Shown here piece by piece: positions 1-64,000 of a DNA stretch of 64,000 nucleotides (positions within the stretch are counted from its first letter, which is position 1; the number at the start of each line of letters is the position of its first letter). The notes beneath the pieces were generated by a model. That model was given only the letters and a program-made list of their open reading frames with translations, was not told the origin of the DNA and did not search any database. The stretch covers positions 707,501-771,500 of the forward strand of contig NZ_CP042467.1 of assembly GCF_007993755.1 (NCBI RefSeq), given 5' to 3'. Made by a program: the position numbers and the translations under genes. This DNA comes from Microvenator marinus. GTDB taxonomy: Bacteria; Myxococcota_A; Bradymonadia; Bradymonadales; Bradymonadaceae.

Positions 1-136
1 GTCCAAACATCCCGTTTTCGGCCGTGTCACATCCGGTATGGACGTCGTTCAGAAGATCGAGTCCACACGCACGGATCGCTCGGATAGGCCGATCGAGCCG
101 GTGAAGATGCTGAAGGTTACGATCGTCGAGGGCTGA
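1..136 (+). CDS. Peptidyl-prolyl cis-trans isomerase, cyclophilin type (C-terminal fragment)
   Basis: The window opens inside a reading frame that starts at base 2 and ends at TGA 134-136. The 44 visible residues begin [20 protein letters not shown] and end in [11 protein letters not shown]. The stretch '[16 protein letters not shown]' is the typical C-terminal signature of cyclophilin (family A) prolyl isomerases, which catalyse cis-trans isomerisation of Xaa-Pro bonds during folding. The N-terminus and catalytic residues are outside the window, so whether the protein is cytoplasmic or exported cannot be decided. Confidence 0.85.
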
Positions 137-251
137 GGAGCGACGAGGGCCGGAATTTTTACCCTACGATCAAGGTTGAAGTGCCTTATGGGGTCTACTA
201 GCCTGTGAAGCCACAACTTATATGCCGGAGACGGCTTTCTGAGATTTGAAC

Positions 252-1238
252 ATGTTTAATCGCTTATTATTGCTCCTCGTCTTCCTTCTCATCCCTCAAT
301 TTGCTGCCGCCCAATCAGCGGACCTTACACAGTACGTTCCTGGGACGTCCAAGGTGTTGATCGGGGCAAATTTCTCAGAGCTCAGAACTAGTCCAGTCTA
401 CTCAGAAGTCTTCGCATTCGCGCGGGCTCAGCCTCGTCTTGCGGAGATCATGAACTTCATGCAGGCCGAGCTCAATGTGTCCCCGGAGAAGGATATCCAA
501 GGCCTCGTGCTCGCGTTTCCGGAAGCTATGACTACGCCGCAGGTCAACTCCACGCTTTCTCTAGCCATGCGAGCACCACTTGATTCCGAAAAGGTCATTG
601 AGTCCGCGCGCAAACGTTTTCCGGACATGAAGGTCACAGGCGAGAAAGAAGCGGCGGTTTACGATGTTGGGGCATTCAAGTTCGCACTTCCTGCCAAGGA
701 TGTGTTTGTCCTCGGGGTCGGCTCAGAGCCATTCGTCGAGGCGACCTTTGCCACCATCAAAGGGCCAAAACTCAGTGCGTCAAAGAACTCGGACGTCGTT
801 GCGTCAATGAGCTCCATCGATACAAAGAAAGGGCTATGGATGGTTGGCATCACTCGCGAGCTCCCTCAGCAGGGTCCAAAGATGAACCGTGCTGGCCTAA
901 CCATTGACTTGAAAAGCGGCCTGATCTTCAAGATGGTTGCGGACATGGCCAATAAGAAGGATGCCGAACAGGCCGTCAAAGACTTTGAGGGGCTCAAAGT
1001 ACAGGCATCAAATCCAATGGTTGCAATGACAGGCGCAGCACCGCTCGTGTCGAATTTGAAGGCCAGCTCTAAGAAGACATCGGTCACGGTGAATTCATCG
1101 ATGAACTCCAAGGAATTCGCGCTGATGGTGACCCAGATGAAGAATATCATCGCACAAGGGTCTCAACCGATGGCCCCAGCGCCCTCCCCTTCAAAGCCAG
1201 CGCCTTCCAACGACGGCGTCGAAGCTGACTTCAACTAG
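252..1238 (+). CDS. Secreted protein of unknown function
   Basis: The product of about 328 residues starts with a clear signal peptide: a short basic start (MFNR), a leucine-rich core and an AAAQS cleavage-like site near residue 20. A TTG codon two codons upstream (246) is in frame, but ATG 252 gives the better signal peptide. The mature part alternates short beta and helical segments with no motif I recognise. The last 25 residues are rich in Pro, Ala and Ser, like a flexible tail. It lies 23 bases before the sppA-like gene on the same strand, so the two may be co-transcribed and both act in the envelope. No function is assigned. Confidence 0.7.
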   Translation: MFNRLLLLLVFLLIPQFAAAQSADLTQYVPGTSKVLIGANFSELRTSPVYSEVFAFARAQPRLAEIMNFMQAELNVSPEKDIQGLVLAFPEAMTTPQVNSTLSLAMRAPLDSEKVIESARKRFPDMKVTGEKEAAVYDVGAFKFALPAKDVFVLGVGSEPFVEATFATIKGPKLSASKNSDVVASMSSIDTKKGLWMVGITRELPQQGPKMNRAGLTIDLKSGLIFKMVADMANKKDAEQAVKDFEGLKVQASNPMVAMTGAAPLVSNLKASSKKTSVTVNSSMNSKEFALMVTQMKNIIAQGSQPMAPAPSPSKPAPSNDGVEADFN

Positions 1239-1261
1239 TCCCGATCTTTTCAGGGGTCCAT

Positions 1262-3775
1262 GTGAACACCTTACGCGTACTTGCCCTCTCGCTCTGCGGT
1301 CTTGCCGTCCTTGCCGCTCCCGCTTCGGCGGAGCTTCCTCCGACGCCAAGTGATGGCATCCAGAGCCCCCACTCGTCGATCAGCGCCCAAGATGACGCGC
1401 TTGCGTTGGAGTCGAACCCCGCGGGACTTGCGTTTATGGATCGCGTCGAACTTGGGTACGGCTACGAGCTTCCAACGGATGATTATTCTGAGGTCGCCAA
1501 TCGCTCCCATGCCCTGCTCTTTGCCTGGGGAAACCGGACCATTGGACTTGGCCTGGGTTGGCAGAGTCTTGAGCAGCCCAGCGGCGGAGCTCTCTTAGAC
1601 CGCTACGACAAGTACACCCTCGGATTTGCCGTAAGTCCTACGAACTCCCTCGCGATCGGTCTCAATTCCAATCTCTTTGGAAGTCGCACGTCTCAGGCAT
1701 TGGACGAAGCCGTTGCGTGGGACGTGGGTGTTCAGTGGCGCCTGGGCGAGCACTTCGCCCTCGGCTGGGTCGGCCGAGACCTAAACCAGCCGTTTGTGAT
1801 TGGAGACGAAGGTTTGCGAGCGCGATCGTCGCTTGGGCTTCATTTCAGGCTTTGGGAGGGACGCCTTCAACTCGACCTCGAGTCAACCATGGTACGTGGA
1901 CTTACGACCTACGAACACCGCGCGAAGGCCTTGCTCGAGCCGCTCTCTGGGTTGAGACTTTTCGGCACGCTTGAGGCCTCACACGATACTGGAGAAGCCC
2001 AGGAGTTTGACCTCAATACTGTGTGGACGGGATTGGAGTTGAGTCTTGGAGCACTTGGGGTTGCAGTGGCCCCGGTTTTCTCCCTTCAAGACGAGGCTTT
2101 CACGTCGACCCGTGCATATCACTGGATCTCACCGGACAAACAACGCTCTCTCTTTGAAATGCCTTCCAGGTGGATCACGCTCTCATTCAATCGAAACTTT
2201 TCTGAAGCGTCATCTGGCGGGTTCTTCATGCCAACGGCCCCTCCTTTCCTCGGTCTCCTTCGCGATCTAGACCGCGTTAGTCGTGATGCGGAAGTCGATG
2301 GTGTGGTCCTTCTCGGAGGCAACAGCGTTCTCGGGTACGCGCAGTCATGGGAACTCAGACAGGCCATCCACCGCCTCAAACAGGCAGGTAAGAAGGTGGT
2401 GGTCTACTTAGCTCAGGCACAACTCAGGGACTATTACGTGGCCAGCGCAGCGGACCAAATCTGGCTTTATCCCACCGAATCGTTTGACCCGTCCGATTTA
2501 CAGTTGAGACTGGTGAGCTATCGAAGCGTGCTCGAAAAGCTCAAGATAGAGGCTGAGTTCATTCGAATCGGCGCCTACAAATCGGCCCCTGAAGGGTTTG
2601 TCTACGACTCTCCATCCGAAGAAGCGAAAGCACAGACCACCCAAGTTCTCGAGGTGATTCATGAAGATGTCACGTCGTCGATTCAACGAGAACGCCGTTT
2701 GACTAATGCTACCTGGGAAGAGCTTTTGAACAAGCGCCCTATTTTTCCCACGGAAGCCAAAGAAGCGGGACTTGTGGATGCAGTGCTCTACCCTGACGAG
2801 CTGGAAAGCCAGCTGCGCGCAGCCTTCGGTGAAATACGGATCGAACCCGGCTACCGGACTTCCAAGACCCGCGACGAGGCGTGGCGAATCTCCCAGAAAA
2901 TTGCCGTGATCACGGTCGAAGGAAACATCATCGATGGGCGCACCACTCAAGGGCCGTTTTCACCGGAACTCGTCTCGGGAGGTGAGACATTCGCTCAGAT
3001 TTGTGAATCACTTGCGAATGACGACTCCTACAAGGCAGTTGTAGTTCGCATCGACAGCCCTGGTGGTAGCGCGATTGCAAGCGACCAAATGTTTAGAGCG
3101 CTTAGAAAACTAGCTACGAAGAAGCCTGTCGTTGCGTCCATGGGAAACACCGCGGCTAGTGGCGGGTATTATGCAGCAGCCGGAGCTGACGAAATCTTCG
3201 CCTCTCCGCTGACCATCACGGGCTCCATCGGTATATTTACCGGAAAGTTCAGTGCAGATGCATTGCTCGAGTGGCTCGGTGTCTCATCGACCCCGATCAC
3301 GATGGGTGAAGTGACCTCATCACTATGGGAGCCATGGACCGAACGCGAACGTGAGCGCGTCGAAGCAGGCATCATGTACCGATATCAGCTCTTCCTGAAC
3401 CAGATCGCGACCACCCGCATGCAGTCTGCTGCTCAGATTGACAAGGCTGCTCGTGGGCGCGTTTGGAGTGGTAAACACGCGCTCGACGAGAGGCTTGTTG
3501 ATCGAAGTGGCGGCTTGCTCGACGCGTTGAAGCGAGCCGAAGAGCTCGCGGGGTATGCCCCCAATGAGCTCGCTGTGGAACAAATCGAGATGAGCGAGGA
3601 ATCCGGGTTTGCCTTTGGGGTGACGGAGCTCCTCAACATTCAGCAACCTGAAGTCACTGGAGCATCGATCTTGAGAAAGCTCGTCGGCAAAGACGGTCTT
3701 TCCCACGTGCTGCCTCTATTTTATGAGTCGGAGTCCGCTCTGATGCTCCCCGAGTTTGTATTGCATCTCGACTGA
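1262..3775 (+). CDS. sppA: SppA-type signal peptide peptidase (S49 family) with an N-terminal barrel-like domain
   Basis: This 837-residue protein starts at GTG with a signal peptide ending around ASAEL. Two S49 domains fill the second half, as in the 67K SppA enzymes. The N-terminal one has the catalytic-type lysine in GAYKSAPEGF (about Lys440). The C-terminal one has the nucleophile region GNTAASGGYY (about Ser633) preceded by RIDSPGGSA. SppA degrades leftover signal peptides and membrane fragments. About 270 residues after the signal peptide are unusual: they open with SNPAGLAFMDRVELGYGYEL and continue as alternating amphipathic strands, resembling outer-membrane barrel proteins of the PorV/FadL type. 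E. coli SppA (about 618 residues) lacks this part. The protease call is firm; the barrel interpretation is an inference from strand pattern. Confidence 0.9.
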   Translation: MNTLRVLALSLCGLAVLAAPASAELPPTPSDGIQSPHSSISAQDDALALESNPAGLAFMDRVELGYGYELPTDDYSEVANRSHALLFAWGNRTIGLGLGWQSLEQPSGGALLDRYDKYTLGFAVSPTNSLAIGLNSNLFGSRTSQALDEAVAWDVGVQWRLGEHFALGWVGRDLNQPFVIGDEGLRARSSLGLHFRLWEGRLQLDLESTMVRGLTTYEHRAKALLEPLSGLRLFGTLEASHDTGEAQEFDLNTVWTGLELSLGALGVAVAPVFSLQDEAFTSTRAYHWISPDKQRSLFEMPSRWITLSFNRNFSEASSGGFFMPTAPPFLGLLRDLDRVSRDAEVDGVVLLGGNSVLGYAQSWELRQAIHRLKQAGKKVVVYLAQAQLRDYYVASAADQIWLYPTESFDPSDLQLRLVSYRSVLEKLKIEAEFIRIGAYKSAPEGFVYDSPSEEAKAQTTQVLEVIHEDVTSSIQRERRLTNATWEELLNKRPIFPTEAKEAGLVDAVLYPDELESQLRAAFGEIRIEPGYRTSKTRDEAWRISQKIAVITVEGNIIDGRTTQGPFSPELVSGGETFAQICESLANDDSYKAVVVRIDSPGGSAIASDQMFRALRKLATKKPVVASMGNTAASGGYYAAAGADEIFASPLTITGSIGIFTGKFSADALLEWLGVSSTPITMGEVTSSLWEPWTERERERVEAGIMYRYQLFLNQIATTRMQSAAQIDKAARGRVWSGKHALDERLVDRSGGLLDALKRAEELAGYAPNELAVEQIEMSEESGFAFGVTELLNIQQPEVTGASILRKLVGKDGLSHVLPLFYESESALMLPEFVLHLD

Positions 3776-3779
3776 GCGT

Positions 3780-4280
3780 TTAGCGCTTGAGCCCTAGCGG
3801 CGCGTCGAAGTTCGCCCAGAACTCCTTAGCGGGCTCATCAGCGGACACGTATTGCGGCACGAACCCAACCTCTCGCATTTCGAAAGGTGAAAGCGCAGCC
3901 TTAAAAGCGTTTGCTCGCTTCGGGGTCGTAGTGACCAAAATTGGCGTCTCAAAATCAAAATGCGTCAGCACTTTCAGGGCGTGAAAGAGTTGCACATGAG
4001 ACACATTTGCGGGCGGGTCACAGATGATCAGGTCAAATGAATGAGACGTATAGACGGGGCGCCCGAGGTCAAAGGATCGAAACCCAGGGATGCTTGAAAG
4101 GCGCTTGTCCACATCCAGAATCGCAGGCTTCTTGCCGCGTTTGACGAGCTCTCGCCCCACATCGGCCATGAAAATCAGGCATGGACTCTCAAACATCTCA
4201 GCGAAGTCCACCAGGTGTTCGGTCGTCTCCGCGTCGAACGATTTGTTCTCGAGATTTTGTGGTTCCATTGTTCTGGTCAT
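3780..4280 (-). CDS. Probable N6-adenine/EFM5-like methyltransferase family protein
   Basis: The 166-residue product carries the central FDLIICDPP segment (around residues 83-91), resembling the DPPF-type motif of class I N6-adenine methyltransferases and their lysine-methylating relatives (EFM5 type). The usual glycine-rich SAM loop near the N-terminus is not obvious; the first third instead reads ESPCLIFMADVGRELVKRG. The motif match is therefore partial and the substrate unknown. The start at 4280 is supported by an AGGAG sequence seven bases upstream. It ends four bases from the convergent sppA stop. It could also be an inactive methyltransferase-fold protein. Confidence 0.5.
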   Translation of the reverse strand: MTRTMEPQNLENKSFDAETTEHLVDFAEMFESPCLIFMADVGRELVKRGKKPAILDVDKRLSSIPGFRSFDLGRPVYTSHSFDLIICDPPANVSHVQLFHALKVLTHFDFETPILVTTTPKRANAFKAALSPFEMREVGFVPQYVSADEPAKEFWANFDAPLGLKR

Positions 4281-4440
4281 GGTTGACTCCTGTCGTGACC
4301 GCTAGGTTTCATCGTCTCTGAGGTGCGAGTTCCATGCCACCAAACTCAAACTTGGCGCAAGGCGGAAATCAGCGCCTGTTTATTAGACGATCGTGGATTT
4401 AAAAAGATTGAATTTTTTCTTCGCGAGCGGTCGCAGAGTT

Positions 4441-5490
4441 TCAAAGGGCGACATCGATGTCACGCTCCAATTCGTGAATGGCCGTGTCGATGTAGGTCTT
4501 AACCTGCTCCTCATCCAACGCCCCCACAATCTCTACGCTGGCCTCGACATTCTCGAAGAGTCTCGAGGCAGACCAAGTGCGAGGATATCTCGGCGCGAGT
4601 AGCACAACGACCCTTTCCGAGCGAAGCTTAGGTATGTCAAACGGCAGAGCCTCGTTCCAAATCCAGTGAGTCGTATCTTCGGGGTCAAACTCGCCGGCAA
4701 GCGCTCTCCACGACGAAAACTGCCACGGTCCTACAACTACATGTCCGGACTCAGTTGGCCCATCTCCCTTCACCACGCTGACGGCTTGATCCGAGGGAGC
4801 CTCTGCTTCGGCCGGCAAAAAATCGAGTTCAGACGCCAGCAACGTGTGGAACTGAAAGACGTCTGCACAGCCACTCACACGAACTCGGGCTCCCTTCAGC
4901 ATCACGGGGTCAATGACGATGATCTCTTCGTCGAGCAGTCTGAGATAGGCCCGGACAAAGTGTACACTGACTTCATATTTTGCGAGGAAGTCGATGTTTT
5001 CCGAGAGATCGGCCGGCAAGGTCCCCCGAAAATCGTAGGCGAGCAGCGTGCTTAAGAACCCACGGGTTAGGAGATCTAGGAGTTGCCAGGCATGAAAACC
5101 TTCAGGATTGGCCTCGGCCACTTCGAGTTCCATTTCAGCCGTCAGGTATTCGAGCTCGTCATGCGCACACTCGCAATCCGGCGACGCTGCGACTCCCCGT
5201 GCGCGGACGGCTTCCATGTACTTGAGCGCGGGCAAGATCGCCTTCGCGTATGCGTCCACAAAGGGGTCTAGGCGCAATAGCTTCGCCCCATTTTCCAGAA
5301 GTGCGCCAGTCGTTAGAAAGGCGATCGCCTGACCGACGCCCGTCAGATTTCGAATCTCTGCCGTTAGTCGACTGACTGATTCTTCGAAACTCTCCGACTC
5401 CGAGACGACCACACCGCCCATGTCGAGGGCTGAGTCGTAATCGACGTCCTCTCGCCCCACCAGCTCCAAAAATGCCTGTATTGATCCCAT
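4441..5490 (-). CDS. Conserved-looking protein of unknown function
   Basis: I do not recognise this 349-residue protein. It is acidic, has no signal peptide and no membrane segment, and appears largely helical in its first 220 residues, followed by a mixed region with WQFSSWRALAGEF and HWIWNEALPF. A CxC pair (PDCECAH) lies near residue 104 but there is no complete metal-binding pattern. It starts six bases downstream of the hotdog thioesterase gene, so the two are very likely co-transcribed. About 160 bases separate its stop from the next minus-strand start at 4280. No function is proposed. Confidence 0.6.
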   Translation of the reverse strand: MGSIQAFLELVGREDVDYDSALDMGGVVVSESESFEESVSRLTAEIRNLTGVGQAIAFLTTGALLENGAKLLRLDPFVDAYAKAILPALKYMEAVRARGVAASPDCECAHDELEYLTAEMELEVAEANPEGFHAWQLLDLLTRGFLSTLLAYDFRGTLPADLSENIDFLAKYEVSVHFVRAYLRLLDEEIIVIDPVMLKGARVRVSGCADVFQFHTLLASELDFLPAEAEAPSDQAVSVVKGDGPTESGHVVVGPWQFSSWRALAGEFDPEDTTHWIWNEALPFDIPKLRSERVVVLLAPRYPRTWSASRLFENVEASVEIVGALDEEQVKTYIDTAIHELERDIDVAL

Positions 5491-5496
5491 GATTTC

Positions 5497-5964
5497 CTAG
5501 AGCGGTCCTACCATCCACTTTGCCCGGGCCTTGGTGACGATATCTCCGTGCTTGTCTTTGGTGACCACCTCGATTTCGACCTCTTGCCGCTCGTTGGTGG
5601 ACGGAACTTCACACCGGCATTCTGCGACCAAGGTGCCTCGTGCCTTCTTGAGATATTCGATCGAAAGTCCGGTCAAGATGGCGCGTGTGCGCGGAGGCAA
5701 CGAGTAAGTAAAGGCCAAGCCGGATGCGACCTCCGCCACGTTCATCAGCGCGATGGCATGGATGGAATTTAAGTGGTTGCGGACCTTTTTTCGGTCCTTG
5801 AGAGCGACTTTCGCCCAACCCTTGTCGAGCTCCAACACTTCAGCACCGATAGTTCCGGTGTACGGCGCCATTCGACCGACAAATTTTGAAAATGCTTTTT
5901 TGCCGCCTGGCACTTTGCTCAGCGTTCGCCAGGACTGTCTTAATACTTCAAGTTGGTCTTTCAT
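5497..5964 (-). CDS. Hotdog-fold thioesterase-like protein (DUF4442/PaaI type)
   Basis: This 155-residue protein has the size and pattern of single-domain hotdog proteins: a helical start, then VRNHLNSIHAIALMNVAEVASG, which resembles the long central helix with the HxxA/LN-type active region, and a C-terminal run of beta strands (TLVAECRCEVPSTNERQEVEIEV). The best fit is the DUF4442/YiiD-like group, expected to hydrolyse acyl-CoA or similar thioesters. The real substrate cannot be read from sequence. It lies 19 bases downstream of the EamA exporter stop and six bases upstream of the unknown 349-residue gene, so the three form a probable operon. Confidence 0.72.
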   Translation of the reverse strand: MKDQLEVLRQSWRTLSKVPGGKKAFSKFVGRMAPYTGTIGAEVLELDKGWAKVALKDRKKVRNHLNSIHAIALMNVAEVASGLAFTYSLPPRTRAILTGLSIEYLKKARGTLVAECRCEVPSTNERQEVEIEVVTKDKHGDIVTKARAKWMVGPL

Positions 5965-5983
5965 TTCTTTCTCGAGAAACCGG

Positions 5984-6853
5984 TTAGCGGGGTTTTAGCA
6001 GTAGTGCGATGCTCACGCCAATCAAAGTCAGACCACAACCGAGGAACACCATGGTTCCCGGCCGCTCTTCTAGGAGCACCCACGCCAAAATACTAGATGC
6101 AACGGGTTCGATAAGCGTTGCCAGTCCAACGATGGTGGGAGTCGTGTAGCGCAGAACCCACGTGATGACTGAATGTCCGATGATTTGAGGAACCAGGGCC
6201 GCCATGAGTATGAAAAACGCAGCGGTCGGACTTGGCGGAACAATCGACTGCCCTAAAAAAATAGCGGTCGAGAGGAGCCAAATGGATGCCAGACCAGCAG
6301 TTGCCGAGCCAAACGCGAGAACATCGATAGCGCCGAGTCTTCTTACCGTTAACATGTATCCTGCCATCGCCACGGCGCCGAGGAGTGCCAATGCGTTTCC
6401 GAGGAGCGTGCTTCCTTCGAAGTCGGCCCCTGAAACGATGAAAACACCGAGCGAGGAGACTGCAATGGCCAACCAAATTCCTCCGGTGGGAGCGTCTTGC
6501 CTCCGAACGACTCCCCAAAGGGCGAGCATTAGCGGCGTTGCGGTAACCAGTGAGACTGAGGCAGCAACGGTTGTGAGATCCAATGACCAAACCCATGCCC
6601 CAAAATGCACGGCGTAGAAGATGCTCGCGACCACAGCAGCCTTCATCACACTCAGCGACAACGTGCGTCGTTTTAGAGCCCGCAGGAGCCACGGCGAGAG
6701 GAGCACGCTAGCTATTGCCAGCCTGAGTCCCGACGCGACGAGTGGATGGGTTGGAGAAGCAAGTTTGAAAAAGATTGCGGCAAACGCAATGGCCAACATG
6801 CCGATGAAAAGCGTAAAAGGAACTCTTAGGTCTGAGAGGCTTTTGGTTGGCAT
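5984..6853 (-). CDS. EamA/DMT-family transporter
   Basis: The 289-residue product is almost entirely hydrophobic, with about ten membrane helices arranged as two five-helix EamA halves, the usual size of drug/metabolite exporters (RhaT/YdcZ/EamA group). The second half contains the typical PQIIGHSVITWVLRYTTPTIVGLATLIEPV stretch in shortened form. The substrate is unknown; characterised relatives export amino acids or other metabolites. The start is notable. The ATG at 6853 has no purine-rich ribosome site upstream and follows, after only a few bases, a T-run and strong hairpin that look like a terminator. This suggests expression controlled by read-through from a structured leader, or a leaderless transcript. 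Confidence 0.88.
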   Translation of the reverse strand: MPTKSLSDLRVPFTLFIGMLAIAFAAIFFKLASPTHPLVASGLRLAIASVLLSPWLLRALKRRTLSLSVMKAAVVASIFYAVHFGAWVWSLDLTTVAASVSLVTATPLMLALWGVVRRQDAPTGGIWLAIAVSSLGVFIVSGADFEGSTLLGNALALLGAVAMAGYMLTVRRLGAIDVLAFGSATAGLASIWLLSTAIFLGQSIVPPSPTAAFFILMAALVPQIIGHSVITWVLRYTTPTIVGLATLIEPVASSILAWVLLEERPGTMVFLGCGLTLIGVSIALLLKPR

Positions 6854-6858
6854 TTAGG

Positions 6859-6924
6859 CAAAAAAAAGCGCCGCGTGGCGACTTGAGGGTCTATGACCGT
6901 CCGACTGAGCGGTACCACGCGGCG
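6859..6924 (-). terminator. Rho-independent terminator-like hairpin before the EamA start
   Basis: On the minus strand CGCCGCGTGG (6924-6915) pairs perfectly with CCACGCGGCG (6878-6869); the 36-base loop can fold further, and the stem is followed by C and eight T. The T-run ends about six bases before the exporter ATG. It could end a small RNA or act as an attenuator. Confidence 0.6.
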
Positions 6925-7027
6925 TCGATAGTGTCTGGGATTTCCTCAGTGAATGCGGTTCGACCGCAAAGCACCGTCGCTATTTCTTTGCCTCATGGGC
7001 AGCCCTCAAGCGCATTGGGCGGTGATT

Positions 7028-7090
7028 TTACGGGCGAACTCCACTGTGGGACACCATCTTTCCAGTCGGACAACTACAATCACTTTTCAC
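7028..7090 (-). CDS. Putative 20-residue leader peptide with a near-complete Shine-Dalgarno sequence
   Basis: A GTG at 7090-7088 opens a 20-codon frame ending TAA 7030-7028, reading (M)KSDCSCPTGKMVSHSGVRP. Seven bases before the GTG is GGAGG, and the whole stretch 7105-7090 is complementary over 16 bases to the conserved 3' end of 16S rRNA. Such an extended match cannot reasonably be chance, so translation initiation here is plausible. The peptide has two Cys codons two apart (CSC). It lies inside the leader ahead of the EamA exporter and may be a regulatory leader peptide rather than a functional protein. The same frame stays open upstream to 7237, but without comparable start signals. Confidence 0.4.
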   Translation of the reverse strand: MKSDCSCPTGKMVSHSGVRP

Positions 7091-7205
7091 TGGATCACCT
7101 CCTTTTGCGGCAGTCAGGTTGCGCGGTTCCCAACCGCATGAACTCGACAACGTGCCGTGCATCTCGAGTCCAGTCGCTGGCCTCAGCCATTCTCGCGACT
7201 CTGAT

Positions 7206-7234
7206 ATGATGACGAGTTCGCAACATTGGTTCAA
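7206..7234 (-). promoter_or_regulatory. Possible sigma-70 promoter for the 6854-7200 leader
   Basis: On the minus strand TTGAAC (7234-7229) and CATCAT (7211-7206) are separated by 17 bases; each matches the -35 or -10 consensus at four of six positions. Transcription would begin near 7200. The match is weak. Confidence 0.25.
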
Positions 7235-7319
7235 CAAAAAAGTGCCCCGAATCCAGAATCTTTTTCTAAGTCTAAAGTTCTAGTTGGAAGACGGCCCTGC
7301 GAACATTAGACTTCGAGTA

Positions 7320-7709
7320 ATGATGTACACAAAAACCCTCCTAATTTTCGGCGTACTGGCGCTCATGGCCGCGGGCTGCAAGACCACGGTGAGCTCCTCA
7401 AAGTCATCAAAGAACATCGAACTTCTTTCCCAGTCCGACCTTGGCGGTGAGAAAGCCCGACATTGCAATAAGGTCGGCTCGTTTGAAGTCGCGAAGCACG
7501 AAAGCGAAGTCACGGAGACGAAGCAAAGTGTGCTCGAGATCAAAGCACGCAATCAAGCCGCCCGGATGGACGCGACCCATGTTTTGGTTTGGCCCGCTGC
7601 GACCTACACCTGCAACAAGGCTCTCGAAGAGGTCGAAGGTGAGGCCGACCAGTGCGAGCGCTCCAGCGTAGATGCGTACACATGTGTGATTGGCCGGCGA
7701 GCGTTCTAG
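7320..7709 (+). CDS. Lipoprotein, DUF4156-like
   Basis: The ATG at 7320 (or the adjacent one at 7323) starts a lipoprotein signal peptide, MYTKTLLIFGVLALMAAGCK, with lipobox LMAAGC, so the mature protein of about 110 residues should be lipid-anchored. An upstream in-frame start at 7284 would add 12 residues before the signal and is less likely. The central part, EIKARNQAARMDATHVLV, fits the short DUF4156 lipoproteins, whose members share an 'R(N)xAAxxGA' helix followed by a strand; their function is unknown. Three further cysteines near the C-terminus could form disulfides. The gene ends one base before the convergent Imm21-like gene. Confidence 0.7.
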   Translation: MMYTKTLLIFGVLALMAAGCKTTVSSSKSSKNIELLSQSDLGGEKARHCNKVGSFEVAKHESEVTETKQSVLEIKARNQAARMDATHVLVWPAATYTCNKALEEVEGEADQCERSSVDAYTCVIGRRAF

Positions 7710-7710
7710 T

Positions 7711-8235
7711 CTACTGAATAAGTTGAATGCGGTGGACGAGAAGGCACGTATCATCGTCAGGCTGAACGTTTGCCGACAAGATCGCGTACTCTCCTCCTAC
7801 GAGGAACATGGGAATCTCATCGACAAGCCGAGAAGCATCTTGCTTGGCCTCGAAGAGCATCATGGCCCCGTCTAGCACGTTCAAAGTGAAAGATTCTGGC
7901 TCGTAGGAGTCCAAGGGGATACTTCTGAGCGCCTCGACCACAGTCTCCGAGCTCTTAGCCCAAAGCCAGCGTACAATCAGCCCACCTGTATGCCTGCCAC
8001 GGCTGCCAAGAAGTTCGGGCAATGGCCACCATGCCGTATGGAAACCGTCTTCAAGAACGAGTCCCTGCCCTCTTCCGACCGAAATCGGGAAAATCGGCTC
8101 ATGTCCTTCGCTCGCCCGGCGGTAGCCAGGATCGGACGCCCCTTTCCAATGTCTAGACAACGCCCGTGGCAACATGAGAATTGGGCTTGATGGGCTATAG
8201 ACCCACTTGATTTCGGACGAGTTTTGGAGGTTCAT
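7711..8235 (-). CDS. Imm21-like immunity family protein
   Basis: The pattern KWVYSPSSPILMLPRALSRHW, then a YRRA segment, SVGRGQGLVLEDGFHTAWWP, follows the layout I know for Imm21 proteins (W..S.GGP...LP, DY.RAC, G.G.ALVL.DEP). Imm21 members are immunity proteins found next to polymorphic toxins. No toxin gene is visible nearby, so this may be an orphan or a housekeeping relative. ATG 8235 has GAGG seven bases upstream and is preferred; GTG 8265 in the same frame would add ten residues. The flanking genes are a lipoprotein and, divergently, the ligase operon. Confidence 0.6.
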   Translation of the reverse strand: MNLQNSSEIKWVYSPSSPILMLPRALSRHWKGASDPGYRRASEGHEPIFPISVGRGQGLVLEDGFHTAWWPLPELLGSRGRHTGGLIVRWLWAKSSETVVEALRSIPLDSYEPESFTLNVLDGAMMLFEAKQDASRLVDEIPMFLVGGEYAILSANVQPDDDTCLLVHRIQLIQ

Positions 8236-8327
8236 CGAGGGCCTCGGATTGAAGGAACCGAACACGCGATAGGGTTCATCTAGGCAACCTTCCGAGTTGG
8301 CGATTTCATTCCCCGTCGGCGTTGGTA

Positions 8328-8358
8328 TTGACCAAATTTGCGTTCAAGATGCTATAAG
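8328..8358 (+). promoter_or_regulatory. Likely sigma-70 promoter of the ligase operon
   Basis: TTGACC (8328-8333) and CTATAA/TATAAG (8352-8358) are separated by 18 or 19 bases. Predicted transcription starts near 8364, between this site and the ATG at 8396, which supports 8396 rather than the upstream open frame from 8297 as the true start. Confidence 0.55.
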
Positions 8359-8395
8359 GCATGGAAAATGTGAACGACCTGAAGAGGAGTTTTCG

Positions 8396-9004
8396 ATGGG
8401 ACGAGGGATTGTGGTGGATTACGGCGGAGAGGTCAGCAGCTTTGGGTTGACCAAAGTTGAGCGTGAAAAGCTCTACGGGCGCCGGAAAAAAGTCGTTGTT
8501 GATGAAAACGGACAAGATTGCTCTCAGGCGATTCTGACTCGTGATGGCACAGCGCTGCTTCCCGCAGGCTGCACCGCATCGCTCTATTTGAACGACGCTT
8601 TTGAGGTCTGTGAGCGGGGTGATCTTCAGGCCGTTGGCCTCGATGGAGCGCCGCTTCCCGAGGTCGAGAGCACTCTCGGTGTCCCCACACAGCTCGACGG
8701 CCCCATCGAGGCTTCGAGACTCCTCGATCATATTGCAAAGAGTGTCTACGAGCTGGACCCAGAAGAATTGGGGCAGACGCTTCGAGAGCTCCTCGAAAAA
8801 GGCGATATCTTTGAGACTCGATTCAATTATCGCAAAGGCTACGACGATTCCCCAGCGTTCATCCTGCAAAACGAAGAAGGTATTTTTGCGATCGTGGGTG
8901 AGCCCACCGAGTTTGAGTACTTGCGAAACGAGAACGCCACAGCAAACGAAGCCGAAGATGAGGACGAGGATCCGTTTGACGACGATTTGGACTTCAGCTT
9001 TTAA
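8396..9004 (+). CDS. Unknown protein, first gene of the ligase operon
   Basis: The product of 202 residues begins MGRGIVVDYGGEVSSFGLTK after a GAGGAG ribosome site. It has a recognisable plan but no function I can name: an N-terminal basic segment (KLYGRRKKVVVDENGQ), a strand-rich middle with DGTALLPAG and VGLDG, the conserved-looking STLGVPTQLDGP, then a helical region, and a strongly acidic tail (EDEDEDPFDDDLDFSF). There is no signal peptide or membrane segment, so it is cytoplasmic. It is followed after ten bases by a second unknown gene and then a DNA ligase, all on one strand, implying a joint role in nucleic acid processing. The acidic tail may bind a basic partner or mimic nucleic acid; that is speculation. 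Confidence 0.75.
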   Translation: MGRGIVVDYGGEVSSFGLTKVEREKLYGRRKKVVVDENGQDCSQAILTRDGTALLPAGCTASLYLNDAFEVCERGDLQAVGLDGAPLPEVESTLGVPTQLDGPIEASRLLDHIAKSVYELDPEELGQTLRELLEKGDIFETRFNYRKGYDDSPAFILQNEEGIFAIVGEPTEFEYLRNENATANEAEDEDEDPFDDDLDFSF

Positions 9005-9014
9005 AGGAAACTAA

Positions 9015-9743
9015 ATGGCAACCAGGCAGATACGAATCTCCGACGAGAAAAAGCGGGATGCTCACGTCAATATTGAGGCCCCTAGACGCAAAGAGCGCGT
9101 TAGTTTTGTGAACTCGAATGGCCAGGCCGTGAAGTCCGACCGTCTGATCAAGATGACCGACGAGCAAACTTATGAAGCTTTGCTCAACAAGTTTGAAGAC
9201 GATACGCGGCTCGCCGAAGCATTGATGGATTCCGACCCAGAGATTCCTTTTGATAAGGCTGGACGCAGGGTTGGATGGAGTGACCGCGTTTGGATCCGCC
9301 AAGATGGTAGTGTGCTCTTTTGCGCCCGGAACCTACTGGTGAAGTACAATCCAGATGGTGAGGAGATCGAGCGCGGCGATTTCATTGATGTCGAAGCCAC
9401 CGTGAGTGCCGACGGAAACCCAATTCCGTGGAGTGGACGCCTTTTTGCGCCCGAGGACGTGGTTCGCAAGTACGTAATCGGTCGTGTGGTTCGCCTCCGC
9501 CACGTCAACGGATTGACCTACGACTTCCTCTATCAAATGGCCAAAGAGCTCAGCGACCAAAACAAACTTTTGTTGGTGCGAGCCATGGCCGATTCTGATG
9601 ATGGAAAGAAGAAACCTGCACCACTGATCTTTCAGACCAATGGAAGCCCTTACAACGGATTCCTTGAGGGTCGCGTAGATGGAGATTCCTATCTGCTTCG
9701 CCTTCACCTGTCTAATCTTGAGCTCAAGCGAGTCACGACATGA
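9015..9743 (+). CDS. Unknown protein, second gene of the ligase operon
   Basis: This 242-residue cytoplasmic protein starts at ATG after an AAAGGA site and overlaps the ligase start by four bases (ATGA). The N-terminus is basic (RISDEKKRDAHVNIEAPRRK), and the middle contains WSDRVWIRQDGSVLFCARN and YNPDGEEIERGDFIDVEA. The end, YLLRLHLSNLELKRVTT, is beta-rich. The repeated 'DGxxL' strands recall the first protein of the operon, so the two may be distant paralogues or partner subunits. No catalytic motif is recognised. Tight translational coupling with the ligase argues that it works with it. Confidence 0.75.
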   Translation: MATRQIRISDEKKRDAHVNIEAPRRKERVSFVNSNGQAVKSDRLIKMTDEQTYEALLNKFEDDTRLAEALMDSDPEIPFDKAGRRVGWSDRVWIRQDGSVLFCARNLLVKYNPDGEEIERGDFIDVEATVSADGNPIPWSGRLFAPEDVVRKYVIGRVVRLRHVNGLTYDFLYQMAKELSDQNKLLLVRAMADSDDGKKKPAPLIFQTNGSPYNGFLEGRVDGDSYLLRLHLSNLELKRVTT

Positions 9744-11185
9744 GTAATTTTACGAGCACATGGACCTCATACGGAGGCGGCCGCAAATCACCAATCGGCG
9801 GTCTGGAAGATACCGAACTGCACGACAAGCTAAAAAACTACAAGAAGTTGGTGGCTAAGCGTTATCGCGTGGTGTTTCCGGACAATATCACGAAGTTTCT
9901 CCCTGAAGGGAAACTCTGGATCTCAACTAAGATCGACGGTGAGCTTTGGTTTCTTGTCAAACGCGGCGATGAAGTTGCGCTCTGCGCTTATAATGGTCGG
10001 GTTTTGCAAGGAGTGCCGGTTGTCGATGAAGCGTCAAAAGCACTTGAAGGCTCGGGCGACATCATCATTCCCGGCGAGCTTTGCGCCGTCCCTCCTGATG
10101 GAAGTTCTCGGCCGAGGGTCGGGCACGTCGCCCTCTGTCTCGGAGATGACTCTCTGGCAAAGAACCTTGCGTTCAGGGCATTTGACGTGCTGGAGGCGGA
10201 CTCCGAGGACTGGCTTTATCGCGCCTACGAGGACCGCTACAAGCGCCTTGAGGAGCTTTTCTCTTCCGGCAAACGTTGTGCACTGGTCACGACGATTGAA
10301 GGCGAGAAAGATGTCGCGTCGGAGTATTTCAATGAATGGGTGAAGTCTGGAAAACACGAAGGTGTTATCGCTCGAACTGAACAAGGCATCACCTACAAGA
10401 TTAAGCCGTTCATCACGATCGATGCGGTGGTCCTGGCATTTGGTGAGCGGGAAGAGAATGGTCGGCCAGAGGTCAGAGAGATCACCGTAGGCGTGATGAG
10501 GGACGACGGGTCATGGCATATTTTGGGTTCGGTCGGAACGGGCTTTTCTGAGGCCGATCGACTCGATTGGCACGAACGGTTGAGCGCGATTGAAGTGCCG
10601 AGTTCGTTCAGGATGGCCAATCGAGAAGGAACTCTTTGCCGATTTGTTAAGCCTGAAATCGTGGTCGAGGTGAAGGTATCCGATATTGTGGATACGGACT
10701 CCCGAGATATGCCGGTTCGCCGAATGGCGCTTGAATACGACGCTGCGGACGGCTGGAGCGCGCTTGGTAGCCTGCCTATCGTTTCGCTGATTCACCCTAC
10801 AATCGTGCGTGAACGTACGGACAAGGCCATTGACTCTCAAAGCATTGGACTCGACCAGATCTTTCAACATGTGCCGTTTGAAGGACGTGAGCTCAAAGCA
10901 GAGTCCAGTGACCTTAGCAAATCGGCGATTCTTAAGCGTGGCGTGTACAAAAAGGACTCCAAAGGCAACGTTGCGGTCCGAAAGTATGTGGCTTTTGCCA
11001 CCAACAAGGCCGAAGAAGACCCGAACTACCCTCCGTTTGTTGTATTCTTTACGGACTTTTCACCGGGCCGCAAAGACCCGCTCAAGACCGATATGCGTGT
11101 GACTCCGCATCGTGACATGGTGGATGCCTATATTACCGAATGGATTGCCGATAACGTCAAAAAAGGCTGGGAAGAAGTTGTATGA
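9740..11185 (+). CDS. ATP-dependent DNA ligase family protein with a C-terminal extension
   Basis: The 481-residue protein shows the covalent nucleotidyltransferase motifs in order: motif I STKIDGELW with the adenylated lysine at about 64, the PGELCA glutamate near 113, FRAFDVLE (motif III, about 145-152), EGVIAR (motif IV, 207-212) and TYKIKPF (motif V, 218-224). An OB-like segment follows (GVMRDDGSWHILGSVGTGFS, then KPEIVVEVKVSDI), as in DNA ligase I/LigD. Residues 350-481 form a further domain I do not recognise, with FVVFFTDFSPGRKDPLKTD. It should seal nicks in DNA or a related nucleic acid using ATP. The usual ligase DNA-binding N-terminus is missing, so DNA recognition may come from the extension or partner proteins. 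It overlaps both neighbours by four bases. Confidence 0.85.
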   Translation: MSNFTSTWTSYGGGRKSPIGGLEDTELHDKLKNYKKLVAKRYRVVFPDNITKFLPEGKLWISTKIDGELWFLVKRGDEVALCAYNGRVLQGVPVVDEASKALEGSGDIIIPGELCAVPPDGSSRPRVGHVALCLGDDSLAKNLAFRAFDVLEADSEDWLYRAYEDRYKRLEELFSSGKRCALVTTIEGEKDVASEYFNEWVKSGKHEGVIARTEQGITYKIKPFITIDAVVLAFGEREENGRPEVREITVGVMRDDGSWHILGSVGTGFSEADRLDWHERLSAIEVPSSFRMANREGTLCRFVKPEIVVEVKVSDIVDTDSRDMPVRRMALEYDAADGWSALGSLPIVSLIHPTIVRERTDKAIDSQSIGLDQIFQHVPFEGRELKAESSDLSKSAILKRGVYKKDSKGNVAVRKYVAFATNKAEEDPNYPPFVVFFTDFSPGRKDPLKTDMRVTPHRDMVDAYITEWIADNVKKGWEEVV

Positions 11186-11928
11186 ACAAGCCCGTAGAGA
11201 GCGAGGACGCTGGACCTCGCGAAATTGAAGAACGCCGGTTTCTACATGGCCCTCGGCATCGGCGTTTTGAGCTGGCCTTCGTGTTTCGGGTGGCAATGGA
11301 GTTCATTCGTGGCTTTCGAAAGCTCCATTTCGCCGGCCCTTGTGTCACGGTCTTCGGCTCGGCTCGTCTAAACGACGGACCTTGGTATGAACTCGCAAGG
11401 CAAGCCGGCCAAGAGCTTGGCAAACGCGGGTTTACGGTGCTCACGGGTGGCGGGCCGGGCATGATGGAAGCCGCCAACCGAGGGGCGCGCGAAGTGGGCG
11501 CAAGAAGTGTCGGCGTAACCATTGAGCTTCCGTTCGAGGCCGGCGCCAATCAATATTGCGATTGGTTTATTCAGTTCAGATATTTCTTTGTCCGCAAGGT
11601 GATGCTTGTCAAATACTCGTACGGCTTCCTGATTACCCCGGGAGGGGTCGGCACGCTTGACGAGTTTTTTGAAACTTTGACCTTGATGCAAACGGATAAA
11701 ATCTACGACTTCCCGGTTGTCTTGCTTGGGAAGGAGTACTTTGAACCCCTGGTCTCTTTTATGAAAGACGTACTGGTGGAGCGAGGCTTGATCAGCGCGA
11801 GCGACCTCGATCTCTTTCTTGTGACGGATGACCCAGAGGAAGCCGCGGACTATATCGCGACTCGCTCCATCGACGCACACGGCCTGAAGTACAAGGCCTC
11901 ACCTTCTCGAATGCTTGGCGAAAACTAG
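11182..11928 (+). CDS. LOG-family (TIGR00730) Rossmann-fold protein
   Basis: The 248-residue product has both LOG signatures: GGGPGMMEAANRGA and PGGVGTLDE, on a Rossmann-like fold starting VTVFGSARL. Characterised members hydrolyse the N-glycosidic bond of nucleoside 5'-monophosphates (phosphoribohydrolase), best known from cytokinin activation; many bacterial members act on AMP or have unknown substrates. The long N-terminal part (residues 1-45, rich in charged residues, with HRRFELAFVFRVAMEF) precedes the fold. It starts inside the ligase stop (ATGA), so it is the fourth gene of the operon. It ends in a CTAG that is also the stop of the opposite DUF362 gene. Confidence 0.88.
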   Translation: MNKPVESEDAGPREIEERRFLHGPRHRRFELAFVFRVAMEFIRGFRKLHFAGPCVTVFGSARLNDGPWYELARQAGQELGKRGFTVLTGGGPGMMEAANRGAREVGARSVGVTIELPFEAGANQYCDWFIQFRYFFVRKVMLVKYSYGFLITPGGVGTLDEFFETLTLMQTDKIYDFPVVLLGKEYFEPLVSFMKDVLVERGLISASDLDLFLVTDDPEEAADYIATRSIDAHGLKYKASPSRMLGEN

Positions 11929-13445
11929 ACCTCGAGGTCCTGTGCCACGCCCTCGGGCGGAAGGTTTTGTTCGGGTCTTGATTTCCCGCGCTGGGTGGGC
12001 CCAGCCACTTGATAGGGCTCTCCACTCAATCTTGAAATCATATTCTTCGTCTTGGACGAGAGGTAGCAGCTGGTGAAACTCACGGCCATCGAAGGGTCGA
12101 AATATGGATTTTTGAGTTTTCCAATCTTAACGAGGAGAAGGACCTGTTCCGCCACGCTCACTGGACAACCGTAGATGCGAATGATGTCGTCTTTACGGGC
12201 TGAGAACATCTTCGATTCCATCTTGAGCATCTTTGCGTAGATATCTTCATGTTCCGCGTCGTACACGCTCTTGTTCGACCTATCCACGTAGGTCGACTCG
12301 ATGGTGACATCCTTGCCTTGAATCGTTCCCTGGAACTGCGCGCAATCTCCAATGAAGACCACTTTCTCTCCGGGTTTTGCGTCGATTTCGCCTTTGAAGT
12401 TTCCGAAGACTAGATGGGTCTTCGGCATCTTTTCGTCCACAGAATCGATGACTCGCAGAATCTCAATCGCCTCTTCCATGGCCCCTGGACACCCGCCCCA
12501 ACAATAATCCTCGGCATCGCCGTCCGGGGGTGGGCCTGAATGCGCGGAAATCGAAGTCCCTTCGAAGTAGTCTTCGACCCGGACGAGTCCGACGCGAAAA
12601 TTCGAGGCACGCTCTCGCGCTTCGTCGAGAGTCACATCGCCGCTGATATCGATTTCGGCAAGGTCGACGGGCCCAAACCCGCGCTCATGTACCAATCGAA
12701 TATGGTCCACACTCAAGGGGTCAAGATTGATGATCTGGCAACACACGGCGTCAAAAGCGACCTGGTTGTCCCCCATGATAATCAAGTTCATTTCATAGGG
12801 AATCGGGGTCAACATGCGACCTTCGCCCGCAATAATAGCGTCGATGGCGATGAATTGAGGCTGAATGATGTACTGGAGGTCGGCAACCTTCTCATTAAGT
12901 TTGTGGTCGTGGTCGATGAGCCTGTGTCGGTCGTCTTGAATGCCGATATACGCCTTCAAACTGAAGGTGACCGTTGTCCACGGATGGGCTTTAAACTTTG
13001 GGCAATTTACGAAGAAATCAGCTTTTGCAACGGGCTCTGGTGTGAAAATGGAGTCCCTGAGTCTCCCGTCGTGATAGAGCGGGACCTCAACCTGAGTGCA
13101 TTCTTCGAAATGATAGAGCGGCGTCTTCGTCTTTTTAGAAAGCTGGTTGTATCCGCCGTGTTTAAACGCAAACCTCGTGGGCATCGTAATGCCACATCGC
13201 TCGCCGATAGCAATCTCGTCCACATTCTCCGCCCGATCTTTGAGCGCTAGCACGACGCCTTCAGCAAATTCAGGTCTCGTGAAGGCGTGAGGAAAGTGTT
13301 CCCCAGAGGCCACAACGTTCGGTTTCACGAGCGTTCGCCCTTCTGGTCGCAGGTCCAATTCTTCTAGACCCTCCCGAATGATTTGACGGATTTTTTCGGG
13401 ATCGTAGGAGTCACAATGACGGATAATGACGCGTGGGCGTTTCAT
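11925..13445 (-). CDS. DUF362 domain-containing protein
   Basis: The 506-residue protein has the DUF362 layout: LVKPNVVASGEHFPHAFTRPE near residue 40, KADFFVNCPKFKAHPWTTVT near 165, and IIMGDNQVAFDAVCCQI near 225. Many DUF362 proteins also carry ferredoxin clusters. Here the second half has CWGGCPGA and scattered cysteines but no full CxxCxxCxxxCP set. The function of the family is not established; a redox role is often proposed. It lies eight bases downstream of the first PEGA kinase gene and may be co-transcribed with it. The hydrophilic C-terminal tail after residue 480 appears disordered. Confidence 0.85.
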   Translation of the reverse strand: MKRPRVIIRHCDSYDPEKIRQIIREGLEELDLRPEGRTLVKPNVVASGEHFPHAFTRPEFAEGVVLALKDRAENVDEIAIGERCGITMPTRFAFKHGGYNQLSKKTKTPLYHFEECTQVEVPLYHDGRLRDSIFTPEPVAKADFFVNCPKFKAHPWTTVTFSLKAYIGIQDDRHRLIDHDHKLNEKVADLQYIIQPQFIAIDAIIAGEGRMLTPIPYEMNLIIMGDNQVAFDAVCCQIINLDPLSVDHIRLVHERGFGPVDLAEIDISGDVTLDEARERASNFRVGLVRVEDYFEGTSISAHSGPPPDGDAEDYCWGGCPGAMEEAIEILRVIDSVDEKMPKTHLVFGNFKGEIDAKPGEKVVFIGDCAQFQGTIQGKDVTIESTYVDRSNKSVYDAEHEDIYAKMLKMESKMFSARKDDIIRIYGCPVSVAEQVLLLVKIGKLKNPYFDPSMAVSFTSCYLSSKTKNMISRLSGEPYQVAGPTQRGKSRPEQNLPPEGVAQDLEV

Positions 13446-13453
13446 GTTGGACC

Positions 13454-15583
13454 TCAGAAGAGCTTGAGAGGTTCTTCTTCTTTGGGTTTAGATGGTTTCT
13501 TCTCGGTTTTCTTCTTTGCAGAATTGCCAAAGATATTGAGCTGTTCGACTTCTTCTTCTTTCTCTTCTTTCTCTTCTTTCTTGCTCGAGTCATCCCAAAG
13601 CGTAAGTGACTTGTCTTCAGACTTCGGTTTTCTCGCAGGCCTAGTGGTTCTCCTAGGCGCAGGCTTTGGGCGTTTGAGTCCTGCTGGACTCTCCTCGCTG
13701 GCTGCAACCAAAGGTGCTGGCATCCCCTTTTCGAACTCGAAAAGCACGTCAATGACCGAGCTATCGCCCTTCTTCCATTGCACTTCCTTGCTAAGCTTCT
13801 TGTCACCGAGCGTTGCCTCAACCAGATACTTCTTGTCTGGAATCAGGCCGGTGAAGTTGAATGGAGTCTTTCCGACCTCGCGATTATCAACCTTAACTTG
13901 AGCTTCCGAAGGATAGGAAGCGATCTTCAGAACCCCCTCTTCTTCTTCGAGCATCACCTCGATGGGTTCAGCCATCGATTTGACGTGCACGTCCTGAAGA
14001 TGCGTCTTGAAGCCGTGCCTGACAATCTCAAGCCGGTACGACTTCCCGGTTTTTACGTCAATCGAGACCGGGGTTGAGCCCTTCTCTTCACCGTCGACCA
14101 AGACCGTCGCGTTAGCAGGAATAGAGTTCACGGCGAGCGCAACGATCGCCTCTACTGGTTCAGCGGCAGCTGGTTCGGGTGCATTGACCACTTCCGGAGT
14201 TTCCGACTCACCGCCCATGGTGGAAATTCCTATGACCACCGCCAGCAACGCCACGATCAAGATGACTGCCGCACCGATGAACTTTGGGCTCGATATCGCT
14301 TGAGCGATATTTGTAGCGGAGGCCGTTGCGCTCGCGACGACTGGCCTTTCAGCACTTTGGAAAGGTCGTCTATCCGGTGGAGGTTGAGGAAGCTTTTGAA
14401 AGTCCGGTACGAGTCTCGGGTCTGGCTCGAATTGGGCATCGAACCCGCCGGCCAGCCCCTGACGTGGCTGCATACCGTTTGGTGCGGGTTGATTTCCCCG
14501 ATGACTCGGAAGGTCACCCCTCGTGGACTCGAATCCGTCATTGGAACCAGGCAGGCCGCCACGAAGCATATCGTCGGACGGTCGCGCAAAAATCATACTG
14601 CCGTCGCTCGCGAGGAATTGCTGTCGGTCCATTTTCGGAGCGATCTCAGGCGGACGACGTCCCGCGACGTTGTTGACGAAATGCGCCATCTGTTCGCGGT
14701 GATTGACGGGTGGGTACGTGTAGTGCGCGTACTCTTCGATTGCGGCACCGAAGATCTGCGCTGAGGGAAACCTCAGATTAGGATCCCTTTGAAGCGCGGT
14801 CATCACGATCTGTTCGAGACGCGGGTCGATATCTCGCCGGAAGACCGACACGGGCGGAATATTGGCTGCTCGAACCGCTCGGAGAAGCTCGGCGTCGGCT
14901 ACATCGTCATAGGGTGACCGAGCCGCCAACATCTCGTAGAGCACCATACCTGCAGAATACACGTCAGTCCGCGCATCAACGTGATGTCCATGGGCCTGTT
15001 CTGGCGCCATGTAGTAGAACTTTCCTTTGATCACCCCAGCCTGCGTGGTTTGGGCCCGCATTCGCGCCTTTGCGATGCCGAAATCAACGATTCGAACGAT
15101 GCCGTCAAACCCAACCATGATGTTCTGGGGAGACACGTCTCTGTGAACGATACCGAGTGGCCGCCCGTCGGGGCCGCTCAGTGTATGAGCGTGGTGCAAG
15201 CCCTTACAGGTCTCTCCAATCATGTGAAGCGCCGCAGGAACAGGAAGGAACTCGCGCCTCTTCTTCATCGCGTCGAGGATATCGTGAACATCCATGCCTT
15301 CAATGAACGCCATTACGATATAGTATTGGCCGTTGATGTTCCCGAGATCAAAAACCTGTCCGATATTCGGATGGTCCAACATGACCGAAATCCGCGCTTC
15401 ATCAACGAGCATGCGGACGAGCTCGGCGTCTTCACTCAAGTGTTTATGAAGTCTTTTGATGACGACCATACGGTCAATGCCATCGACGCCGGTGACCGCA
15501 GCCTGAAAGATTTCGGCCATCCCCCCAGTCGCGATTCGCTGAATCAGCCGGTACTTGCCAAAGTATTGGCCCGCTTCTATCAT
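13454..15583 (-). CDS. Membrane Ser/Thr protein kinase with two PEGA domains
   Basis: The 709-residue protein starts with a complete Hanks-type kinase domain (about 10-285): glycine loop RIATGGMAE, ATP-binding Lys43, HRDVSPQN with catalytic Asp149, DFG at 167-169, and APEQ. A disordered Pro/Asn-rich linker leads to one membrane helix (about 435-454), followed by two PEGA-type beta domains (about 484-545 and 548-620). The C-terminal tail is dominated by Lys and Glu and ends EEEPLKLF. Kinases of this design sense envelope conditions and phosphorylate cytoplasmic targets, often FHA proteins. The divergent neighbour encodes exactly such an FHA regulator. It is followed after eight bases by the DUF362 gene. 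Confidence 0.92.
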   Translation of the reverse strand: MIEAGQYFGKYRLIQRIATGGMAEIFQAAVTGVDGIDRMVVIKRLHKHLSEDAELVRMLVDEARISVMLDHPNIGQVFDLGNINGQYYIVMAFIEGMDVHDILDAMKKRREFLPVPAALHMIGETCKGLHHAHTLSGPDGRPLGIVHRDVSPQNIMVGFDGIVRIVDFGIAKARMRAQTTQAGVIKGKFYYMAPEQAHGHHVDARTDVYSAGMVLYEMLAARSPYDDVADAELLRAVRAANIPPVSVFRRDIDPRLEQIVMTALQRDPNLRFPSAQIFGAAIEEYAHYTYPPVNHREQMAHFVNNVAGRRPPEIAPKMDRQQFLASDGSMIFARPSDDMLRGGLPGSNDGFESTRGDLPSHRGNQPAPNGMQPRQGLAGGFDAQFEPDPRLVPDFQKLPQPPPDRRPFQSAERPVVASATASATNIAQAISSPKFIGAAVILIVALLAVVIGISTMGGESETPEVVNAPEPAAAEPVEAIVALAVNSIPANATVLVDGEEKGSTPVSIDVKTGKSYRLEIVRHGFKTHLQDVHVKSMAEPIEVMLEEEEGVLKIASYPSEAQVKVDNREVGKTPFNFTGLIPDKKYLVEATLGDKKLSKEVQWKKGDSSVIDVLFEFEKGMPAPLVAASEESPAGLKRPKPAPRRTTRPARKPKSEDKSLTLWDDSSKKEEKEEKEEEVEQLNIFGNSAKKKTEKKPSKPKEEEPLKLF

Positions 15584-15753
15584 AACGCTGCTCTTGGTTT
15601 TGACCTATTCATGAAGATAATTTCGTCTTAGTAAGATCATATTCCTTCTCAGAACGACATTCTTCGGTTGTTATGGGTAAGAGTCAATCTTACACGCCTA
15701 TTTTTCGGCAGAACCCCTTCGCGCGCTACTTTTTCAGATGAGGATCGAGCCAT

Positions 15754-17166
15754 ATGCCCCTCTACGGTAAGTCTCAACCGACAAAAATCGCTTATGTGGA
15801 TGGACGCCCAAAAACGCTCCATCTGCGCAAGGCTCGCCTGCTCATTCATCCTGGCCTGCCTAAACAACGCGAATTGGTCTTCGACCAGAACGTCATCTCG
15901 ATTGGAACGGTAGCAGATAACGATGTGGTTATCGAGGATGAGACGGTTAGCCGGCATCATTGCCGCATCGTTCAAGAGGATGATGATTACGTCCTGGTCG
16001 ACCCTGGAAGCACCAACGGGACGTTCATCAACGGAGTCAGGATTCGGGAAGCCTTTCTAGCTCCGGGTCTCATCCTTACTGTGGGAAGCACTCAGATACA
16101 GTTCAGTCCGATGGACGAGCACGTCGAAGTCGTTCCCTCGGAATCCGAAAAATTTGGAAGTATTGTGGGCCGCTCCGTCGCGATGCGAGAGATTTTTGGC
16201 ATTTTGGAGAAAATCGCGCCGACGACAGCCACAGTGGTCATCGAGGGTGAAACGGGAACGGGCAAAGAAGTCTTCGCCAAGACCATCCACCAAATGAGCA
16301 AGCGAAGCGAAGCCCCTTTCATCGTGTTTGATTGTGGTGCGGTGCCAGAATCTTTGATTGAGAGTGAACTCTTCGGTCACGAGAAAGGCTCGTTCACCGG
16401 TGCAATCATGACGCGAAAGGGCCTATTCGAGATGGCTCATGGTGGCACGATCTTCCTCGACGAGCTCGGGGAACTCTCGTTGGATTTGCAGCCGAAGCTC
16501 CTGCGAGTTCTTGAGCAGCGTGAAGTCAGACGTGTAGGTTCCAACAAGTCTACGCCGGTCAATGTGCGAGTCATCGCGGCGACCAACCGGAATTTGGAGG
16601 AAGAGGTCCGTGCAGGCCGTTTTCGCGAGGACCTCTTCTATCGTTTGAGTGTGGTCCGCTTGACGCTCCCTTCCTTGCGTGAACGTGTTGAAGACATTCC
16701 GCTCTTGGTAAAACACTTCCTTGGCCAATTGGAGATCAACAAGGGGGCTGCTGGAGAACTCCGGGTTAGACAGGCTTCACCAGCCGCATTGGCAGCTCTG
16801 ACGCGCTACACGTGGCCTGGAAACGTCCGAGAGCTCGTCAACGTGGTTGAAAGAGCCTGTTCGTTCGCCGAAGCCGATACGATGCAGCCCGACGACTTAC
16901 CCGACTATATCACGGGTTCCGGCGAGCCGCTTAGGAGCTCCCAAGAGATGGCAATGATCGACGCTCCAGGACGCGACCAACTCGTCGAGTTACCGTTCAA
17001 AGATGCAAAAGAGGAGTGGATTTCCAGTTTCGAGCGCGACTACATTTTGGAGCTTCTGAAGCGTCATCACGGAAATATCAGCCAGGCGTCTAGAGAAGCC
17101 GACATTGACCGCAAGTACTTCCGTAAGCTGATGGTTAAGCACGGGATCGACACCGACCAAATCTAG
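15754..17166 (+). CDS. FHA-domain sigma-54-dependent transcriptional activator
   Basis: The 470-residue protein has an N-terminal FHA domain (about 40-120; SRHHCRI and [10 protein letters not shown]), a central AAA+ sigma-54 interaction domain (about 135-380) and a C-terminal Fis-type helix-turn-helix. Walker A is GETGTGKE (165-172), the sigma-54 contact loop reads GSFTGA instead of the standard GAFTGA, Walker B is TIFLDE, and an R-finger region FREDLFYRL is present. It should activate RNA polymerase-sigma54 promoters in response to a phospho-threonine signal read by the FHA domain. Its position between two PEGA kinases suggests one of them is the input. The ATG follows GATGAGGATC, an acceptable ribosome site. 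The 170 bases upstream separate it from the divergent kinase. Confidence 0.93.
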
Positions 17167-17175
17167 CGCTCAAGC

Positions 17176-19500
17176 CTACGGCTTGTATTGAAATGGCAAA
17201 TCCTTAGCGATTTCCAGCGTTTCTCCGCCCACTACTTGAATCTCAAGAGTCTCCTCCTGGTATCCTCGTTTCAAACGAATGGTGTACTTGCCCTCGAGTA
17301 GAGGCAACGACCGGTCCTTGGTGATCGGCGTTATGAGCCCAGTATCCACACCTTCAACCCACACAGACCACCAATCCTTTCCGGTATCGAGTACGAGTGC
17401 GCCGTAATCTCGCTTCTTTTTGACCTCGCGGGGCTTGTTGAAGTCCGCGACCAAGGTCTCTTCTGCTAGAAGCGGAAGTCCCACAAAATTCTCCCACCGC
17501 GACACACCCTCTCCTCCTCCTCGATTGGTCACCTCGAGAGTGTGTAAGTCCAAGGGGTTCAACTTGTCGATCTTGACCGGAACCACCCCCAGCCGTTTGG
17601 AATCGAGGCGAACAACACTGTTTTGCTCGCCCTCAATGTTGAGGTCAAAGCCGACAGGCTCAAGCCTTGGCTCCACACTGATCTCAGCGCCCTCCTCCAC
17701 TTCCAGGAAAGCCCTGAACGGTTTCCAATCGGGTGCCGTGACTTCAAACAAGACCACACCCACGGGCATCTTAAAAGCGGGCTCAACGTCGTTGGTGTCC
17801 CTTTCTTCACCATTCACCCAGACTTTTAGCCCGGTAAGTGTTGGGATCTTGGTTTGAATGGTGCCTTCTTTGAGCGCAGGCTTTAGTTCGATCGCGAGCG
17901 GTATCACGGTATCGGGCTTAACTTCGACTTCAACTTTTGCCGTTTCAAATCCCGGTGCGCTGGCTTCTACGACGTGTACACCTTCGCCAAGGTAGTCGAT
18001 TCTGAGCGGGAGTTCACCCGTTTGTTTGACCGAGTTGAGAAGGATCTCCACGTTTTCGCTTGGCGTCACGCTAAGGATTACCGAACCCGCATCAACGGAA
18101 GGAGTCTCATCTTTGTCTACTAGTTGAAAAAGTAGTGCAGCAGTGGCGACACAAAAGGTGAAGAAGAGTACGAGTGCCGCAGCCCCGAGGAAATATACCC
18201 GTTTGTCTTTCTTGGGCTCCTCGGGCACAAACGTTCGTTTGGTGCCCTCAGCGGAAAAATCTGACGATATTCGCTGGTGAGCGCCTGTGACCGAGGCCGG
18301 CAGTGGCGGCGGCCCCTTTTTCAACTCGCGAACGTTGTCCTCGATTTCGATGAGATCGAGCTGTGAGATATCAAATCCGCCGGCCTGAACAACGGTGTGC
18401 TCAGCACCGAAAGCCACGTCGTCTTGGGCGGGACTTGGCGGCTCGCCCGCCCAAATCTCGGTTTTAGGACCGTCGTCCTCATCAGGCATATCAAAATGCC
18501 CTGACGCGGGCAGTGAAAGGCGCCGAACGTCTTCAGCAGTGTTGATCAATCCGTACTCTTCGCGCTTTTCCAGTTCTTCCTCAAGATCTTCGGCAAAGAC
18601 CTCTCTCATCCAGTTGGAGAGACGGTCCGCGTTGCCACCGAGATGAGCGGCCCAAACCTGTAAGTCTTGGGCGAGATGGCCCGCGCTCTGGTAGCGTTGT
18701 TCGCGGTCGGACTGAAGGGCTCCGAGAACAATTTGATCTATTTCTGGCGGAATTTCTGGATTGAGTTCGCTCGGTGCAGGTACCTCGCACGCCTTGACAA
18801 GCCGCATGGTTTCGAACTCGTTTTCACCATTGAAGAGCCGCTTATTGGTGAGCATTTCCCAGAGCACGGTCCCGATCGCGAAGACGTCTGACCGGTGGTC
18901 TAGAGGCAAACCCTGAACTTGTTCGGGGCTCATGTAACCCATTTTTCCTTTCAGAACACCAACCTGGGTCCGCGAGCTCTGGACCGCTGCCTTGGCGATT
19001 CCGAAGTCGATGACTTTTACATCGCCCAAGTAGTCCACGAGAACGTTTTGCGGCGAGATATCTCTGTGGATGATGTTGAGAGGTTGGCCGTTTTCACCCG
19101 TTTTTCGGTGCGCAAAATCTAGCCCTTCCGCGATTCTCTGCGCGATATATAGGGAGTTCGCGATTCCGATCGTCTCTTTTCGTTTCCTGACGCGCTTTTG
19201 AAGTGTCAATACGTCCTTGCCAGCGATGAACTCCATCAGGATGTAGTAAGACGTCTGAAACTGGCCGAGTTCGTAAATCCGCACGATGTTTGGGTGCTGA
19301 AGCTGCACCGTAAGGCGGGCTTCATCCACAAACATTGTGATGAACTCATCATCTTCGGCGAGGTGGGGCAGGATTCTCTTCAACGCAAGATAACCCTTGA
19401 ACTCGGGTGTGTTCAAAGGTTTAGCCCGAAAGACCTCAGCCATGCCGCCGACACTAATTCTTTCGAGCAGGCAATATTTTCCGAATAAGAGAGGCTTCAT
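17176..19500 (-). CDS. Membrane Ser/Thr protein kinase with PEGA-like repeats
   Basis: The 774-residue product opens with a full kinase domain (about 7-280): RISVGGMAEV, Lys41, HRDISPQN with catalytic Asp147, DFG at 165-167, SPEQ. A linker with acidic and Pro-rich stretches leads to a single membrane helix (FLGAAALVLFFTFCVATAAL, near 430). The external part contains several consecutive PEGA-like beta units, for example VEILLNSVKQTGELPLRIDY and the last LVLDTGKDWWSVWVEGVDTG. It resembles the kinase at 13454-15583 in design but its domain sequence differs widely, so this is not a recent duplication. It converges on the sigma-54 activator gene with a nine-base gap. Confidence 0.92.
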   Translation of the reverse strand: MKPLLFGKYCLLERISVGGMAEVFRAKPLNTPEFKGYLALKRILPHLAEDDEFITMFVDEARLTVQLQHPNIVRIYELGQFQTSYYILMEFIAGKDVLTLQKRVRKRKETIGIANSLYIAQRIAEGLDFAHRKTGENGQPLNIIHRDISPQNVLVDYLGDVKVIDFGIAKAAVQSSRTQVGVLKGKMGYMSPEQVQGLPLDHRSDVFAIGTVLWEMLTNKRLFNGENEFETMRLVKACEVPAPSELNPEIPPEIDQIVLGALQSDREQRYQSAGHLAQDLQVWAAHLGGNADRLSNWMREVFAEDLEEELEKREEYGLINTAEDVRRLSLPASGHFDMPDEDDGPKTEIWAGEPPSPAQDDVAFGAEHTVVQAGGFDISQLDLIEIEDNVRELKKGPPPLPASVTGAHQRISSDFSAEGTKRTFVPEEPKKDKRVYFLGAAALVLFFTFCVATAALLFQLVDKDETPSVDAGSVILSVTPSENVEILLNSVKQTGELPLRIDYLGEGVHVVEASAPGFETAKVEVEVKPDTVIPLAIELKPALKEGTIQTKIPTLTGLKVWVNGEERDTNDVEPAFKMPVGVVLFEVTAPDWKPFRAFLEVEEGAEISVEPRLEPVGFDLNIEGEQNSVVRLDSKRLGVVPVKIDKLNPLDLHTLEVTNRGGGEGVSRWENFVGLPLLAEETLVADFNKPREVKKKRDYGALVLDTGKDWWSVWVEGVDTGLITPITKDRSLPLLEGKYTIRLKRGYQEETLEIQVVGGETLEIAKDLPFQYKP

Positions 19501-19662
19501 TAGGCCCTGAAACGCGCTTGGAGTCGAAACTATAGGCCGTTGAACGACGGTGCGTCAACGTATTCAATCGGCTTGTCAACGCTCGCTGAATGAAGGATGA
19601 CGCTTGGATTGAATCGAACGCGATTGAGTTCGCATCATAAACGGACCTGAGCGGGAGCTGAG

Positions 19663-20703
19663 ATGAGCAATATTTCCAGCCGAAAACTAGACCATATCGA
19701 ACTTTGCGCCAAAGAAGACGTTGAGTACCAATTCAAGACAACACTGCTTGAAGAGGTTGAGTTGTTGCATGACTCGTTGCCCGAGCTTGCCGTGTCTGAA
19801 GTGGATTTGAGCGTGGACTTCATTGGCAAGAAACTGGCTGCTCCCCTTCTGATTACGGGCATGACCGGTGGTGCCGATGAGGCAACCCGAATCAACCGTG
19901 AGTTGGCTCAGGTGGCACAGGAATTGGGGATCGCGTTTGGGGTCGGAAGTCAGCGTGCTATCTTGAAAGACCGGAGCCTAGCGGCGACTTATCAGGTCCG
20001 AGATGTGGCTCCAGACATCGCGCTTTTGGGAAATATCGGTGGTGTGCAGGCCGCTGCAATGACCACTAGTGAAGCCGAAGATCTAGTCGGCATCATAGCG
20101 GCCGATGCGCTCTGCATACATTTGAACCCGGGACAGGAGCTCACTCAACCGGAAGGTGATCGTGACTTTCGCGGCGTTTTGGACGCAATTGCACGGCTGA
20201 ACGAAGAGCTCAGTGTTCCCATTATCGTCAAGGAAACTGGGTCTGGTCTCTCGAAGCGAGCGCTAGAAAAGCTGAAGGGCACGGGTGTGAACTGGGTGGA
20301 TACCTCCGGCGCCGGAGGCACCACGTGGATTGGCGTGGAGGTCTTGAGAACACCGCCTGAACAGCGAAACGTCGGCCAGATGTTCTGGGACTGGGGAGTA
20401 CCAACGGCCGCCTCCATCATCTGGGCAAGAGAGTTGGGGTTCAACACCATCGCTTCAGGAGGAGTCCGAAACGGCCTCGACGCCGCAAAGGCCATAGCGC
20501 TGGGCGCGGGCGTTGCAGGCATGGCTCTACCCTGGCTAAAGGCTGCCTACGATGGAGGAGCTCCAGCCGCCCTCTCCTTCGGCCAAGACACACTGCTGGC
20601 ATTGAGGACAGCGTGTGTGCTGACAGGGAGCCCCAATATTTCGGCGTTGCAGCAGGCACCAAAGATTCTCGGGCCTAAGTTGAGCCATTGGGCCCGCGCT
20701 TAG
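19663..20703 (+). CDS. fni: Type 2 isopentenyl-diphosphate delta-isomerase
   Basis: The 346-residue protein matches type 2 IPP isomerases, FMN- and NADPH-dependent enzymes interconverting isopentenyl and dimethylallyl diphosphate. Visible signatures are [18 protein letters not shown] at the N-terminus, [44 protein letters not shown] and [11 protein letters not shown], in the family order and with usual length. The gene stands alone on the plus strand, 162 bases after the divergent kinase start. Its stop TAG shares the TTAG tetranucleotide with the stop of gcvH on the other strand. No other isoprenoid gene is nearby. Confidence 0.95.
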
Positions 20704-21080
20704 GAACAGAACTCCATATAGGCCTCGGCATCCATAAGGCCGTCGAGCTCTGAAGTGTTGTCGAGTTTGATCTTCACAAACCAACCGTCTTCATAGGGGC
20801 TTTCATTGATAGTTTCGGGTGCGTCGTCGAGGCTCACGTTGACTTCAACGACCTCGCCCGTAACCGGGGTGTAGATGTCTGAAACAGCCTTGACGCTCTC
20901 CACCACGCCGATCTCGGCGCCCGCGGCAAAGTGAGCACCTACCTTGGGTGTCTCCGCATAGACGACATCACCAAGTGCATCTTGCGCAAAATGCGTGATA
21001 CCCACGGTCACAACGCCGTCGGCCTCGATGCGGACCCATTCGTGTTCTTTGGTATATTTCAGGTTTTCGGGTGGTCTCAT
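20700..21080 (-). CDS. gcvH: Glycine cleavage system H protein
   Basis: This 126-residue lipoyl carrier has the expected size and sequence: [11 protein letters not shown] at the start, [14 protein letters not shown] in the middle, and [10 protein letters not shown] carrying the lipoylated Lys64. It shuttles the aminomethyl group between the P, T and L proteins of the glycine cleavage system. It is the last gene of folD-gcvT-gcvH, eight bases after gcvT. No gcvP gene follows, because the next gene on this side is convergent fni, so the P protein must be encoded elsewhere. Confidence 0.96.
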
Positions 21081-21087
21081 ACGACTC

Positions 21088-22179
21088 TCACTTGCTTCGT
21101 TTGTAAAATGGTTTTCGTGTTACGAGGGCGCGCGAACGACGCCCCCGAATATCAATATAAAGTTCCGAAAGATCGGCGCACGCTACGTCTACATATCCCA
21201 GACCGATGCTTTGTTCCAAGGTCGGAGAGAACGTCCCTGACGTAATCTCGCCCATCGGGTCGCCACCTTCGGCGTGTTCATACACCAGATAACCGGGGCG
21301 GATAACGCCTCGTTCTTGGAGCACAAAGCCACGAAGCCTGCGACGTGGCCCCTCTTCCTGAAGTCGGAGCAGCGCGGGCTTCCCGATAAAAGCGGTGTCA
21401 CGCTCGAGTTTTGTGACCCAGGCGAGTCCAGCTTCGATTGGGTTCGTGGACTCGGAGATATCTTGTCCGTAAAGAAGCATGCGGGCTTCCAGTCTCAACG
21501 TGTCGCGGCATCCGAGTCCGCACGGACTTGCGCCTTTTTCAATCAGCGCGTCCCAAATCTGGCCGGCATGGTCGCGAGGAATGTAGATTTCGAAACCGTC
21601 TTCCCCGGTGTATCCGGTGCGAGAAATCATCACCGACACCGAACCAATCTTGGCGTTTCGAATGTGGAAAAAACCCAACTCACCGAGCTCAAAGTCCACT
21701 AGTCCGGCAAGAAGGCTCTCGCTCTTCGGCCCTTGAAGGGCAAGCTGTGCGAACTCGTCTGAGCGGTCAATGACTTCAACATCCGAGGACTGCATTTGCT
21801 TCATATGCGCAAAATCAGCTTCTCTTCGCGACGCGTTTACGCAGACCATAACTTCGTCATCGGCGAGTCGGTAGACGACCAAATCGTCAATGATTCCTCC
21901 GGATTCATTGCACATTGCGGTGTACATTGCCTGCGAGTTCTGGAGTTTTTTGGGGTCATTGGTCATGAGCCTATCTACGGCGTCGATTGCGCCGGGCCCT
22001 TTAAAGAAGACCTCGCCCATATGACTCACGTCAAAGAGCCCCACCCCGTTTCGGACCGCGTGATGCTCTTCTTTAATTCCAGCGAATTGCACGGGCATCG
22101 AGTACCCGGCAAACTCGACCATTCGGCCACCCGCAGCCACCATTCGGTCGTGCAGAGGTACTTTCTTGAGTTCGCTCAT
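21088..22179 (-). CDS. gcvT: Glycine cleavage system aminomethyltransferase (T protein)
   Basis: The 363-residue protein is of normal length for GcvT and shows its landmarks: [68 protein letters not shown] and [21 protein letters not shown]. It moves the methylene group from the aminomethyl-lipoyl H protein to tetrahydrofolate. The start codon overlaps the folD stop by four bases (ATGA), so translation is probably coupled with the gene making and using the same 5,10-methylene-THF product. Confidence 0.96.
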
Positions 22180-23123
22180 TCAAAATCTCCAGCCTCGATT
22201 AAGGCACCGTATTCAATCTTGAGTTTGTGGGCCTTCAACGTAGCCCTAAGTGTGTTCTCGAGGAGTGTTGCCACAGTCATCGGGCCCACGCCACCCGGAA
22301 CGGGAGTAATCGCCTGAACGCGTTCGAGGGCAGCATCAAACTCGACATCGCCCACCAGACGCCCGTCGACCCGAGAAATCCCTACATCGAAGACGACAGC
22401 GCCGGGTCGAATCCAATCGCCCTTAACGAGTTCGGGAACGCCCGTCGCAACAATCAAAATCTCCGCCTGCCCCACGTGTTCGGCGAGGTCACGGGTATGA
22501 CGATGGCAGACGGTCACGGTTGCATCGTCCCTAACCAGCATCTGCGCCATAGGCCGCCCGACGACCATACTTCGGCCTACGACCACAGCGCGCGCGCCTC
22601 GAACCTCAATGCCTCGAGCCTTCATAAGCGTCATCACGCCGCGCGGTGTGCACGGCTCAAGCACGCTGGCCCAAGACATCAGGCGACCGAGATTCTTGTA
22701 GTGGAATCCGTCCACATCCTTGAACGAGGAAATCTGCTCTACGGCAATGATATCATTGAGATGGTCGGGCAGCGGGAGCTGCAGGAGGATTCCATTGACG
22801 CTTGGATCCGCAGAGAGGTCGCGCAGTACCTGATGTAAGGTGTCCTGAGAGATATCGTGAGGAAGGATTCGACGCTCACTCTCTATCCCAACCACCTCGC
22901 ACCCACGCACCTTGTGCCTGACATAGATCTGGGAGGCGGGATCGTCGCCGACCAATACCACTACAAGCTTCGGAATCACCCCGCGCTCCTCGCGCAGGAT
23001 ATCAACTCCGAGCTTGACCTCGTCGCGCAGAGCCGCTGCAACAGCGCGGCCATCGAGAATTCGAGGGTCGCTACCAGAATTTGCAGCGAGCTTTAGAGGT
23101 TCCAAATTTGCGAGAAATGTCAT
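22176..23123 (-). CDS. folD: Bifunctional methylenetetrahydrofolate dehydrogenase/cyclohydrolase
   Basis: FolD signatures are complete: YVRHK with the catalytic Tyr/Lys pair, GILLQLPLP, the NADP-binding GRSMVVGRPMA, and the C-terminal TPVPGGVGPMT. The enzyme converts 5,10-methylene-THF to 10-formyl-THF. ATG 23123 is chosen because it has GAGGG just upstream and gives 315 residues; an ATG at 23168 would add 15 residues. Even so about 20 extra residues precede the usual DG start. Order folD-gcvT-gcvH groups enzymes that generate and use one-carbon folates. Confidence 0.95.
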   Translation of the reverse strand: MTFLANLEPLKLAANSGSDPRILDGRAVAAALRDEVKLGVDILREERGVIPKLVVVLVGDDPASQIYVRHKVRGCEVVGIESERRILPHDISQDTLHQVLRDLSADPSVNGILLQLPLPDHLNDIIAVEQISSFKDVDGFHYKNLGRLMSWASVLEPCTPRGVMTLMKARGIEVRGARAVVVGRSMVVGRPMAQMLVRDDATVTVCHRHTRDLAEHVGQAEILIVATGVPELVKGDWIRPGAVVFDVGISRVDGRLVGDVEFDAALERVQAITPVPGGVGPMTVATLLENTLRATLKAHKLKIEYGALIEAGDFE

Positions 23124-23211
23124 TCGACCCTCGGCCCAAGCGAGTAACGCGCGTACTATATGGACCATGACCCAAAGAGTCCACCGCCTAAGTCGGGAAC
23201 ACGTGAATTGA

Positions 23212-23823
23212 ATGCAGACTCAGTCTGAAATGTTGGGAATTGGCCTGATTGCAGCGGTGATAGTCGTCCTGGTGGTCAGCAGAGTGCGTGGGAGGGACCC
23301 GTGGCGGGCCTTGGTGATCTTCAGTCTAAGCCTTGCCCTTGGCGCCTTTGGGGCGCGTGCGTGGGCTGTGGCGTTCTCAGGTGCCCAATGGACCGGCTGG
23401 GGTGGATTTTCGTCGTCCGGGGCGATTCTTCTAGGTGGAGTGCCCGCCCTCTGGTTGATCCTGACTAAGAGCGATGACGGGCCTGCGATTTCGTCGGGGG
23501 CCTTTGGGCTTCTAGTGTTCTTGAGGTTTGGGTGCCATTTGGAAGGTTGTGATCCCGGCATTTTGCGGGGCGAAGCACGATTGCCATTCGCTCTATTGGA
23601 CGCCTCGAACGCACTATTGGCCGCCATCATTTCGTTCATCAACCCGCTTTGGGGGGCTGCGAGCTATATGGGAGGGCGATTTCTAGCCGAGTTCGCTCGA
23701 GACCCCACAACGACTGCGCATCTTGGCGCGTTGAACCGACCTCAATGGGTTATGGTGGGTGGACTTCTGACTCTATTCTTGTTGAAGTATCTCTATGGCG
23801 TTGTTTCCCGAAAAACCGATTGA
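23212..23823 (+). CDS. Lgt-like (prolipoprotein diacylglyceryl transferase family) membrane protein
   Basis: The 203-residue protein has about six membrane helices and the segment LRFGCHLEGCDPG, which resembles the GR(I/V)GCFLNGCCYG signature of Lgt, plus YMGGRFLAEFARDP, resembling the Lgt C-terminal FR(F)..E..R.P motif. True Lgt enzymes transfer diacylglyceryl to lipoprotein cysteines, but are 260-290 residues and have an HGG motif, which here reads ILLGG. This may be a reduced or divergent relative with altered activity. The gene overlaps the DUF72 gene by 29 bases, and its upstream region also holds the folD start on the other strand. Confidence 0.65.
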   Translation: MQTQSEMLGIGLIAAVIVVLVVSRVRGRDPWRALVIFSLSLALGAFGARAWAVAFSGAQWTGWGGFSSSGAILLGGVPALWLILTKSDDGPAISSGAFGLLVFLRFGCHLEGCDPGILRGEARLPFALLDASNALLAAIISFINPLWGAASYMGGRFLAEFARDPTTTAHLGALNRPQWVMVGGLLTLFLLKYLYGVVSRKTD

Positions 23824-24607
23824 GTACGAGCCCGTGAACCCAAGGATCTACCTTGGGACCGCGGGTTGGTCCTATGATGATTGGGACGGGGTCTTCTATC
23901 CGGAAGGACTACCACCTGGCCAACGCTTGCAGCACTATGCGAAGCGCTTTCGTAGCGTGGAGATCGACTCGACTTTCTACGGAACCCCTGCGCGAAAGAC
24001 AGTGCAACACTGGTACGAAAAGTCCCCGGACGGATTTGTCTTTTCTGCAAAATTCCCTCGCTCCATCACTCACGATGCCCGCCTGGTCAATTGTGCTGAC
24101 GAAACCTATCGATTCATCGAAAATATGACCGAGCTTGGAGAGAAGCTCGGCCCGCTTCTGCTGCAGTTTCCGCCGAGTTTTAGTGCTTCGGCATTTGGTG
24201 ACCTCGAGCGCTATCTACACGGGCTTCCAGACGGGTTGATGTACGTCATCGAGGTTCGACATCCGAGCTGGTTGACCGATGAGTTTGCAGACCTCCTCAA
24301 AACTTGGGGGGTTGGGCTTTGCCTGGCTTGTGATGGTCCACTTTCGAGATTCTGGCGAGTCACGTCTCGGGTGGTCTATATCCGGTTTCTTGGTGACCAC
24401 GATGCGTTCGACACATTTGAATCCGTCCGCCGAGATCGCTCGGAAGACCTCGACTGGTGGGTTCCCAGAATTCACCATATCACCGACCATGGCGGGGTCG
24501 TCTTTGCCTACGTCAACAATCACTATGCAGGTTACTCTCCCGACGTGGTCGGTCTTCTGGAAGAAAAGCTCAGGAGTCGCCTCGCTAATCCGGAAAATGG
24601 CGAATGA
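23795..24607 (+). CDS. DUF72 domain-containing protein
   Basis: The 270-residue protein has the DUF72 pattern of a TIM-barrel-like fold: RIYLGTAGWSYDDW near residue 17, FRSVEIDSTFYGTP, FVFSAKFPRSITHD, LGPLLLQFPPSF, and VYIRFLGDHDAFDT towards the end. The family is widespread but its biochemical role is not established. The start codon lies inside the end of the Lgt-like gene (29-base overlap), indicating co-transcription. All core blocks are present and nothing is truncated. Confidence 0.9.
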   Translation: MALFPEKPIEYEPVNPRIYLGTAGWSYDDWDGVFYPEGLPPGQRLQHYAKRFRSVEIDSTFYGTPARKTVQHWYEKSPDGFVFSAKFPRSITHDARLVNCADETYRFIENMTELGEKLGPLLLQFPPSFSASAFGDLERYLHGLPDGLMYVIEVRHPSWLTDEFADLLKTWGVGLCLACDGPLSRFWRVTSRVVYIRFLGDHDAFDTFESVRRDRSEDLDWWVPRIHHITDHGGVVFAYVNNHYAGYSPDVVGLLEEKLRSRLANPENGE

Positions 24608-24675
24608 TCCTTGCAAATTGCCCCGAACTGACGTCATCCTCTTGGGGAAAATGACTCGTTGAACTTGGGAATAAC

Positions 24676-25590
24676 ATGACCGAATTCAGTGTAAAGATAT
24701 GGGGATGCCGTGGAAGCTTCCCTGTTTCTGGCATCACCAATACAAAATATGGCGGGGCGACGAGCTGCGTTGAAGTCAAAGTTGGTAAGAGAAGTGTGAT
24801 TTTGGACGCTGGAACGGGAATCACCGCTGCCGGCCATGCCTTAAACCTCGTCAAAAACCCGCGCGTTTACCTTTTCGTCACGCATGCTCACTTCGACCAC
24901 ACGCTCGGCCTTCCTTATTTCAACCCGATGTATCGCCCCGACGCGACGGTCTATATCTGGGGGCCTCGAAACAGTCGTTTTCCGTCGTTTGAGGCCACAG
25001 TGGACGCCCTGGTTGGGCCTCCATTCCACCCGGTTCCTCTCTTTGAAATGCTTTCTAAAAAGGTCTTTGCCGACATAGGGGAAGCCGATGTCGTGTATTT
25101 CTTGAAGGACAGCCCTACTCCGGTCATGCTCCGGCCCTACCATCCCGATGATTTCGACAAAATTCCCGACGAATCTGAAGTCGATTTTCGAGTTGAAGTC
25201 ATGCGTGGATACAACCATCCAAAGTCGGGCGTGAACCATTATAAGGTCGTTGCAGGCGATAAATCCTTCGTCTACGCCACCGATACCGAAGGCTACGTCA
25301 GCGGTGATCGTCGCCTGCTCAAGTTTGCGCAAGACGCCGATCTCTTGATTCACGACGCGATGTACACCGAAGAGCGCTACGTCTCGATGCCGGTCCCGAC
25401 CCAGGGCTACGGACACTCGACGGTAGAAATCGCGGCTGAATTGGCGCGCAAAGCCAACGTGAAGACCCTGGGTCTTTTTCACCATGACCCGACCTCCGAG
25501 GACTCATACCTTGACGAGGTTGGCGAGTTTGCCCGTGGCCTATTCGAAAATTCTGTGGTAGCTCGCGACGGCCTAGAATTTAAGCTCTGA
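24676..25590 (+). CDS. MBL-fold metallohydrolase
   Basis: The 304-residue product has the metallo-beta-lactamase fold metal motif THAHFDH, the N-terminal GCRGSFPVSG..T.YGGATSCVEV typical of the RNase Z/PhnP-like cyclic-phosphodiesterase branch, Asp in YATDTEG, and the late histidine of LGLFHHDP. It should bind two metal ions and hydrolyse a phosphoester; the substrate is unknown. Similar proteins are found fused or linked to signalling domains in related bacteria. The gene lies two bases before trmB. Confidence 0.88.
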   Translation: MTEFSVKIWGCRGSFPVSGITNTKYGGATSCVEVKVGKRSVILDAGTGITAAGHALNLVKNPRVYLFVTHAHFDHTLGLPYFNPMYRPDATVYIWGPRNSRFPSFEATVDALVGPPFHPVPLFEMLSKKVFADIGEADVVYFLKDSPTPVMLRPYHPDDFDKIPDESEVDFRVEVMRGYNHPKSGVNHYKVVAGDKSFVYATDTEGYVSGDRRLLKFAQDADLLIHDAMYTEERYVSMPVPTQGYGHSTVEIAAELARKANVKTLGLFHHDPTSEDSYLDEVGEFARGLFENSVVARDGLEFKL

Positions 25591-25592
25591 AC

Positions 25593-26210
25593 ATGGCCAA
25601 TCTGGATTTTCGATTCGACGACTACACTGAGAAATTCTCAAGCAAGATGCTTGCAGAATTGAGGTCTTATGCGTTGGAACACCCCTTCGAGGGGCCCGTC
25701 TCCATCGAAATAGGAGCGAATCGTGGAAAGTTCCTTACCGAACTCGCCGAGCGCCACCCTGAGAAAACCTATCTCGGCATTGAGATTCGCCGAAGTTTTG
25801 CGGGAATCTCCCATCGCCGCCTCAAAAGGCACGGCTGCTCAAACGCTGATTGCATTCACGCAGATGCCAACTTGGCCATTCCAATCCTTTTCGACGACGG
25901 GCAGATCGACGAGTTTTTCCTCCTCTATCCTGACCCCTGGTGGAAATCGCGTCATCATAAGCGGCGAATCATTCAGGAGTCTTTCCTGGATTTGATGGAA
26001 AGAAAGATGCCCAAAGGTGGCAAGGTCTGGATTCGGACGGATGTGGGCCCGCTCGCTGATGAAATGCGAGACACACTTATCTTGCACGACGCATTTGAAC
26101 CCATCGACGTTTCGGACTACCCACAGGAGCCCTTGCCCTGGACGAATCGGGAACAACATTGCTTCGAGGCCGGCATCCCGGCCCATCTGGTCTATTTTGA
26201 ACGGGTCTAA
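25593..26210 (+). CDS. trmB: tRNA (guanine-N7-)-methyltransferase
   Basis: The 205-residue protein fits TrmB: IEIGANRGKFLTELA (SAM loop), YLGIEIRR, and the diagnostic FLLYPDPWWKSRHHKRRI, a variant of the (F/Y)PDPWPK.RH.KRR signature. It makes m7G46 in the variable loop of tRNAs. The gene sits between the MBL-fold gene and a methyltransferase/glycosyltransferase group on the same strand, and its ribosome site is weak, suggesting it depends on upstream translation. Confidence 0.93.
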   Translation: MANLDFRFDDYTEKFSSKMLAELRSYALEHPFEGPVSIEIGANRGKFLTELAERHPEKTYLGIEIRRSFAGISHRRLKRHGCSNADCIHADANLAIPILFDDGQIDEFFLLYPDPWWKSRHHKRRIIQESFLDLMERKMPKGGKVWIRTDVGPLADEMRDTLILHDAFEPIDVSDYPQEPLPWTNREQHCFEAGIPAHLVYFERV

Positions 26211-26237
26211 GCATTCGTTGACTCCGTGGAGATGCCC

Positions 26238-26894
26238 GTGAACGCCCCAAATCCATCTTATATCCAAGTGCGCCAAGACATGATGGACCTGGTCAGCCGA
26301 CCTTGGACACGACTTCTGGACGTGGGCTGCGCTCAGGGGGCCACTGCAAGCGCACTCAGAGACGCTCAGGGTCAAGGCACGGTCTGCGGCATTGAACTTG
26401 ATGAATCCCTTGCAACGCTCGCGAAAGAACGCCTTGATGAAGTCTTGGTTATGGATGCTGTCGAGGCCCTTGAGACCTTGGTTTCTCGGGGTGAAAAATT
26501 CGACCTCGTCCTTTGTGGCGATGTGCTGGAGCATCTGACCGACCCGTGGAAGGCACTTTCACTCATCCGTGAGTTGTGCACACCCGAAGCAGAGGTCGTC
26601 ATCAGCCTGCCGAATGTTGCCCACTACTCCACAATGATTGCCCTTCTGCGGCAGCGTTGGCCCTACGAAGATCGCGGCGTTCATGACCGCACGCACCTTC
26701 GGTGGTTTGCCCCAAAGAACCTCAACGAGCTCTACGAGGGAGCCGGTTTTAAGGAAGAAAAGCGCAAACTCACGAGGCGAATCATCGAGCGCCCTCACCC
26801 GCTGAATAAGAAGTTTGAGCCTATCGTCTCGGTGATACCGATCCTTCGCTCATTGACCATTTTCCAATGCCAGAGTCGACTGAGGCCAAGATGA
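26238..26894 (+). CDS. Class I SAM-dependent methyltransferase
   Basis: About 218 residues with SAM loop LLDVGCAQGATASALRDA, acidic GIELDESL and the FDLVLCGDVLEHLTDPWKAL segment of Methyltransf_11/23 enzymes; the substrate is not readable. GTG 26238 has GGAG six bases upstream and is preferred; ATG 26232 and GTG 26226 are alternatives in frame. The C-terminus (PILRSLTIFQCQSRLRPR) is followed by an ATGA overlap with a glycosyltransferase, so it probably modifies a sugar or lipid in the same glycan pathway. Confidence 0.85.
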   Translation: MNAPNPSYIQVRQDMMDLVSRPWTRLLDVGCAQGATASALRDAQGQGTVCGIELDESLATLAKERLDEVLVMDAVEALETLVSRGEKFDLVLCGDVLEHLTDPWKALSLIRELCTPEAEVVISLPNVAHYSTMIALLRQRWPYEDRGVHDRTHLRWFAPKNLNELYEGAGFKEEKRKLTRRIIERPHPLNKKFEPIVSVIPILRSLTIFQCQSRLRPR

Positions 26895-28081
26895 TTACGG
26901 TCATCGGGCCGAACATGGGCACCAATGCGCTTGGACGAGCACTCGTCTTGGCAGAGTTGGCCAAACGCCTAGGGCACGAGGTTCAGATCATCGGTTCATT
27001 GCGAAAAAACCAATCAGTCTGGGGCCCGGCACGAGATAGTCCGATTCCAATCAGAACCTTCCCTCTCTATCGGCAACACCACTACTTAAGCGCCGCCAAG
27101 AGAGTGCACGAGCTGTGCGCCTCTAGCGATGCGGTGATTATTAGCAAATCCACGCCCACGAGTCTTGGGCTCGCGTTGATGGCCGGCGTAGATCCTCGCC
27201 GCTCAATCCTCGACATCGACGATTGGGAAATGGGGTTTCGACTCGCGCGTTACAAAGGCGGTTTTGGCTCAAGAGCACTCACGGTCTTGGAAAGAGGCGT
27301 GTCCACTCTTCTACCCTGGACGATCGAGACCGACGTCGGAGTTTGGCTCTCCGAAGAGATGGCGCCTCTCTACCCCTGGCGAACTGTGTCAAACGAATGG
27401 CTGGCATCGAGATTTGGCGGACACGTGGTCAGGCACGCCCGTGACGAGACCGTCTTGGACCCGCTTCAAGTTGATTCGAGCGAGATACGGCGCGAGATTT
27501 CCGCTACCAACGATAGGGTTTGGGTTGGATTCATCGGAACGCCTAGAACGCATAAGGGCGTCAACGTGCTCATCGATGCGCTAGCTCGACTAAAGGGCAA
27601 GGACGCACCCGGCCTGATGCTTTTTGGATTTGATGAGACGTTGTCGGAGAGCGTGCATCTCGCTGATTTGGCACTGCAACGCCTCGGTGCCGACCGTCTG
27701 CGCGTGAAGGGCTTCTTCCCACTCACCGAATTGCCAGCACATGTTTCGGCGCCGGATATCATTTGTGTTCCGAGCGTCAGTTCGGCCGCAACCCAGGGGC
27801 AGATACCTGCAAAGTTGTTCGATGCCATGGCGATGGGAAAACCCGTTGTTGTGAGCGACGTCAATGATATGTCCAAAATCGTTGGCGAGGCCGGATTGGT
27901 AGTACCTCCCGAGGATTCGGCGGCATTGAGTGCCGCACTGAATCGCCTTGCCCAGTCCCCAGAGCTTCGTCAGAAGCTCGGCACACTTGCACGGCAAAGA
28001 TTCCTCGAGAACGATAGTTTCGCTGCCTGCGCGAAAGAGCTTTCGGCTGTGCTCACTCCTCTACTAGAATCAAATGCATGA
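26891..28081 (+). CDS. Glycosyltransferase family 4 protein
   Basis: The 396-residue product has a GT-B fold: an N-terminal acceptor half opening ITVIGPNMGTNALGRALVLAE, and a C-terminal half with VGFIGTPRTHKGVNVLIDAL and the nucleotide-sugar binding block VPSVSSAATQGQIPAKLFDAMAMGKPVVVSD (given here in parts only as family evidence: the E/Q..K.FDAMA..KPVV core). ATG 26891 overlaps the previous stop and has GAGG eight bases upstream; ATG 26867 in frame is less likely. Start and end overlaps (ATGA on both sides) tie it to the methyltransferase and the flippase. It should add a sugar to a lipid-linked glycan. Confidence 0.88.
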   Translation: MITVIGPNMGTNALGRALVLAELAKRLGHEVQIIGSLRKNQSVWGPARDSPIPIRTFPLYRQHHYLSAAKRVHELCASSDAVIISKSTPTSLGLALMAGVDPRRSILDIDDWEMGFRLARYKGGFGSRALTVLERGVSTLLPWTIETDVGVWLSEEMAPLYPWRTVSNEWLASRFGGHVVRHARDETVLDPLQVDSSEIRREISATNDRVWVGFIGTPRTHKGVNVLIDALARLKGKDAPGLMLFGFDETLSESVHLADLALQRLGADRLRVKGFFPLTELPAHVSAPDIICVPSVSSAATQGQIPAKLFDAMAMGKPVVVSDVNDMSKIVGEAGLVVPPEDSAALSAALNRLAQSPELRQKLGTLARQRFLENDSFAACAKELSAVLTPLLESNA

Positions 28082-29571
28082 GTGAAAGCTTCCAAGGAAC
28101 GGTCATACGAGGGGCATTAGCGCACCTCTTAACGTCCACTCCGGCAAAGCTCCTAGGGTTCGCGCTCACAATCTTGGCCGCACAGACGCTCTCTCCGGGG
28201 CTCTACGGCGAGTTCAATCTGGCCGTAACGATCTATGGAATCTCAGACCTCCTGACGAACCCAAGCGTTTTCACGTATTTCGTTCGCACACCGGAAGCCC
28301 CTGAGAAGTCGCTCAACAGCGCCTTTACTTTCTCGCTCGTACGCGGCGTGATTCTCATGGGCATCTTCTGGCTTCTTGCGACCCCGCTAGCTGCAGCGTT
28401 TGACGGTGGACCGGGCGTGGTGGTGCTGCTCCAGCTGCTCTCCACAACCTTCTTCATCGCTTCGGTACGTAACCCATGGGTCGTAAGCGTCTATCACGGT
28501 CTTGAGTACCGAAAGATGGCGCTCATCGAGTCCGTGGGGGCACTCGTCGGCAACATCGCCGGAATCGTTCTCCTTCTCATCTACGAAAACCCAGCCGCAC
28601 TCGCTACCGGCGTGATCGTCAACCAAATTGTGGGCTGCATTCTGACCTGGGTCTACGCGGACCGCGCCCCGAAGTTCGCCTTTGACGTCAAGGAGCTCGT
28701 TACCGTTTGGAATTTTTCCAGATTCCTGCTCATCAACAACATTATCATCTTCCTTCTCTTGCAGCTGGACGACGTCTTCATCGCCAAGTTGGCCGGATTG
28801 GAGCTTCTCGGCATCTACGCTTTAGCCTTCAAGGTCGCGAACGACTCCGTTCTCTTTTTGATAGCAACCCTCAGGCAAGTACTCCTTCCGGCGTTCGTGC
28901 GACTCGTTTCTGACCGCGAAAAGCTCGCGCGGGCCACGTTGCGTGCCGTGGGGACGCTCTCGGCGCTAAGTTGGATCCTCGCCTCCGCAACTTTCGCAAT
29001 CGCCCACGAACTCATGCTCATCATTTCGCCTGATCCCGAGTGGCGGGGCTCAGAACTGGTCTTAATGGCGCTCATGCCCTTTGTATTGGTGCGTGCCGTG
29101 AACGGCGTCTATGGGTCGGTGCTTGTTGCAGTGGGTGAACCCCAGGTCCTGAGTCGGGTAGCTGGATTTCAGCTCGCCTGCATGATCCCCCTGATGTGGC
29201 TTGGGTATGAAGTCGGACTCGGCATACGAGGCAGCGAAATGGATGGAGTTCTGGGCGTCACTCTCGCCATTGCGATTCTGAACTTGTTGACGAATAACGT
29301 CTTGATGGTTCATTGCCATCGGGAACACGATATTCCTGGCTGGAAAGGATTTGGCCTAATGTGGCTCTTAGCCCCCGTTTGTGTCCCCGCCGCGGGCCTC
29401 GCCACTTGGCTCAAAGACCCTACTTGGAACCCTTGGTTCGGAGCCACAGTCGGAGCCTTAATCGTTCTCTTGATAGCACTCCCGGCGTGGGAACTACTAG
29501 TGCGCGGTCTCAAACTGGGCGAGCTCGTGGATAGCCCTTCTAAATTGATTCAACGTGCGATATCCCGCTAG
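28078..29571 (+). CDS. Polysaccharide flippase (Wzx/MATE-like family)
   Basis: The 497-residue protein has about 12-14 membrane helices and the layout of polysaccharide biosynthesis/oligosaccharide flippases: an N-terminal amphipathic start with GALAHLLTSTPAKLLGF, YGEFNLAVTIYGISDL, and a later LQLDDVFIAKLAGLELLGIYALAFK. Such proteins move lipid-linked oligosaccharides across the inner membrane. It overlaps the upstream glycosyltransferase gene by four bases and is followed by another glycosyltransferase-like gene, so the group forms a small glycan assembly operon. No polymerase or ligase is visible. Confidence 0.9.
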   Translation: MSESFQGTVIRGALAHLLTSTPAKLLGFALTILAAQTLSPGLYGEFNLAVTIYGISDLLTNPSVFTYFVRTPEAPEKSLNSAFTFSLVRGVILMGIFWLLATPLAAAFDGGPGVVVLLQLLSTTFFIASVRNPWVVSVYHGLEYRKMALIESVGALVGNIAGIVLLLIYENPAALATGVIVNQIVGCILTWVYADRAPKFAFDVKELVTVWNFSRFLLINNIIIFLLLQLDDVFIAKLAGLELLGIYALAFKVANDSVLFLIATLRQVLLPAFVRLVSDREKLARATLRAVGTLSALSWILASATFAIAHELMLIISPDPEWRGSELVLMALMPFVLVRAVNGVYGSVLVAVGEPQVLSRVAGFQLACMIPLMWLGYEVGLGIRGSEMDGVLGVTLAIAILNLLTNNVLMVHCHREHDIPGWKGFGLMWLLAPVCVPAAGLATWLKDPTWNPWFGATVGALIVLLIALPAWELLVRGLKLGELVDSPSKLIQRAISR

Positions 29572-29587
29572 GTGAGTGGAGGAATTT

Positions 29588-30529
29588 ATGCGCGTTCTCT
29601 TTATCGCAGACCAATTTGCAGACGTGTCTCGAACCCCAGAGGATAAGTATCCTGGAGGAGCAGAGCTCACAGACGAAGCGGCACTCGAGGTCTGTCCTTG
29701 GCCTATCGACTGTGTGACGTGTGAAGACGTGGACCTGACTACACTTGGCGACTATGACCTCCACATCTTGGGAAACACTCAAAGCGCGACTCCTGCCCTA
29801 TTCGAAGCACTGAGTGCGGTAGGCCGTCACATCCTATTCGAACACGATGTACGTATTTGTAATTGGAGGGGGAATTTTCCAGTGTTGGTTGAGCCAAGCC
29901 ATAGAATCTTTCAGCGATGTATTTGCCCGCATCGCCATCTTCGAAAACTCTATGACACCTCTCTGGGCGCGATATTTCTTACCCACCGACAATTGGCTGT
30001 GTTTGAGCAAAACCCGTTCTTTCGCTCGAGAGCCAATCGAGTCATCGGGTGCTCGCTTTTCTCCAACGACCTCTTCGAGCGTCTCGAAAAACCTGCTCAA
30101 GAGCGAAGCGGGACACTCTTCTTCGACTCAAGGTCCAAAATCAAAGGGGGCAAAAATGCAAGGGAATTCGCCGTTTCCCGAGGGTGGAGTCCCAAGGCAA
30201 TCCGAGACCTTCGCCCACCAGAAGTCTTGGACCTCTTTGAGCGTTCTGAACGTTTCGTCTACACGCCGTTGGGACTCGAGCCAGCCGGCCGAATGGTCGT
30301 AGAAGCACGTCTGCTCGGCTGCGAAGTGGTCGTCAATGACCACGTTGGCGTCAGCGGGGAGTCTTGGTGGAACCTTCCCCAGGAACTCGCGGTTGAGTTC
30401 CTGAAGGATGCCCCAAATCGTTTTTGGAGGTTGGTTGAGGAGCTTGCAGAAGGCGTTGAAGGCCCAAGGCCGCCTACGATTGCCTCTGAGCAAAGGAAAC
30501 GCACCGTGACCCTTCGAAGCCCCGCTTAG
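29588..30529 (+). CDS. Glycosyltransferase-like protein
   Basis: The 313-residue protein starts at ATG 29588, preceded by a strong GGAGG; a GTG four codons upstream is inside that site. The N-terminal half ([17 protein letters not shown], then [19 protein letters not shown]) resembles GT-B enzymes, and the C-terminal block [25 protein letters not shown] matches the donor-binding E...P.GR...EA...G pattern. A cysteine-rich segment [11 protein letters not shown] lies near residue 113. It probably uses a nucleotide sugar, but the match is weaker than for the upstream enzyme. The stop TAG shares TTAG with the convergent pyrophosphatase stop. Confidence 0.7.
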
Positions 30530-31143
30530 GCTCCGTAGGTCTCGTCGTAATCTTCCATGGAAGCAAGCACGAGCGCGTGTGCGTGTTCACGGCCAAAAAT
30601 GGACGTGATCTTCACCTTACCGATACCTCGCTCGGAAGGAATCTGTTTGTAGGTGAGGAAGTAGTGTTGCAACCGCTCCGTCAAGATATCTGGGAGCTCT
30701 GAGATATCGTTGACGTGCCCCCACATGTGGTCATTCTGAAGGATAGCCACGATCTTATCGTCGGCCTCACCACCGTCCACCATTTGAAGGCCACCAATCA
30801 CACGGGCGTTGAGCAAAATCTCAGCTCGGTCGATTGGACGCTCGCTGATCACGCAGATATCCAAAGGATCGCCGTCGCCCTGGGTAGCATCTTGAGACAT
30901 GGCGTTAACCCGCTCTCCGCAGAAAGTCCGCGGGATGAAGCCGTAGAGCGCCGGAGGCTGTGATGACGAGCGCTGAGGGCGATCGACCCTTAGATAACCG
31001 GTCGTCTTGTCGACCTCGTACTTCACCGAATCGAAGGGAGTAATCTCGATATAAGCGTGCACAATCTCAGGTGCTTTTGGACCGACATCGACTCCATGCC
31101 ATGGATGTGGACGCCAACGATAAAACGGTTCTGGGAACTTCAT
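30526..31143 (-). CDS. ppa: Inorganic pyrophosphatase, family I
   Basis: The 205-residue protein carries the family I signature [10 protein letters not shown] with its metal-binding aspartates, plus [24 protein letters not shown] at the substrate site and the Lys/Tyr region of KIVAILQND. It hydrolyses pyrophosphate to phosphate and pulls biosynthetic reactions. It is somewhat longer than the 170-residue bacterial form at the C-terminus. The stop codon overlaps the convergent glycosyltransferase-like gene by four bases. Confidence 0.93.
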
Positions 31144-31191
31144 GGGTACTCCGTCAAAGACGCCGCTACCCTAGCGATTGCCGACGCTCCG

Positions 31192-32295
31192 TCAACCATC
31201 CTTATCGAGCAAAAACACCTCAGCCCCAAAAATGCCGCATTGCTTCTGGTTTCTCCAAAAGTTCCAGTGCACGTAGACCTTGCCGTTGGGTGAGACCACG
31301 TCGGCAGGTGGCGCACGGTGGGGGCCGGCTGCAAACGAGATAGTGATAGCCGCCGCGTCATACGCAGAGTTTCCTGAGGTCTCAACAATATTTACTTTTT
31401 CGACCTCCCCTGAATTCGCATCGATCACGTATTCGAGCTTGGTATGGAGGTCGGGGTCCTGAAGTGGCGAAGACATCGGCTCGCGCGTGTCCAAATACAT
31501 CAGATAGCCATCTGCCCACTGCCGATGAATCTGCGCATGGATGCGGGCCAGATAAGTGGCCGCTGGATTCGCATGGGCGTTGACCGCCGTATGGTTTCCG
31601 ATCTTGATCTCTGGGATGAAATTTTCGAAGGATGCCTTGATTGCCACCTGCGAGGCTTCAAAATTCGACAAGAGTTTCGGCCCTCGTTTGGCGCTTCGCT
31701 CCTTTTTTTCCGCTGCGCCATCTCGACCTACGATGCGCTCCATCCTGGCCAGATCCGGCTGAAAGAGGGACCTTCGAATCTCGACTTCTGGAATAGCTTT
31801 TTGTGCTTCCTGCGCCTCCTGTTCAACCTCGGCTGTCTCCGACGCATCACCTCCCTCGCCGCTTTCTGGAATCGACTCTTCCTTGACGGGCAGATCGCTA
31901 TTTGTCGGGACATCCAACGAAGTCTCTAGAGCGCGTGTCTCCTCTTCGACTCGGTTCGCAGATTCCGACATATATCGAGATTCCTCCTCCGGCACTTCAC
32001 TATTTGTTTCTTGAACGACTGTTTGTTTGGTTAAGAGCACCGCAGGTTCTTCGGGAACGACAACCTTCTCAGGCTCGGGCTCGGGTTCTGGAAGCGCCTC
32101 CGGCTCAGGTTCGGGCTCCTCATCAGCCTTCTTAGGCGGCAAGACCTTCATCGAGACTTCGAACTTCTGATCCTCGACCGGCGGGTCGTCGAAGAATCCC
32201 ACAAACGCAAGAAACGCAAAAATCCCGACATGCAGCGCCATAGAGAGAAGCGTCGCAATCGTTATTCGGGATCTGGGAGTCTTGGGCGTTGTCAT
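31192..32295 (-). CDS. TonB-family energy transducer-like protein
   Basis: The 367-residue protein has a TonB layout: a short cytoplasmic start, one membrane helix (about 12-33, TIATLLSMALHVGIFAFLAF), a long periplasmic Glu/Pro-rich linker with EPEPEPE repeats, and a C-terminal domain (about 255-355) with ARIHAQIHRQWADGY and the YVIDANSGEVEKVNIVETSGN...YDAAAI pattern of TonB C-terminal domains. It should couple inner-membrane energy to outer-membrane receptors, or act in a Tol-like system; exbB/exbD are not in the window. The last 30 residues extend beyond the usual end. Confidence 0.8.
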   Translation of the reverse strand: MTTPKTPRSRITIATLLSMALHVGIFAFLAFVGFFDDPPVEDQKFEVSMKVLPPKKADEEPEPEPEALPEPEPEPEKVVVPEEPAVLLTKQTVVQETNSEVPEEESRYMSESANRVEEETRALETSLDVPTNSDLPVKEESIPESGEGGDASETAEVEQEAQEAQKAIPEVEIRRSLFQPDLARMERIVGRDGAAEKKERSAKRGPKLLSNFEASQVAIKASFENFIPEIKIGNHTAVNAHANPAATYLARIHAQIHRQWADGYLMYLDTREPMSSPLQDPDLHTKLEYVIDANSGEVEKVNIVETSGNSAYDAAAITISFAAGPHRAPPADVVSPNGKVYVHWNFWRNQKQCGIFGAEVFLLDKDG

Positions 32296-32351
32296 TTATC
32301 GGTCGGGGCGCTACATAGTCTGAGCGATTGCGCAAAACTTTAGAAGCTAAC

Positions 32352-32681
32352 ATGACACGTCATTTCTTCCCACTGCTACTCATAATTCTCTCCGTATGGA
32401 GCACCGGATGTGCTCCACAAATCGGAGACGAATGCGAAACGAACGTAGAGTGCCCATCTGGTGCGATTTGCGACAACACCGTCTACGAAGGTTATTGCAC
32501 GCTTCCAGACTGTGAACGCGATTCATGCCCGGATGATTCGGTGTGCGTCCGTTTTGACGCCGAACAGACGTTTTGCATGAAGTATTGCGAAGCGAGCTCG
32601 GATTGCCGCGACGGTTACGCATGCCGCTCGGACATCGGCGAGAAATCATTCTGCTACGTTCCTGAGAGCAGCCCGAATTAG
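32352..32681 (+). CDS. Small Cys-rich lipoprotein
   Basis: The product of 109 residues starts with MTRHFFPLLLIILSVWSTGC, a lipoprotein signal with lipobox ending in STGC. The mature part has about a dozen cysteines in repeats such as CETNVECPSGAICDN and CPDDSVCVRF, suggesting a compact disulfide-bonded extracytoplasmic module. A TTG further upstream (32328) is in frame but would place extra charged residues before the signal. Only 32 bases separate it from a much larger Cys-rich lipoprotein with the same module. Function unknown. Confidence 0.75.
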   Translation: MTRHFFPLLLIILSVWSTGCAPQIGDECETNVECPSGAICDNTVYEGYCTLPDCERDSCPDDSVCVRFDAEQTFCMKYCEASSDCRDGYACRSDIGEKSFCYVPESSPN

Positions 32682-32713
32682 CATCCCTTTCTTGGCTGTG
32701 GCAAACTAACGCC

Positions 32714-34564
32714 ATGCGCTCATTTATTCTCACTTTCAGTCTGTTTTTCATCGCACTTCTCGGTGCCTGCCAACCTGAGATCACGTGCCGTGAGGCGGGG
32801 TGCGCCTTTGGCCTTGTGTGCGATGAGGCAAGCGGTGAGTGTGCCACGCGAGTTCAAGACTGTAGAGTCGACGATATCTGCCGAAACTCGGAGGTTTGTG
32901 ACGAATCGAGCGGAGTGTGCCGATCACAAACTCTGGTCTGTTCGGACGGCAACCCCTGCCCTACCAACCTCATCTGCAATGCACGTTCGGGATTTTGCGA
33001 ACCCGCGTTTCGATGCTCCATTTCTGGTTGCCCTGCAGCCGAGGTATGCGACTCATCTACGGAAAGGTGCTTGCCCAAACCCTGTGCTGCCGACGTCGAA
33101 TGCCCGTCCGGTTTCGTCTGTGACGAAACCTGTCGCCTCGGGTGTCGGCCCGGCACGGATGCGTGCGGAATCGGTGAGTCTTGCCTAGTTGAGACGGGAA
33201 AAACGTATGGAAGTTGCGAGCCACGATGTACCGTGGACCAAGACTGCCCTTTCGGACAATTCTGTGACTTAGCCGCAGAAAACGTCGCATGTGTGCCTGA
33301 AGGCCCCTGCCAGGGTGACGACGAATGCAGAAGCGACGAAATCTGCAGGGCAAACCGCTGCGTGCAACCACCTTGTTCGTCCGATGAAGAGTGTCTCGAG
33401 ACTCAGGTGTGTGAAATCTCCACGGGAACTTGTCTCCCAGACCAGTGCGAGGACGATGTCTATTCGTCAGCCGACCCTCCCAACCATGCCCGAGAGAACG
33501 CTGCGCGCCTACCACCTGCCGCCGAGTGTATCGCCTCACCAACGCCCCGATGTACATATCAAAACCTAACGATGTGTTCAGGACGCTCCGATTGGTTTGT
33601 CTTGCGGGTCGGCTCATCGGAGGGACTTAGAATCCGCGTCGACCAAGTCGATGACTCAACGGATATCGATATGTACATCTGGGACGAGAACGGCCGACTC
33701 ATGGCGCAAAACACACTACTCACGCTTTCTTCAACGGTTCGAATCGATTCCCCAAGAGCTCAAGACATCTATGTGGAGATTCGGCCTACCGACTTTCAGC
33801 CTAGCCGCTATTCACTCACCATTCTTCGAGAATTCTGCCAGAACGACCTCTTCGAAGAGAACGACACACTCAGCACGGCCACAACGCTCAATACGCAACC
33901 AGGCGTGAACGCCGAGGTTCGCGGCACGAGCTGTGGACTCGATGAAGATTGGTTTCGATTCTTAGATCTGCCCGAAGGCGCACGGCTCAGAATTGAGCGC
34001 AGTGATTCTGAAACCTCATTGCTGATGAACCTCTATGGCCCTGACGGTCCACTCAATGCGATTTTGCGCGAACAAACCGTAGACTATTTGAGAATTCCAG
34101 CCCCTGGCACGTACTACCTACAGGTCTTAAGTGGGTTGGGGCTCTCGAGCGATTACCGCTTCAACTACTCGGTCGAAGCCGAATGGAGCTGCCCTGGAGC
34201 CGGAGAGTTCTCCACGTTTGAGACCGCAAGGCTTGAGGCACCAGGAACACATTTCGAAGGATTCTGCCCGCAGGGACAAGGCTGGGAGGTCGATTGGTGG
34301 GCATTGCAAACCTCCTCAGGAAACCTTCAAGTCGCTGTCTCACCTGGCGAAGATGCGCCTGAACTTCAGGTCGTGCTTCTTCAAAGCCAAGACGGCGCAA
34401 CGCCGACTCCAGTAAGAAGTGCAGCTTTTACCGGCAATAGTTGGGAGCTTACGGCGCCCACCACCCCTGGCGTGGACTATTTACTCCGGGTCTCCTCGTC
34501 ATCGGCGTTAGGAGGACTCAAGACCCCTCCTTCCTATGAGGTACGTTACGAGTCCGGACCTTGA
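32714..34564 (+). CDS. Large Cys-rich lipoprotein with beta-sandwich (PPC-like) C-terminal domains
   Basis: The 616-residue product starts with a lipoprotein signal MRSFILTFSLFFIALLGAC. Residues 20-250 hold many short Cys modules of the type CxxxxxCPxGxxCD, as in the preceding small lipoprotein. The rest consists of beta domains: SDWFVLRVGSSEGLRIRVD, and DEDWFRFLDLPEGARLRIE near 400, the latter typical of pre-peptidase C-terminal (PPC) domains. Likely a surface- or periplasm-exposed adhesion or binding protein; no enzyme motif was seen. It overlaps the convergent TrmH-type gene by 19 bases. Confidence 0.82.
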   Translation: MRSFILTFSLFFIALLGACQPEITCREAGCAFGLVCDEASGECATRVQDCRVDDICRNSEVCDESSGVCRSQTLVCSDGNPCPTNLICNARSGFCEPAFRCSISGCPAAEVCDSSTERCLPKPCAADVECPSGFVCDETCRLGCRPGTDACGIGESCLVETGKTYGSCEPRCTVDQDCPFGQFCDLAAENVACVPEGPCQGDDECRSDEICRANRCVQPPCSSDEECLETQVCEISTGTCLPDQCEDDVYSSADPPNHARENAARLPPAAECIASPTPRCTYQNLTMCSGRSDWFVLRVGSSEGLRIRVDQVDDSTDIDMYIWDENGRLMAQNTLLTLSSTVRIDSPRAQDIYVEIRPTDFQPSRYSLTILREFCQNDLFEENDTLSTATTLNTQPGVNAEVRGTSCGLDEDWFRFLDLPEGARLRIERSDSETSLLMNLYGPDGPLNAILREQTVDYLRIPAPGTYYLQVLSGLGLSSDYRFNYSVEAEWSCPGAGEFSTFETARLEAPGTHFEGFCPQGQGWEVDWWALQTSSGNLQVAVSPGEDAPELQVVLLQSQDGATPTPVRSAAFTGNSWELTAPTTPGVDYLLRVSSSSALGGLKTPPSYEVRYESGP

Positions 34565-35304
34565 TCGAGCCCCTTTCTTTTCAGATAAGCGGGAATTTCC
34601 TTCCAAATCCCGAACCAAATGGCAAGCTCCCGCTCGTCTAAGCCGGCACGCGAAAACACATTTCGCACACTTCGCATCACCTGAGGCGCGTTCTCGGACT
34701 TGAAGAATTCCACCGAATTCAGGGCTTGTTCGGCAAACCCAAGCATCCGCTCGAGCTGGCCCCTCTCTACCCTTTCAATCGATTCGATCGTTCTGAGCGT
34801 AGGTTCCGTGTCGCCCACTTCAGCCGCACGGAAACACTCCCAGATACAGAGTAAAACTGCCTGAGCCAGATTGAGTGAAGAGTAGCTTGGATTCGTTGGA
34901 ATGGTCATGAGCACGTCACAACGGTCGAGTGCCTCGTTTGGTAGCCCGCTGTCTTCGCGCCCAAAGACCAGTGCCACCTTCTCTTGCGCCCCCACGAAAG
35001 TGCCTGCAACGTCCCAGGGCTTCGCCAAACTCATATGTGCGCGTCGGGGCCGAGCGCTCGTTCCAAACACGATCTTGGTATCGCTTACGGCTTCCTCAAG
35101 AGACGTGCACACCTTCATTTTGGAAATGGCGTGTTGTGTTCTGGGCGCCGAAATCAGAATGCGTTCCGGGTCGGCGCTGGCTGGATTCACCAGCCGCAGC
35201 TCGCCCACCTCAAAGTTCTCTACAACCCTCAGGACACTACCGATGTTGATATCGTCTTGCGGCTCGTAAAGCACCACCACCAGGTTTTCTAATCGGCGGC
35301 TCAC
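34546..35304 (-). CDS. TrmH/SpoU-family RNA methyltransferase (TrmJ-like)
   Basis: The 252-residue protein has the three SPOUT motifs: [12 protein letters not shown] near the start, [20 protein letters not shown] in the middle, and [16 protein letters not shown]. The length and '[15 protein letters not shown]' start fit TrmJ, which methylates the 2'-OH of a wobble-adjacent tRNA residue, but rRNA targets cannot be excluded. It overlaps the ftsZ stop by four bases, making it the last gene of the division operon. Its stop region overlaps the convergent lipoprotein gene. Confidence 0.87.
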
Positions 35305-36542
35305 TCGTTTCGACGTCGACTTCTAAGGAAGGTCGGCATCTCGATCTGCTCTTCTTCGCTTTGCGTCAGTCCCGAACCTCCACGTATGAACGTGGCGCGG
35401 CGACCTGCACCTGTTTCCGATTCGGCAGCCACACGAGGTGGGCGTGGAGCCTCCTCCTCTTCAACCTCCTCCACTGCTGGCATACCAGATACGGTGTTTC
35501 TGAGGTTTTCTGTAGCCTGTGGCGTGCGCACAGCAATCGGCTTAGCCCGGTCGCGATTGACCTCGACGCTCGTCTCTTTCGTGATTGAGGGGAAGCCGGT
35601 TGCGATCACGGTAATCTTGATCTCGTCTCGCATCTCTTCGTCGATCACGTTTCCGAAGATAATTTGAGCATCTTCGTCCGACGCTTCTTCAATGAACGAC
35701 GCAGCTTCATTGATCTCTTTGAGAGTCATATCGTAGCCGCCGGTAATATTGATCAGAATACCGGTGGCGCCATCGATCGATACATCTTCGAGAAGTGGCG
35801 AGGACACAGCCATCTCAGCAGCTACAAGGGCGCGAGATGCCCCGGTAGCACGTCCGGTTCCCATGAGCGCGAGCCCCTTTCCAGCCATAATCGTTCGAAC
35901 GTCGGCAAAGTCGACATTGACCAAACCGCGAATGGTAATAAGGTCGGAAATCCCTTGCACAGCCTGCAAAAGGACCTCGTCGGCTCGCTTAAATGCTTCG
36001 AGAATGGTGGTGTCTTCCCCGGCAATCGCAAGCAATCGCTGATTCGGAATCGTGATGAGGGTATCGACTGCAGAAGACAAATTCTGAATGCCTTCATCAG
36101 CCTGACGGCGACGACGCCGGCCTTCAAATTGAAACGGCTTAGTGACCACACCAACCGTCAACGCTCCCATTTCACGTGCGATGCTCGCGATGATTGGGGC
36201 TGCACCTGTTCCGGTTCCGCCACCCATTCCCGCCGTCACAAAAACCATATCCGCGCCTTCGAGCGCCTTTGCGATCAGGTTCTTATCCTCGAGAGCAGCG
36301 TTGCGGCCAACTTCTGGAGTCGCTCCCGCACCGAGTCCTTTGGTCAGACTTGTACCGAGCTGGATCTTCACACTTGCAAGGTTGGTATCCAAAGCCTGCA
36401 AATCGGTATTTGCGGCGATGAATTCCACATCGTTGATCCCCTCGGCAATCATGGTGTTCACTGCGTTTCCGCCGCCTCCACCAACGCCAATGACCTTGAT
36501 TTTTGCGGAATCTTTAAACTCGGTATCATCAAATTGAAGCAT
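35301..36542 (-). CDS. ftsZ: Cell division GTPase FtsZ
   Basis: FtsZ is the tubulin homologue that forms the division ring. The 413-residue protein has the tubulin signature GGGTGTG (107-113), [16 protein letters not shown] near the N-terminus and NTDLQAL. After the GTPase core (to about 320) comes a linker of about 60 residues and a C-terminal tail [13 protein letters not shown] resembling the conserved peptide that binds FtsA. It is separated from ftsA by 144 bases that may hold its own promoter, and its stop overlaps the TrmJ-like start. Confidence 0.98.
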
Positions 36543-36639
36543 ATGTGTTCACCTAAAAAGTGCGGCGCTCTCCATCCATTGCCACTCACGAGAACCCCTT
36601 GGCTCGCGGGCTTGGGGAGCGTTATCTTGAACGGTCGCG

Positions 36640-36668
36640 ACCATATCACCGCGCCCTCACACCTTCAA
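36640..36668 (-). promoter_or_regulatory. Possible promoter between ftsA and ftsZ
   Basis: On the minus strand TTGAAG (36668-36663) and TATGGT (36645-36640) are separated by exactly 17 bases, within the 144-base gap before ftsZ. The -10 matches four of six positions. An extra promoter here would raise FtsZ levels relative to FtsA. Confidence 0.35.
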
Positions 36669-36686
36669 GGAGCGGGCGACCAAGGA

Positions 36687-37913
36687 CTAGAAAATCTCGG
36701 CAAACCACCTTTTCATACGCGACATCACCTTGTCCAACCCGCGCTCTTCGTCGCGACGCATGAAAGGCTGGTCCTGATTGCGCATTCCGTAAAGTACAAG
36801 TCCAACTCCGGTAGCGAATTTGGGATTCCGAACCACATCCACGAGTCCGCCCACACCTTTGGGAAGACCGCGGCGGACCGGAAGCCCAAGGACCTCCTCA
36901 GCGAGCTCAGGCATATGCTCAAGAATCGTCGTGCCACCTGTGATGACGACACCGCTTGCAATCAGCTCCTCGTAGCCCGAATTGCGAATCTCACGCGCGA
37001 CGAAGGCGAAAATCTCTTCACATCGTGGCTCGATGATTTCCGAGAGGATATGACGGCTTAGAACACGCGGAGGACGACCACCTACCGAAGGAACCTCAAT
37101 GGTTTCGGTCTCGTCCACCCGGCTCGTCATGGCGCACCCGTAGCGCTGCTTAATTCGTTCTGCTTCAGCCATAGGGGTCCGAAGTCCCACAGCAATATCG
37201 TTGGTGATATGATTGCCGCCTACGGCGAGGACCGCAGTATGAACGAGCGCACCACCGCAGAAAATCGCGATGTCCGTCGTTCCTCCACCGATATCCACGA
37301 CAGCGACTCCGAGTTCCTTTTCGTCCTCACTCAGCACCGCGTTGGCACTCGCGAGCTGCTCAAGCACGATATCCGCCACATCCAGACCACAGGCATTGGC
37401 GCATTTGACGATGTTCTGAGCACTGGTGACCGACCCAGTCACGATGTGCACCTTGGCCTCAAGTCGAACACCACTCATACCAACCGGGTCTTTGATGCCG
37501 TCCTGGTCGTCGATGATGTAGTCCTGAGGCACCACGTGAATCACTTCGCGGTCCATGGGGATCGCCACGGCTCGGGCAGCGTCCACGACTCGTGCGAGGT
37601 CGCTCGGACGCACTTCCTTTTCCTTGACTGCCACGATGCCATGGGAGTTGAAGCCCTTGATATGCCCGCCCGCGATTCCCGCGAACACTGAGTTCACCTC
37701 GCAGCCAGCCATAAGCTCGGCTTCTTCAACAGCCTTTTTGATGGAGTTGATGGTGGCGTCGATGTTGATGACCACACCCTTTCGCAGGCCAGTCGACGGA
37801 TGTGAGCCGATACCGATGATATCCACACCTTCGTCCGTCACCTCGCCGATGATGCACGCGATTTTGGTCGTCCCAATATCCAATCCAACAAGTATTTCTT
37901 CTTTACGTGCCAT
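36687..37913 (-). CDS. ftsA: Cell division protein FtsA
   Basis: The 408-residue actin-like ATPase has the phosphate-1 motif LVGLDIGTTKIACIIGE, phosphate-2 VVDIGGGTTDIAIF, the FtsA-specific 1C subdomain region (about 85-165) and adenosine motif GVVITGGTTIL. The final residues KVMSRMKRWFAEIF form the amphipathic membrane-binding helix that tethers FtsZ to the membrane. Gene order ftsQ-ftsA-ftsZ is the canonical one. Confidence 0.97.
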   Translation of the reverse strand: MARKEEILVGLDIGTTKIACIIGEVTDEGVDIIGIGSHPSTGLRKGVVINIDATINSIKKAVEEAELMAGCEVNSVFAGIAGGHIKGFNSHGIVAVKEKEVRPSDLARVVDAARAVAIPMDREVIHVVPQDYIIDDQDGIKDPVGMSGVRLEAKVHIVTGSVTSAQNIVKCANACGLDVADIVLEQLASANAVLSEDEKELGVAVVDIGGGTTDIAIFCGGALVHTAVLAVGGNHITNDIAVGLRTPMAEAERIKQRYGCAMTSRVDETETIEVPSVGGRPPRVLSRHILSEIIEPRCEEIFAFVAREIRNSGYEELIASGVVITGGTTILEHMPELAEEVLGLPVRRGLPKGVGGLVDVVRNPKFATGVGLVLYGMRNQDQPFMRRDEERGLDKVMSRMKRWFAEIF

Positions 37914-37949
37914 AACTCCTTCCGTGGTCTGTCCGCCGTAGCGAAATGT

Positions 37950-38816
37950 TCATTGACGATTTGGCTGGCTCGCATCCTTGCTCGCCCAACCGGTCCGTCC
38001 AACAATCACTCTTCCTAGTTCACTTTCGTGGTCCAATAATATGTATTCAGCTGTTTCGCCTTCGTCTTGTAGGCGAGAAAGCACAACTCTCAATCGTTTC
38101 ATTCGCTCGGGCATCTTTCCTGTCCCAAGTCTAATCTCACATCCTCCGTCCATGGCCACCAGGGACACGCCGAGGATTGGGTCTACATGCACTTCACTCA
38201 ACGCCACAAACTCTTCGAGCCCCTCGGCTCGAAAGGCCTGTAGCGCCACTTTTGCTTCCTGAAAAAGCTCTCGACCGCTCTCTTTTTCAAGATCGGACGA
38301 AGTAAGCCCCGTCAAAATCGGCAATGCCAGGAGCTCATCAACATTGTCTTGAGGATCGATGGTCTTGAAGACTTTGCCGTTATCGCCCACCAACTGATAT
38401 CCCGAATCCACGAGAACCATCTCCGGCGACCACTCGTCGATTCGCACCCGTAGAGTATCCGGCAGCTCTCGTTCGACGAGCGCATCCTTTACCCACGGCA
38501 TCGCTTCCACGCTTTCTTCGACCTTGAGAATCTCAACATCAAAAATGTTCATGTTCGCGGATACACCGCTCGCTTCCAAAACATCCTCTTCGCTCAGGCG
38601 TTCAACGCCCGAGACCTCAATGGTTTTGAGCAAGAAGGTGGGCCCGGAAATGACGTGGAAATATCCCACGTATATCGCATAGGGAATGGCAAGCCCCACC
38701 GCGGCGAGCGCAACGCGTGGACCCCAAACACGCAGACCGTGGGTGCCCACTTCCCGAATCGCTTTGACTCGGTCTTCAGGCTTTACCCTCCTGCGATTTT
38801 GGCGTTTACGTGCCAT
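37950..38816 (-). CDS. ftsQ: Cell division protein FtsQ
   Basis: A bitopic protein: basic N-terminus (MARKRQNRRRVKP), a membrane helix VALAAVGLAIPYAIYVGYFH, then a POTRA-like domain with FLLKTIEVSGVERLSEEDVLEASG and a second domain typical of FtsQ/DivIB. It links FtsB/FtsL to the divisome. ATG 38816 has AGGG/GGAG upstream; ATG 38840 would add eight residues with no ribosome site. Position between ddl and ftsA confirms identity despite low general conservation of FtsQ. Confidence 0.92.
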   Translation of the reverse strand: MARKRQNRRRVKPEDRVKAIREVGTHGLRVWGPRVALAAVGLAIPYAIYVGYFHVISGPTFLLKTIEVSGVERLSEEDVLEASGVSANMNIFDVEILKVEESVEAMPWVKDALVERELPDTLRVRIDEWSPEMVLVDSGYQLVGDNGKVFKTIDPQDNVDELLALPILTGLTSSDLEKESGRELFQEAKVALQAFRAEGLEEFVALSEVHVDPILGVSLVAMDGGCEIRLGTGKMPERMKRLRVVLSRLQDEGETAEYILLDHESELGRVIVGRTGWASKDASQPNRQ

Positions 38817-38852
38817 CTTCCCTGATCTCCAATTCGCCATCCTTGGCGAGTT

Positions 38853-39800
38853 TCAGCAATGTGCTGAAGCGAGCAAAAACTCTGTAAAATCCTTAAATGT
38901 AAGCCCAAGCCGTGCAGCCATCTTTGGTATCAGGCTTGTCGCTGTCATCCCCGGAATCGTATTCAACTCAAGTACGATGAGCGTGTCCGGCTCGCCCATC
39001 ATATCCACCCGCGCGACTCCCTGACAACCCACTTTTCGATAGGCCGTACGCCCGATTGCTTCAAGTTGAGCACTCAGCTCAGAATCTTCAACCGGAACAT
39101 ATTGGGTCGTATTCGTGGCGTACTTCGCCTCGTAATCGTAAAAACCTTTCTCTGGTCGAATCTCGATGGCTCCGAGGAATTGGTCGTCAAAAAATCCCAC
39201 TGAATACTCAGGACCTTTTACGAACGCCTCGATGAGGACACCCGCAGTTGGCGCATCGCTAAGCATCCCCGAGACCGCCGAGATTGCCTCCAAGTACGCA
39301 GCCTCATCGCGGCATACCCAAACTCCTACCGAACTTCCGGCGTCGTTGAGTTTTACCACACAGGGAACGGGTACTTCTTCCAAATACGAAGACGCGTCTG
39401 ACGCTCTAAAATCTCTTGAAGGCACATAGATTCCGTCAGCGACAGGAACCCGAGCGTCACGCAAGAGCGCTTTGGTGCGCGCCTTATCCATGGCCAGCGC
39501 CGAAGCCATCACGCCACTTCCCGTAAACGGCACCCCGATAACGCTGAGCAATCCTTGAACCGCACCATTCTCGCCATTGCCACCGTGCAGCCCCAAGATC
39601 ACGGCAGCAGGCTTATCATTTAGAAGCTTCGAAAGGTCATTCGGAAGGTCGTAGCCGGTCGCGTCGTACCCGAGCTCTTCAAGCGCGTCCAAGAAGGCCT
39701 TCCCAGTCTTCAGACTTACATCGCGCTCGCTCGAATCTCCGCCGTAAACCACGCCAACTGGCTCTCCCCTAAATCGTTCGCGGTTGATGTGGCCTAGCAT
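38853..39800 (-). CDS. ddl: D-alanine--D-alanine ligase
   Basis: An ATP-grasp enzyme joining two D-Ala for the peptidoglycan pentapeptide. Of 315 residues, the N-terminal VGVVYGGDSSERDVSLKTG, the AVILGLHGGNGENGAVQG block, the central PCVVKLNDAGSSVGVW and the C-terminal LIVLELNTIPGMTATSLIPKMA are all characteristic. ATG 39800 has GAGG seven bases upstream and overlaps the murB stop by seven bases; an upstream GTG/ATG frame to 39839 would lie inside murB. Confidence 0.96.
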   Translation of the reverse strand: MLGHINRERFRGEPVGVVYGGDSSERDVSLKTGKAFLDALEELGYDATGYDLPNDLSKLLNDKPAAVILGLHGGNGENGAVQGLLSVIGVPFTGSGVMASALAMDKARTKALLRDARVPVADGIYVPSRDFRASDASSYLEEVPVPCVVKLNDAGSSVGVWVCRDEAAYLEAISAVSGMLSDAPTAGVLIEAFVKGPEYSVGFFDDQFLGAIEIRPEKGFYDYEAKYATNTTQYVPVEDSELSAQLEAIGRTAYRKVGCQGVARVDMMGEPDTLIVLELNTIPGMTATSLIPKMAARLGLTFKDFTEFLLASAHC

Positions 39801-40756
39801 TTCGAAACCTCTTTTTCGAGCTCTTCGAGGCGAGCCCAACCGTCAAAACCTGCGAAACGCACTTCGGGCCGAAGCTCGATACCAAACTCTTCGCGAACTC
39901 TAACGCGAGCGAGCGCCATCAATCGCAGAAAATCCTCCGACGTGGCCCCTGACTCGTTGATGAAGAAATTTGCGTGGAGCTCCGAAATCCTTGCTCCACC
40001 AATCTTCGTACCCTTGAGGCCAAGTGAGTCGATAAGCCGGCCCGCCGCATCCCCTGGAGGATTAGCAAATGTGCTTCCCGCACTGGCGAGCCCGTAAGGC
40101 TGGGTTTCGTTCCTACGATCTTTGTCGGCCTTGACGTTCGCGCTCGCTGCCGCCACATCTCCCCTTGTCAAACGAATGGCCCCAGAACACACGACTCTCC
40201 CAGCAGGAATCTCAGCGTGCCGATACCGCATGTCTAGATTTTCGGGGGTCAATGTCGCCATCCTTGGCTCCTCAAGACTCAAAACTCTAACTTCTTCTAA
40301 AATCTCCGAAAGTTCTTTCTCACGCGTTCCGGCATTCATGACGATTGCGCCGCCAAACGTGCCCGGAATCAAGGTTAGGAATTCCATCCCAACCCACCCT
40401 TCCTTGAGCAGTCCACGCACGAGATGCGCGTTAACCACTCCTGCACCCACGTGGGCAACACCGTCGTCCACGTGCCATCGGGCGAACTCTCCCGTGAGCC
40501 TCAGAACCAACCCATCGAATCCCTCGTCGGGGAAAAGCGTGTTGCTGCCGAGGCCGTTAATCAACCAATCGAGCTCAAAATCTCGTGCCATCCTTAGCAC
40601 GTTGCTGAGCTCATCCTCGGTCTCTACGCTAATCCACGCCAGGGCGGGACCACCGATTCGAAGACTCGAGTGTTTGGAGAGTGGCTCATTGAACTTCACT
40701 CGTCCCCCGAACAGCCGTAGTAGTTCTTTTTGCTGCTCGTCGAGTACGTCGTTCAT
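39794..40756 (-). CDS. murB: UDP-N-acetylenolpyruvoylglucosamine reductase
   Basis: The 320-residue FAD enzyme reduces enolpyruvyl-UDP-GlcNAc to UDP-MurNAc. Signatures: NEPLSKHSSLRIGGPALAWI (FAD domain start), GLGSNTLFPDEGFDG, GWVGMEFLTLIPGTFGGAIVMNAGT, and PYGLASAGSTFANPPGDAAGRLID with the catalytic Ser. It follows murG after a 196-base gap where murC would usually be, and may use its own promoter there. Confidence 0.96.
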   Translation of the reverse strand: MNDVLDEQQKELLRLFGGRVKFNEPLSKHSSLRIGGPALAWISVETEDELSNVLRMARDFELDWLINGLGSNTLFPDEGFDGLVLRLTGEFARWHVDDGVAHVGAGVVNAHLVRGLLKEGWVGMEFLTLIPGTFGGAIVMNAGTREKELSEILEEVRVLSLEEPRMATLTPENLDMRYRHAEIPAGRVVCSGAIRLTRGDVAAASANVKADKDRRNETQPYGLASAGSTFANPPGDAAGRLIDSLGLKGTKIGGARISELHANFFINESGATSEDFLRLMALARVRVREEFGIELRPEVRFAGFDGWARLEELEKEVSKC

Positions 40757-40774
40757 GCCGTTTATTTGTCAGTA

Positions 40775-40793
40775 AAGCACTTTCGTTGTGCTT
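40775..40793 (-). promoter_or_regulatory. Hairpin in the murB 5' leader
   Basis: AAGCAC (40775-40780) pairs with GTGCTT (40788-40793) around a seven-base loop, about 20 bases before the murB start. No T-run strong enough for a terminator follows. It may stabilise the 5' end of an internal transcript. Confidence 0.3.
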
Positions 40794-40797
40794 AGAG

Positions 40798-40825
40798 AGA
40801 ATAGCGAAACTGCGCACAATCGCAA
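40798..40825 (-). promoter_or_regulatory. Possible internal promoter for murB-ddl-ftsQ-ftsA
   Basis: On the minus strand TTGCGA (40825-40820) and TATTCT (40803-40798) lie 16 bases apart in the 196-base gap downstream of murG. Each matches four of six consensus positions. The gap is otherwise without an open frame of note. Confidence 0.35.
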
Positions 40826-40952
40826 CCTTCGGCGACAGCAAGTCATGCCCACCCCAATCCTGATCATTTACAAACCCTTAGGTGAGCGGACCTTAAGCAT
40901 CACCCGAAGAAAATCCCGACACTTAAAGTTGAATCTTGGAATATTTTCTTGA

Positions 40953-42044
40953 TCAACTTATCCAAGCAAGAACTTCACGTGCTACTTCAAGCCCTGCGTC
41001 TGGTCGTCCGCATTTCTTAGCACCCGCCGCAAGATTCACCAAAGACTCGGGATTTTGCATCACCCCGGTGAGCAGACGAGCCACTCTCGCGTCAGCAATC
41101 TCTCCGTCACGCACCACCATGCCTCCACCCGCTTCAACGATCTCCGTTGCGTTCGCGAGCTGATGCCCGTCGGCTGTTTCAAGTGGAACGTAGAGAGCCG
41201 GAATCCCAAGCGCTGTTACCTCCGCAATGGTGCTCATGCCTGCTCGGCAAATCAGCAAATCAGCGTTTGAATAGGCCTGAGCCATATCATCCACAAACTC
41301 GATGAGTTCGTGCCTAAAATCTACCGTCTCGTAGGCAGCCCGCGCCGAATCTAAGCGCCCCTTTCCTACCTGGTGCTTGACCACCACGCGCTGACGCAGT
41401 TCATCCGGAAGCTGCATAAGCGCTTTAGGAAGCCCGACATTGATGCTTCGCGCTCCTCCACTGCCCCCGATCACAAGAATCCTAAAATCCCCGGCATCTG
41501 GCTTTCGATATTTGAAGCCTTCTGATCGCTCCAAAATGGTCTTTCGGATCGGATTACCAAGCACGCTACATTCGGCTTTGGGAAAGTAGCTGCGTGTGGA
41601 GTCAAACGATAGAAACGCGCGGTCCACGAGTTTCCCTAGCCACTGATTAGTCAGGCCAGGCACCGCATTCTGCTCCATAAGCGCAGTCTTGACGCCCTTA
41701 ACCGAAGTCATGGCGGTAAACGGACCCGCTGCGTAGCCCCCGACCGCGATCACCACATCAGGCTTTAGTTCGTTCAAGAATGAAAGGGCCTGCAAGCCCG
41801 ACATGGGAAGACTCAATGCGCCCTTGACGGCGCCACTCACACCACCGTTTTTCAACGGCTTGACGTCCAAAAGCCTCAAGTCGTAACCCAAGCTCGGAAT
41901 GACCCGAGCCTCAATTCCTCGTTTAGCCCCAACAAACGCAAACTCGAGGCTGGGGTCGAGCTCGGAAAGGCTCTCCACAAGGGCAACGCCTGGGAAGAGA
42001 TGCCCGCCTGTTCCCCCGCCAGCTATCACAACGCGTTTACTCAT
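40953..42044 (-). CDS. murG: UDP-N-acetylglucosamine transferase MurG
   Basis: The 363-residue glycosyltransferase converts lipid I to lipid II at the inner membrane. Family motifs: IAGGGTGGHLFPGVALVESL at the N-terminus, IAVGGYAAGPFT, ILVIGGSGGARSIN, and LLICRAGMSTIAEVTALGIPALYVPL with the UDP-GlcNAc-binding glutamate. The start overlaps the ftsW stop by four bases. The order ftsW-murG is canonical. Confidence 0.97.
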   Translation of the reverse strand: MSKRVVIAGGGTGGHLFPGVALVESLSELDPSLEFAFVGAKRGIEARVIPSLGYDLRLLDVKPLKNGGVSGAVKGALSLPMSGLQALSFLNELKPDVVIAVGGYAAGPFTAMTSVKGVKTALMEQNAVPGLTNQWLGKLVDRAFLSFDSTRSYFPKAECSVLGNPIRKTILERSEGFKYRKPDAGDFRILVIGGSGGARSINVGLPKALMQLPDELRQRVVVKHQVGKGRLDSARAAYETVDFRHELIEFVDDMAQAYSNADLLICRAGMSTIAEVTALGIPALYVPLETADGHQLANATEIVEAGGGMVVRDGEIADARVARLLTGVMQNPESLVNLAAGAKKCGRPDAGLEVAREVLAWIS

Positions 42045-43282
42045 GCTTGACCCCGCTCTTTAAGAAGTCGTTGTCGCTTTCGTTCCCACCGCTCTTCTTC
42101 TTTGCGTCGCTCCCTTTCCTCACGCTCTTCCTCCCATTTATCGGGAGCACAACGAGAGATATTCAAGAGCACTCCAACCGCAAAAAGGGTCATAATCATG
42201 GAGCTTCCGCCGAAACTAATAAACGGAAGCGTCAGCCCCTTCGTGGGCAAGAGCCCCGTCACCACACAAAGGTTTGCAGCACCTTGGAGCCCAAAGAGGA
42301 TTGTGATGCCAAACGCGAGGAACTTCCCAAACGGGTCCACGGCATTAAAAGCAATTCTCAATCCTCGCCAGATAAAGGCGATAAAAAGTCCGACCAAGAA
42401 TACGATTCCCAACAGACCTAGTTCCTCAGCCACAATCGTGCCGATGAAGTCGTTCCAAAGTTCGGGGACATACCCGAGTTTCCCTGCCCCTGAGCCAAGC
42501 CCACGGCCGCTCACGCCGCCAGAACCGATCGCAATCAGAGACTCACTGATCTGGTAGCCGATATCGCTTCGGTACTGAAAGGGGTCCAAAAACGCCATGA
42601 TGCGCTTCATGCGATATTCACTCGATGAAATGGCGAAATAAGCTCCCACAACTCCTATAGCGGCAAAGCCCACCAAATACGCAAGCCGCGCACCACTAGA
42701 GAAAAGCATCACACCCATCATCACGATCAAGATGACGGACGAGCCGAAATCAGGCTGCATCATCAAGAGAGCAACAGCGGCCCCGACAACAGCCATATGG
42801 GGAATAAAGCCAACGGAGAACTTCCCCATCGACTCGCCCTTCTTACTCACCGAGTAAGCCAGGTACATCACGATCGCCAACTTCGCGTACTCAGCCGGTT
42901 GAAAGCTCATTCCAAACACGCTGAACCAACGCCGTGCGCCGTTTTGCACCGTGCCGATTCCCGGAATTGTCACGGCAATCAACATCCCAAACATGAGAAG
43001 CAGAATTGGATAGATCGCGCGCTGGTACCACCTGTAGTCCACTCGTAGAGCGAGGAACATCAGGCCAAACCCTAGGACGATTTTCGTGAGCTGGCTCTTT
43101 ACCAAATAGAGGTGGTCCCCAAGCTTTTGCGCGGCCATCACGGCACTCGCCGAGTAAAGCATCACCACGCCGAAACCCACCAAAACCAAGACCAAAACCA
43201 ATAAACTCAGGTCCCAAGGCTGCTCCCTCATGCGAGCAATCTTCAGCCTTGTCTGAGTTGTAATCTGGGCGAGTACATCCAT
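42041..43282 (-). CDS. ftsW: Lipid II polymerase/flippase-family protein FtsW
   Basis: The 413-residue SEDS protein has about ten membrane helices, LYSASAVMAAQKLGD with the conserved start of the SEDS fold, PQPDFG-type MQPDFGSSVILIVMMGVMLF, and ARRWFSVFGMSFQPAEYAKL plus PTKGLTLPFISFGGSSMI at the end. SEDS proteins polymerise glycan at the septum with FtsI. An unusual C-terminal tail of 40 residues is very rich in Glu and Arg (EEREERERRKEEERWERKRQ) and is probably a cytoplasmic charged helix. Confidence 0.95.
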   Translation of the reverse strand: MDVLAQITTQTRLKIARMREQPWDLSLLVLVLVLVGFGVVMLYSASAVMAAQKLGDHLYLVKSQLTKIVLGFGLMFLALRVDYRWYQRAIYPILLLMFGMLIAVTIPGIGTVQNGARRWFSVFGMSFQPAEYAKLAIVMYLAYSVSKKGESMGKFSVGFIPHMAVVGAAVALLMMQPDFGSSVILIVMMGVMLFSSGARLAYLVGFAAIGVVGAYFAISSSEYRMKRIMAFLDPFQYRSDIGYQISESLIAIGSGGVSGRGLGSGAGKLGYVPELWNDFIGTIVAEELGLLGIVFLVGLFIAFIWRGLRIAFNAVDPFGKFLAFGITILFGLQGAANLCVVTGLLPTKGLTLPFISFGGSSMIMTLFAVGVLLNISRCAPDKWEEEREERERRKEEERWERKRQRLLKERGQA

Positions 43283-43311
43283 GCGTGGCCCTCCTTGGCC
43301 TGCAGGTCAAT

Positions 43312-44475
43312 CTAGCGAAGCTTCAACGAAGCCAACGCCAACAAACAGAGCATAAACGAGACGATCCAAAATCTCACGATAATCTTTGGCTCGGCCCACC
43401 CTTTCATTTCGAAGTGGTGGTGGATTGGCGCCATCTTGAAGACACGTTTACCTGTGAGCTTGAAGCTTGTCGTCTGGGTGATGACCGAAACCGCCTCGAG
43501 CAAAAAGATTCCGAAGATGATGGCCGAGAGCAATTCATGCTTCGTCACCACTGCCAAAGTTCCGAGAGCACCTCCTAGCGACAAACTCCCTACGTCTCCC
43601 ATAAAAATCTGAGCCGGAAAGGTGTTGTACCAAAGGAACCCGACACCTGCGCCAATGACTGCAGCACAGAAAATCGAGAGCTCCTGCACCCCTGGAACCC
43701 TCGGAATCATGAGATACTGTGCCACATCGAAGTAGAACGTGACTTTTTCGCCCTCCAAAATGCCGTCGTACTGAAGAATGGTTGCGGACCCGTAAGCCAG
43801 AAGCAGGAAGGTCGCAGCGGCCATGACCACAGGCCCTATTGCAAGCCCATCCAAGCCATCCGTAAGGTTGACCGAATTACCAGTCCCAACGACCAGAATC
43901 ATCGCAAACGGGAAATAGACCCAGAGTGGAATCTCCATGCTGAAGCGCTCGGTGCTCACAAAGGGCAAGTACATCGAGGTTGTGGACGAGAATCCCTCAA
44001 GAAACCCGTGAGAAAACACTGACTCCCAATTGAGCGAAACGAGCATCAGTCCAACGAGCCCGAACTCTAAGAGAAGCCGAATCTTTCCGGAGAGGCCTTT
44101 CTTATTTCTGAATTTGACCTTCATGAAGTCATCGACGAAACCGATCACTCCAAACCCAACCGTCACCGTAAGAATTGCCCAAACGTAGATATTACTTAGG
44201 TCCGACCAGAGAACCGTGGAGAAGACCACGGTGAAAAGAATCAACACTCCGCCCATGGTGGGCGTGCCGGCTTTGGAAAAATGGGATTCCGGGCCGTCGT
44301 TTCGAATCACTTCGCCAATCTGTTGTTTCTGCAAACGACGGATAAAAGCGGGATAGAAGAAAAGCGTCACAAAGAGTCCGGTGGCGGCGGCCGCGAGCAC
44401 ACGGAAACTGACATACCTAAAGACGTTGAAGGCGCCAAACTCGTCTTTAAGATAGAAAAATAACTCAAAAAGCAT
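43312..44475 (-). CDS. mraY: Phospho-N-acetylmuramoyl-pentapeptide transferase
   Basis: The 387-residue integral membrane enzyme has about ten helices and the family blocks GTPTMGGVLIL, FVDDFMKVKFRNKKGLSG (the catalytic DD motif) and NLTDGLDGLAIGPV, with IFMGDVGSLSLGGALG and the HHHFE region (PIHHHFEMKGW). It makes lipid I from UDP-MurNAc-pentapeptide. It overlaps murF by 11 bases. ftsW follows after 29 bases; murD, normally between them, is absent. Confidence 0.97.
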   Translation of the reverse strand: MLFELFFYLKDEFGAFNVFRYVSFRVLAAAATGLFVTLFFYPAFIRRLQKQQIGEVIRNDGPESHFSKAGTPTMGGVLILFTVVFSTVLWSDLSNIYVWAILTVTVGFGVIGFVDDFMKVKFRNKKGLSGKIRLLLEFGLVGLMLVSLNWESVFSHGFLEGFSSTTSMYLPFVSTERFSMEIPLWVYFPFAMILVVGTGNSVNLTDGLDGLAIGPVVMAAATFLLLAYGSATILQYDGILEGEKVTFYFDVAQYLMIPRVPGVQELSIFCAAVIGAGVGFLWYNTFPAQIFMGDVGSLSLGGALGTLAVVTKHELLSAIIFGIFLLEAVSVITQTTSFKLTGKRVFKMAPIHHHFEMKGWAEPKIIVRFWIVSFMLCLLALASLKLR

Positions 44476-45868
44476 CAGCTTCTCCCTGTTTCATCAACTC
44501 CACAACCTTTTCAAGCCTCGCCCCTCTGCTCGCCTTTAAAAACATACACCAAGTTTTGGTTCCATCGGCTAAGCCCGATAGAATTTGAACTGCACTTTCG
44601 GGGTCGGCACACGCTCTGACTTCGGCGTCTGTTTGCGCATCGTTCGCGGCCTCGGCCATATCATTTGCATGGCGCCCCACAAAGAGAAGCATGCTCACGC
44701 CTCCTCGCGAAGCCATGCCACGGGCCACCTGACGATGAAGTTTCACAGCATCGGACCCAAGCTCATTCATATCCCCAATCACGGCAACCGATGGCTCGGT
44801 CGCTCGCTCAAGAAACGCTTCGTAGGAAGCCTCCATACTCGTCGGATTGGCGTTGTAGGCATCGTTCAAGACCCTCCAATGACCAAAGGACTCCCAACGA
44901 AGCCTTTCCCCCGGAAGCTCAAGGTTACTCAAGGCGTTGCCAAGTCTCCACCATTCAACACCAAGCGCCGATACCGCGGCCAGCGAAATAGCCAGATTTG
45001 CGGCGTTATGCCTGCCCGGTAGTGGCATCTCAAAAGCGGTCAAATGCCCCAGTCCTTCGATTTCGACGCGTTGACCAGACTGAGTCGTCTGGATCTTAGC
45101 GACCCGAAAGTCCGAACTCTGGGCGAGCCCTGCGTTGAGGACGCGACCGTGGAAAGCGGCCAGAAGCAAACGGTCGCGCTCATCGTAAGGCACCACGGCG
45201 AAATTCGAACGGTCGGAAAACTCAAAGATCTCAGACTTGACCTTTCGAACCCCGTCGAGATCGCCAAGGGCCTCAAGGTGAGCGGCTCCGATAGAAGTAA
45301 TGACACGGACATCGGCGGGTGCAATCTCCGTCAACTCCGAGATATCGCCAAATTTGTTGGCACCCATCTCCAATACCCAAACCGAATCCGCTATGACCTT
45401 CGGAGCATTGAGAATGGTCAGCGGAAGTCCGATGTGATTGTTGAAATTTCCCGGTGTGATATGCGGCGTCAATCCAGCTTCGGAGAGCAGTCGACCGATC
45501 ATCTCCTTGACGGTCGTCTTCCCATTCGAACCCGTGATGGCGATCGAACGAAGACCATTTGAACGTGCGCGCCCAAAAACGGCGTGCGCCAGTTTCTGGA
45601 GCGCGACCAGGGTGTCTTCAACCACGATAGTCGGCATCTCAGTGTCAACTTCCCGCGAGACAACGCATGCCGCAGCACCGGCCTCTTTGGCTTTCCCAAT
45701 GAAGTCATGGCCGTCAAAATTATCCCCCTGCAAGGCCACAAAGAGCACGCCGGGCGAAATCTTTCGGGTGTCCGTGGACACTCCATCAAGAGCCGAAAAC
45801 TCGCCCTTCGCCACACCTTCTATGACCTGTGCAATCTCGGAAAAGCTCCAATTTGAGATCTCTTTCAT
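44465..45868 (-). CDS. murF: UDP-MurNAc-tripeptide--D-Ala-D-Ala ligase
   Basis: The 467-residue Mur ligase shows VSTDTR near the start, ATP loop ITGSNGKTTVKEM, NNHIGLPLTIL, LEMGANKFGDI, and YNANPTSMEASYEAF, which together identify MurF. It adds D-Ala-D-Ala to the tripeptide precursor. It starts in the murE stop (four-base overlap). Confidence 0.96.
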   Translation of the reverse strand: MKEISNWSFSEIAQVIEGVAKGEFSALDGVSTDTRKISPGVLFVALQGDNFDGHDFIGKAKEAGAAACVVSREVDTEMPTIVVEDTLVALQKLAHAVFGRARSNGLRSIAITGSNGKTTVKEMIGRLLSEAGLTPHITPGNFNNHIGLPLTILNAPKVIADSVWVLEMGANKFGDISELTEIAPADVRVITSIGAAHLEALGDLDGVRKVKSEIFEFSDRSNFAVVPYDERDRLLLAAFHGRVLNAGLAQSSDFRVAKIQTTQSGQRVEIEGLGHLTAFEMPLPGRHNAANLAISLAAVSALGVEWWRLGNALSNLELPGERLRWESFGHWRVLNDAYNANPTSMEASYEAFLERATEPSVAVIGDMNELGSDAVKLHRQVARGMASRGGVSMLLFVGRHANDMAEAANDAQTDAEVRACADPESAVQILSGLADGTKTWCMFLKASRGARLEKVVELMKQGEADAF

Positions 45869-47316
45869 TTCCCCTCCAGAAATTCTCGAACGACTTCGTG
45901 ATCACTAAAATGAACGCGGTCCCTTCCAATCTCCTGGTAGGTCTCGTGGCCCTTTCCGGCGATGAGAACAATATCGCCATTTGCTCGCTCAACAAGGGCT
46001 TGAGCAATTGCCTCACGACGTTTCGCAATCAAGAGTTTCTGAGTCCTCTCATCCGTAAAACCCTGTGCGATCTCAGCCATGATTTCTTCTGGACTTTCAG
46101 TTCGTGGATTGTCCGAAGTCACGATCACAAGGTCCGAACACTCCTCGGCAACACGACCCATAAGCGGGCGTTTTTCGCGGTCTCTGTCGCCACCACAACC
46201 GAATACAACGATGAGTCGATTCTCGGTAACCGAGCGCAAAGCTCGCAACGCCCTCTCAAGCGCATCCGGAGTGTGGGCGTAGTCCACATAAACTCCGGGT
46301 ACGACTTCTTCCAACCGGCCACATGGAGGTCGAATCTGAGTCCAAGAGTGCGCGATGGACTCAGCGGGAACGCCGCAAGCCCATACAGCCAGCGAAGCGC
46401 CAAGCGCGTTCTCCACGTTAAATTCTCCAGGTACCCGAAACTCTACGTGCAAGCCTTCAAACGCCGGGTGCCCTTTGAGCTGATAGTGAAAGTCCGATCC
46501 CACAGCCCTGAGTCCACGCTCGGTGCCAAACTCAAGAATCTCGACGCCATCGGGCACTCTATCGAGCAAGCGCATACCAGCAGCGTCGCGCGAGTTTATG
46601 ACCGCGGCTGGCACTTTTCCGTTCCGCTTGGAGTCCGGAAGGTACCTTTCAAAAAGTAGAGCTTTGGCGTCCTCGTAGGCTTCAAACGTGCCGTGAAAGT
46701 CGAGATGGTCCTGGGTCAAGTTCGTGAAGACCCCAACATCAAATGCGCAACCATTGAGCCTGTGGGTCGCAAGTCCATGGGACGAAACCTCCATGACCAC
46801 ATGCGTCACCCCATCGGCCAACATTCTAGCCAGAATGGCCTGAATCTCCGAGCTTTCAGGAGTTGTATTGATGCTCGGAATGACCTCGTTCTTCCAACGG
46901 ATGTTGATCGTTCCAAAGACGCCAACTACGTGCCCTGCAGAAGCCAAGAGCGTTTCCACCATAGCGGCGCTGGTCGTCTTTCCATTAGTCCCCGTAATGC
47001 CTATCAATTTGAGGTTTTGGCTCGGATGACCGTAAATCTTGGCGGCAATCAATCCCAGCCGCTCCCGAGTATCGCCGACCTTAAGCACACTTACATGCTC
47101 AGGAGCGTCAACGTCCTGCGAGACTAGAAGCGCCGACGCACCGCGATCCACCGCCATCGAAACAAACCGATGACCATCCGAGTTTTGGCCGACCAGGGCC
47201 ACAAAGAGATCCCCAGGCTGAACGCGCCGAGAATCAAACTCCACCCGGAAGACCTCTCCCTGCCCTTCCTGGACAAGTTCGACTCCCTCCACCTTTGCGA
47301 TTTCGGTGGCTTTCAT
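45865..47316 (-). CDS. murE: UDP-MurNAc-L-Ala-D-Glu--meso-DAP ligase
   Basis: The 483-residue Mur ligase has FDSRRVQPGDLFVAL, ATP loop GITGTNGKTTSAAM, MEVSSHGLATHRLNG, and the specificity motif DNPRTE near residue 405. DNPR is the motif of ligases that add meso-diaminopimelate, as in Gram-negative bacteria. It lies three bases downstream of ftsI and overlaps murF. Confidence 0.97.
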   Translation of the reverse strand: MKATEIAKVEGVELVQEGQGEVFRVEFDSRRVQPGDLFVALVGQNSDGHRFVSMAVDRGASALLVSQDVDAPEHVSVLKVGDTRERLGLIAAKIYGHPSQNLKLIGITGTNGKTTSAAMVETLLASAGHVVGVFGTINIRWKNEVIPSINTTPESSEIQAILARMLADGVTHVVMEVSSHGLATHRLNGCAFDVGVFTNLTQDHLDFHGTFEAYEDAKALLFERYLPDSKRNGKVPAAVINSRDAAGMRLLDRVPDGVEILEFGTERGLRAVGSDFHYQLKGHPAFEGLHVEFRVPGEFNVENALGASLAVWACGVPAESIAHSWTQIRPPCGRLEEVVPGVYVDYAHTPDALERALRALRSVTENRLIVVFGCGGDRDREKRPLMGRVAEECSDLVIVTSDNPRTESPEEIMAEIAQGFTDERTQKLLIAKRREAIAQALVERANGDIVLIAGKGHETYQEIGRDRVHFSDHEVVREFLEGK

Positions 47317-47319
47317 GGC

Positions 47320-49344
47320 CTATTCCAGATTTCCGCTAGATGGCTCTTCCGCCATCAATGATTGCCGACTCGCTGGAGATAACACCAGGGAGAGCTCAAA
47401 ATCTTCCTCGATAGGACTTCCCGCCTCAGGGGTCTGCGCTACGACCTTCCCCCAGCCTTCAACCCCCGGCAAAATCCCCATTTTACGGGATTTATCCAGC
47501 GCCTCGCGAAGCGTTAACCCACGAAAGTCGGGGAATCCGTCGCCTTGTGGAAGGACAATTGGAGGCAGACTCTCAGTCTCGAGCTCGATCAAAGGCTCCG
47601 TCTCTTCAAGCTCTTCGTCATCGAAAGTAAAGAGCTTGTCTTCAGGAGGCGGACGAACTCCACGGATTGTCAGTGCTTCTGACATAATCTTCTTGAATGC
47701 TGGCCCAGCAACCACGCCGCCGTAATGCATCTTCTGAGGTTCATCAACCATGACGAGAACCACGAACTCGGGATCTTCGGCAGGCGCAAAGCCCACAAAA
47801 CTTGCAATCCACATGTTGGGGTCGTACCGACGCGTCTCGGGATTGACCTTTTGAGCCGTGCCCGTCTTTCCACCGACGTGAAAGTGTTCGAGCTGCGCAC
47901 GTTTTCCAGTCCCGAACTTCGTCACTCGGGTCATGGTCCACGCCACCTGCTTGGCAACGTCCTTACTCACGACTTGTCTTAAGAGTGTGGGCTCGAAGCC
48001 TTTGACCACCGTGCCGTCCTTGTCCACGACTTCCTTGATGAGCTGTGGCTTCATCAGGTTTCCACCGTTGGCAATCGCCGCGATCCCCATGGCCATTTGA
48101 AGTGGGGTCGAAGTCAAACCCTGGCCGAATGCGATATTCGCAAACGAGACCTCCGCCCATCGGTCAGGCGGCCAAACAAGGCCTGGCTGCTCACCCCTCA
48201 TCCCGAGGCCCGTGTGACGCCCAAACCCGAAAGCCTTGATATACTCGTAGAACTTTTCGCGCCCGAGGGTCTGCGCAATCTTATACGAACAAATATTGCT
48301 CGACTCCTGCACGATCTCACCCACGCTCAAAATCCCTTCGGGATGAGAGTCTCGAATCGTATAACGGCCAATTCGAATGCGACCATTCTCACAATCGAAG
48401 GTGGAATTGAGCCGGATGGACTTTTCCTGCAGAGCGGCCGCCACAACCAAGGGCTTGAACGTTGAACCAGGCTCAAAGGTGTCGGTCACATTCCGAAGCC
48501 GCCAATCGGCCGCCTTGGCCTCCCTAAATCGATTCGGATCAAAGCTCGGCCAATTGGCCATGGCCAAGACTTCGCCGGTCTTAGGATCCACGACCACGGC
48601 ATAGGCGGCCTTTGCCTGATACGCTTCCGCCTGCTCTCTGATCGCTTCTTCGGCCACGCGTTGGAGCCGTTCATCAATTGTCAAAACGACCGACTTACCC
48701 TCGAACTCCCTAAACTCAGGAGTCGATACGGTCAGCATCGTCTTTCCGCGCGCGTCTTTATACCCCTTCAAAAAGTAGTCGCCTCCGGCGAGCAAGGTAT
48801 CGAACTTCTGTTCAATTCCCTCGAGGCCATTAGAGTCGATACCGACAAATCCCAACAACTGCCCTGCCCGCTCCTTGAGCGGATAGAAACGCTTGGACTC
48901 TGGCGTAAATCCAACACCGCTGAGCTCCGCCTCGGCGATCTTTGCCGCGGCTTCAGGAGTAGCCTGCCGTTTCACCCAAACAAAGGACGACTTCGAATCG
49001 ACACGTTTCCGAACAGTCTCCGGACTCAATTCAAGAGCCTCGCTCAGCACCCGAATCACCGATTCTTTGTCTTTGATTTCGCGTGGACGAACAAACACGC
49101 TTGGCGCTTCAACACTGACCGCGAGCTCGACGCGATTACGGTCCAAAATCGAGCCACGCCTCGCCTTGAGCTTGATCTCACGCATATGTTGGCCAACCGC
49201 CTTTTCGGCGAGCTCGGCCCCCTGAACAACTTGAAGGTGGTAAACACGAACGATGACTGCACAGAGCATGAGTGTAATGAAGGCGGCAATCGCGCCCATC
49301 CTCATGCGGATCCAAAACTCTCTGCGCTCATCCTTGTCGCTCAT
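47320..49344 (-). CDS. ftsI: Septal penicillin-binding protein FtsI/PBP3 with a C-terminal PASTA domain
   Basis: The 674-residue transpeptidase has a short cytoplasmic start, membrane helix (about 15-38), the dimerisation domain, and the penicillin-binding motifs STFK (Ser294, Lys297), SSN (348-350) and KTGT (493-496). After the catalytic domain a PASTA domain occupies about 598-660 (PDFRGLTLREALDKSRKMGI, VAQTPEAGSPI). PASTA domains on a septal PBP are common in Gram-positives and in some Myxococcota-like lineages, less so in Proteobacteria. It cross-links septal peptidoglycan together with FtsW. Confidence 0.96.
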   Translation of the reverse strand: MSDKDERREFWIRMRMGAIAAFITLMLCAVIVRVYHLQVVQGAELAEKAVGQHMREIKLKARRGSILDRNRVELAVSVEAPSVFVRPREIKDKESVIRVLSEALELSPETVRKRVDSKSSFVWVKRQATPEAAAKIAEAELSGVGFTPESKRFYPLKERAGQLLGFVGIDSNGLEGIEQKFDTLLAGGDYFLKGYKDARGKTMLTVSTPEFREFEGKSVVLTIDERLQRVAEEAIREQAEAYQAKAAYAVVVDPKTGEVLAMANWPSFDPNRFREAKAADWRLRNVTDTFEPGSTFKPLVVAAALQEKSIRLNSTFDCENGRIRIGRYTIRDSHPEGILSVGEIVQESSNICSYKIAQTLGREKFYEYIKAFGFGRHTGLGMRGEQPGLVWPPDRWAEVSFANIAFGQGLTSTPLQMAMGIAAIANGGNLMKPQLIKEVVDKDGTVVKGFEPTLLRQVVSKDVAKQVAWTMTRVTKFGTGKRAQLEHFHVGGKTGTAQKVNPETRRYDPNMWIASFVGFAPAEDPEFVVLVMVDEPQKMHYGGVVAGPAFKKIMSEALTIRGVRPPPEDKLFTFDDEELEETEPLIELETESLPPIVLPQGDGFPDFRGLTLREALDKSRKMGILPGVEGWGKVVAQTPEAGSPIEEDFELSLVLSPASRQSLMAEEPSSGNLE

Positions 49345-49352
49345 CTAAGACC

Positions 49353-49700
49353 TCATCGTGGGTCGAGAGCCGCATGCACCATAGGTTTGGAAGGATTTGA
49401 TTCGAGTTGAATCGGCCGGATCTGGTCGGGGCTGACGGGTTCCAATCCAAATCGGGTCCGTGCAACTTCAGCCATGCGCTCCGTTCTTCCTTGAACAGCG
49501 ACTTCAATACTTAGTTTTCGGTTCTCTTCCACAAGTTCGCGATGCTCGTTGGTGACTCGTGAAATCTCGTATCCCAAATGAGTAATCTGATACTCATTCC
49601 ACACGTGGAAAATCAGAATCGAGGACGCCAAACTTACAGCGAATATTGCTGCCCCTAGTCTGCCAGCATCCATGCACATGTCGAGCACTTTTTCCTTCAT
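49353..49700 (-). CDS. ftsL: Cell division protein FtsL
   Basis: The 115-residue bitopic protein has one membrane helix (about 15-34, LGAAIFAVSLASSILIFHVW) followed by a coiled coil (EISRVTNEHRELVEENRKLS) and the ERMAEVARTRFGLEPVSPDQI segment typical of FtsL/DivIC. Internal starts at Met8 and Met10 are possible. It stabilises FtsQ/FtsB and activates FtsWI. Position between rsmH and ftsI supports the call. Confidence 0.85.
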   Translation of the reverse strand: MKEKVLDMCMDAGRLGAAIFAVSLASSILIFHVWNEYQITHLGYEISRVTNEHRELVEENRKLSIEVAVQGRTERMAEVARTRFGLEPVSPDQIRPIQLESNPSKPMVHAALDPR

Positions 49701-49726
49701 TTTTCACCTTCTAAGCGCAATTTCTC

Positions 49727-50680
49727 TTAAAGAACCTCAACCGCACGCAATTTTGCACTTCGAGAGCGCGGATTTGCGGCCACTTCATCGGGCCCAGCTT
49801 CCACTGGACGTCGCGTCAATATCTTCACTTTCTCAGGCTTGGACTTCTCCATACCCAACTTTCGCAGCACCGGATCGACCTCTTCATTCTCACCGGCAAG
49901 CTCTTTAAAGCCCTGCTTGACGATTCGGTCTTCAAGCGAGTGAAAGCTGATGAGAACAGCTCTACCGCCGGGCTTGACGAGCTCTGGAATCGAGGCCACG
50001 GCACGCTCCAGGCCGCGCAACTCATCGTTCAGGGCGATACGAAGCGCCTGAAAGACAAGCGTCGCCGGATGAATCTGCGTCTTTCTTCTCGCCCCTGAAC
50101 CACCGAGAACTCTCTGACACATCTGTGCAAGGTCCTGGGTGGTCTTGAGCTTGCCAGCGGCAAAATCCATCTTGATCGCCGCAGCAAGTCGCCTAGACGC
50201 CTTGATTTCACCGTAATGAAAGAGCGCGTTCGCCAATTCTTCCTCTTCCACAACGCCAAGCCATTCATCGAGACGCGGGGCGTCCGGCCCCATGCGCATG
50301 TCGAGAGGACCTTCTTCACGAAACGAGAATCCGCGTGCTGCCTCGTCAAGCTGATGCGAGCTCACACCTGCATCGAGCAGCATGCCGTCAAACTTGCCCT
50401 CAACGAGGTCAGGAGCGTCTCGATAGTTGCCTAGAACCAGCTCGAACCTGCCCTGATACCCGGAGAGCCGTTGACGCGCTTGTTCATGCGCCTCGGGGTC
50501 GCGGTCAATACTGACGACTTGGCCGGTCGGAGCGCTCAAATCGAGTATGGCCTGTGTATGGCCTCCCCCTCCCAAAGTCGCATCCAAATACCGGCCGCCT
50601 GGCTTCACAGCGAGGTATTCTAGAACCTCGGCTACGAGCACAGGGGTATGGTATTCACTGCTATAAGTGAGATTCGACAC
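49727..50680 (-). CDS. rsmH: 16S rRNA (cytosine-1402-N4)-methyltransferase
   Basis: The 317-residue protein (formerly MraW) shows HTPVLVAEVLEYLAVKPGGRYLDATLGGGGH with the SAM loop, DRDPEAHEQA, GMLLDAGVSSHQLDEAARGFSF and the late AVLISFHSLEDRIVKQGFKEL. It methylates C1402 in the ribosomal P site. The start is GTG at 50680 with GGAG eight bases upstream. It follows mraZ after 54 bases. Confidence 0.96.
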   Translation of the reverse strand: MSNLTYSSEYHTPVLVAEVLEYLAVKPGGRYLDATLGGGGHTQAILDLSAPTGQVVSIDRDPEAHEQARQRLSGYQGRFELVLGNYRDAPDLVEGKFDGMLLDAGVSSHQLDEAARGFSFREEGPLDMRMGPDAPRLDEWLGVVEEEELANALFHYGEIKASRRLAAAIKMDFAAGKLKTTQDLAQMCQRVLGGSGARRKTQIHPATLVFQALRIALNDELRGLERAVASIPELVKPGGRAVLISFHSLEDRIVKQGFKELAGENEEVDPVLRKLGMEKSKPEKVKILTRRPVEAGPDEVAANPRSRSAKLRAVEVL

Positions 50681-50734
50681 GATTAAACTCCGACCCGTCC
50701 ATGGGTCCTTTAGGGCTCATCTTGAGCCAGAAAC

Positions 50735-51193
50735 CTAGAGTCCAAGGTTTGCCATCGCCTCGGCCAATCCTTTGGGATCCTGCATCGCATCGTCGAGCGC
50801 GGATTCCCAACGGGACTTCGACCAAAGCTCCATCGTGTCCAGTTGACCCACCCAATTGAGCTCTCGCTCAAAACCAGCGAATTCACGCATTGGCTGGGGA
50901 ATCAACACACGACCATGACTGTCCAGAGAACACTCGACGGCACCCGCAATGTAGACTCGCTTGAGCTGTTGTACGCGCGGGTCAAATTGCGGGAGCTGTC
51001 GAACTTTCTCTTCAAAGTTCATCCACTGCTCGAGTGGATAAAGAACCAAACACTTCTGAAAAGTACGCGTCAGTATGACTCGATCAGCGTTTTCCGGGCT
51101 TGAGGCCAACTCCGTTAGAACCTCACGAAACCTCGCCGGGAGGCTTACGCGCCCCTTTGAATCCATCGTGTGTTCGTACTGGCCTCGGAACAT
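50735..51193 (-). CDS. mraZ: Transcriptional regulator MraZ
   Basis: The 152-residue protein has two SpoVT/AbrB-like repeats: MFRGQYEHTMDSKGRVSLPARF at the start and VECSLDSHGRVLIPQPMREFAG in the second half. MraZ forms a ring and binds TGGG-type repeats ahead of its own gene, controlling the dcw operon. A promoter with GTGG repeats spaced by ten bases is present at 51287-51347. Confidence 0.95.
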   Translation of the reverse strand: MFRGQYEHTMDSKGRVSLPARFREVLTELASSPENADRVILTRTFQKCLVLYPLEQWMNFEEKVRQLPQFDPRVQQLKRVYIAGAVECSLDSHGRVLIPQPMREFAGFERELNWVGQLDTMELWSKSRWESALDDAMQDPKGLAEAMANLGL

Positions 51194-51286
51194 GAGGGCC
51201 TAACCTTTCAAAATGCTGATCTTAGCGTCCTTGCTTTGCCATCTGACACATGGAGGCCATCCTAGCCTCCACATCCGTCTCCGGAT

Positions 51287-51320
51287 CCACTTCATGGGAA
51301 TTTATCCCACTGAGCGCCAC
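51287..51320 (-). promoter_or_regulatory. Candidate MraZ operator (GTGG repeats)
   Basis: Reading the minus strand from 51320, GTGG starts at offsets 0, 10 and 30: GTGGCGC, GTGGGAT, GTGGATC. Known MraZ sites are TGGG-type direct repeats with ten-base period. The first repeat overlaps the -10 region, so binding would block the promoter. The element is inferred, not proven. Confidence 0.5.
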
Positions 51321-51347
51321 AATAAGGGTGAGAACTGAGGTCGTCAA
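51319..51347 (-). promoter_or_regulatory. Promoter of the mraZ (dcw) operon
   Basis: On the minus strand TTGACG (51347-51342, five of six) and TATTGT (51324-51319, four of six) are separated by exactly 17 bases. It lies about 125 bases before the mraZ ATG. A hairpin (TGGAGGC...GCCTCCA, 51251-51271) lies in the resulting leader. Confidence 0.5.
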
Positions 51348-51360
51348 GAAAGATCCGGGA

Positions 51361-51598
51361 CATCTTAGGATATAGACTCCACCTATCTGAAGCCTGATTT
51401 TTGGGGATTAGCTAGAGACATAGACAGTGCGGGGCCCTGCGATGATCCGCGTCCCAAATTGATGCAGAAACAAGTCCCCCAGACACCGCAACCCACCCCC
51501 TATTTTCACAAGATAAGGGCGATCTCTGCCGATCTCCCTCAAAAACTAGAGAGCTGGTGGATCAAAGTGGGATACGATTCCCCAGGAGTGATCAAGAA
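51361..51598. other. Intergenic stretch upstream of the dcw promoter
   Basis: Together with the mraZ leader, 51194-51648 is the second long gap in the window. Apart from the promoter/operator (51287-51347), the leader hairpin and the terminator (51599-51630), this 238-base part contains no convincing gene or strong hairpin. A plus-strand open frame at 51459-51662 crosses the terminator of the opposite small gene and has no ribosome site. Confidence 0.5.
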
Positions 51599-51630
51599 GC
51601 AAAAAAAGCCACCCGAATGGGTGGCTTTAG
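51599..51630 (-). terminator. Rho-independent terminator of the 57-residue gene
   Basis: On the minus strand AGCCACCC-ATTC-GGGTGGCT (51626-51607) is a perfect eight-base-pair hairpin followed by about seven T. It lies about 20 bases downstream of the small gene's stop. Confidence 0.85.
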
Positions 51631-51648
51631 AGCAGTCTTTCGACTGGA

Positions 51649-51822
51649 TTATTCAGCGCTAGTCGAGAACTTGACGTACCTTGGAAGCACGCGAACCTTC
51701 TTACGTGGTGCGTACTCCACTTCTACGGTCTCGCTTTGTGCAACCATTTGCTTGGACACAAAGCACATGATCTTTTGTTCGCTTTTAGTTTCTGGTGCTT
51801 TCTCTGTTGTTTCTTCGCTCAT
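51649..51822 (-). CDS. Small 57-residue protein of unknown function
   Basis: An ATG at 51822, preceded by AGGAGT at good distance, opens a 57-codon frame ending TAA 51651-51649, and a strong terminator follows. The product begins MSEETTEKAPETKSEQKIMC, continues FVSKQMVAQSETVEVEYAPR and ends KKVRVLPRYVKFSTSAE. The first 17 residues are charged and probably flexible; the rest, with CFVSKQM and VEYAPRKKVRVLPRYVKF, looks like a compact basic beta unit, perhaps nucleic acid-binding. A good ribosome site and a dedicated terminator argue that it is real. Function unknown. Confidence 0.8.
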   Translation of the reverse strand: MSEETTEKAPETKSEQKIMCFVSKQMVAQSETVEVEYAPRKKVRVLPRYVKFSTSAE

Positions 51823-51887
51823 TGTCTACTCCTAAAGTCTATTTGACGGCCCCTTGCTATCAGCAGAGGGAAGTCTAGTCAATCTGC

Positions 51888-53627
51888 CTAATTTGCCGGT
51901 GCTGGGACCGGATCGTGTGCGTTGTAGAAGCTTGCGCTATCTCGTGCGGCTATGGAGCCCTGAATCGAGCCCACGCCGCCCACCAAGAGCACCTTGCCGC
52001 TTGAAAGCACCAGGGCCGTTCCCTGATACCGATGCTCGTCGAGTACGCCCGCCGCCCTCGCCTGGTATGGAAGTGCTTGTGTCAGATCCGTGAACTCCAG
52101 GCGCTCAACGGAGTCAACGTTTTGCCCGGCGTTTTTGCCACCAAGCACCACAATGTCTCGGCTCACAGGTAGCTCCACAGCCATCAGACGGCCCCTCGCG
52201 TCAGAGAGTGTCCAATCATTCCCACCCTGGAAGGCGCCACGCCCAATTCCACCAATCTCAAACCCGCCGGTCGCTGCTCCTTCGAAATCAGTGTATCCGC
52301 CAATCACCATAGCGAGGCTAGCGTTAGGAGACGTGGAAATCCGGATAGCGGAGTGCCCAAAGCGAGCCTCACGCATATCTGCCTCAGGGCTAGATTCGGT
52401 GCCCGCAATCACTTCTGTGCTGGCCATTGCGCCTTCGGCGTTACGTCCGCCCAAGACCCAAATGCTCGTTCCGTCTCCCATGGTCAGCGCTGTCGCTTCT
52501 GCACGGGCTTCGTCCAAATTGAACGGGCCGAGGATATCTCCCGTTGAAACCTCAAGGATTTCGAAGGTCGGTAAGACATCATCTTCGCCCAGTACGCCGA
52601 GACCGCCGATGAAGAGGACTGCGTTGTCCGAGGGTCTGTAGGCGGCGGCGTGCCAGCCTCGCGCGACCTTCAAACGCGAAGGTTGCCCGTCTGAGCCGCG
52701 AATGGCGCTGATGCGGCTCCCTTCGGGCTGGTTCATATCCACAAGGTAAAGACCGTCGGTGGCCATGACCCCGTCCTCTTGCTTCGTGAAACCACCTGCA
52801 ACGACGAACTTATCGTCGCCGATCGCAGTCATGGTCCCGTGAACAAAGGGTTGGTCGAATCGGTCGTTCCCGGCCGAATCAAAGCCAGCTTCGGTAAAGT
52901 AGCCCGTCGCGGGATCAAAAATCTGCAAATCAACCGTCATGGTTCGGTACTTGGGAAGCGTCAACGTGGCAGCACCCGGCGTCGGGTCTCCACCACCAGC
53001 GACGATTACACGACCGTCCGAAAGCTGCGCCATGGCATGCCCGGCGCGCCCAAGCCATGTTTTGCACGTTTGTGGTGTCCCCGAGCACGTCGCACTCGGT
53101 CCACATTGGTCATCGCTCGTGCAAGACGACTCGGGCATGGCACGATAGTCAAACCTGGACTGCGTGAACCGCCGCTCTTGTGTGCTCGAGTCCAACACGA
53201 CCGAACCTACCGGTGAGACACTATCGGCCCCGAGAACCTGAATGCGGAAGGTTTTGTCGCCCTCCTCTGGGGTATAGTCAAACCGAGGCGTGGAACCCGA
53301 CGCGATCACTTCACCTGCGCCATTGAGCACTTCAAGATCAAGCCTCAGGTTCTGGCCGAAGCTCAGTTCGGGCACTTTGCCCGTCTGTGACGAAGCCACG
53401 AATGAGCCTCGCTTAAGCGTGCGTCGGTCGAGAGGCTGAACCAGCGAAACATTGACGGTCTCTTGCCCCTCAAAACCTGGCAGACCCGAGACAAAGCCCG
53501 TACCACCTTGAAAATCCGGACCGTAGCCGAACACATCAATTCGAAGTGATGGCCCGCCCTCGTCTCCACCGCAGCCGAGCGAAGCAGCCAAAAGTCCCAC
53601 AATCATCCAATGCATTGTTCGCATCAT
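51888..53627 (-). CDS. Kelch-repeat lipoprotein
   Basis: The product of about 579 residues begins with a lipoprotein signal peptide ending LLAASLGCGGD. After a beta-rich N-terminal domain (about 20-150) and a small Cys cluster (SSCTSDDQCGPSATC), six or so kelch-like repeats follow, each ending in VAGG, IGG, LGG or VGG and spaced about 50-60 residues, as in a beta-propeller. It is probably a surface-exposed binding protein. Start choice among ATG 53627, ATG 53624 and GTG 53639 is open; 53627/53624 have GAGG just upstream. It overlaps the end of the preceding PEGA gene or nearly so, indicating one operon. Confidence 0.83.
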   Translation of the reverse strand: MMRTMHWMIVGLLAASLGCGGDEGGPSLRIDVFGYGPDFQGGTGFVSGLPGFEGQETVNVSLVQPLDRRTLKRGSFVASSQTGKVPELSFGQNLRLDLEVLNGAGEVIASGSTPRFDYTPEEGDKTFRIQVLGADSVSPVGSVVLDSSTQERRFTQSRFDYRAMPESSCTSDDQCGPSATCSGTPQTCKTWLGRAGHAMAQLSDGRVIVAGGGDPTPGAATLTLPKYRTMTVDLQIFDPATGYFTEAGFDSAGNDRFDQPFVHGTMTAIGDDKFVVAGGFTKQEDGVMATDGLYLVDMNQPEGSRISAIRGSDGQPSRLKVARGWHAAAYRPSDNAVLFIGGLGVLGEDDVLPTFEILEVSTGDILGPFNLDEARAEATALTMGDGTSIWVLGGRNAEGAMASTEVIAGTESSPEADMREARFGHSAIRISTSPNASLAMVIGGYTDFEGAATGGFEIGGIGRGAFQGGNDWTLSDARGRLMAVELPVSRDIVVLGGKNAGQNVDSVERLEFTDLTQALPYQARAAGVLDEHRYQGTALVLSSGKVLLVGGVGSIQGSIAARDSASFYNAHDPVPAPAN

Positions 53628-53632
53628 CAACC

Positions 53633-55045
53633 TCACCACGAAATAACGGCATCAAAGCCGTTTGCACCAGACGGATTGTCGTCATCCACTAATAAATAGA
53701 CTCCGCCAGCAATCAATGCACCTACCACCAGTACCGCACCACCAGCGGCGACGTAGCTCCAAGTTCCAAACTCTTCGGATGGTGGTTGTTCGACCACGGG
53801 TGGTGGAACAAGCGTCTTCTGCTCTTTCTTAGTCTCAGCCGTCTTGACCGGCGTGGTGGTCTTTGTTCGCGCTACTGCAGACTGCCCAACTTCCACCTCG
53901 GTAACCACGGAGCCTTCAGGGAACGTGGCCATGGCGTCTACCAGGGTCTTGGTCAGCGTGCTCACGCCCGTCCTAAGGTTCGAGAGTTCCAGATTGAACG
54001 AGACGACCTCAAGCTGGGCCACTTGGTTCTTAGCAGCGCTATAAACAAAAGGAGCCGCCTTGTAGGAAGTTCCCTCTCGGTACATCAACACCCAACCCAC
54101 GTAGGCGGATCCGGTCTGATTGGCCAACTCGGTGAGATAAGGCAAAAGGCTTCCGCCCCACTTGCCAGTCTTGGTTTGATTCAAGAGGTCTACGTAATAG
54201 GAGGGAAGCTCGGTGGCACCCTCCACATTGGCAGTAGACTGGGCGAGCTCAGCTTCGAACTTCTGGCTCTTGCCGCGGCCCCGCACGCGAATCTTCTCCG
54301 TATAAACGTTGCCGCTCGCCCCTCGCACCACCATATAGTGTGTGCCGAATCCAACATCCTCGACGGTGAGCGGCGTCGCGCCCTTCTCTATACCGTCAAT
54401 GAATACTTTGGCCCCTTCCTCGCTCGCGGTGATTTCAAGCTTGCCGAATTTGGCGCGCTTGACCTTCTCTTGCTCGTCTTTAAGGACTTCTAGAAGTGTT
54501 TTATCGTACTTCTCTGGGTCGAGCTCAGCGTCAGGACGCAAATGCGCGAAATCCTTCATGCGTTTGCGCGCATCCACGTCGAATTCCGCGTTGAAATTCG
54601 CAAGCGCAAGATTCGCAAGGGCATCCGCCAGAATATCGTAATTGTTCACGTCATCGAGGTTCTGTTCCATCAGGTCGACGGAACGCGTGAACGCTTCCAC
54701 CGCCCTTGCGTCCTCACCAGCGGTCAAGAGACCGATTCCGGACGTGTAGAGCTCTTCAGCCTGAGCGATTGCCGCGCTCGAGTGACCCGCCCCCGAAAGA
54801 TCCTTGAGGACGTCCTCATACGAAGGCATCAATTCGACACGCTTGTCTTGCTTGATCCCGTTTCGGGTCTGCTCCCCAATTCTCTCGGGAACAATTGACG
54901 AAAGTGAGTCATTGACACTTTGTGTCGGAAGAACGAAAACCTTTGGCGCCGGCCCACTTTGGGCAAAGCTCGGCCCCGCGCAAAGCGCGACCGACATTAA
55001 GACCATGAACGCGGTGAATGACCGCAATCTTAGAAGACGATTCAT
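53633..55045 (-). CDS. Secreted PEGA-domain protein with a C-terminal membrane helix
   Basis: The 470-residue product has a signal peptide (cleavage near PSFAQS), a helical TPR-like segment (about 90-160), a PEGA domain (about 200-270; ASEEGAKVFIDGIEKGATPLTV), a beta-rich middle, and a Lys/Thr/Pro linker before one membrane helix (YVAAGGAVLVVGALIAGGVYLL) close to the C-terminus. It should be anchored from outside with a short tail. No catalytic motif was seen. It stands immediately upstream of the kelch lipoprotein gene. Confidence 0.8.
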   Translation of the reverse strand: MNRLLRLRSFTAFMVLMSVALCAGPSFAQSGPAPKVFVLPTQSVNDSLSSIVPERIGEQTRNGIKQDKRVELMPSYEDVLKDLSGAGHSSAAIAQAEELYTSGIGLLTAGEDARAVEAFTRSVDLMEQNLDDVNNYDILADALANLALANFNAEFDVDARKRMKDFAHLRPDAELDPEKYDKTLLEVLKDEQEKVKRAKFGKLEITASEEGAKVFIDGIEKGATPLTVEDVGFGTHYMVVRGASGNVYTEKIRVRGRGKSQKFEAELAQSTANVEGATELPSYYVDLLNQTKTGKWGGSLLPYLTELANQTGSAYVGWVLMYREGTSYKAAPFVYSAAKNQVAQLEVVSFNLELSNLRTGVSTLTKTLVDAMATFPEGSVVTEVEVGQSAVARTKTTTPVKTAETKKEQKTLVPPPVVEQPPSEEFGTWSYVAAGGAVLVVGALIAGGVYLLVDDDNPSGANGFDAVISW

Positions 55046-55176
55046 GCGAATATCCTGTATCTAGACACGCCTACCAATTGTGAGCGTGTACAGGTCAGAC
55101 GTTGGGCGCGAGGGTCTACCACCTCTCGAGCGCACGCGTCAACCCTAACGCCTCGGCCTACAAGCGTAATGATTCT

Positions 55177-56688
55177 ATGAAGTTTAGCATCGCAACAAAA
55201 ATCTTTCTTGCCTTCACAGCGACCATCGTCGTCTTTGGCACGGTGCTCGTTTTTGGAGTGTGGCGAACGCAGAAGACGCTCGAGCGTGTTCAGGCAGTAA
55301 ATCAGACCATTGTCCCCCTCTCCCTTAGCCTCTCAGACATTCAAACCGACTTGCGGAGCTTCAGCCTCATCCTCAACGAGCGCGACCCACTCGTGCTTCG
55401 TAGAACCATTCAGGTCACTCGGCTCGCACCATCAGTGCCCGATCGGTTCGAACGCCGCATCCGACAAAGTGTAGAGCTCAGCGCAAGCCCTTTGCTCGCA
55501 CCGGCTGTGGATATCGAATTTTCCAACCGCGTGCAGGATTTGGAGAGTGCAATTAAGACCTTCTCTCAAGACTCCAAATCCCTGACCCAACTCGTGCTCG
55601 ACGACCGACGCGAAGATGATGACCGAATCGTTGAAGCTCAGACCAAACTTCGGGACCACGTCCGACGAATCGACTCCGAATTGACCGCTTTGCGTGCCGA
55701 GCTTAGGAGAGCCACGGACAAGAACATCAAAGAGGCGAACCAGTTCGAACGCTCGAGCCTCTACATCCTGGCAGTTTCTACGGGAGTCGCCCTTTTCGTG
55801 GCGCTCGTCCTCTTGTTTGCCGTATCCATGACCATGCGACGCCTGACCCATCTCACTGCAGCGGCAAAACGAATCGGGGCCGGGGACTATTCGCCGCTTC
55901 AGGCGGCCAACAAAGCCCCATCAGACGAAATCGGAACACTCTTTAGGGAATTCGACCAAATGGCACGCTCGATCGCCGAACGAGACCAGCAACTGCGCGA
56001 ACAACACGCACGCTTCGTCAAGACCGAGCGACTCGCCACGATCGGCCGCATGACCTCCCTGATTACGCACGAATTGAGAAACCCGCTCAGTAGCATCAAC
56101 CTGAACGCTGAAATGGTCTACGACTCGATGAGCCACGAGAGCTCCGACCCCGAAGTCATGGAGCACCTAAACACCATCATTCACGAAGTCGACCGCCTCA
56201 AGGACATCACCGAGCAATACCTCGTCTACGCACGGTTGCCCGCCCCCAAGTTCGAAGCCTTTTCGCTTCGCGAGCTGGTCGAGAATCTAGTCGATTTCCA
56301 TACCTGGGAATGGCAAGACCTTGGCGCCGAAGTTCAAGTGGAGGGTGAAGATCCACAGATCTTTGCCGACCCAGGACAAATTCGGCAGGCACTGCTGAAC
56401 ATCATCAAAAACGCGGTTGAAGCCGGAGACTCAGATCAAACCATTTTGGTTCGTATCGAAGATGGCGACGATCATGTCACCCTCTCAATCGAAGACCACT
56501 CAGGCGGGCTTCCTGATGTAGACCTCGAAAAGATCTTCGAGCCCTTCTACACAACCAAACAATCGGGAACAGGCCTCGGTCTCGCCATGACGCAACAGAT
56601 CATCGACGAACATGGCGGAAAACTAAGAGTCGAAGCGACAGAGAATGGCACCCGCTTTATCATCGAGCTAAAGAAGGAGAATTCATGA
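55177..56688 (+). CDS. Membrane sensor histidine kinase
   Basis: From ATG 55177 the 503-residue protein has a first membrane helix (about 8-28), a periplasmic helical sensor region (about 30-195), a second helix (ILAVSTGVALFVALVLLFAV), HAMP (about 220-275), the H-box ITHELRNPLSSINLN with the phospho-accepting His, and a HATPase domain with NIIKNAVEA, EDHSGGLPD, FEPFYTTK and GTGLGLA. The open frame extends upstream to TTG 55102 but the signal anchor fits only the later start. No response regulator lies nearby; its stop overlaps the next gene by four bases. Confidence 0.92.
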   Translation: MKFSIATKIFLAFTATIVVFGTVLVFGVWRTQKTLERVQAVNQTIVPLSLSLSDIQTDLRSFSLILNERDPLVLRRTIQVTRLAPSVPDRFERRIRQSVELSASPLLAPAVDIEFSNRVQDLESAIKTFSQDSKSLTQLVLDDRREDDDRIVEAQTKLRDHVRRIDSELTALRAELRRATDKNIKEANQFERSSLYILAVSTGVALFVALVLLFAVSMTMRRLTHLTAAAKRIGAGDYSPLQAANKAPSDEIGTLFREFDQMARSIAERDQQLREQHARFVKTERLATIGRMTSLITHELRNPLSSINLNAEMVYDSMSHESSDPEVMEHLNTIIHEVDRLKDITEQYLVYARLPAPKFEAFSLRELVENLVDFHTWEWQDLGAEVQVEGEDPQIFADPGQIRQALLNIIKNAVEAGDSDQTILVRIEDGDDHVTLSIEDHSGGLPDVDLEKIFEPFYTTKQSGTGLGLAMTQQIIDEHGGKLRVEATENGTRFIIELKKENS

Positions 56689-57344
56689 AGGTCATGACCT
56701 GGAATATCCGCCTCGGAATTCAAGAGGGCCTCGATGCCATCATCGAAGAGATCAGGACCCACAATCCGGATATTTTGGCCCTTCAAGAGGTAGGAAGACA
56801 TTGGAAGATGGGCCCTCCCGGTGACACGACGACCAGTATCGCCAGCGCGCTCGGGTATTTTGGGTCCTTCGCGCCGTGCATTGTAGAAGACCAGCACGAA
56901 TACGGTCATGCCTTGCTTTCACGTTGGCCCATCGAGAAGGCTGAGGTTATTCAGCTTCCTCAGGACGTTGATGAGCCCCGTGCGCTTCTTTACAGTGAAG
57001 TTGCACACCCAGAGTTGAAGCTGAAAATCCTTAGCACCCACCTCTCCTATATTGATGATCGAGCCCTTCAGGCACCCGTACTGCTTAACTCGGTGCGAGA
57101 TAGAAAGCCACACCTCGTTTTAGGCGACCTGAATGCCGATGACGAGCCTTGGTTGTTGGAGATGGACGACTTGCTAAATCGTGCGGAACAGCCGCTTGCC
57201 ACCTACCCTACCCCCGAGCCAAGACTAAATCTGGACTACCTTTTTTCGGCAGGTATGTGGAAAGAGGCCCAGCGACTCGACACCGGCGAGTCGTCAGACC
57301 ATTACGCGGTGCTCGGGGTCTTGGAGTTGCCTACTTTTTCTTGA
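56685..57344 (+). CDS. Endonuclease/exonuclease/phosphatase-family protein
   Basis: The 219-residue protein has the EEP fold motifs: MTWNIRLG at the start, ILALQEVG, a central HALLSRWPI, VLGDLNADDE and the C-terminal SSDHYAVLGVLEL with the catalytic His. It uses metal ions to cut a phosphoester in nucleic acids or lipids; the substrate is unknown. It starts inside the histidine kinase stop and its 3' end overlaps the convergent FHA gene by 14 bases. Confidence 0.88.
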   Translation: MKVMTWNIRLGIQEGLDAIIEEIRTHNPDILALQEVGRHWKMGPPGDTTTSIASALGYFGSFAPCIVEDQHEYGHALLSRWPIEKAEVIQLPQDVDEPRALLYSEVAHPELKLKILSTHLSYIDDRALQAPVLLNSVRDRKPHLVLGDLNADDEPWLLEMDDLLNRAEQPLATYPTPEPRLNLDYLFSAGMWKEAQRLDTGESSDHYAVLGVLELPTFS

Positions 57345-59874
57345 GCTTTTTGACTTCGTCCTCAAGCTTATCTTTCTCAAGAATCATGGCAGCCAGGGTT
57401 GCTTCGGCATCTTCGAGTTTCTTTTTCAAGTCGCCTGCTTCAGCTGCGCCTTCAGCAGCATTTTTCGCTTCTTCCAACTCCTTTCGAACGGCTTCCAGAG
57501 CTTCTTCCTGCGCTGCTGCGCTGGCCTCGAGCTGCTCCTTAAGAGTTTGGATTTCGGCTTGTGCGGCCTCTAACGCTTCACGATCGGACTGAGCACTCTC
57601 GACGCCACTGCGAAGTGACTCAAGCTCTTCCTTGAGGCTGTTCCGCTCGGTTTCAAGCGCCTCACGCTCCTCGGAGAATTTCCCGAGTTCACGCGTCAGA
57701 TCGCTATTATCCGCCTCGAGCTCCTTTAGCTGCGTCTGGGTCGACTTGAGCTCCTCTTGGAGCTGGCTTACGGCTTCGGCCTTAGGCGCGGACCCGAGAA
57801 GCTCCTCAAGCGACTTCACCTGGTCTTGAAGACGATTGTTTTCCGTCACAAGCTTACGCAAATCTGAGCTGAGTTCCTCAAAGATCTGCTTCTTACGCTT
57901 CGCCTCTTTATCAAAGGTCTTTGCGCGTTTTCGCAGGTCCTCGAGTTCGTCGACCATCTTGCGTCTTTCGGTCTGCAGATAGTCTGTCTCTCGAGCAAAC
58001 GCGACACGTTCTTCCTTGAGTTCATCTCGCTCACGCTTGAGGGTCTCAAACTCGCTACCGATCGTGCTGTAACGCGCATTTAGAGCGTCCATGGTTGCAC
58101 GAACATCTTGAACCTCGGTCTCAAGCTCCGCCTTGCGAGCCTCGAGCTCAGCGATGCGATTATTAGCTTCGGCCAGCTGCTCATCGCGTTGCCCGAGATC
58201 GCCACGAAGCTTGGAGACTTCCTCGGCGACCGGACGAGCCTCGAGCTCTTCTCGCGTCGAGGCCAACTCAGAACTGAGTTGGTCCAACTGCTCTTCGAGT
58301 TCTTGGCCATGCGTAGTCAACGAGTTGAGCTCTTCGTCACGCTCTCCCAACGCTTGCTGCAGGTCTGCTGACAATTCGCTCAGCTCAGCAATGCGTTGAT
58401 CTCTAAGTCCCAGCTCCTGATCGAGAAGGTTGATCTCCTCAATTGAGGCTTCGAGACGCTGATTCAACTCCTCGTTGCGTTTCAGGGCCTCGCGATGCTC
58501 TGTCTCAAGCTCACCGGCGCTCTCTTGCACTTGCGAAAGCTGCTCGCCGAGTTCTGAAACGTTCGCCAGCTGATGCTGAAGGGACTCGACCTTTTGATTG
58601 GAATCCGCCAGCGCCGCCTGAAGCTCAGCGATCTGCTCTTCAAACGAAGAATTGGACTCCTGTGCGCTCAACAATGCTTGATTCGAATTCTCAACGGTCT
58701 CCTGAAGTTCTGAAATCAGGCGCTGTGCTTCATCAAACTCCGATTGACTTGGCCCTTCTTCGAGGCTCTTCCTCAAATCATTGAGCTGCTGCATGAGTTT
58801 ACGCCGCTCGTCCGAGAGACGATCTCTTTCTTTGCGCAATCTCTCGATCTGAAGCTGGCTTGCCGCATTACCGTCGGAAGCCTTCCCGTCGAGCATCGCT
58901 GAGAGCTCATCTCGCTCTTTCGTCAACTCTTCGATCTGCCTCAGAAGCTCCTCATTATTTCCGCTATCCGAGACCTCGGACACGACAGAGTCGAACTGAA
59001 TCGCAGCCTCGGAAATCTCCTCCTCGATGATATTCTCTTGCTCGACTCGATGAAATTCGACCGACTCCTCAACCGTGGCGTCTGGATTAGGCGTTCCAAA
59101 GCCCGACAAGCTCAACGCAATTTCATTGGGTGCCGCGTTGTATGTATCTGCATCCGAGCTTTGAGCGCCGAGCTCCTCAGAGTACGAATTCTGGAAGAGC
59201 GACGCTCCATCATGGTTTGCCGTTCCCTCGTCCGAATCTTCAACGAGCTCGGGCTCCAGCTCGATCGGCTCGTCGTCGTCCCAGCTCGTAGGCGTGTAGG
59301 GCTTTCCGGCGTCCATATCCAAACCGGGCTGGACTCCGCCTCCTCCACCGAGCACGAACCCACCGTCTTCCTCAGCGTCAAATGCACCGTCATAGACTGG
59401 AACATCCGCGTCGGATTCCGAATAACTCGGCGGTGGGGGTGGCGCTCCGGCCCCAAGTTGGAAGCCATAGTCATCTTCGTCCTGCGCCGCGAAACCTCCG
59501 AGATGGGTTTGCTGCTTCTTCTGGCTCTGAAGCACGCTCTCGATCATTTCCGGAGCAACTTCTGCCGTCGCAGAGTCGGTCTCATCCACAAAATCGAGTG
59601 GGAACTCACCGATCCTTACGCGATCGCCGTCCACCAGCACCTGAGAGCGCACGCGATTGCCGTTGACGTAAGAGCCGTTTGAACTATCCAAGTCGTGAAG
59701 AATCACTTCGCGGCCCTGCCAGACGATTCGCGCATGACGCCGAGAGATCGAAGGATTATTCACCCGCAGGGTATTCCCCGGATTGCGGCCGATGGTGACT
59801 TCGGGTTGCGAATCCCCAATTTGGAGCGCAACTTCGTGATCTGTTTCGGGATCTTTGTATATAAGCTTTGGCAC
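57331..59874 (-). CDS. FHA-domain protein with a very long coiled coil
   Basis: The 847-residue product begins at GTG with an FHA domain (about 1-95: TIGRNPGN, SISRRHARI, DSSNGSYVNG), then an acidic, Pro-containing disordered part (about 100-300), then roughly 540 residues of uninterrupted heptad-rich coiled coil (Glu, Leu, Gln, Arg) to the C-terminal KKLKKK. Such an architecture suggests a phospho-dependent scaffold, perhaps at the pole or nucleoid, recruited by Ser/Thr kinases such as those at 13-19 kb. No enzymatic domain was seen. Codon repetition is explained by the coiled coil. Confidence 0.88.
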   Translation of the reverse strand: MPKLIYKDPETDHEVALQIGDSQPEVTIGRNPGNTLRVNNPSISRRHARIVWQGREVILHDLDSSNGSYVNGNRVRSQVLVDGDRVRIGEFPLDFVDETDSATAEVAPEMIESVLQSQKKQQTHLGGFAAQDEDDYGFQLGAGAPPPPPSYSESDADVPVYDGAFDAEEDGGFVLGGGGGVQPGLDMDAGKPYTPTSWDDDEPIELEPELVEDSDEGTANHDGASLFQNSYSEELGAQSSDADTYNAAPNEIALSLSGFGTPNPDATVEESVEFHRVEQENIIEEEISEAAIQFDSVVSEVSDSGNNEELLRQIEELTKERDELSAMLDGKASDGNAASQLQIERLRKERDRLSDERRKLMQQLNDLRKSLEEGPSQSEFDEAQRLISELQETVENSNQALLSAQESNSSFEEQIAELQAALADSNQKVESLQHQLANVSELGEQLSQVQESAGELETEHREALKRNEELNQRLEASIEEINLLDQELGLRDQRIAELSELSADLQQALGERDEELNSLTTHGQELEEQLDQLSSELASTREELEARPVAEEVSKLRGDLGQRDEQLAEANNRIAELEARKAELETEVQDVRATMDALNARYSTIGSEFETLKRERDELKEERVAFARETDYLQTERRKMVDELEDLRKRAKTFDKEAKRKKQIFEELSSDLRKLVTENNRLQDQVKSLEELLGSAPKAEAVSQLQEELKSTQTQLKELEADNSDLTRELGKFSEEREALETERNSLKEELESLRSGVESAQSDREALEAAQAEIQTLKEQLEASAAAQEEALEAVRKELEEAKNAAEGAAEAGDLKKKLEDAEATLAAMILEKDKLEDEVKKLKKK

Positions 59875-60003
59875 TGCGCTGACCTGTTGGTAGAGACAGA
59901 GATTGACGTAGAGGCAGTTGTATCTCTAAATAACGCGCCAGTGCTAGCTTGCCAAGTTTAGAACAAGTTAGATTGTCTGCTTCATACTTGATTTGAGATT
60001 ATT

Positions 60004-61497
60004 GTGAACACTTTGGGCCCTCCCGCACATTCCGAACGACCTCGCATCGCCGCATTTGGTGGGGCAAAGGGCGGAGTTGGTCGAAGTACCGTGTGCTCCG
60101 AAATTGCGCGTTCTCTGGCTCGCTCAGGATCGCGAGTCCTTTGTATTGATGCCTCTTTGGATTATCCCTCGCTCAATACTCAACTCCACGCCGAAGAATT
60201 GAGGCTGGATTTGCAGCGGGTGCCTGCCCTCGGGACCAAAGATGCCCACATCGCGGATCTCATCGTCGAGACAGGGTACCGAAATGTGTGGCTTGCCCAG
60301 ATAAGCCCTGCCCAAAAACATCCTTTCGTTCGAGGTATCGAAACCGCGGATGAGATCATGGCCCAGGTTCACGAACTCGATTTCGACTGGGTTTTCATCG
60401 ACCTGCCCCCTGGCTGCGACACATTTCCAGTCTCATTTTTCATCGCAGCAGACGTGCCTATCCTGGTTTCATCACCCGAGCCGGCGGCGATTCGAGCCAC
60501 GACCCAATTTTTGCGCGCCTCTCTCTACCAGGCCATCGGCTTTCACCCACGCGCTTTTGACCTGCAAGACGACCTCTTGGACACGCTCGATGACCAACGC
60601 ATTGACCTCAACCGAGAGTCATTCCTGCGTGCCGCACCGTCTGCCGAAAGCCGGAAAGTCGTCGTCGAGACGCTTGAGCGATTTGAGACCTATCTGATCG
60701 TGAACATGGTCAGAGAGGGTGCCGAACGCGACCTTGGACACGTGTTGAGCCACGCACTCTTTGTGGCGCTTGGCACCTTTCCTCGCTATCTGGGCTCGGT
60801 CGACTTCGAAGATCGCCGGTGGTTCTATAACCGCCGAACGGCCGGCCAAACCTCGTCCACACGCGGCGAGGAGGCTCTTTCCTCGGATATCGAGCACCTT
60901 GCCCGTTATATCAACGACTTGAGACCCATCGACCTCAAATACCCTCGTCCAGCCCCGAGATCGCAGGAGGCGCACCCCGCGCTTCGCATCGGTCTTGCCC
61001 AAGAGACAGGCCGAAACGAGATTCGACAAGCCTGCCGAAGACTCTGGGAGGGCTATCGTCGCGAAGCCAGTATTTCCCTGGTCTTCAGCGATCCGGAGCG
61101 TCGGCTACAGGTCGCCGACCAGCTCGAAAACACCTATCGAAACATACTCACGCTGCAGTCCGAACCCGTTACCAAACAGGAAATAGAGTCGGCTGGCCGC
61201 GATGAAGAACTTCGAGAAAAGAAACCTACGCCTGCGGATGAGTCAGGCGGAATCAAGAAGCCGGCCGCGGGTAAGCTGATCTCATCCTTAAGGCGGCAGC
61301 GACAAATGACGCTCCAAGAACTTAGTCTTCGCTCCCATATCGGCCTCAAGTACCTCGCTGCGATAGAATCTGGGGACCTCAATGTGCTTCCGAGGCAGGT
61401 CTATCTTCGCGGCTATTTGCGCGAGATTTCACGCGTCTTTGGTGTAGAGCCGGACGAGCTAATCGACCAATATTTTCGCTTCTTGGATGAACCCTGA
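60004..61497 (+). CDS. MinD/ParA-like ATPase fused to a RodZ-like helix-turn-helix domain
   Basis: The 497-residue protein starts at GTG. Residues 1-290 are a MinD/FleN-type P-loop ATPase: deviant Walker A GGAKGGVGRST with signature Lys22, LCIDASLDYPSLNTQL and DWVFIDLPPGCDT. About 310-385 is a helical linker, and about 420-495 is a Cro/RodZ-like HTH (RQRQMTLQELSLRSHIGLKYL, then YLRGYLREISRVFGVEPDEL). The ATPase half lacks the usual C-terminal amphipathic helix, being followed by the HTH instead. It is probably a DNA- or pole-binding spatial regulator. The fusion is directly visible; its role is inferred. Confidence 0.86.
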   Translation: MNTLGPPAHSERPRIAAFGGAKGGVGRSTVCSEIARSLARSGSRVLCIDASLDYPSLNTQLHAEELRLDLQRVPALGTKDAHIADLIVETGYRNVWLAQISPAQKHPFVRGIETADEIMAQVHELDFDWVFIDLPPGCDTFPVSFFIAADVPILVSSPEPAAIRATTQFLRASLYQAIGFHPRAFDLQDDLLDTLDDQRIDLNRESFLRAAPSAESRKVVVETLERFETYLIVNMVREGAERDLGHVLSHALFVALGTFPRYLGSVDFEDRRWFYNRRTAGQTSSTRGEEALSSDIEHLARYINDLRPIDLKYPRPAPRSQEAHPALRIGLAQETGRNEIRQACRRLWEGYRREASISLVFSDPERRLQVADQLENTYRNILTLQSEPVTKQEIESAGRDEELREKKPTPADESGGIKKPAAGKLISSLRRQRQMTLQELSLRSHIGLKYLAAIESGDLNVLPRQVYLRGYLREISRVFGVEPDELIDQYFRFLDEP

Positions 61498-61506
61498 TAT
61501 GTTAGC

Positions 61507-61522
61507 GTTTCCTTACGGAAAC
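61507..61522 (+). other. Perfect small hairpin between the ATPase gene and the 90-residue gene
   Basis: GTTTCC (61507-61512), loop TTAC, GGAAAC (61517-61522). No T-run follows, so it is not a standard terminator; it sits about 22 bases before the next start. Confidence 0.3.
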
Positions 61523-61544
61523 ACCTCCATTTCTAGAGATTCTC

Positions 61545-61817
61545 ATGTCACGTATTTCTGACGAAAAGAAAGCCGCCCAACGCGCTCGAGTTATCGCCTC
61601 GGATATGACCATCTATCCAGATATCCAAAAGAAGATCGAAAACGGCATCCGCAACGATAATCTTTTCCAAGAACTCGAAGGCATCATGAACGAGGCTAGG
61701 ACTCACTTCGCGACCTATGTCAGCGACGAGATTCTCAACGATACCAATATCCTTGAGAAAGCCTTTATCGACATCGTTTTCGCTAACTACGGCCACATCG
61801 AAAGCCCAATGTGGTGA
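61545..61817 (+). CDS. Small protein of unknown function
   Basis: The 90-residue product begins MSRISDEKKAAQRARVIASD and is mostly helical and hydrophilic, ending ANYGHIESPMW. No motif is recognised. The tidy spacing (48 bases from the previous stop, one base to the rluA-type start) and codon use like its neighbours make it a credible gene. It may act in the cytoplasm as an accessory protein; no function is proposed. Confidence 0.65.
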   Translation: MSRISDEKKAAQRARVIASDMTIYPDIQKKIENGIRNDNLFQELEGIMNEARTHFATYVSDEILNDTNILEKAFIDIVFANYGHIESPMW

Positions 61818-61818
61818 T

Positions 61819-62757
61819 GTGAAAACCGTCGTATTTGAGTTCGAAATCGAGGACGACGCTGGAAAACGACTTGATGTTTTTCTGGCGGAACAAGACGACC
61901 CTCCGATTTCACGCTCGCAAATCAAGAAAGCCATCGACGGGGGAGACATTCGAGTCAACACCACTCGTGTGAAGGCCGGATATACTCTGCGCGAAGGCGA
62001 CCTTGTAGTCTGGGAATACGCACCGCCAGTCGCCCCAAATCTCGAACCAGAGGATATCGACCTTGAGATTCTTTACGAGGACGCCGATCTTGCAGTGGTG
62101 AACAAGCCCCACGGTATGGTCGTGCACCCAGCACCAGGCCATCCTAGCGGTACCTTGGTCAACGCCCTGCTCTACCATTTCAAAGACTTGCCCGGAGTCG
62201 GTGGGGTGTTGCGCCCTGGCATCGTACATCGCATCGACAAAGACACCTCCGGCGCGCTGGCCATCTCGAAATCCGACGCAGGGCATCAGCACTTAAGCGC
62301 ACTCTTTAAAGCCCATACGATAGCGCGCGAGTACCATGCGCTGGTTTTCGGGCCCGGACTCGAAGAACGCGGCACCATCAAGACGCTTTATGGCCGAAAG
62401 CCCAATGACCGAATTCGCTACTCCTCGAAAGTCGAGAGTGGAAAGGTCGCGATCACCCACTACGAGGTTGCCGAGAGATTCCACAATGGTGTCTGCCTCG
62501 TGGTTTGCCGCCTTGAAACGGGTCGAACCCATCAAATACGCGTGCATCTTTCAGACATCAATGCCCCTCTTCTTGGAGACCAAGTCTACGGCGGAAAAGC
62601 AGCGTCGCAGTGTAAGCTGATCTCACGCCAAGCCCTTCATGCGAAAACTCTGGGTTTCCCAACGCTCGATGGTGCCGACATTCTCTCTGAGGCATCATAT
62701 CCAGCGGACTTTTCGGAAGCGCTTGAAGCCCTTAGAGCAGGCAAGGATTGGCGATGA
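61819..62757 (+). CDS. RluA-family pseudouridine synthase (RluD-like)
   Basis: From GTG 61819 the protein has 312 residues: an N-terminal S4 domain (SRSQIKKAIDGGDIRVN), and an RluA catalytic domain with VVNKPHGMVVHPAPGHPSGT, the signature HRIDKDTSG carrying the catalytic Asp, and RLETGRTHQIRVHL. Length and S4 domain favour RluD (23S rRNA U1911/1915/1917), but this is not certain. The open frame extends upstream to 61717 through the preceding gene, which is not credible. Its stop overlaps the next start (ATGA). Confidence 0.92.
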   Translation: MKTVVFEFEIEDDAGKRLDVFLAEQDDPPISRSQIKKAIDGGDIRVNTTRVKAGYTLREGDLVVWEYAPPVAPNLEPEDIDLEILYEDADLAVVNKPHGMVVHPAPGHPSGTLVNALLYHFKDLPGVGGVLRPGIVHRIDKDTSGALAISKSDAGHQHLSALFKAHTIAREYHALVFGPGLEERGTIKTLYGRKPNDRIRYSSKVESGKVAITHYEVAERFHNGVCLVVCRLETGRTHQIRVHLSDINAPLLGDQVYGGKAASQCKLISRQALHAKTLGFPTLDGADILSEASYPADFSEALEALRAGKDWR

Positions 62758-64000
62758 GTAAGAGCTCAAAACGAGGAGTTTTCAAAGGCGCACTCCACGA
62801 CGCGCGGAGATTGCGTGAAATCGCGTTCGTGCTCAGCAAACACGGTTTCAAAGAATTAACACGTGGCCTCGGACTCGACTCCTACGTCTCTGACTACGAC
62901 GAAACTGACTCCGCGAGCGAAGCTCCGCTCGCCATTCGCGTGCGACGTGTTTTCGAGGACCTGGGCCCAACTTACATCAAGATGGGCCAGATTCTGAGCA
63001 CACGTCTCGACCTCTTGCCTCCCGTCTACATTCAGGAGCTCCAAAAACTTCAGGACCGTGCTCCGAGTGTCCCATTCGAGGAAGTCGCAGCGCATATCGA
63101 ATCGGAATTCGGCCAACCTCTAGACAAACTCTTCTCCGAGTTCGATGCCGAGGAGATCGCGACGGCGAGCATGGCTCAGGTTCATCGCGCGACGCTCTTT
63201 GACGGCCGAGAGGTCGTCGTCAAGGTGCAGCGTCCCGGCATTGCCCCCATCATTCGAAGCGACTTGGCCATTCTCTACTATCTTGCGAGGATCGGCGAGG
63301 CAACCATTGATGAAATCGGACTCTTCAATCCGGTCGCTATCGTCAAGGAGTTCGAGCGCGCGATCATTGAAGAACTAAACTTCATGGGTGAGGCTTCAAA
63401 CAACGAGCGCGCGCGCCTTAACGCCGTAGACATCCCCGAGGTGCTCATACCCGAGGTTATTGCCGAGTTTACAACTCCGACGATCATCACGCAGACCTAC
63501 GTCGACGGCCACAAACTCTCGACTATTGAAATCGACTCCTACCGCGCACAACGGCTGGCCACGATCGCCATGGAGGCCGCATTTCAACAGATATTTGTGG
63601 ACGGGTTCTTTCACGGTGACCCACACCCGGGAAATATGCTCGTCACCGAAGATGACCGCGTAGCTTTCCTAGACTGGGGCCTTGTCGGGCGCCTTTCACG
63701 CGGTCAACAAGACGAACTTGTAGACCTTATCATCTCCGTCATCACCGACGATATCGACGGCATCACGCGCACCGTGTTGCGCATGGGATACCCTGATAAG
63801 CGCGTCAACTTGAGGCGGCTTCGCAGAGATATCTCCAAGGTCCGCGATACACATCTAACGCGGAGTCTGAGCGAAATGGATCTTTCGTCACTGATGGAAG
63901 ATATCATGGAGATTGCGCACGAGCACCGAATCCATATCAACCCCGAGTATGCGCTCGTCACCAAATGTACAGCCACGGTGGAAGGCATCCTGAGGTCCGT
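62754..64000 (+). CDS. AarF/UbiB (ABC1)-family kinase, partial
   Basis: The frame starts at ATG 62754 inside the previous stop and runs off the window after about 415 residues. Visible landmarks are GPTYIKMGQILSTRLDLLPP (the KxGQ motif of ABC1 proteins), ASMAQVHRATLFDGREVVVKVQRPG, HGDPHPGNMLV and FLDWGLVGRLS. UbiB/COQ8 proteins are atypical kinases or ATPases required for ubiquinone or other isoprenoid quinone synthesis. The C-terminal membrane helices expected in the family are beyond the window. Confidence 0.92.
   Translation, partial: MSKSSKRGVFKGALHDARRLREIAFVLSKHGFKELTRGLGLDSYVSDYDETDSASEAPLAIRVRRVFEDLGPTYIKMGQILSTRLDLLPPVYIQELQKLQDRAPSVPFEEVAAHIESEFGQPLDKLFSEFDAEEIATASMAQVHRATLFDGREVVVKVQRPGIAPIIRSDLAILYYLARIGEATIDEIGLFNPVAIVKEFERAIIEELNFMGEASNNERARLNAVDIPEVLIPEVIAEFTTPTIITQTYVDGHKLSTIEIDSYRAQRLATIAMEAAFQQIFVDGFFHGDPHPGNMLVTEDDRVAFLDWGLVGRLSRGQQDELVDLIISVITDDIDGITRTVLRMGYPDKRVNLRRLRRDISKVRDTHLTRSLSEMDLSSLMEDIMEIAHEHRIHINPEYALVTKCTATVEGILRS

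Follow-up and report, generated by a model that had tools for sequence, protein, structure and literature searches.

An extended Shine-Dalgarno sequence in a conserved structured RNA of Microvenator marinus that is most likely a distant relative of Ms_IGR-5 and appears to encode a short peptide

Dual-function small RNAs such as RNAIII and SgrS combine a structured RNA with a short ORF, as the RNA reported here may do. In Actinobacteria, the family Ms_IGR-5 (RF02471) is described by Rfam as an sRNA. It is listed as a transcript in Streptomyces lividans and S. avermitilis in two reports (PMC8079986, PMC8780764), and a third found Ribo-seq reads on the M. abscessus and M. smegmatis homologues, with a warning from its authors that classical non-coding RNAs give footprints too (PMC4974804). 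The open-licence literature that we searched yielded no description of an ORF, a long-range helix or a function for Ms_IGR-5. For Staphylococcus aureus, one study describes longer helices between the Shine-Dalgarno (SD) and anti-SD sequences that assist weak start codons (PMC13009471); those helices form on the mRNAs of ordinary genes, whereas the pairing described here extends to up to the whole 16S tail and belongs to a small structured RNA. The Caulobacter sRNA CC2171 (RF01867) contains the identical stretch AAAGGAGGUGAUCCAGUG in its consensus, but was not accepted as a homologue: the matches do not exceed chance (22.3 bits against a cut-off of 75), they depend on this shared stretch, and no E-V motif was seen.

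We analysed a stretch of 64,000 nucleotides of the Microvenator marinus genome (the window). An earlier note on this DNA had pointed to a 16-base exact complement of the 16S rRNA 3′ end, far beyond chance, placed at good spacing before a GTG with a 20-codon frame, and comparison with the organism's own 16S gene bears this out. Positions 7090-7105 read CTGGATCACCTCCTTT on the plus strand and AAAGGAGGTGATCCAG on the minus strand; the 16S gene of this genome (L002) terminates in ...CCTGCGGCTGGATCACCTCCTTTACGG, to whose end minus-strand 7105-7090 is the exact complement, with all 16 bases pairing. The 14-base core GGATCACCTCCTTT has exactly two copies in the 5.85 Mb genome, this site and the 16S gene, and the next best matches to it within the window have 3 mismatches of 14, with nothing closer (within 2). 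By our own arithmetic, about 3e-5 exact matches to a 16-mer are expected in 64 kb on both strands. The TG that follows the 16-mer completes the GTG (7090-7088) of a frame that ends in TAA at 7028, and the SD spacing is normal, the 7 nt TGATCCA separating GGAGG from GTG. With only 20 codons, and 13-24 in relatives, the frame is not that of an ordinary protein gene. A fragment or relic of 16S rRNA was rejected, the similarity to 16S being confined to the complement of its tail and lying on the opposite strand. No tRNA, tmRNA or Rfam family matched in the window; a tmRNA was rejected in view of the lack of any match there with RF00023 and ARAGORN, and the genuine tmRNA of the genome lies elsewhere (C1:1560831-1561221, 175.6 bits).

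The site belongs to a conserved structured RNA some 340 nt long, which the earlier note had missed. An alignment of 16 elements comprises upstream hairpins, the SD and the frame, then a variable 3′ domain, and last a GC-rich terminator and its T run, and the parts that stay constant across homologues are the long SD, a GTG or TTG start, a frame of 13-24 codons and a long-range helix that uses its last codons. The 5′ end of the RNA is an estimate from promoter-like boxes, not a mapped position: relatives have TATAGT, TATACT or a similar box at a constant matching place, and a strict promoter scan accepted no promoter in the window, TTGAAC-17-CATCAT included. The minus strand carries the terminator, the promoter-like boxes of the relatives, the covarying helices and the frame alike, and so only part of the earlier reading is supported: the strong translation start is, and the proposed anti-SD mimic on the plus strand is not.

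Table. Elements of the RNA locus, with positions counted in the window
Element	Positions	Strand	Basis
Whole conserved RNA, from estimated start to end of T run	6860..7200	minus	BLAST to relatives, alignment, covariance model searches
Candidate promoter TTGAAC (7234-7229), 17 nt, CATCAT (7211-7206)	7206..7234	minus	by eye
PK1 5′ strand CGGCA, loop of upstream hairpin	7153..7157	minus	permutation test weak
PK1 3′ strand TGCCG, immediately 5′ of SD	7108..7112	minus	permutation test weak
Extended Shine-Dalgarno, 16-base complement of the 16S tail	7090..7105	minus	genome and 16S comparison
Micro-ORF: GTG, 20 codons, TAA; MKSDCSCPTGKMVSHSGVRP	7028..7090	minus	start, frame and stop conserved in relatives
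Helix B 5′ strand GATGGTGTC, within micro-ORF	7050..7058	minus	RNAalifold, own-versus-cross test, single-sequence fold
Helix B 3′ strand GACACTATC	6927..6935	minus	RNAalifold, own-versus-cross test, single-sequence fold
PK2 (kissing/pseudoknot) 5′ element CTTGAGGG, in 3′ domain	7003..7010	minus	permutation test
PK2 3′ element CCCTCAAG, inside terminator hairpin	6882..6889	minus	permutation test
Intrinsic terminator: GC-rich stem and inner hairpin, then 8 T	6860..6924	minus	RNAalifold, fold z-score -3.05

The RNA is widespread but patchy at the search sensitivity used. BLAST of positions 6854-7320 against 39 relatives gave a match in 14, and the comparison of homologous regions that the earlier note had proposed found the element kept in close relatives, not absent from them. 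The sequence GGAGGTGATCCAGTG is present in the 13 homologous loci compared, the window's included, and the pattern AGGAGGTGATCCAGTG occurs in 17 of 57 genomes of the class, as a single copy in each. Model R1 (E<=0.1) found the element in 31 of the 57 class genomes and in 19 of the 21 of the family; model R2 (E<=0.01) found it in 115 of 377 genomes of the phylum, nearly always as a single copy, with no match at this threshold in the other 262. The element is also present in 4 of 148 genomes from the phylum to which a Binatia genome belongs, and three of these four have the micro-ORF. Furthermore, a pattern scan of the named collection gave 47 stretches, mainly in Myxococcota and ‘Deltaproteobacteria’ assemblies, a count from which gene-internal matches (L138, L139, L151, L157, L174) had been dropped beforehand as chance.

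At least 12 contiguous pairs with the 16S tail (G-U counted) are found in 67 of 77 elements, and all 16 in 33. These 77 are the elements with 15-nt spacing among 84 selected for an ORF and required to contain GGAGGT or GGGGGT, which makes the conservation of the core partly a matter of construction. Outer pairing bases vary in many lineages, and departures are turned into G-U pairs in 18 of 23 cases at position -3 and in 19 of 31 at -1. The predicted duplex has -30.9 kcal/mol, compared to -12.2 for an ordinary SD devised for the comparison. This 16S duplex includes the start codon's first base, and by our reasoning its outermost pairs therefore have to open before initiation can occur. The aid that extended SD helices give to weak starts in S. 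aureus fits the bias for GTG and TTG here. With start codon, frame and stop kept in relatives along with the long 16S pairing, the ‘extremely strong translation start’ of the earlier note is supported.

Judging from comparison among relatives, the micro-ORF appears to be translated into a peptide of 13-24 amino acids in many Myxococcota and, as a related version that has long been classed as non-coding, in Actinobacteria. The set for the frame test joined 28 loci from 31 class genomes with 40 new loci from 115 phylum genomes, giving 67 distinct elements; it omitted L084 and L085 (near copies of L082/L083) and G048, which was then without a locus and entered later. The script anchored 64 of the 67, and the frames of the other three (L108, L127, L131) are present in the 84-element set, whose stop counts are no evidence given its selection for an ORF. 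The first stop falls at codon 12-24 in frame 0 of all 64 anchored elements, compared to 7 in frame +1 and 1 in frame +2, and these two other frames stop earlier than codon 12 in 43 and 61 of the 64. The start codon is GTG in 52 elements, TTG in 11 and ATG in one. Where Glu-Val is present, the stop stands exactly five codons past Glu in 49 of 52 elements (TAG 27, TGA 20, TAA 2), never replaced by TGG, and the search model extends no further than these stops. The resulting motif x-E-V-[VAT]-x-x-stop occurs in both Myxococcota and Actinobacteria. The window's own frame differs, with K-M-V and 20 codons, most relatives having 14. One element (L094), with a frame of 24 codons, has an insertion 5′ of the T-G-E-V motif and keeps the reading frame.

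Selection at the level of the peptide received no support from a simple synonymous test, in which synonymous changes were not enriched in frame (0.236, compared to 0.254 and 0.265), and translation itself may therefore matter more than the peptide. The codon before Glu is nearly fixed in its third base, and variation in the first gives Ser, Cys, Arg or Gly; the residues that are conserved have their codons in helix B and GTGAGGTG. Part of the amino-acid conservation is a consequence of helix B and of the GTGAGGTG motif; we infer that the peptide motif may largely be a shadow of RNA constraints, with the act of translation being the selected trait.

RNAalifold predicts that helix B joins the last codons of the frame to the segment directly 5′ of the terminator, and one of its pairs occurs as five types (G-C, G-U, C-G, A-U and U-A). 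None of 5000 permutations reached the observed own-strand pairing of helix B in 16 sequences, and the same result (0 of 5000) was obtained for PK2, a kissing contact of the 3′ domain with the terminator hairpin; PK1, located before the SD, was not significant (550 of 5000). G050 was left out of the 16-element alignment and these permutation tests, and G016 out of one further analysis. Phylum-wide, 270 of 300 variable-site pairs of helix B form, compared to a mean of 234.1 among permutations (sd 3.2, maximum 249), with the partner chosen by position and context only; 75 of the 84 elements had such a partner and nine did not. This context-picked test replaced a longest-complement search that was dropped as too permissive, shuffles being equally good. 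Collectively, these tests point to strong covariation in helix B. The terminator folds better than all of 200 shuffles (z -3.05), and the whole RNA is only slightly better folded than shuffles (z -1.42).

Sublineages have different flanking genes, and in six genomes (G002, G008, G013, G016, G018, G020) the nearest following gene that relatives also have is convergent, which argues that the RNA is a gene of its own. An EamA (PF00892) gene lies downstream only in the window's genome and, as an EamA-like gene, in G004. Its ATG stands here 6 nt past the T run of the terminator with no SD of its own (6851-6867, minus strand), and the layout in G004 is similar; the gene may be leaderless, may start later or may depend on read-through. 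Near 19 of 85 loci there is a PurU-like gene, which we take to be a formyltetrahydrofolate deformylase; it is divergent in 16 and downstream on the same strand in 3, and belongs to one Myxococcota subgroup outside the window's family (L092, L096-L098, L100, L102, L105, L108, L109, L114 and others). Formyl groups feed the initiator tRNA, and a link of this neighbour to initiation is conceivable; as a general feature it was rejected, the gene being found in one subgroup only and mostly divergent. The gene at 7711-8265 of the window (minus strand) has a marginal match to the Imm21 immunity protein (PF15589, 30.9 bits, cut-off 30.7).

Comparison with known families suggests that the window RNA is most likely a distant relative of Ms_IGR-5. 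Like the Myxococcota RNA, Ms_IGR-5 has an SD, a micro-ORF ending in E-V-x-x-x-stop, a helix of the GGTGGC:GYYACC type and a terminator; the Rfam structure line, however, is without helix B. RF02471 gave no match in the window even at E<=10, and its 19 matches at E<=0.1 in the 377 phylum genomes (best 37.9 bits) all stay below its gathering cut-off (45 bits), which is reached in none of these genomes. Eleven of these 19 places coincide, on the same strand, with those of the independently built R2 model, and sub-threshold matches are in register at L099 (36.8 bits), L028 (33.4) and L110 (29.1). Among 119 actinobacterial genomes, 27 have RF02471 at E<=0.001, and 17 of these 27 loci show the SD, a start and a short frame ending in E-V-x-x-x-stop by our own rule, a criterion noticed here and not one of Rfam's; the other ten lack this combination. 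An eight-pair helix B is also present in the first eight of the 17 (for example GGTGGCTA with TAGCCACC in L222), found by a best-of-many search that was not blind. In the opposite direction, R2 gave 14 weak matches (E<=0.1) in 198 actinobacterial genomes, of which that in G386 alone overlaps an RF02471 place, and it missed the Actinomadura element.

We consider it probable that the 16-mer is the extended SD of a free-standing structured RNA that is related to Ms_IGR-5, has a translated micro-ORF and folds under the control of translation; such an RNA would most likely be a structured mini-mRNA or a dual-function RNA. Comparative evidence supports the RNA gene, helix B, PK2, the conservation of start, frame and stop, and the extended 16S pairing. 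By pairing with almost all of the single-stranded 16S tail, the RNA would load 30S subunits on the weak GTG or TTG start, and the ribosome would then translate the micro-ORF, terminating in most relatives five codons past the fixed Glu. As the 5′ strand of helix B would consist of the last codons, with the partner segment just before the terminator, a ribosome reading through this strand and stopping at a fixed place would make translation and helix B mutually exclusive, so that the fold may report, or be set by, initiation. Beyond this evidence, we infer that this organism translates the frame and that translation gates the fold, along with any effect further downstream.

The conserved start, frame and stop, with a peptide motif shared by Myxococcota and Actinobacteria, would also be expected of a plain mini-mRNA, the product of which is the 13-24-residue peptide and the structure of which only tunes expression or stability. 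Such a message does not fit the lack of a synonymous excess, the variable first and almost fixed third base of the codon before Glu, or the coincidence of conserved residues with the coding of helix B and GTGAGGTG, and we regard it as unlikely. Pairing that extends to the start codon, more than an SD needs, the strength of the predicted duplex and a G-U drift that preserves pairing would suit an RNA that captures or shields 16S 3′ ends (by sequestration, hibernation or tail protection), with translation being secondary. This would leave the conservation of stop and frame unexplained, and the variable outer bases in many lineages and the single-copy gene also argue against it, making it improbable.

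A base-pairing sRNA that acts in trans and carries an incidental ORF would agree with the free-standing, terminated gene and with the detection of Ms_IGR-5 homologues as Streptomyces sRNA transcripts (PMC8079986, PMC8780764). Start and stop are, however, conserved too exactly for an incidental ORF, and we recognised no unpaired conserved seed besides the SD; we give this explanation little credence. The micro-ORF, the competing structure and the terminator are also attenuator-like, and the position of the EamA gene just past the T run, here and in G004, would suit a leader-peptide attenuator of this transporter. Synteny is not kept, though: we found no conserved downstream gene in the same transcript, the next shared gene is convergent in six genomes and the PurU-like neighbour is mostly divergent, and an EamA attenuator was rejected as very improbable.

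The translation-gated RNA that we favour has its own points against it: the peptide sequence may not be selected given the synonymous test, most phylum genomes gave no match, the whole-RNA fold and PK1 are weak, the start codon has its first base inside the full duplex, the element directly precedes the EamA gene here, and Ribo-seq footprints also come from classical non-coding RNAs, as the authors of that study warn (PMC4974804). More tentatively, and on balance we doubt it, the RNA might belong to an old and widespread class (Myxococcota, the phylum of the Binatia genome, Actinobacteria) that measures initiation capacity by presenting a complement to almost all of the 16S tail together with a weak start codon, in which the passage of a ribosome through about 14 codons would decide whether helix B closes, the peptide would be a by-product and Ms_IGR-5 would be one branch.

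What looked like an isolated curiosity becomes a conserved RNA, with comparison among genomes arguing for its translation, linked to an orphan actinobacterial sRNA family whose micro-ORF and long-range helix are undescribed in the open-licence literature searched. It offers a natural and testable case of 16S-tail pairing far beyond the usual SD combined with weak start codons, and relatives exist in laboratory actinomycetes, where function can be tested. As for single loci, L141, from an assembly titled Gemmatimonadota, has a Myxococcota-type element, and the assembly is probably mislabelled or mixed. CC2171, which has matches at L034:175-361 (minus strand) and L025:1496-1572, is perhaps an independent instance in which an extended SD precedes a GTG micro-ORF.

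Follow-up and report, generated by a model that had tools for sequence, protein, structure and literature searches.

What does an ATP-dependent DNA ligase do when it is encoded in a tight run of genes, next to two proteins that match no described family? This question is raised by a locus of Microvenator marinus, lying in a 64,000-nucleotide stretch of contig NZ_CP042467.1 that was analysed as a whole (hereafter the window), and its answer depends on which of the neighbouring genes belong together and on what the two unfamiliar proteins resemble.

The locus and its ligase

Four ORFs follow each other on the plus strand: gene 1 (8396..9004, 202 aa), gene 2 (9015..9743, 242 aa), gene 3, which encodes the ligase (9740..11185, 481 aa), and a LOG-family gene (11182..11928). 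An earlier note on this DNA had described four genes with ATGA overlaps, the first two of them unrecognised, and both points stand: the 4-base overlaps are present at 9740-9743 (gene 2/ligase) and 11182-11185 (ligase/LOG), and neither gene 1 nor gene 2 has a family match in Pfam, NCBIfam or PADLOC. The same note had the cluster begin at 8328, behind a single promoter. Gene 1 starts instead at the ATG at 8396, a start kept in relatives and preceded, 6 bases 5' of it, by a Shine-Dalgarno-like AAGAGGAG (8382..8389, plus strand), and a consensus scan for a promoter of the four-gene cluster found none.

Gene 3 encodes a LigD-like ATP-dependent DNA ligase. It has nucleotidyltransferase motifs I, III, IV and V (motif I, KIDG, at 9929..9940, residues 64-67, contains the nucleophile Lys64, which is kept in 52 of 53 relatives) followed by an OB domain, and Pfam places DNA_ligase_A_M at residues 52-221 and DNA_ligase_A_C at 244-362, in agreement with what had first been read from the letters. 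The best NCBIfam match is TIGR02779, the LigD LIG domain (E 2e-20; 73.2 bits, below the cut-off of 227.75), the nearest ligases are NHEJ/LigD types and every sequence match is a DNA ligase. The usual N-terminal DNA-binding domain was reported missing, and none was matched in this protein. The C-terminal part, which the first reading could not assign (about 350-481), likewise resisted assignment, its ~130 residues having no match in Pfam, PDB sequences, Ku or genes 1 and 2. This basic domain (10772..11182, residues about 345-481) is nevertheless conserved, with R/K, T, D and W positions shared by about 50 relatives. The ligase protein contains neither a polymerase nor a PE domain, no conserved neighbour encodes a polymerase domain and the module has no linked PE domain either. 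The window genome does have a stand-alone PE-like gene, at a distant site.

A conserved unit of three genes, not four

When the ligase, gene 2 and gene 1 were searched separately, each was found in the same 14 of 58 genomes (in one further genome the contig stops right after gene 1). The order 1-2-3 is complete at 53 of 56 loci, Bacteroidales and one Desulfobacterales genome among them, and one of the exceptions (G208) keeps gene 1 elsewhere in the genome. Pairwise distances of the three genes are correlated (Spearman 0.76-0.86), and no fourth conserved neighbour was found around the loci. The conserved unit is therefore genes 1-3, for which the idea that overlapping genes imply joint action is strongly supported by co-occurrence and kept order; for LOG it fails. 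Independent occurrence in relatives, which the note had named as fatal to its module idea, is seen for LOG and not for the other three genes.

The last gene was correctly placed in the LOG family (134.7 bits against a TIGR00730 cut-off of 96.35), and it also gives a weak PsyrA match in PADLOC. It adjoins the trio, however, only in the window and in G004, the window's closest module-bearing relative, and since these two share flanking genes generally, the linkage is local synteny. Strong LOG relatives (58-59%) sit alone, with no shared neighbours, in two genomes that have no trio (G007 and G010), and nearly all trios have no adjacent LOG. LOG was consequently rejected as a member of the module, and the proposed nucleotide signalling by a ligase and an N-glycosidase falls with it.

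The three-gene unit has been transferred between phyla. It is found in three of them with a patchy distribution, being present in about 13% of the sampled genomes of the window's phylum, at one copy per genome in this main phylum. Carriers have larger genomes than the others among the 58 relatives (median 6.6 Mb against 4.75 Mb, with P 2.5e-4 uncorrected for kinship), and larger genome size is a reported correlate of bacterial NHEJ (PMC7719229).

Gene 1, gene 2 and the Ku fold

A Ku identity for gene 1 was proposed from its sequence ahead of structure prediction. Ku HMMs from Pfam and NCBIfam found none of 19 gene 1 members, even at E 10. In Foldseek, each of the top 50 PDB matches of the AF2 model is a Ku complex, with a best E of 1.3e-4 (prob 1.00), and VIA ranks bacterial Ku first, with Z 10.4 for Mtb and 10.3 for B. 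subtilis. The model is of moderate quality (mean pLDDT 56, TM 0.40) and confident roughly over residues 1-20 and 90-170. Profile-profile alignment in hhalign gave 125 collinear columns with Ku, which cover most of gene 1 (P 0.03, ~2.3 sd over shuffled decoys), a similarity that is not significant alone. A Ku core beta-barrel is thus a fairly well supported prediction for gene 1, which appears to be a highly diverged Ku relative. Its acidic C-terminal tail (8933..9001), which ends in DDDLDFSF in the window and has the family consensus DDDLDFxMF, is kept in almost all of the 53 relatives.

The same fold occurs outside Ku, in the Ku-like Integrator subunits INTS13/14 (6sn1, the best non-Ku match in VIA, Z 8.8) and in SPOC (5kxf, Z 7.9), so that gene 1 could conceivably be a protein-binding scaffold and the trio a complex of the ligase and its dedicated adaptors that repairs nicks or gaps instead of acting on double-strand ends. 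This would fit with the pLDDT below 50 of the arm region, with which Ku would encircle DNA, and with the fact that end-processing enzymes are not linked to the trio. We consider it unlikely, as both structural searches put Ku first, the hhalign register runs on through Ku's arm region and the ligase is nearest to NHEJ types.

Gene 2, the obligate companion of gene 1, may be a second, diverged Ku-like subunit, a suggestion that comes from a weak resemblance between their profiles. Aligned with gene 1 in hhalign, gene 2 gives P 0.0004-0.004, but 9 of 200 decoys did equally well, with 9-column blocks. Structure prediction was less telling than for gene 1, the AF2 model (pLDDT 37) having no reliable match in Foldseek or VIA (Ku chains only at E about 0.8). 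Gene 2 was also considered as a LigD-type phosphoesterase (VQxxHVNGLTYDF vs VQKHDARRLHYDF), a reading that was dropped because the hhalign alignment came out at P 0.05 and in another register.

A candidate module for DNA end joining

The reading that we favour, and think rather probable, is that genes 1-3 form a self-contained NHEJ-like DNA end-joining module. In such a module (i) gene 1 would bind to double-stranded DNA ends or encircle them and keep them together, gene 2 probably being its second subunit, (ii) the ends would be passed from the Ku-like protein to a dedicated LigD-type ligase, probably by the acidic DDDLDFxMF tail touching the basic C-terminal domain of the ligase and (iii) sealing the break would fall to the ligase. 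The parts that we infer are that the trio serves end joining in the cell, that it binds ends, that gene 2 is a Ku-like partner and that the tail docks on the domain. Of the two roles first suggested for the locus, repair or defence, repair is the better half because gene 1 has a predicted Ku fold and the ligase is LigD-like. A bolder version, advanced here tentatively, is that of a second, separately diverged bacterial NHEJ, in which genes 1 and 2 would form an obligate Ku-like heterodimer, whose acidic Phe/Met-ended tail would dock on the new basic ligase domain and recruit the ligase.

Bacterial NHEJ as described in Mycobacterium and B. subtilis (Ku homodimer and LigD; PMC9638933, PMC12784961) shares with the trio a Ku-fold protein, short and single-domain, and a LigD-type ATP-dependent ligase. 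Gene 1, however, is undetectable by Ku HMMs, has only 202 aa and ends in a tail that is acidic and conserved, whereas the C-terminus of bacterial Ku is basic, variable and extended (PMC9638933). The trio further differs from that system by its obligate extra protein, gene 2, and by a ligase that, unlike LigD, has no Pol or PE domain and carries a new C-terminal domain. Eukaryotic Ku70/80 and INTS13/14 have the same barrel fold as gene 1 and possibly also the heterodimer of two related subunits that we infer here, but the trio has no vWA domain and is a bacterial operon with its own ligase. In archaeal-type NHEJ (Methanocella; cf. PMC4797286), Ku, Pol, PE and Lig are separate proteins. The stand-alone ligase, with no fused LigD, is a likeness to the trio, which differs in having no linked Pol and PE genes and a far more diverged Ku-like protein; we know of no counterpart of gene 2 in that system.

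Canonical Ku (PF02735) has no match in the window genome, and it is missing in 44 of the 50 carrier genomes of the phylum sample, this one included. The idea that canonical Ku and the module strictly exclude each other was considered and rejected, co-occurrence (6 observed vs 9.1 expected) not departing significantly from chance (P 0.32).

Could the trio instead serve as an anti-phage or mobile-element module, in which genes 1 and 2 act as sensors and DNA is sealed or made circular? Its patchy distribution and cross-phylum transfer would suit such a role, as would the McrBC and DUF2779 genes close by at two Bacteroidales loci (L002 and L006). We regard this as improbable and a defence role as not supported: PADLOC defence HMMs have no match in genes 1-3, viral contigs and phages searched for the module had none, plasmids searched with the ligase gave no match covering 80% of it, and in the main phylum the module is single-copy with no conserved defence neighbours. 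An RNA-ligation or RNA-repair module, to which a free-standing nucleotidyltransferase-OB ligase lacking an N-terminal DNA-binding domain could point, is very improbable given sequence matches that are all DNA ligases, LigD types best, and a partner with a Ku fold. Hardly credible is a four-gene module in which ligase and LOG N-glycosidase work jointly in nucleotide repair or signalling, for which the ligase/LOG overlap and the adjacency in G004 speak and which is already contradicted by LOG occurring apart from the trio, its strong relatives being solitary in trio-less genomes.

The trio, read as an end-joining module, appears to be a previously unrecognised break-repair kit, made of a Ku relative, a partner and a dedicated ligase. 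This has implications for how the pathway is surveyed, since published surveys of bacterial NHEJ detect Ku by sequence HMM, at E 1e-4 for example (PMC7719229). Gene 1 escapes Ku HMMs, and such surveys would therefore miss the module and call the genomes that carry it NHEJ-negative unless canonical Ku is also present. If the reading is true, the map of bacteria able to rejoin broken DNA without a template changes (about 13% of the sampled genomes of the window's phylum, Bacteroidales and a Desulfobacterales genome), the Ku70/80 heterodimer may have a parallel in bacteria, and end joining by a compact kit of three genes becomes open to direct in vitro testing. Were the trio indeed a second, separately diverged NHEJ, it would explain end joining in genomes that have been scored NHEJ-negative.

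The conserved gene set and its spread

The M. marinus genome is a single contig of 5.85 Mb, in which the window (707,501-771,500) carries gene 1 (8396-9004, +, 202 aa), gene 2 (9015-9743, +, 242 aa), a DNA ligase (9740-11185, +, 481 aa) and a LOG-family gene (11182-11928, +, 248 aa). The earlier note had read these as a four-gene operon spanning 8328-11928 and acting as one module. The shared strand and the ATGA overlaps at 9740 (gene 2/ligase) and 11182 (ligase/LOG) stand, but gene 1 has its conserved start codon at 8396 (ATG), with AAGAGGAG upstream. As for the module, a neighbourhood check found the order and strand gene 1-gene 2-ligase kept in 53 of the 56 loci read, whereas LOG adjoins this trio solely in the window and in G004, a genome whose flanks are syntenic with the window across many genes. 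LOG must be dropped as a member, since 58-59% identical copies occur in G007 and G010 without the trio or any window neighbour. It has an N-terminal extension of ~50 aa ahead of the LOG domain, largely common to these free-standing copies and G004 (58-65% identity from residue 15-16).

The three exceptions are one contig end and two loci from a single genus without adjoining gene 1, in one of which (G208) gene 1 was found elsewhere in the genome. Because the 56 loci had been selected by ligase or gene 2, the independent evidence is a co-occurrence search of 58 genomes of related taxa, in which three separate searches placed strong matches to ligase, gene 2 and gene 1 in the identical 14 genomes (gene 1 was additionally found in G008, where the contig stops right after it). 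The distances of the three genes correlate (0.76-0.86), and the trio loci read have no conserved fourth neighbour. The conserved unit is three genes. Across the phylum, the gene 2 profile matches 50 of 379 genomes, in single copy.

The trio is also present in Bacteroidales (loci L002, L003, L005 and L006) and in one Desulfobacterales genome (L004). The ligase tree places the sequences of both groups among those of the window's phylum, meaning that the trio has passed between phyla. Additional genes, including BspA-type LRR genes, separate gene 2 from the ligase in L003 and L005; LRR_5 proteins of this type lie in or around the Bacteroidales trio (L003 1491-4477; L005 4808-7954; L002 1530-4011 and 9364-10584), as does an inserted AAA_14/DUF4143 ATPase in L005. 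A DUF2779/Cas4-like nuclease and McrB/McrC-like genes lie a few kb downstream in two Bacteroidales genomes (L002 12282-16331; L006 10579-15007). An Imm21-like immunity protein gene (window 7711-8265, -; PF15589, E 3e-7, barely above cut-off) is also close to the trio in G004. Frameshifts or in-frame stops inside the trio in three assemblies (L006, L026, L104) reflect either draft-assembly sequencing error or decaying copies.

Gene 1 and its partner

Neither gene 1 nor gene 2, the two unknowns for which the earlier note proposed HMM and structure prediction, has a match in Pfam, NCBIfam or PADLOC; prediction gave a Ku-type fold for gene 1 and no usable model for gene 2. The likeness of gene 1 to the Ku core was noted from the alignment, ahead of any structure. 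Its AlphaFold2 model (six sequences) is moderate (mean pLDDT 56, pTM 0.55; barrel parts 70-90), and the top 50 Foldseek matches in the PDB are Ku-complex chains only (26 with E <= 1e-3, best 1.3e-4). M. tuberculosis Ku leads the VIA-align ranking (Z 10.4 over 122 residues, rmsd 4.8), just ahead of B. subtilis Ku (Z 10.3 over 102 residues, rmsd 3.1), followed by Ku70/80 and then Ku-like Integrator subunits (8.8) and SPOC (7.9). Profile-profile comparison with 28 Ku cores gave a single collinear 125-column match (P 0.03, weak by itself), equalled by 5/200 and 6/200 block-shuffled decoys. Because Foldseek and VIA-align favour Ku while the Ku HMM matches no gene 1 member, we assign gene 1, with moderate confidence, a predicted Ku-type fold, but place it outside the Ku family as defined by sequence libraries. 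Its C-terminal end is conserved and acidic (DDDLDFxMF), presumably resembling tails such as that of SSB. In bacterial Ku, by contrast, the C-terminal extension is basic (PMC9638933).

Gene 2 aligns with gene 1 in hhalign (P 0.0004 with untrimmed alignments, 0.004 with trimmed ones), the trimmed score being reached by 0/200 decoys with 5-column blocks versus 9/200 with 9-column blocks, and the three pairwise registers among gene 1, gene 2 and Ku appear mutually consistent near the last strands. That gene 2 is a second Ku-like subunit is our preferred reading, unproven and held at slightly less than an even chance. A phosphoesterase role for gene 2 was tested and dropped.

The ligase and a possible end-joining route

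The Pfam layout of the ligase (nucleotidyltransferase 52-221, OB 244-362, no match to an N-terminal DNA-binding domain, nothing matching the C-terminal region) bears out the earlier description. Its closest families and records are NHEJ/LigD-type ligases, and the motif I Lys is kept in 52 of 53 relatives. The sole exception, a strongly diverged copy within a full trio in G035 (L036 8586-9968), has WTPGR in place of KIDG and is probably a dead enzyme. The C-terminal domain has conserved Arg/Lys (357, 359, 362, 400, 405, 415, 423, 444, 474) as well as T438, D439, S441 and W477; it may be where the acidic end of gene 1 docks.

The data show only the set of genes, the chemistry of the ligase as read from its motifs and, at moderate confidence, the gene 1 fold; the rest of the mechanism we infer. 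Gene 1, with gene 2, would (i) bind DNA ends and make synapsis, and the ligase would (ii) be recruited via its C-terminal domain and (iii) seal the break. A stand-alone LigD-phosphoesterase-like gene of the window genome (156 aa; G000:C1 ~3435634-3436101, L166:5135-5602, +), distant from the trio, could help clean ends; comparable genes occur in G004, G012 and G001, and 3 of 14 trio carriers have one, unlinked to the trio.

Canonical Ku was not found in the window genome, in 44 of the 50 carrier genomes or in the five trio genomes outside the phylum; it accompanies the trio in 6 genomes versus 9.1 expected (P 0.32), an exclusion that is not significant. Among the 58 relatives, in a comparison that ignores kinship, carriers have larger genomes, similar to what is reported for NHEJ bacteria (PMC7719229). 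Our search of the open-access literature yielded no description of the trio. Surveys that look for NHEJ with sequence HMMs (PMC7719229) would overlook it. The trio may represent a new variant of NHEJ, a heterodimeric Ku formed by gene 1 and gene 2 being among the options.
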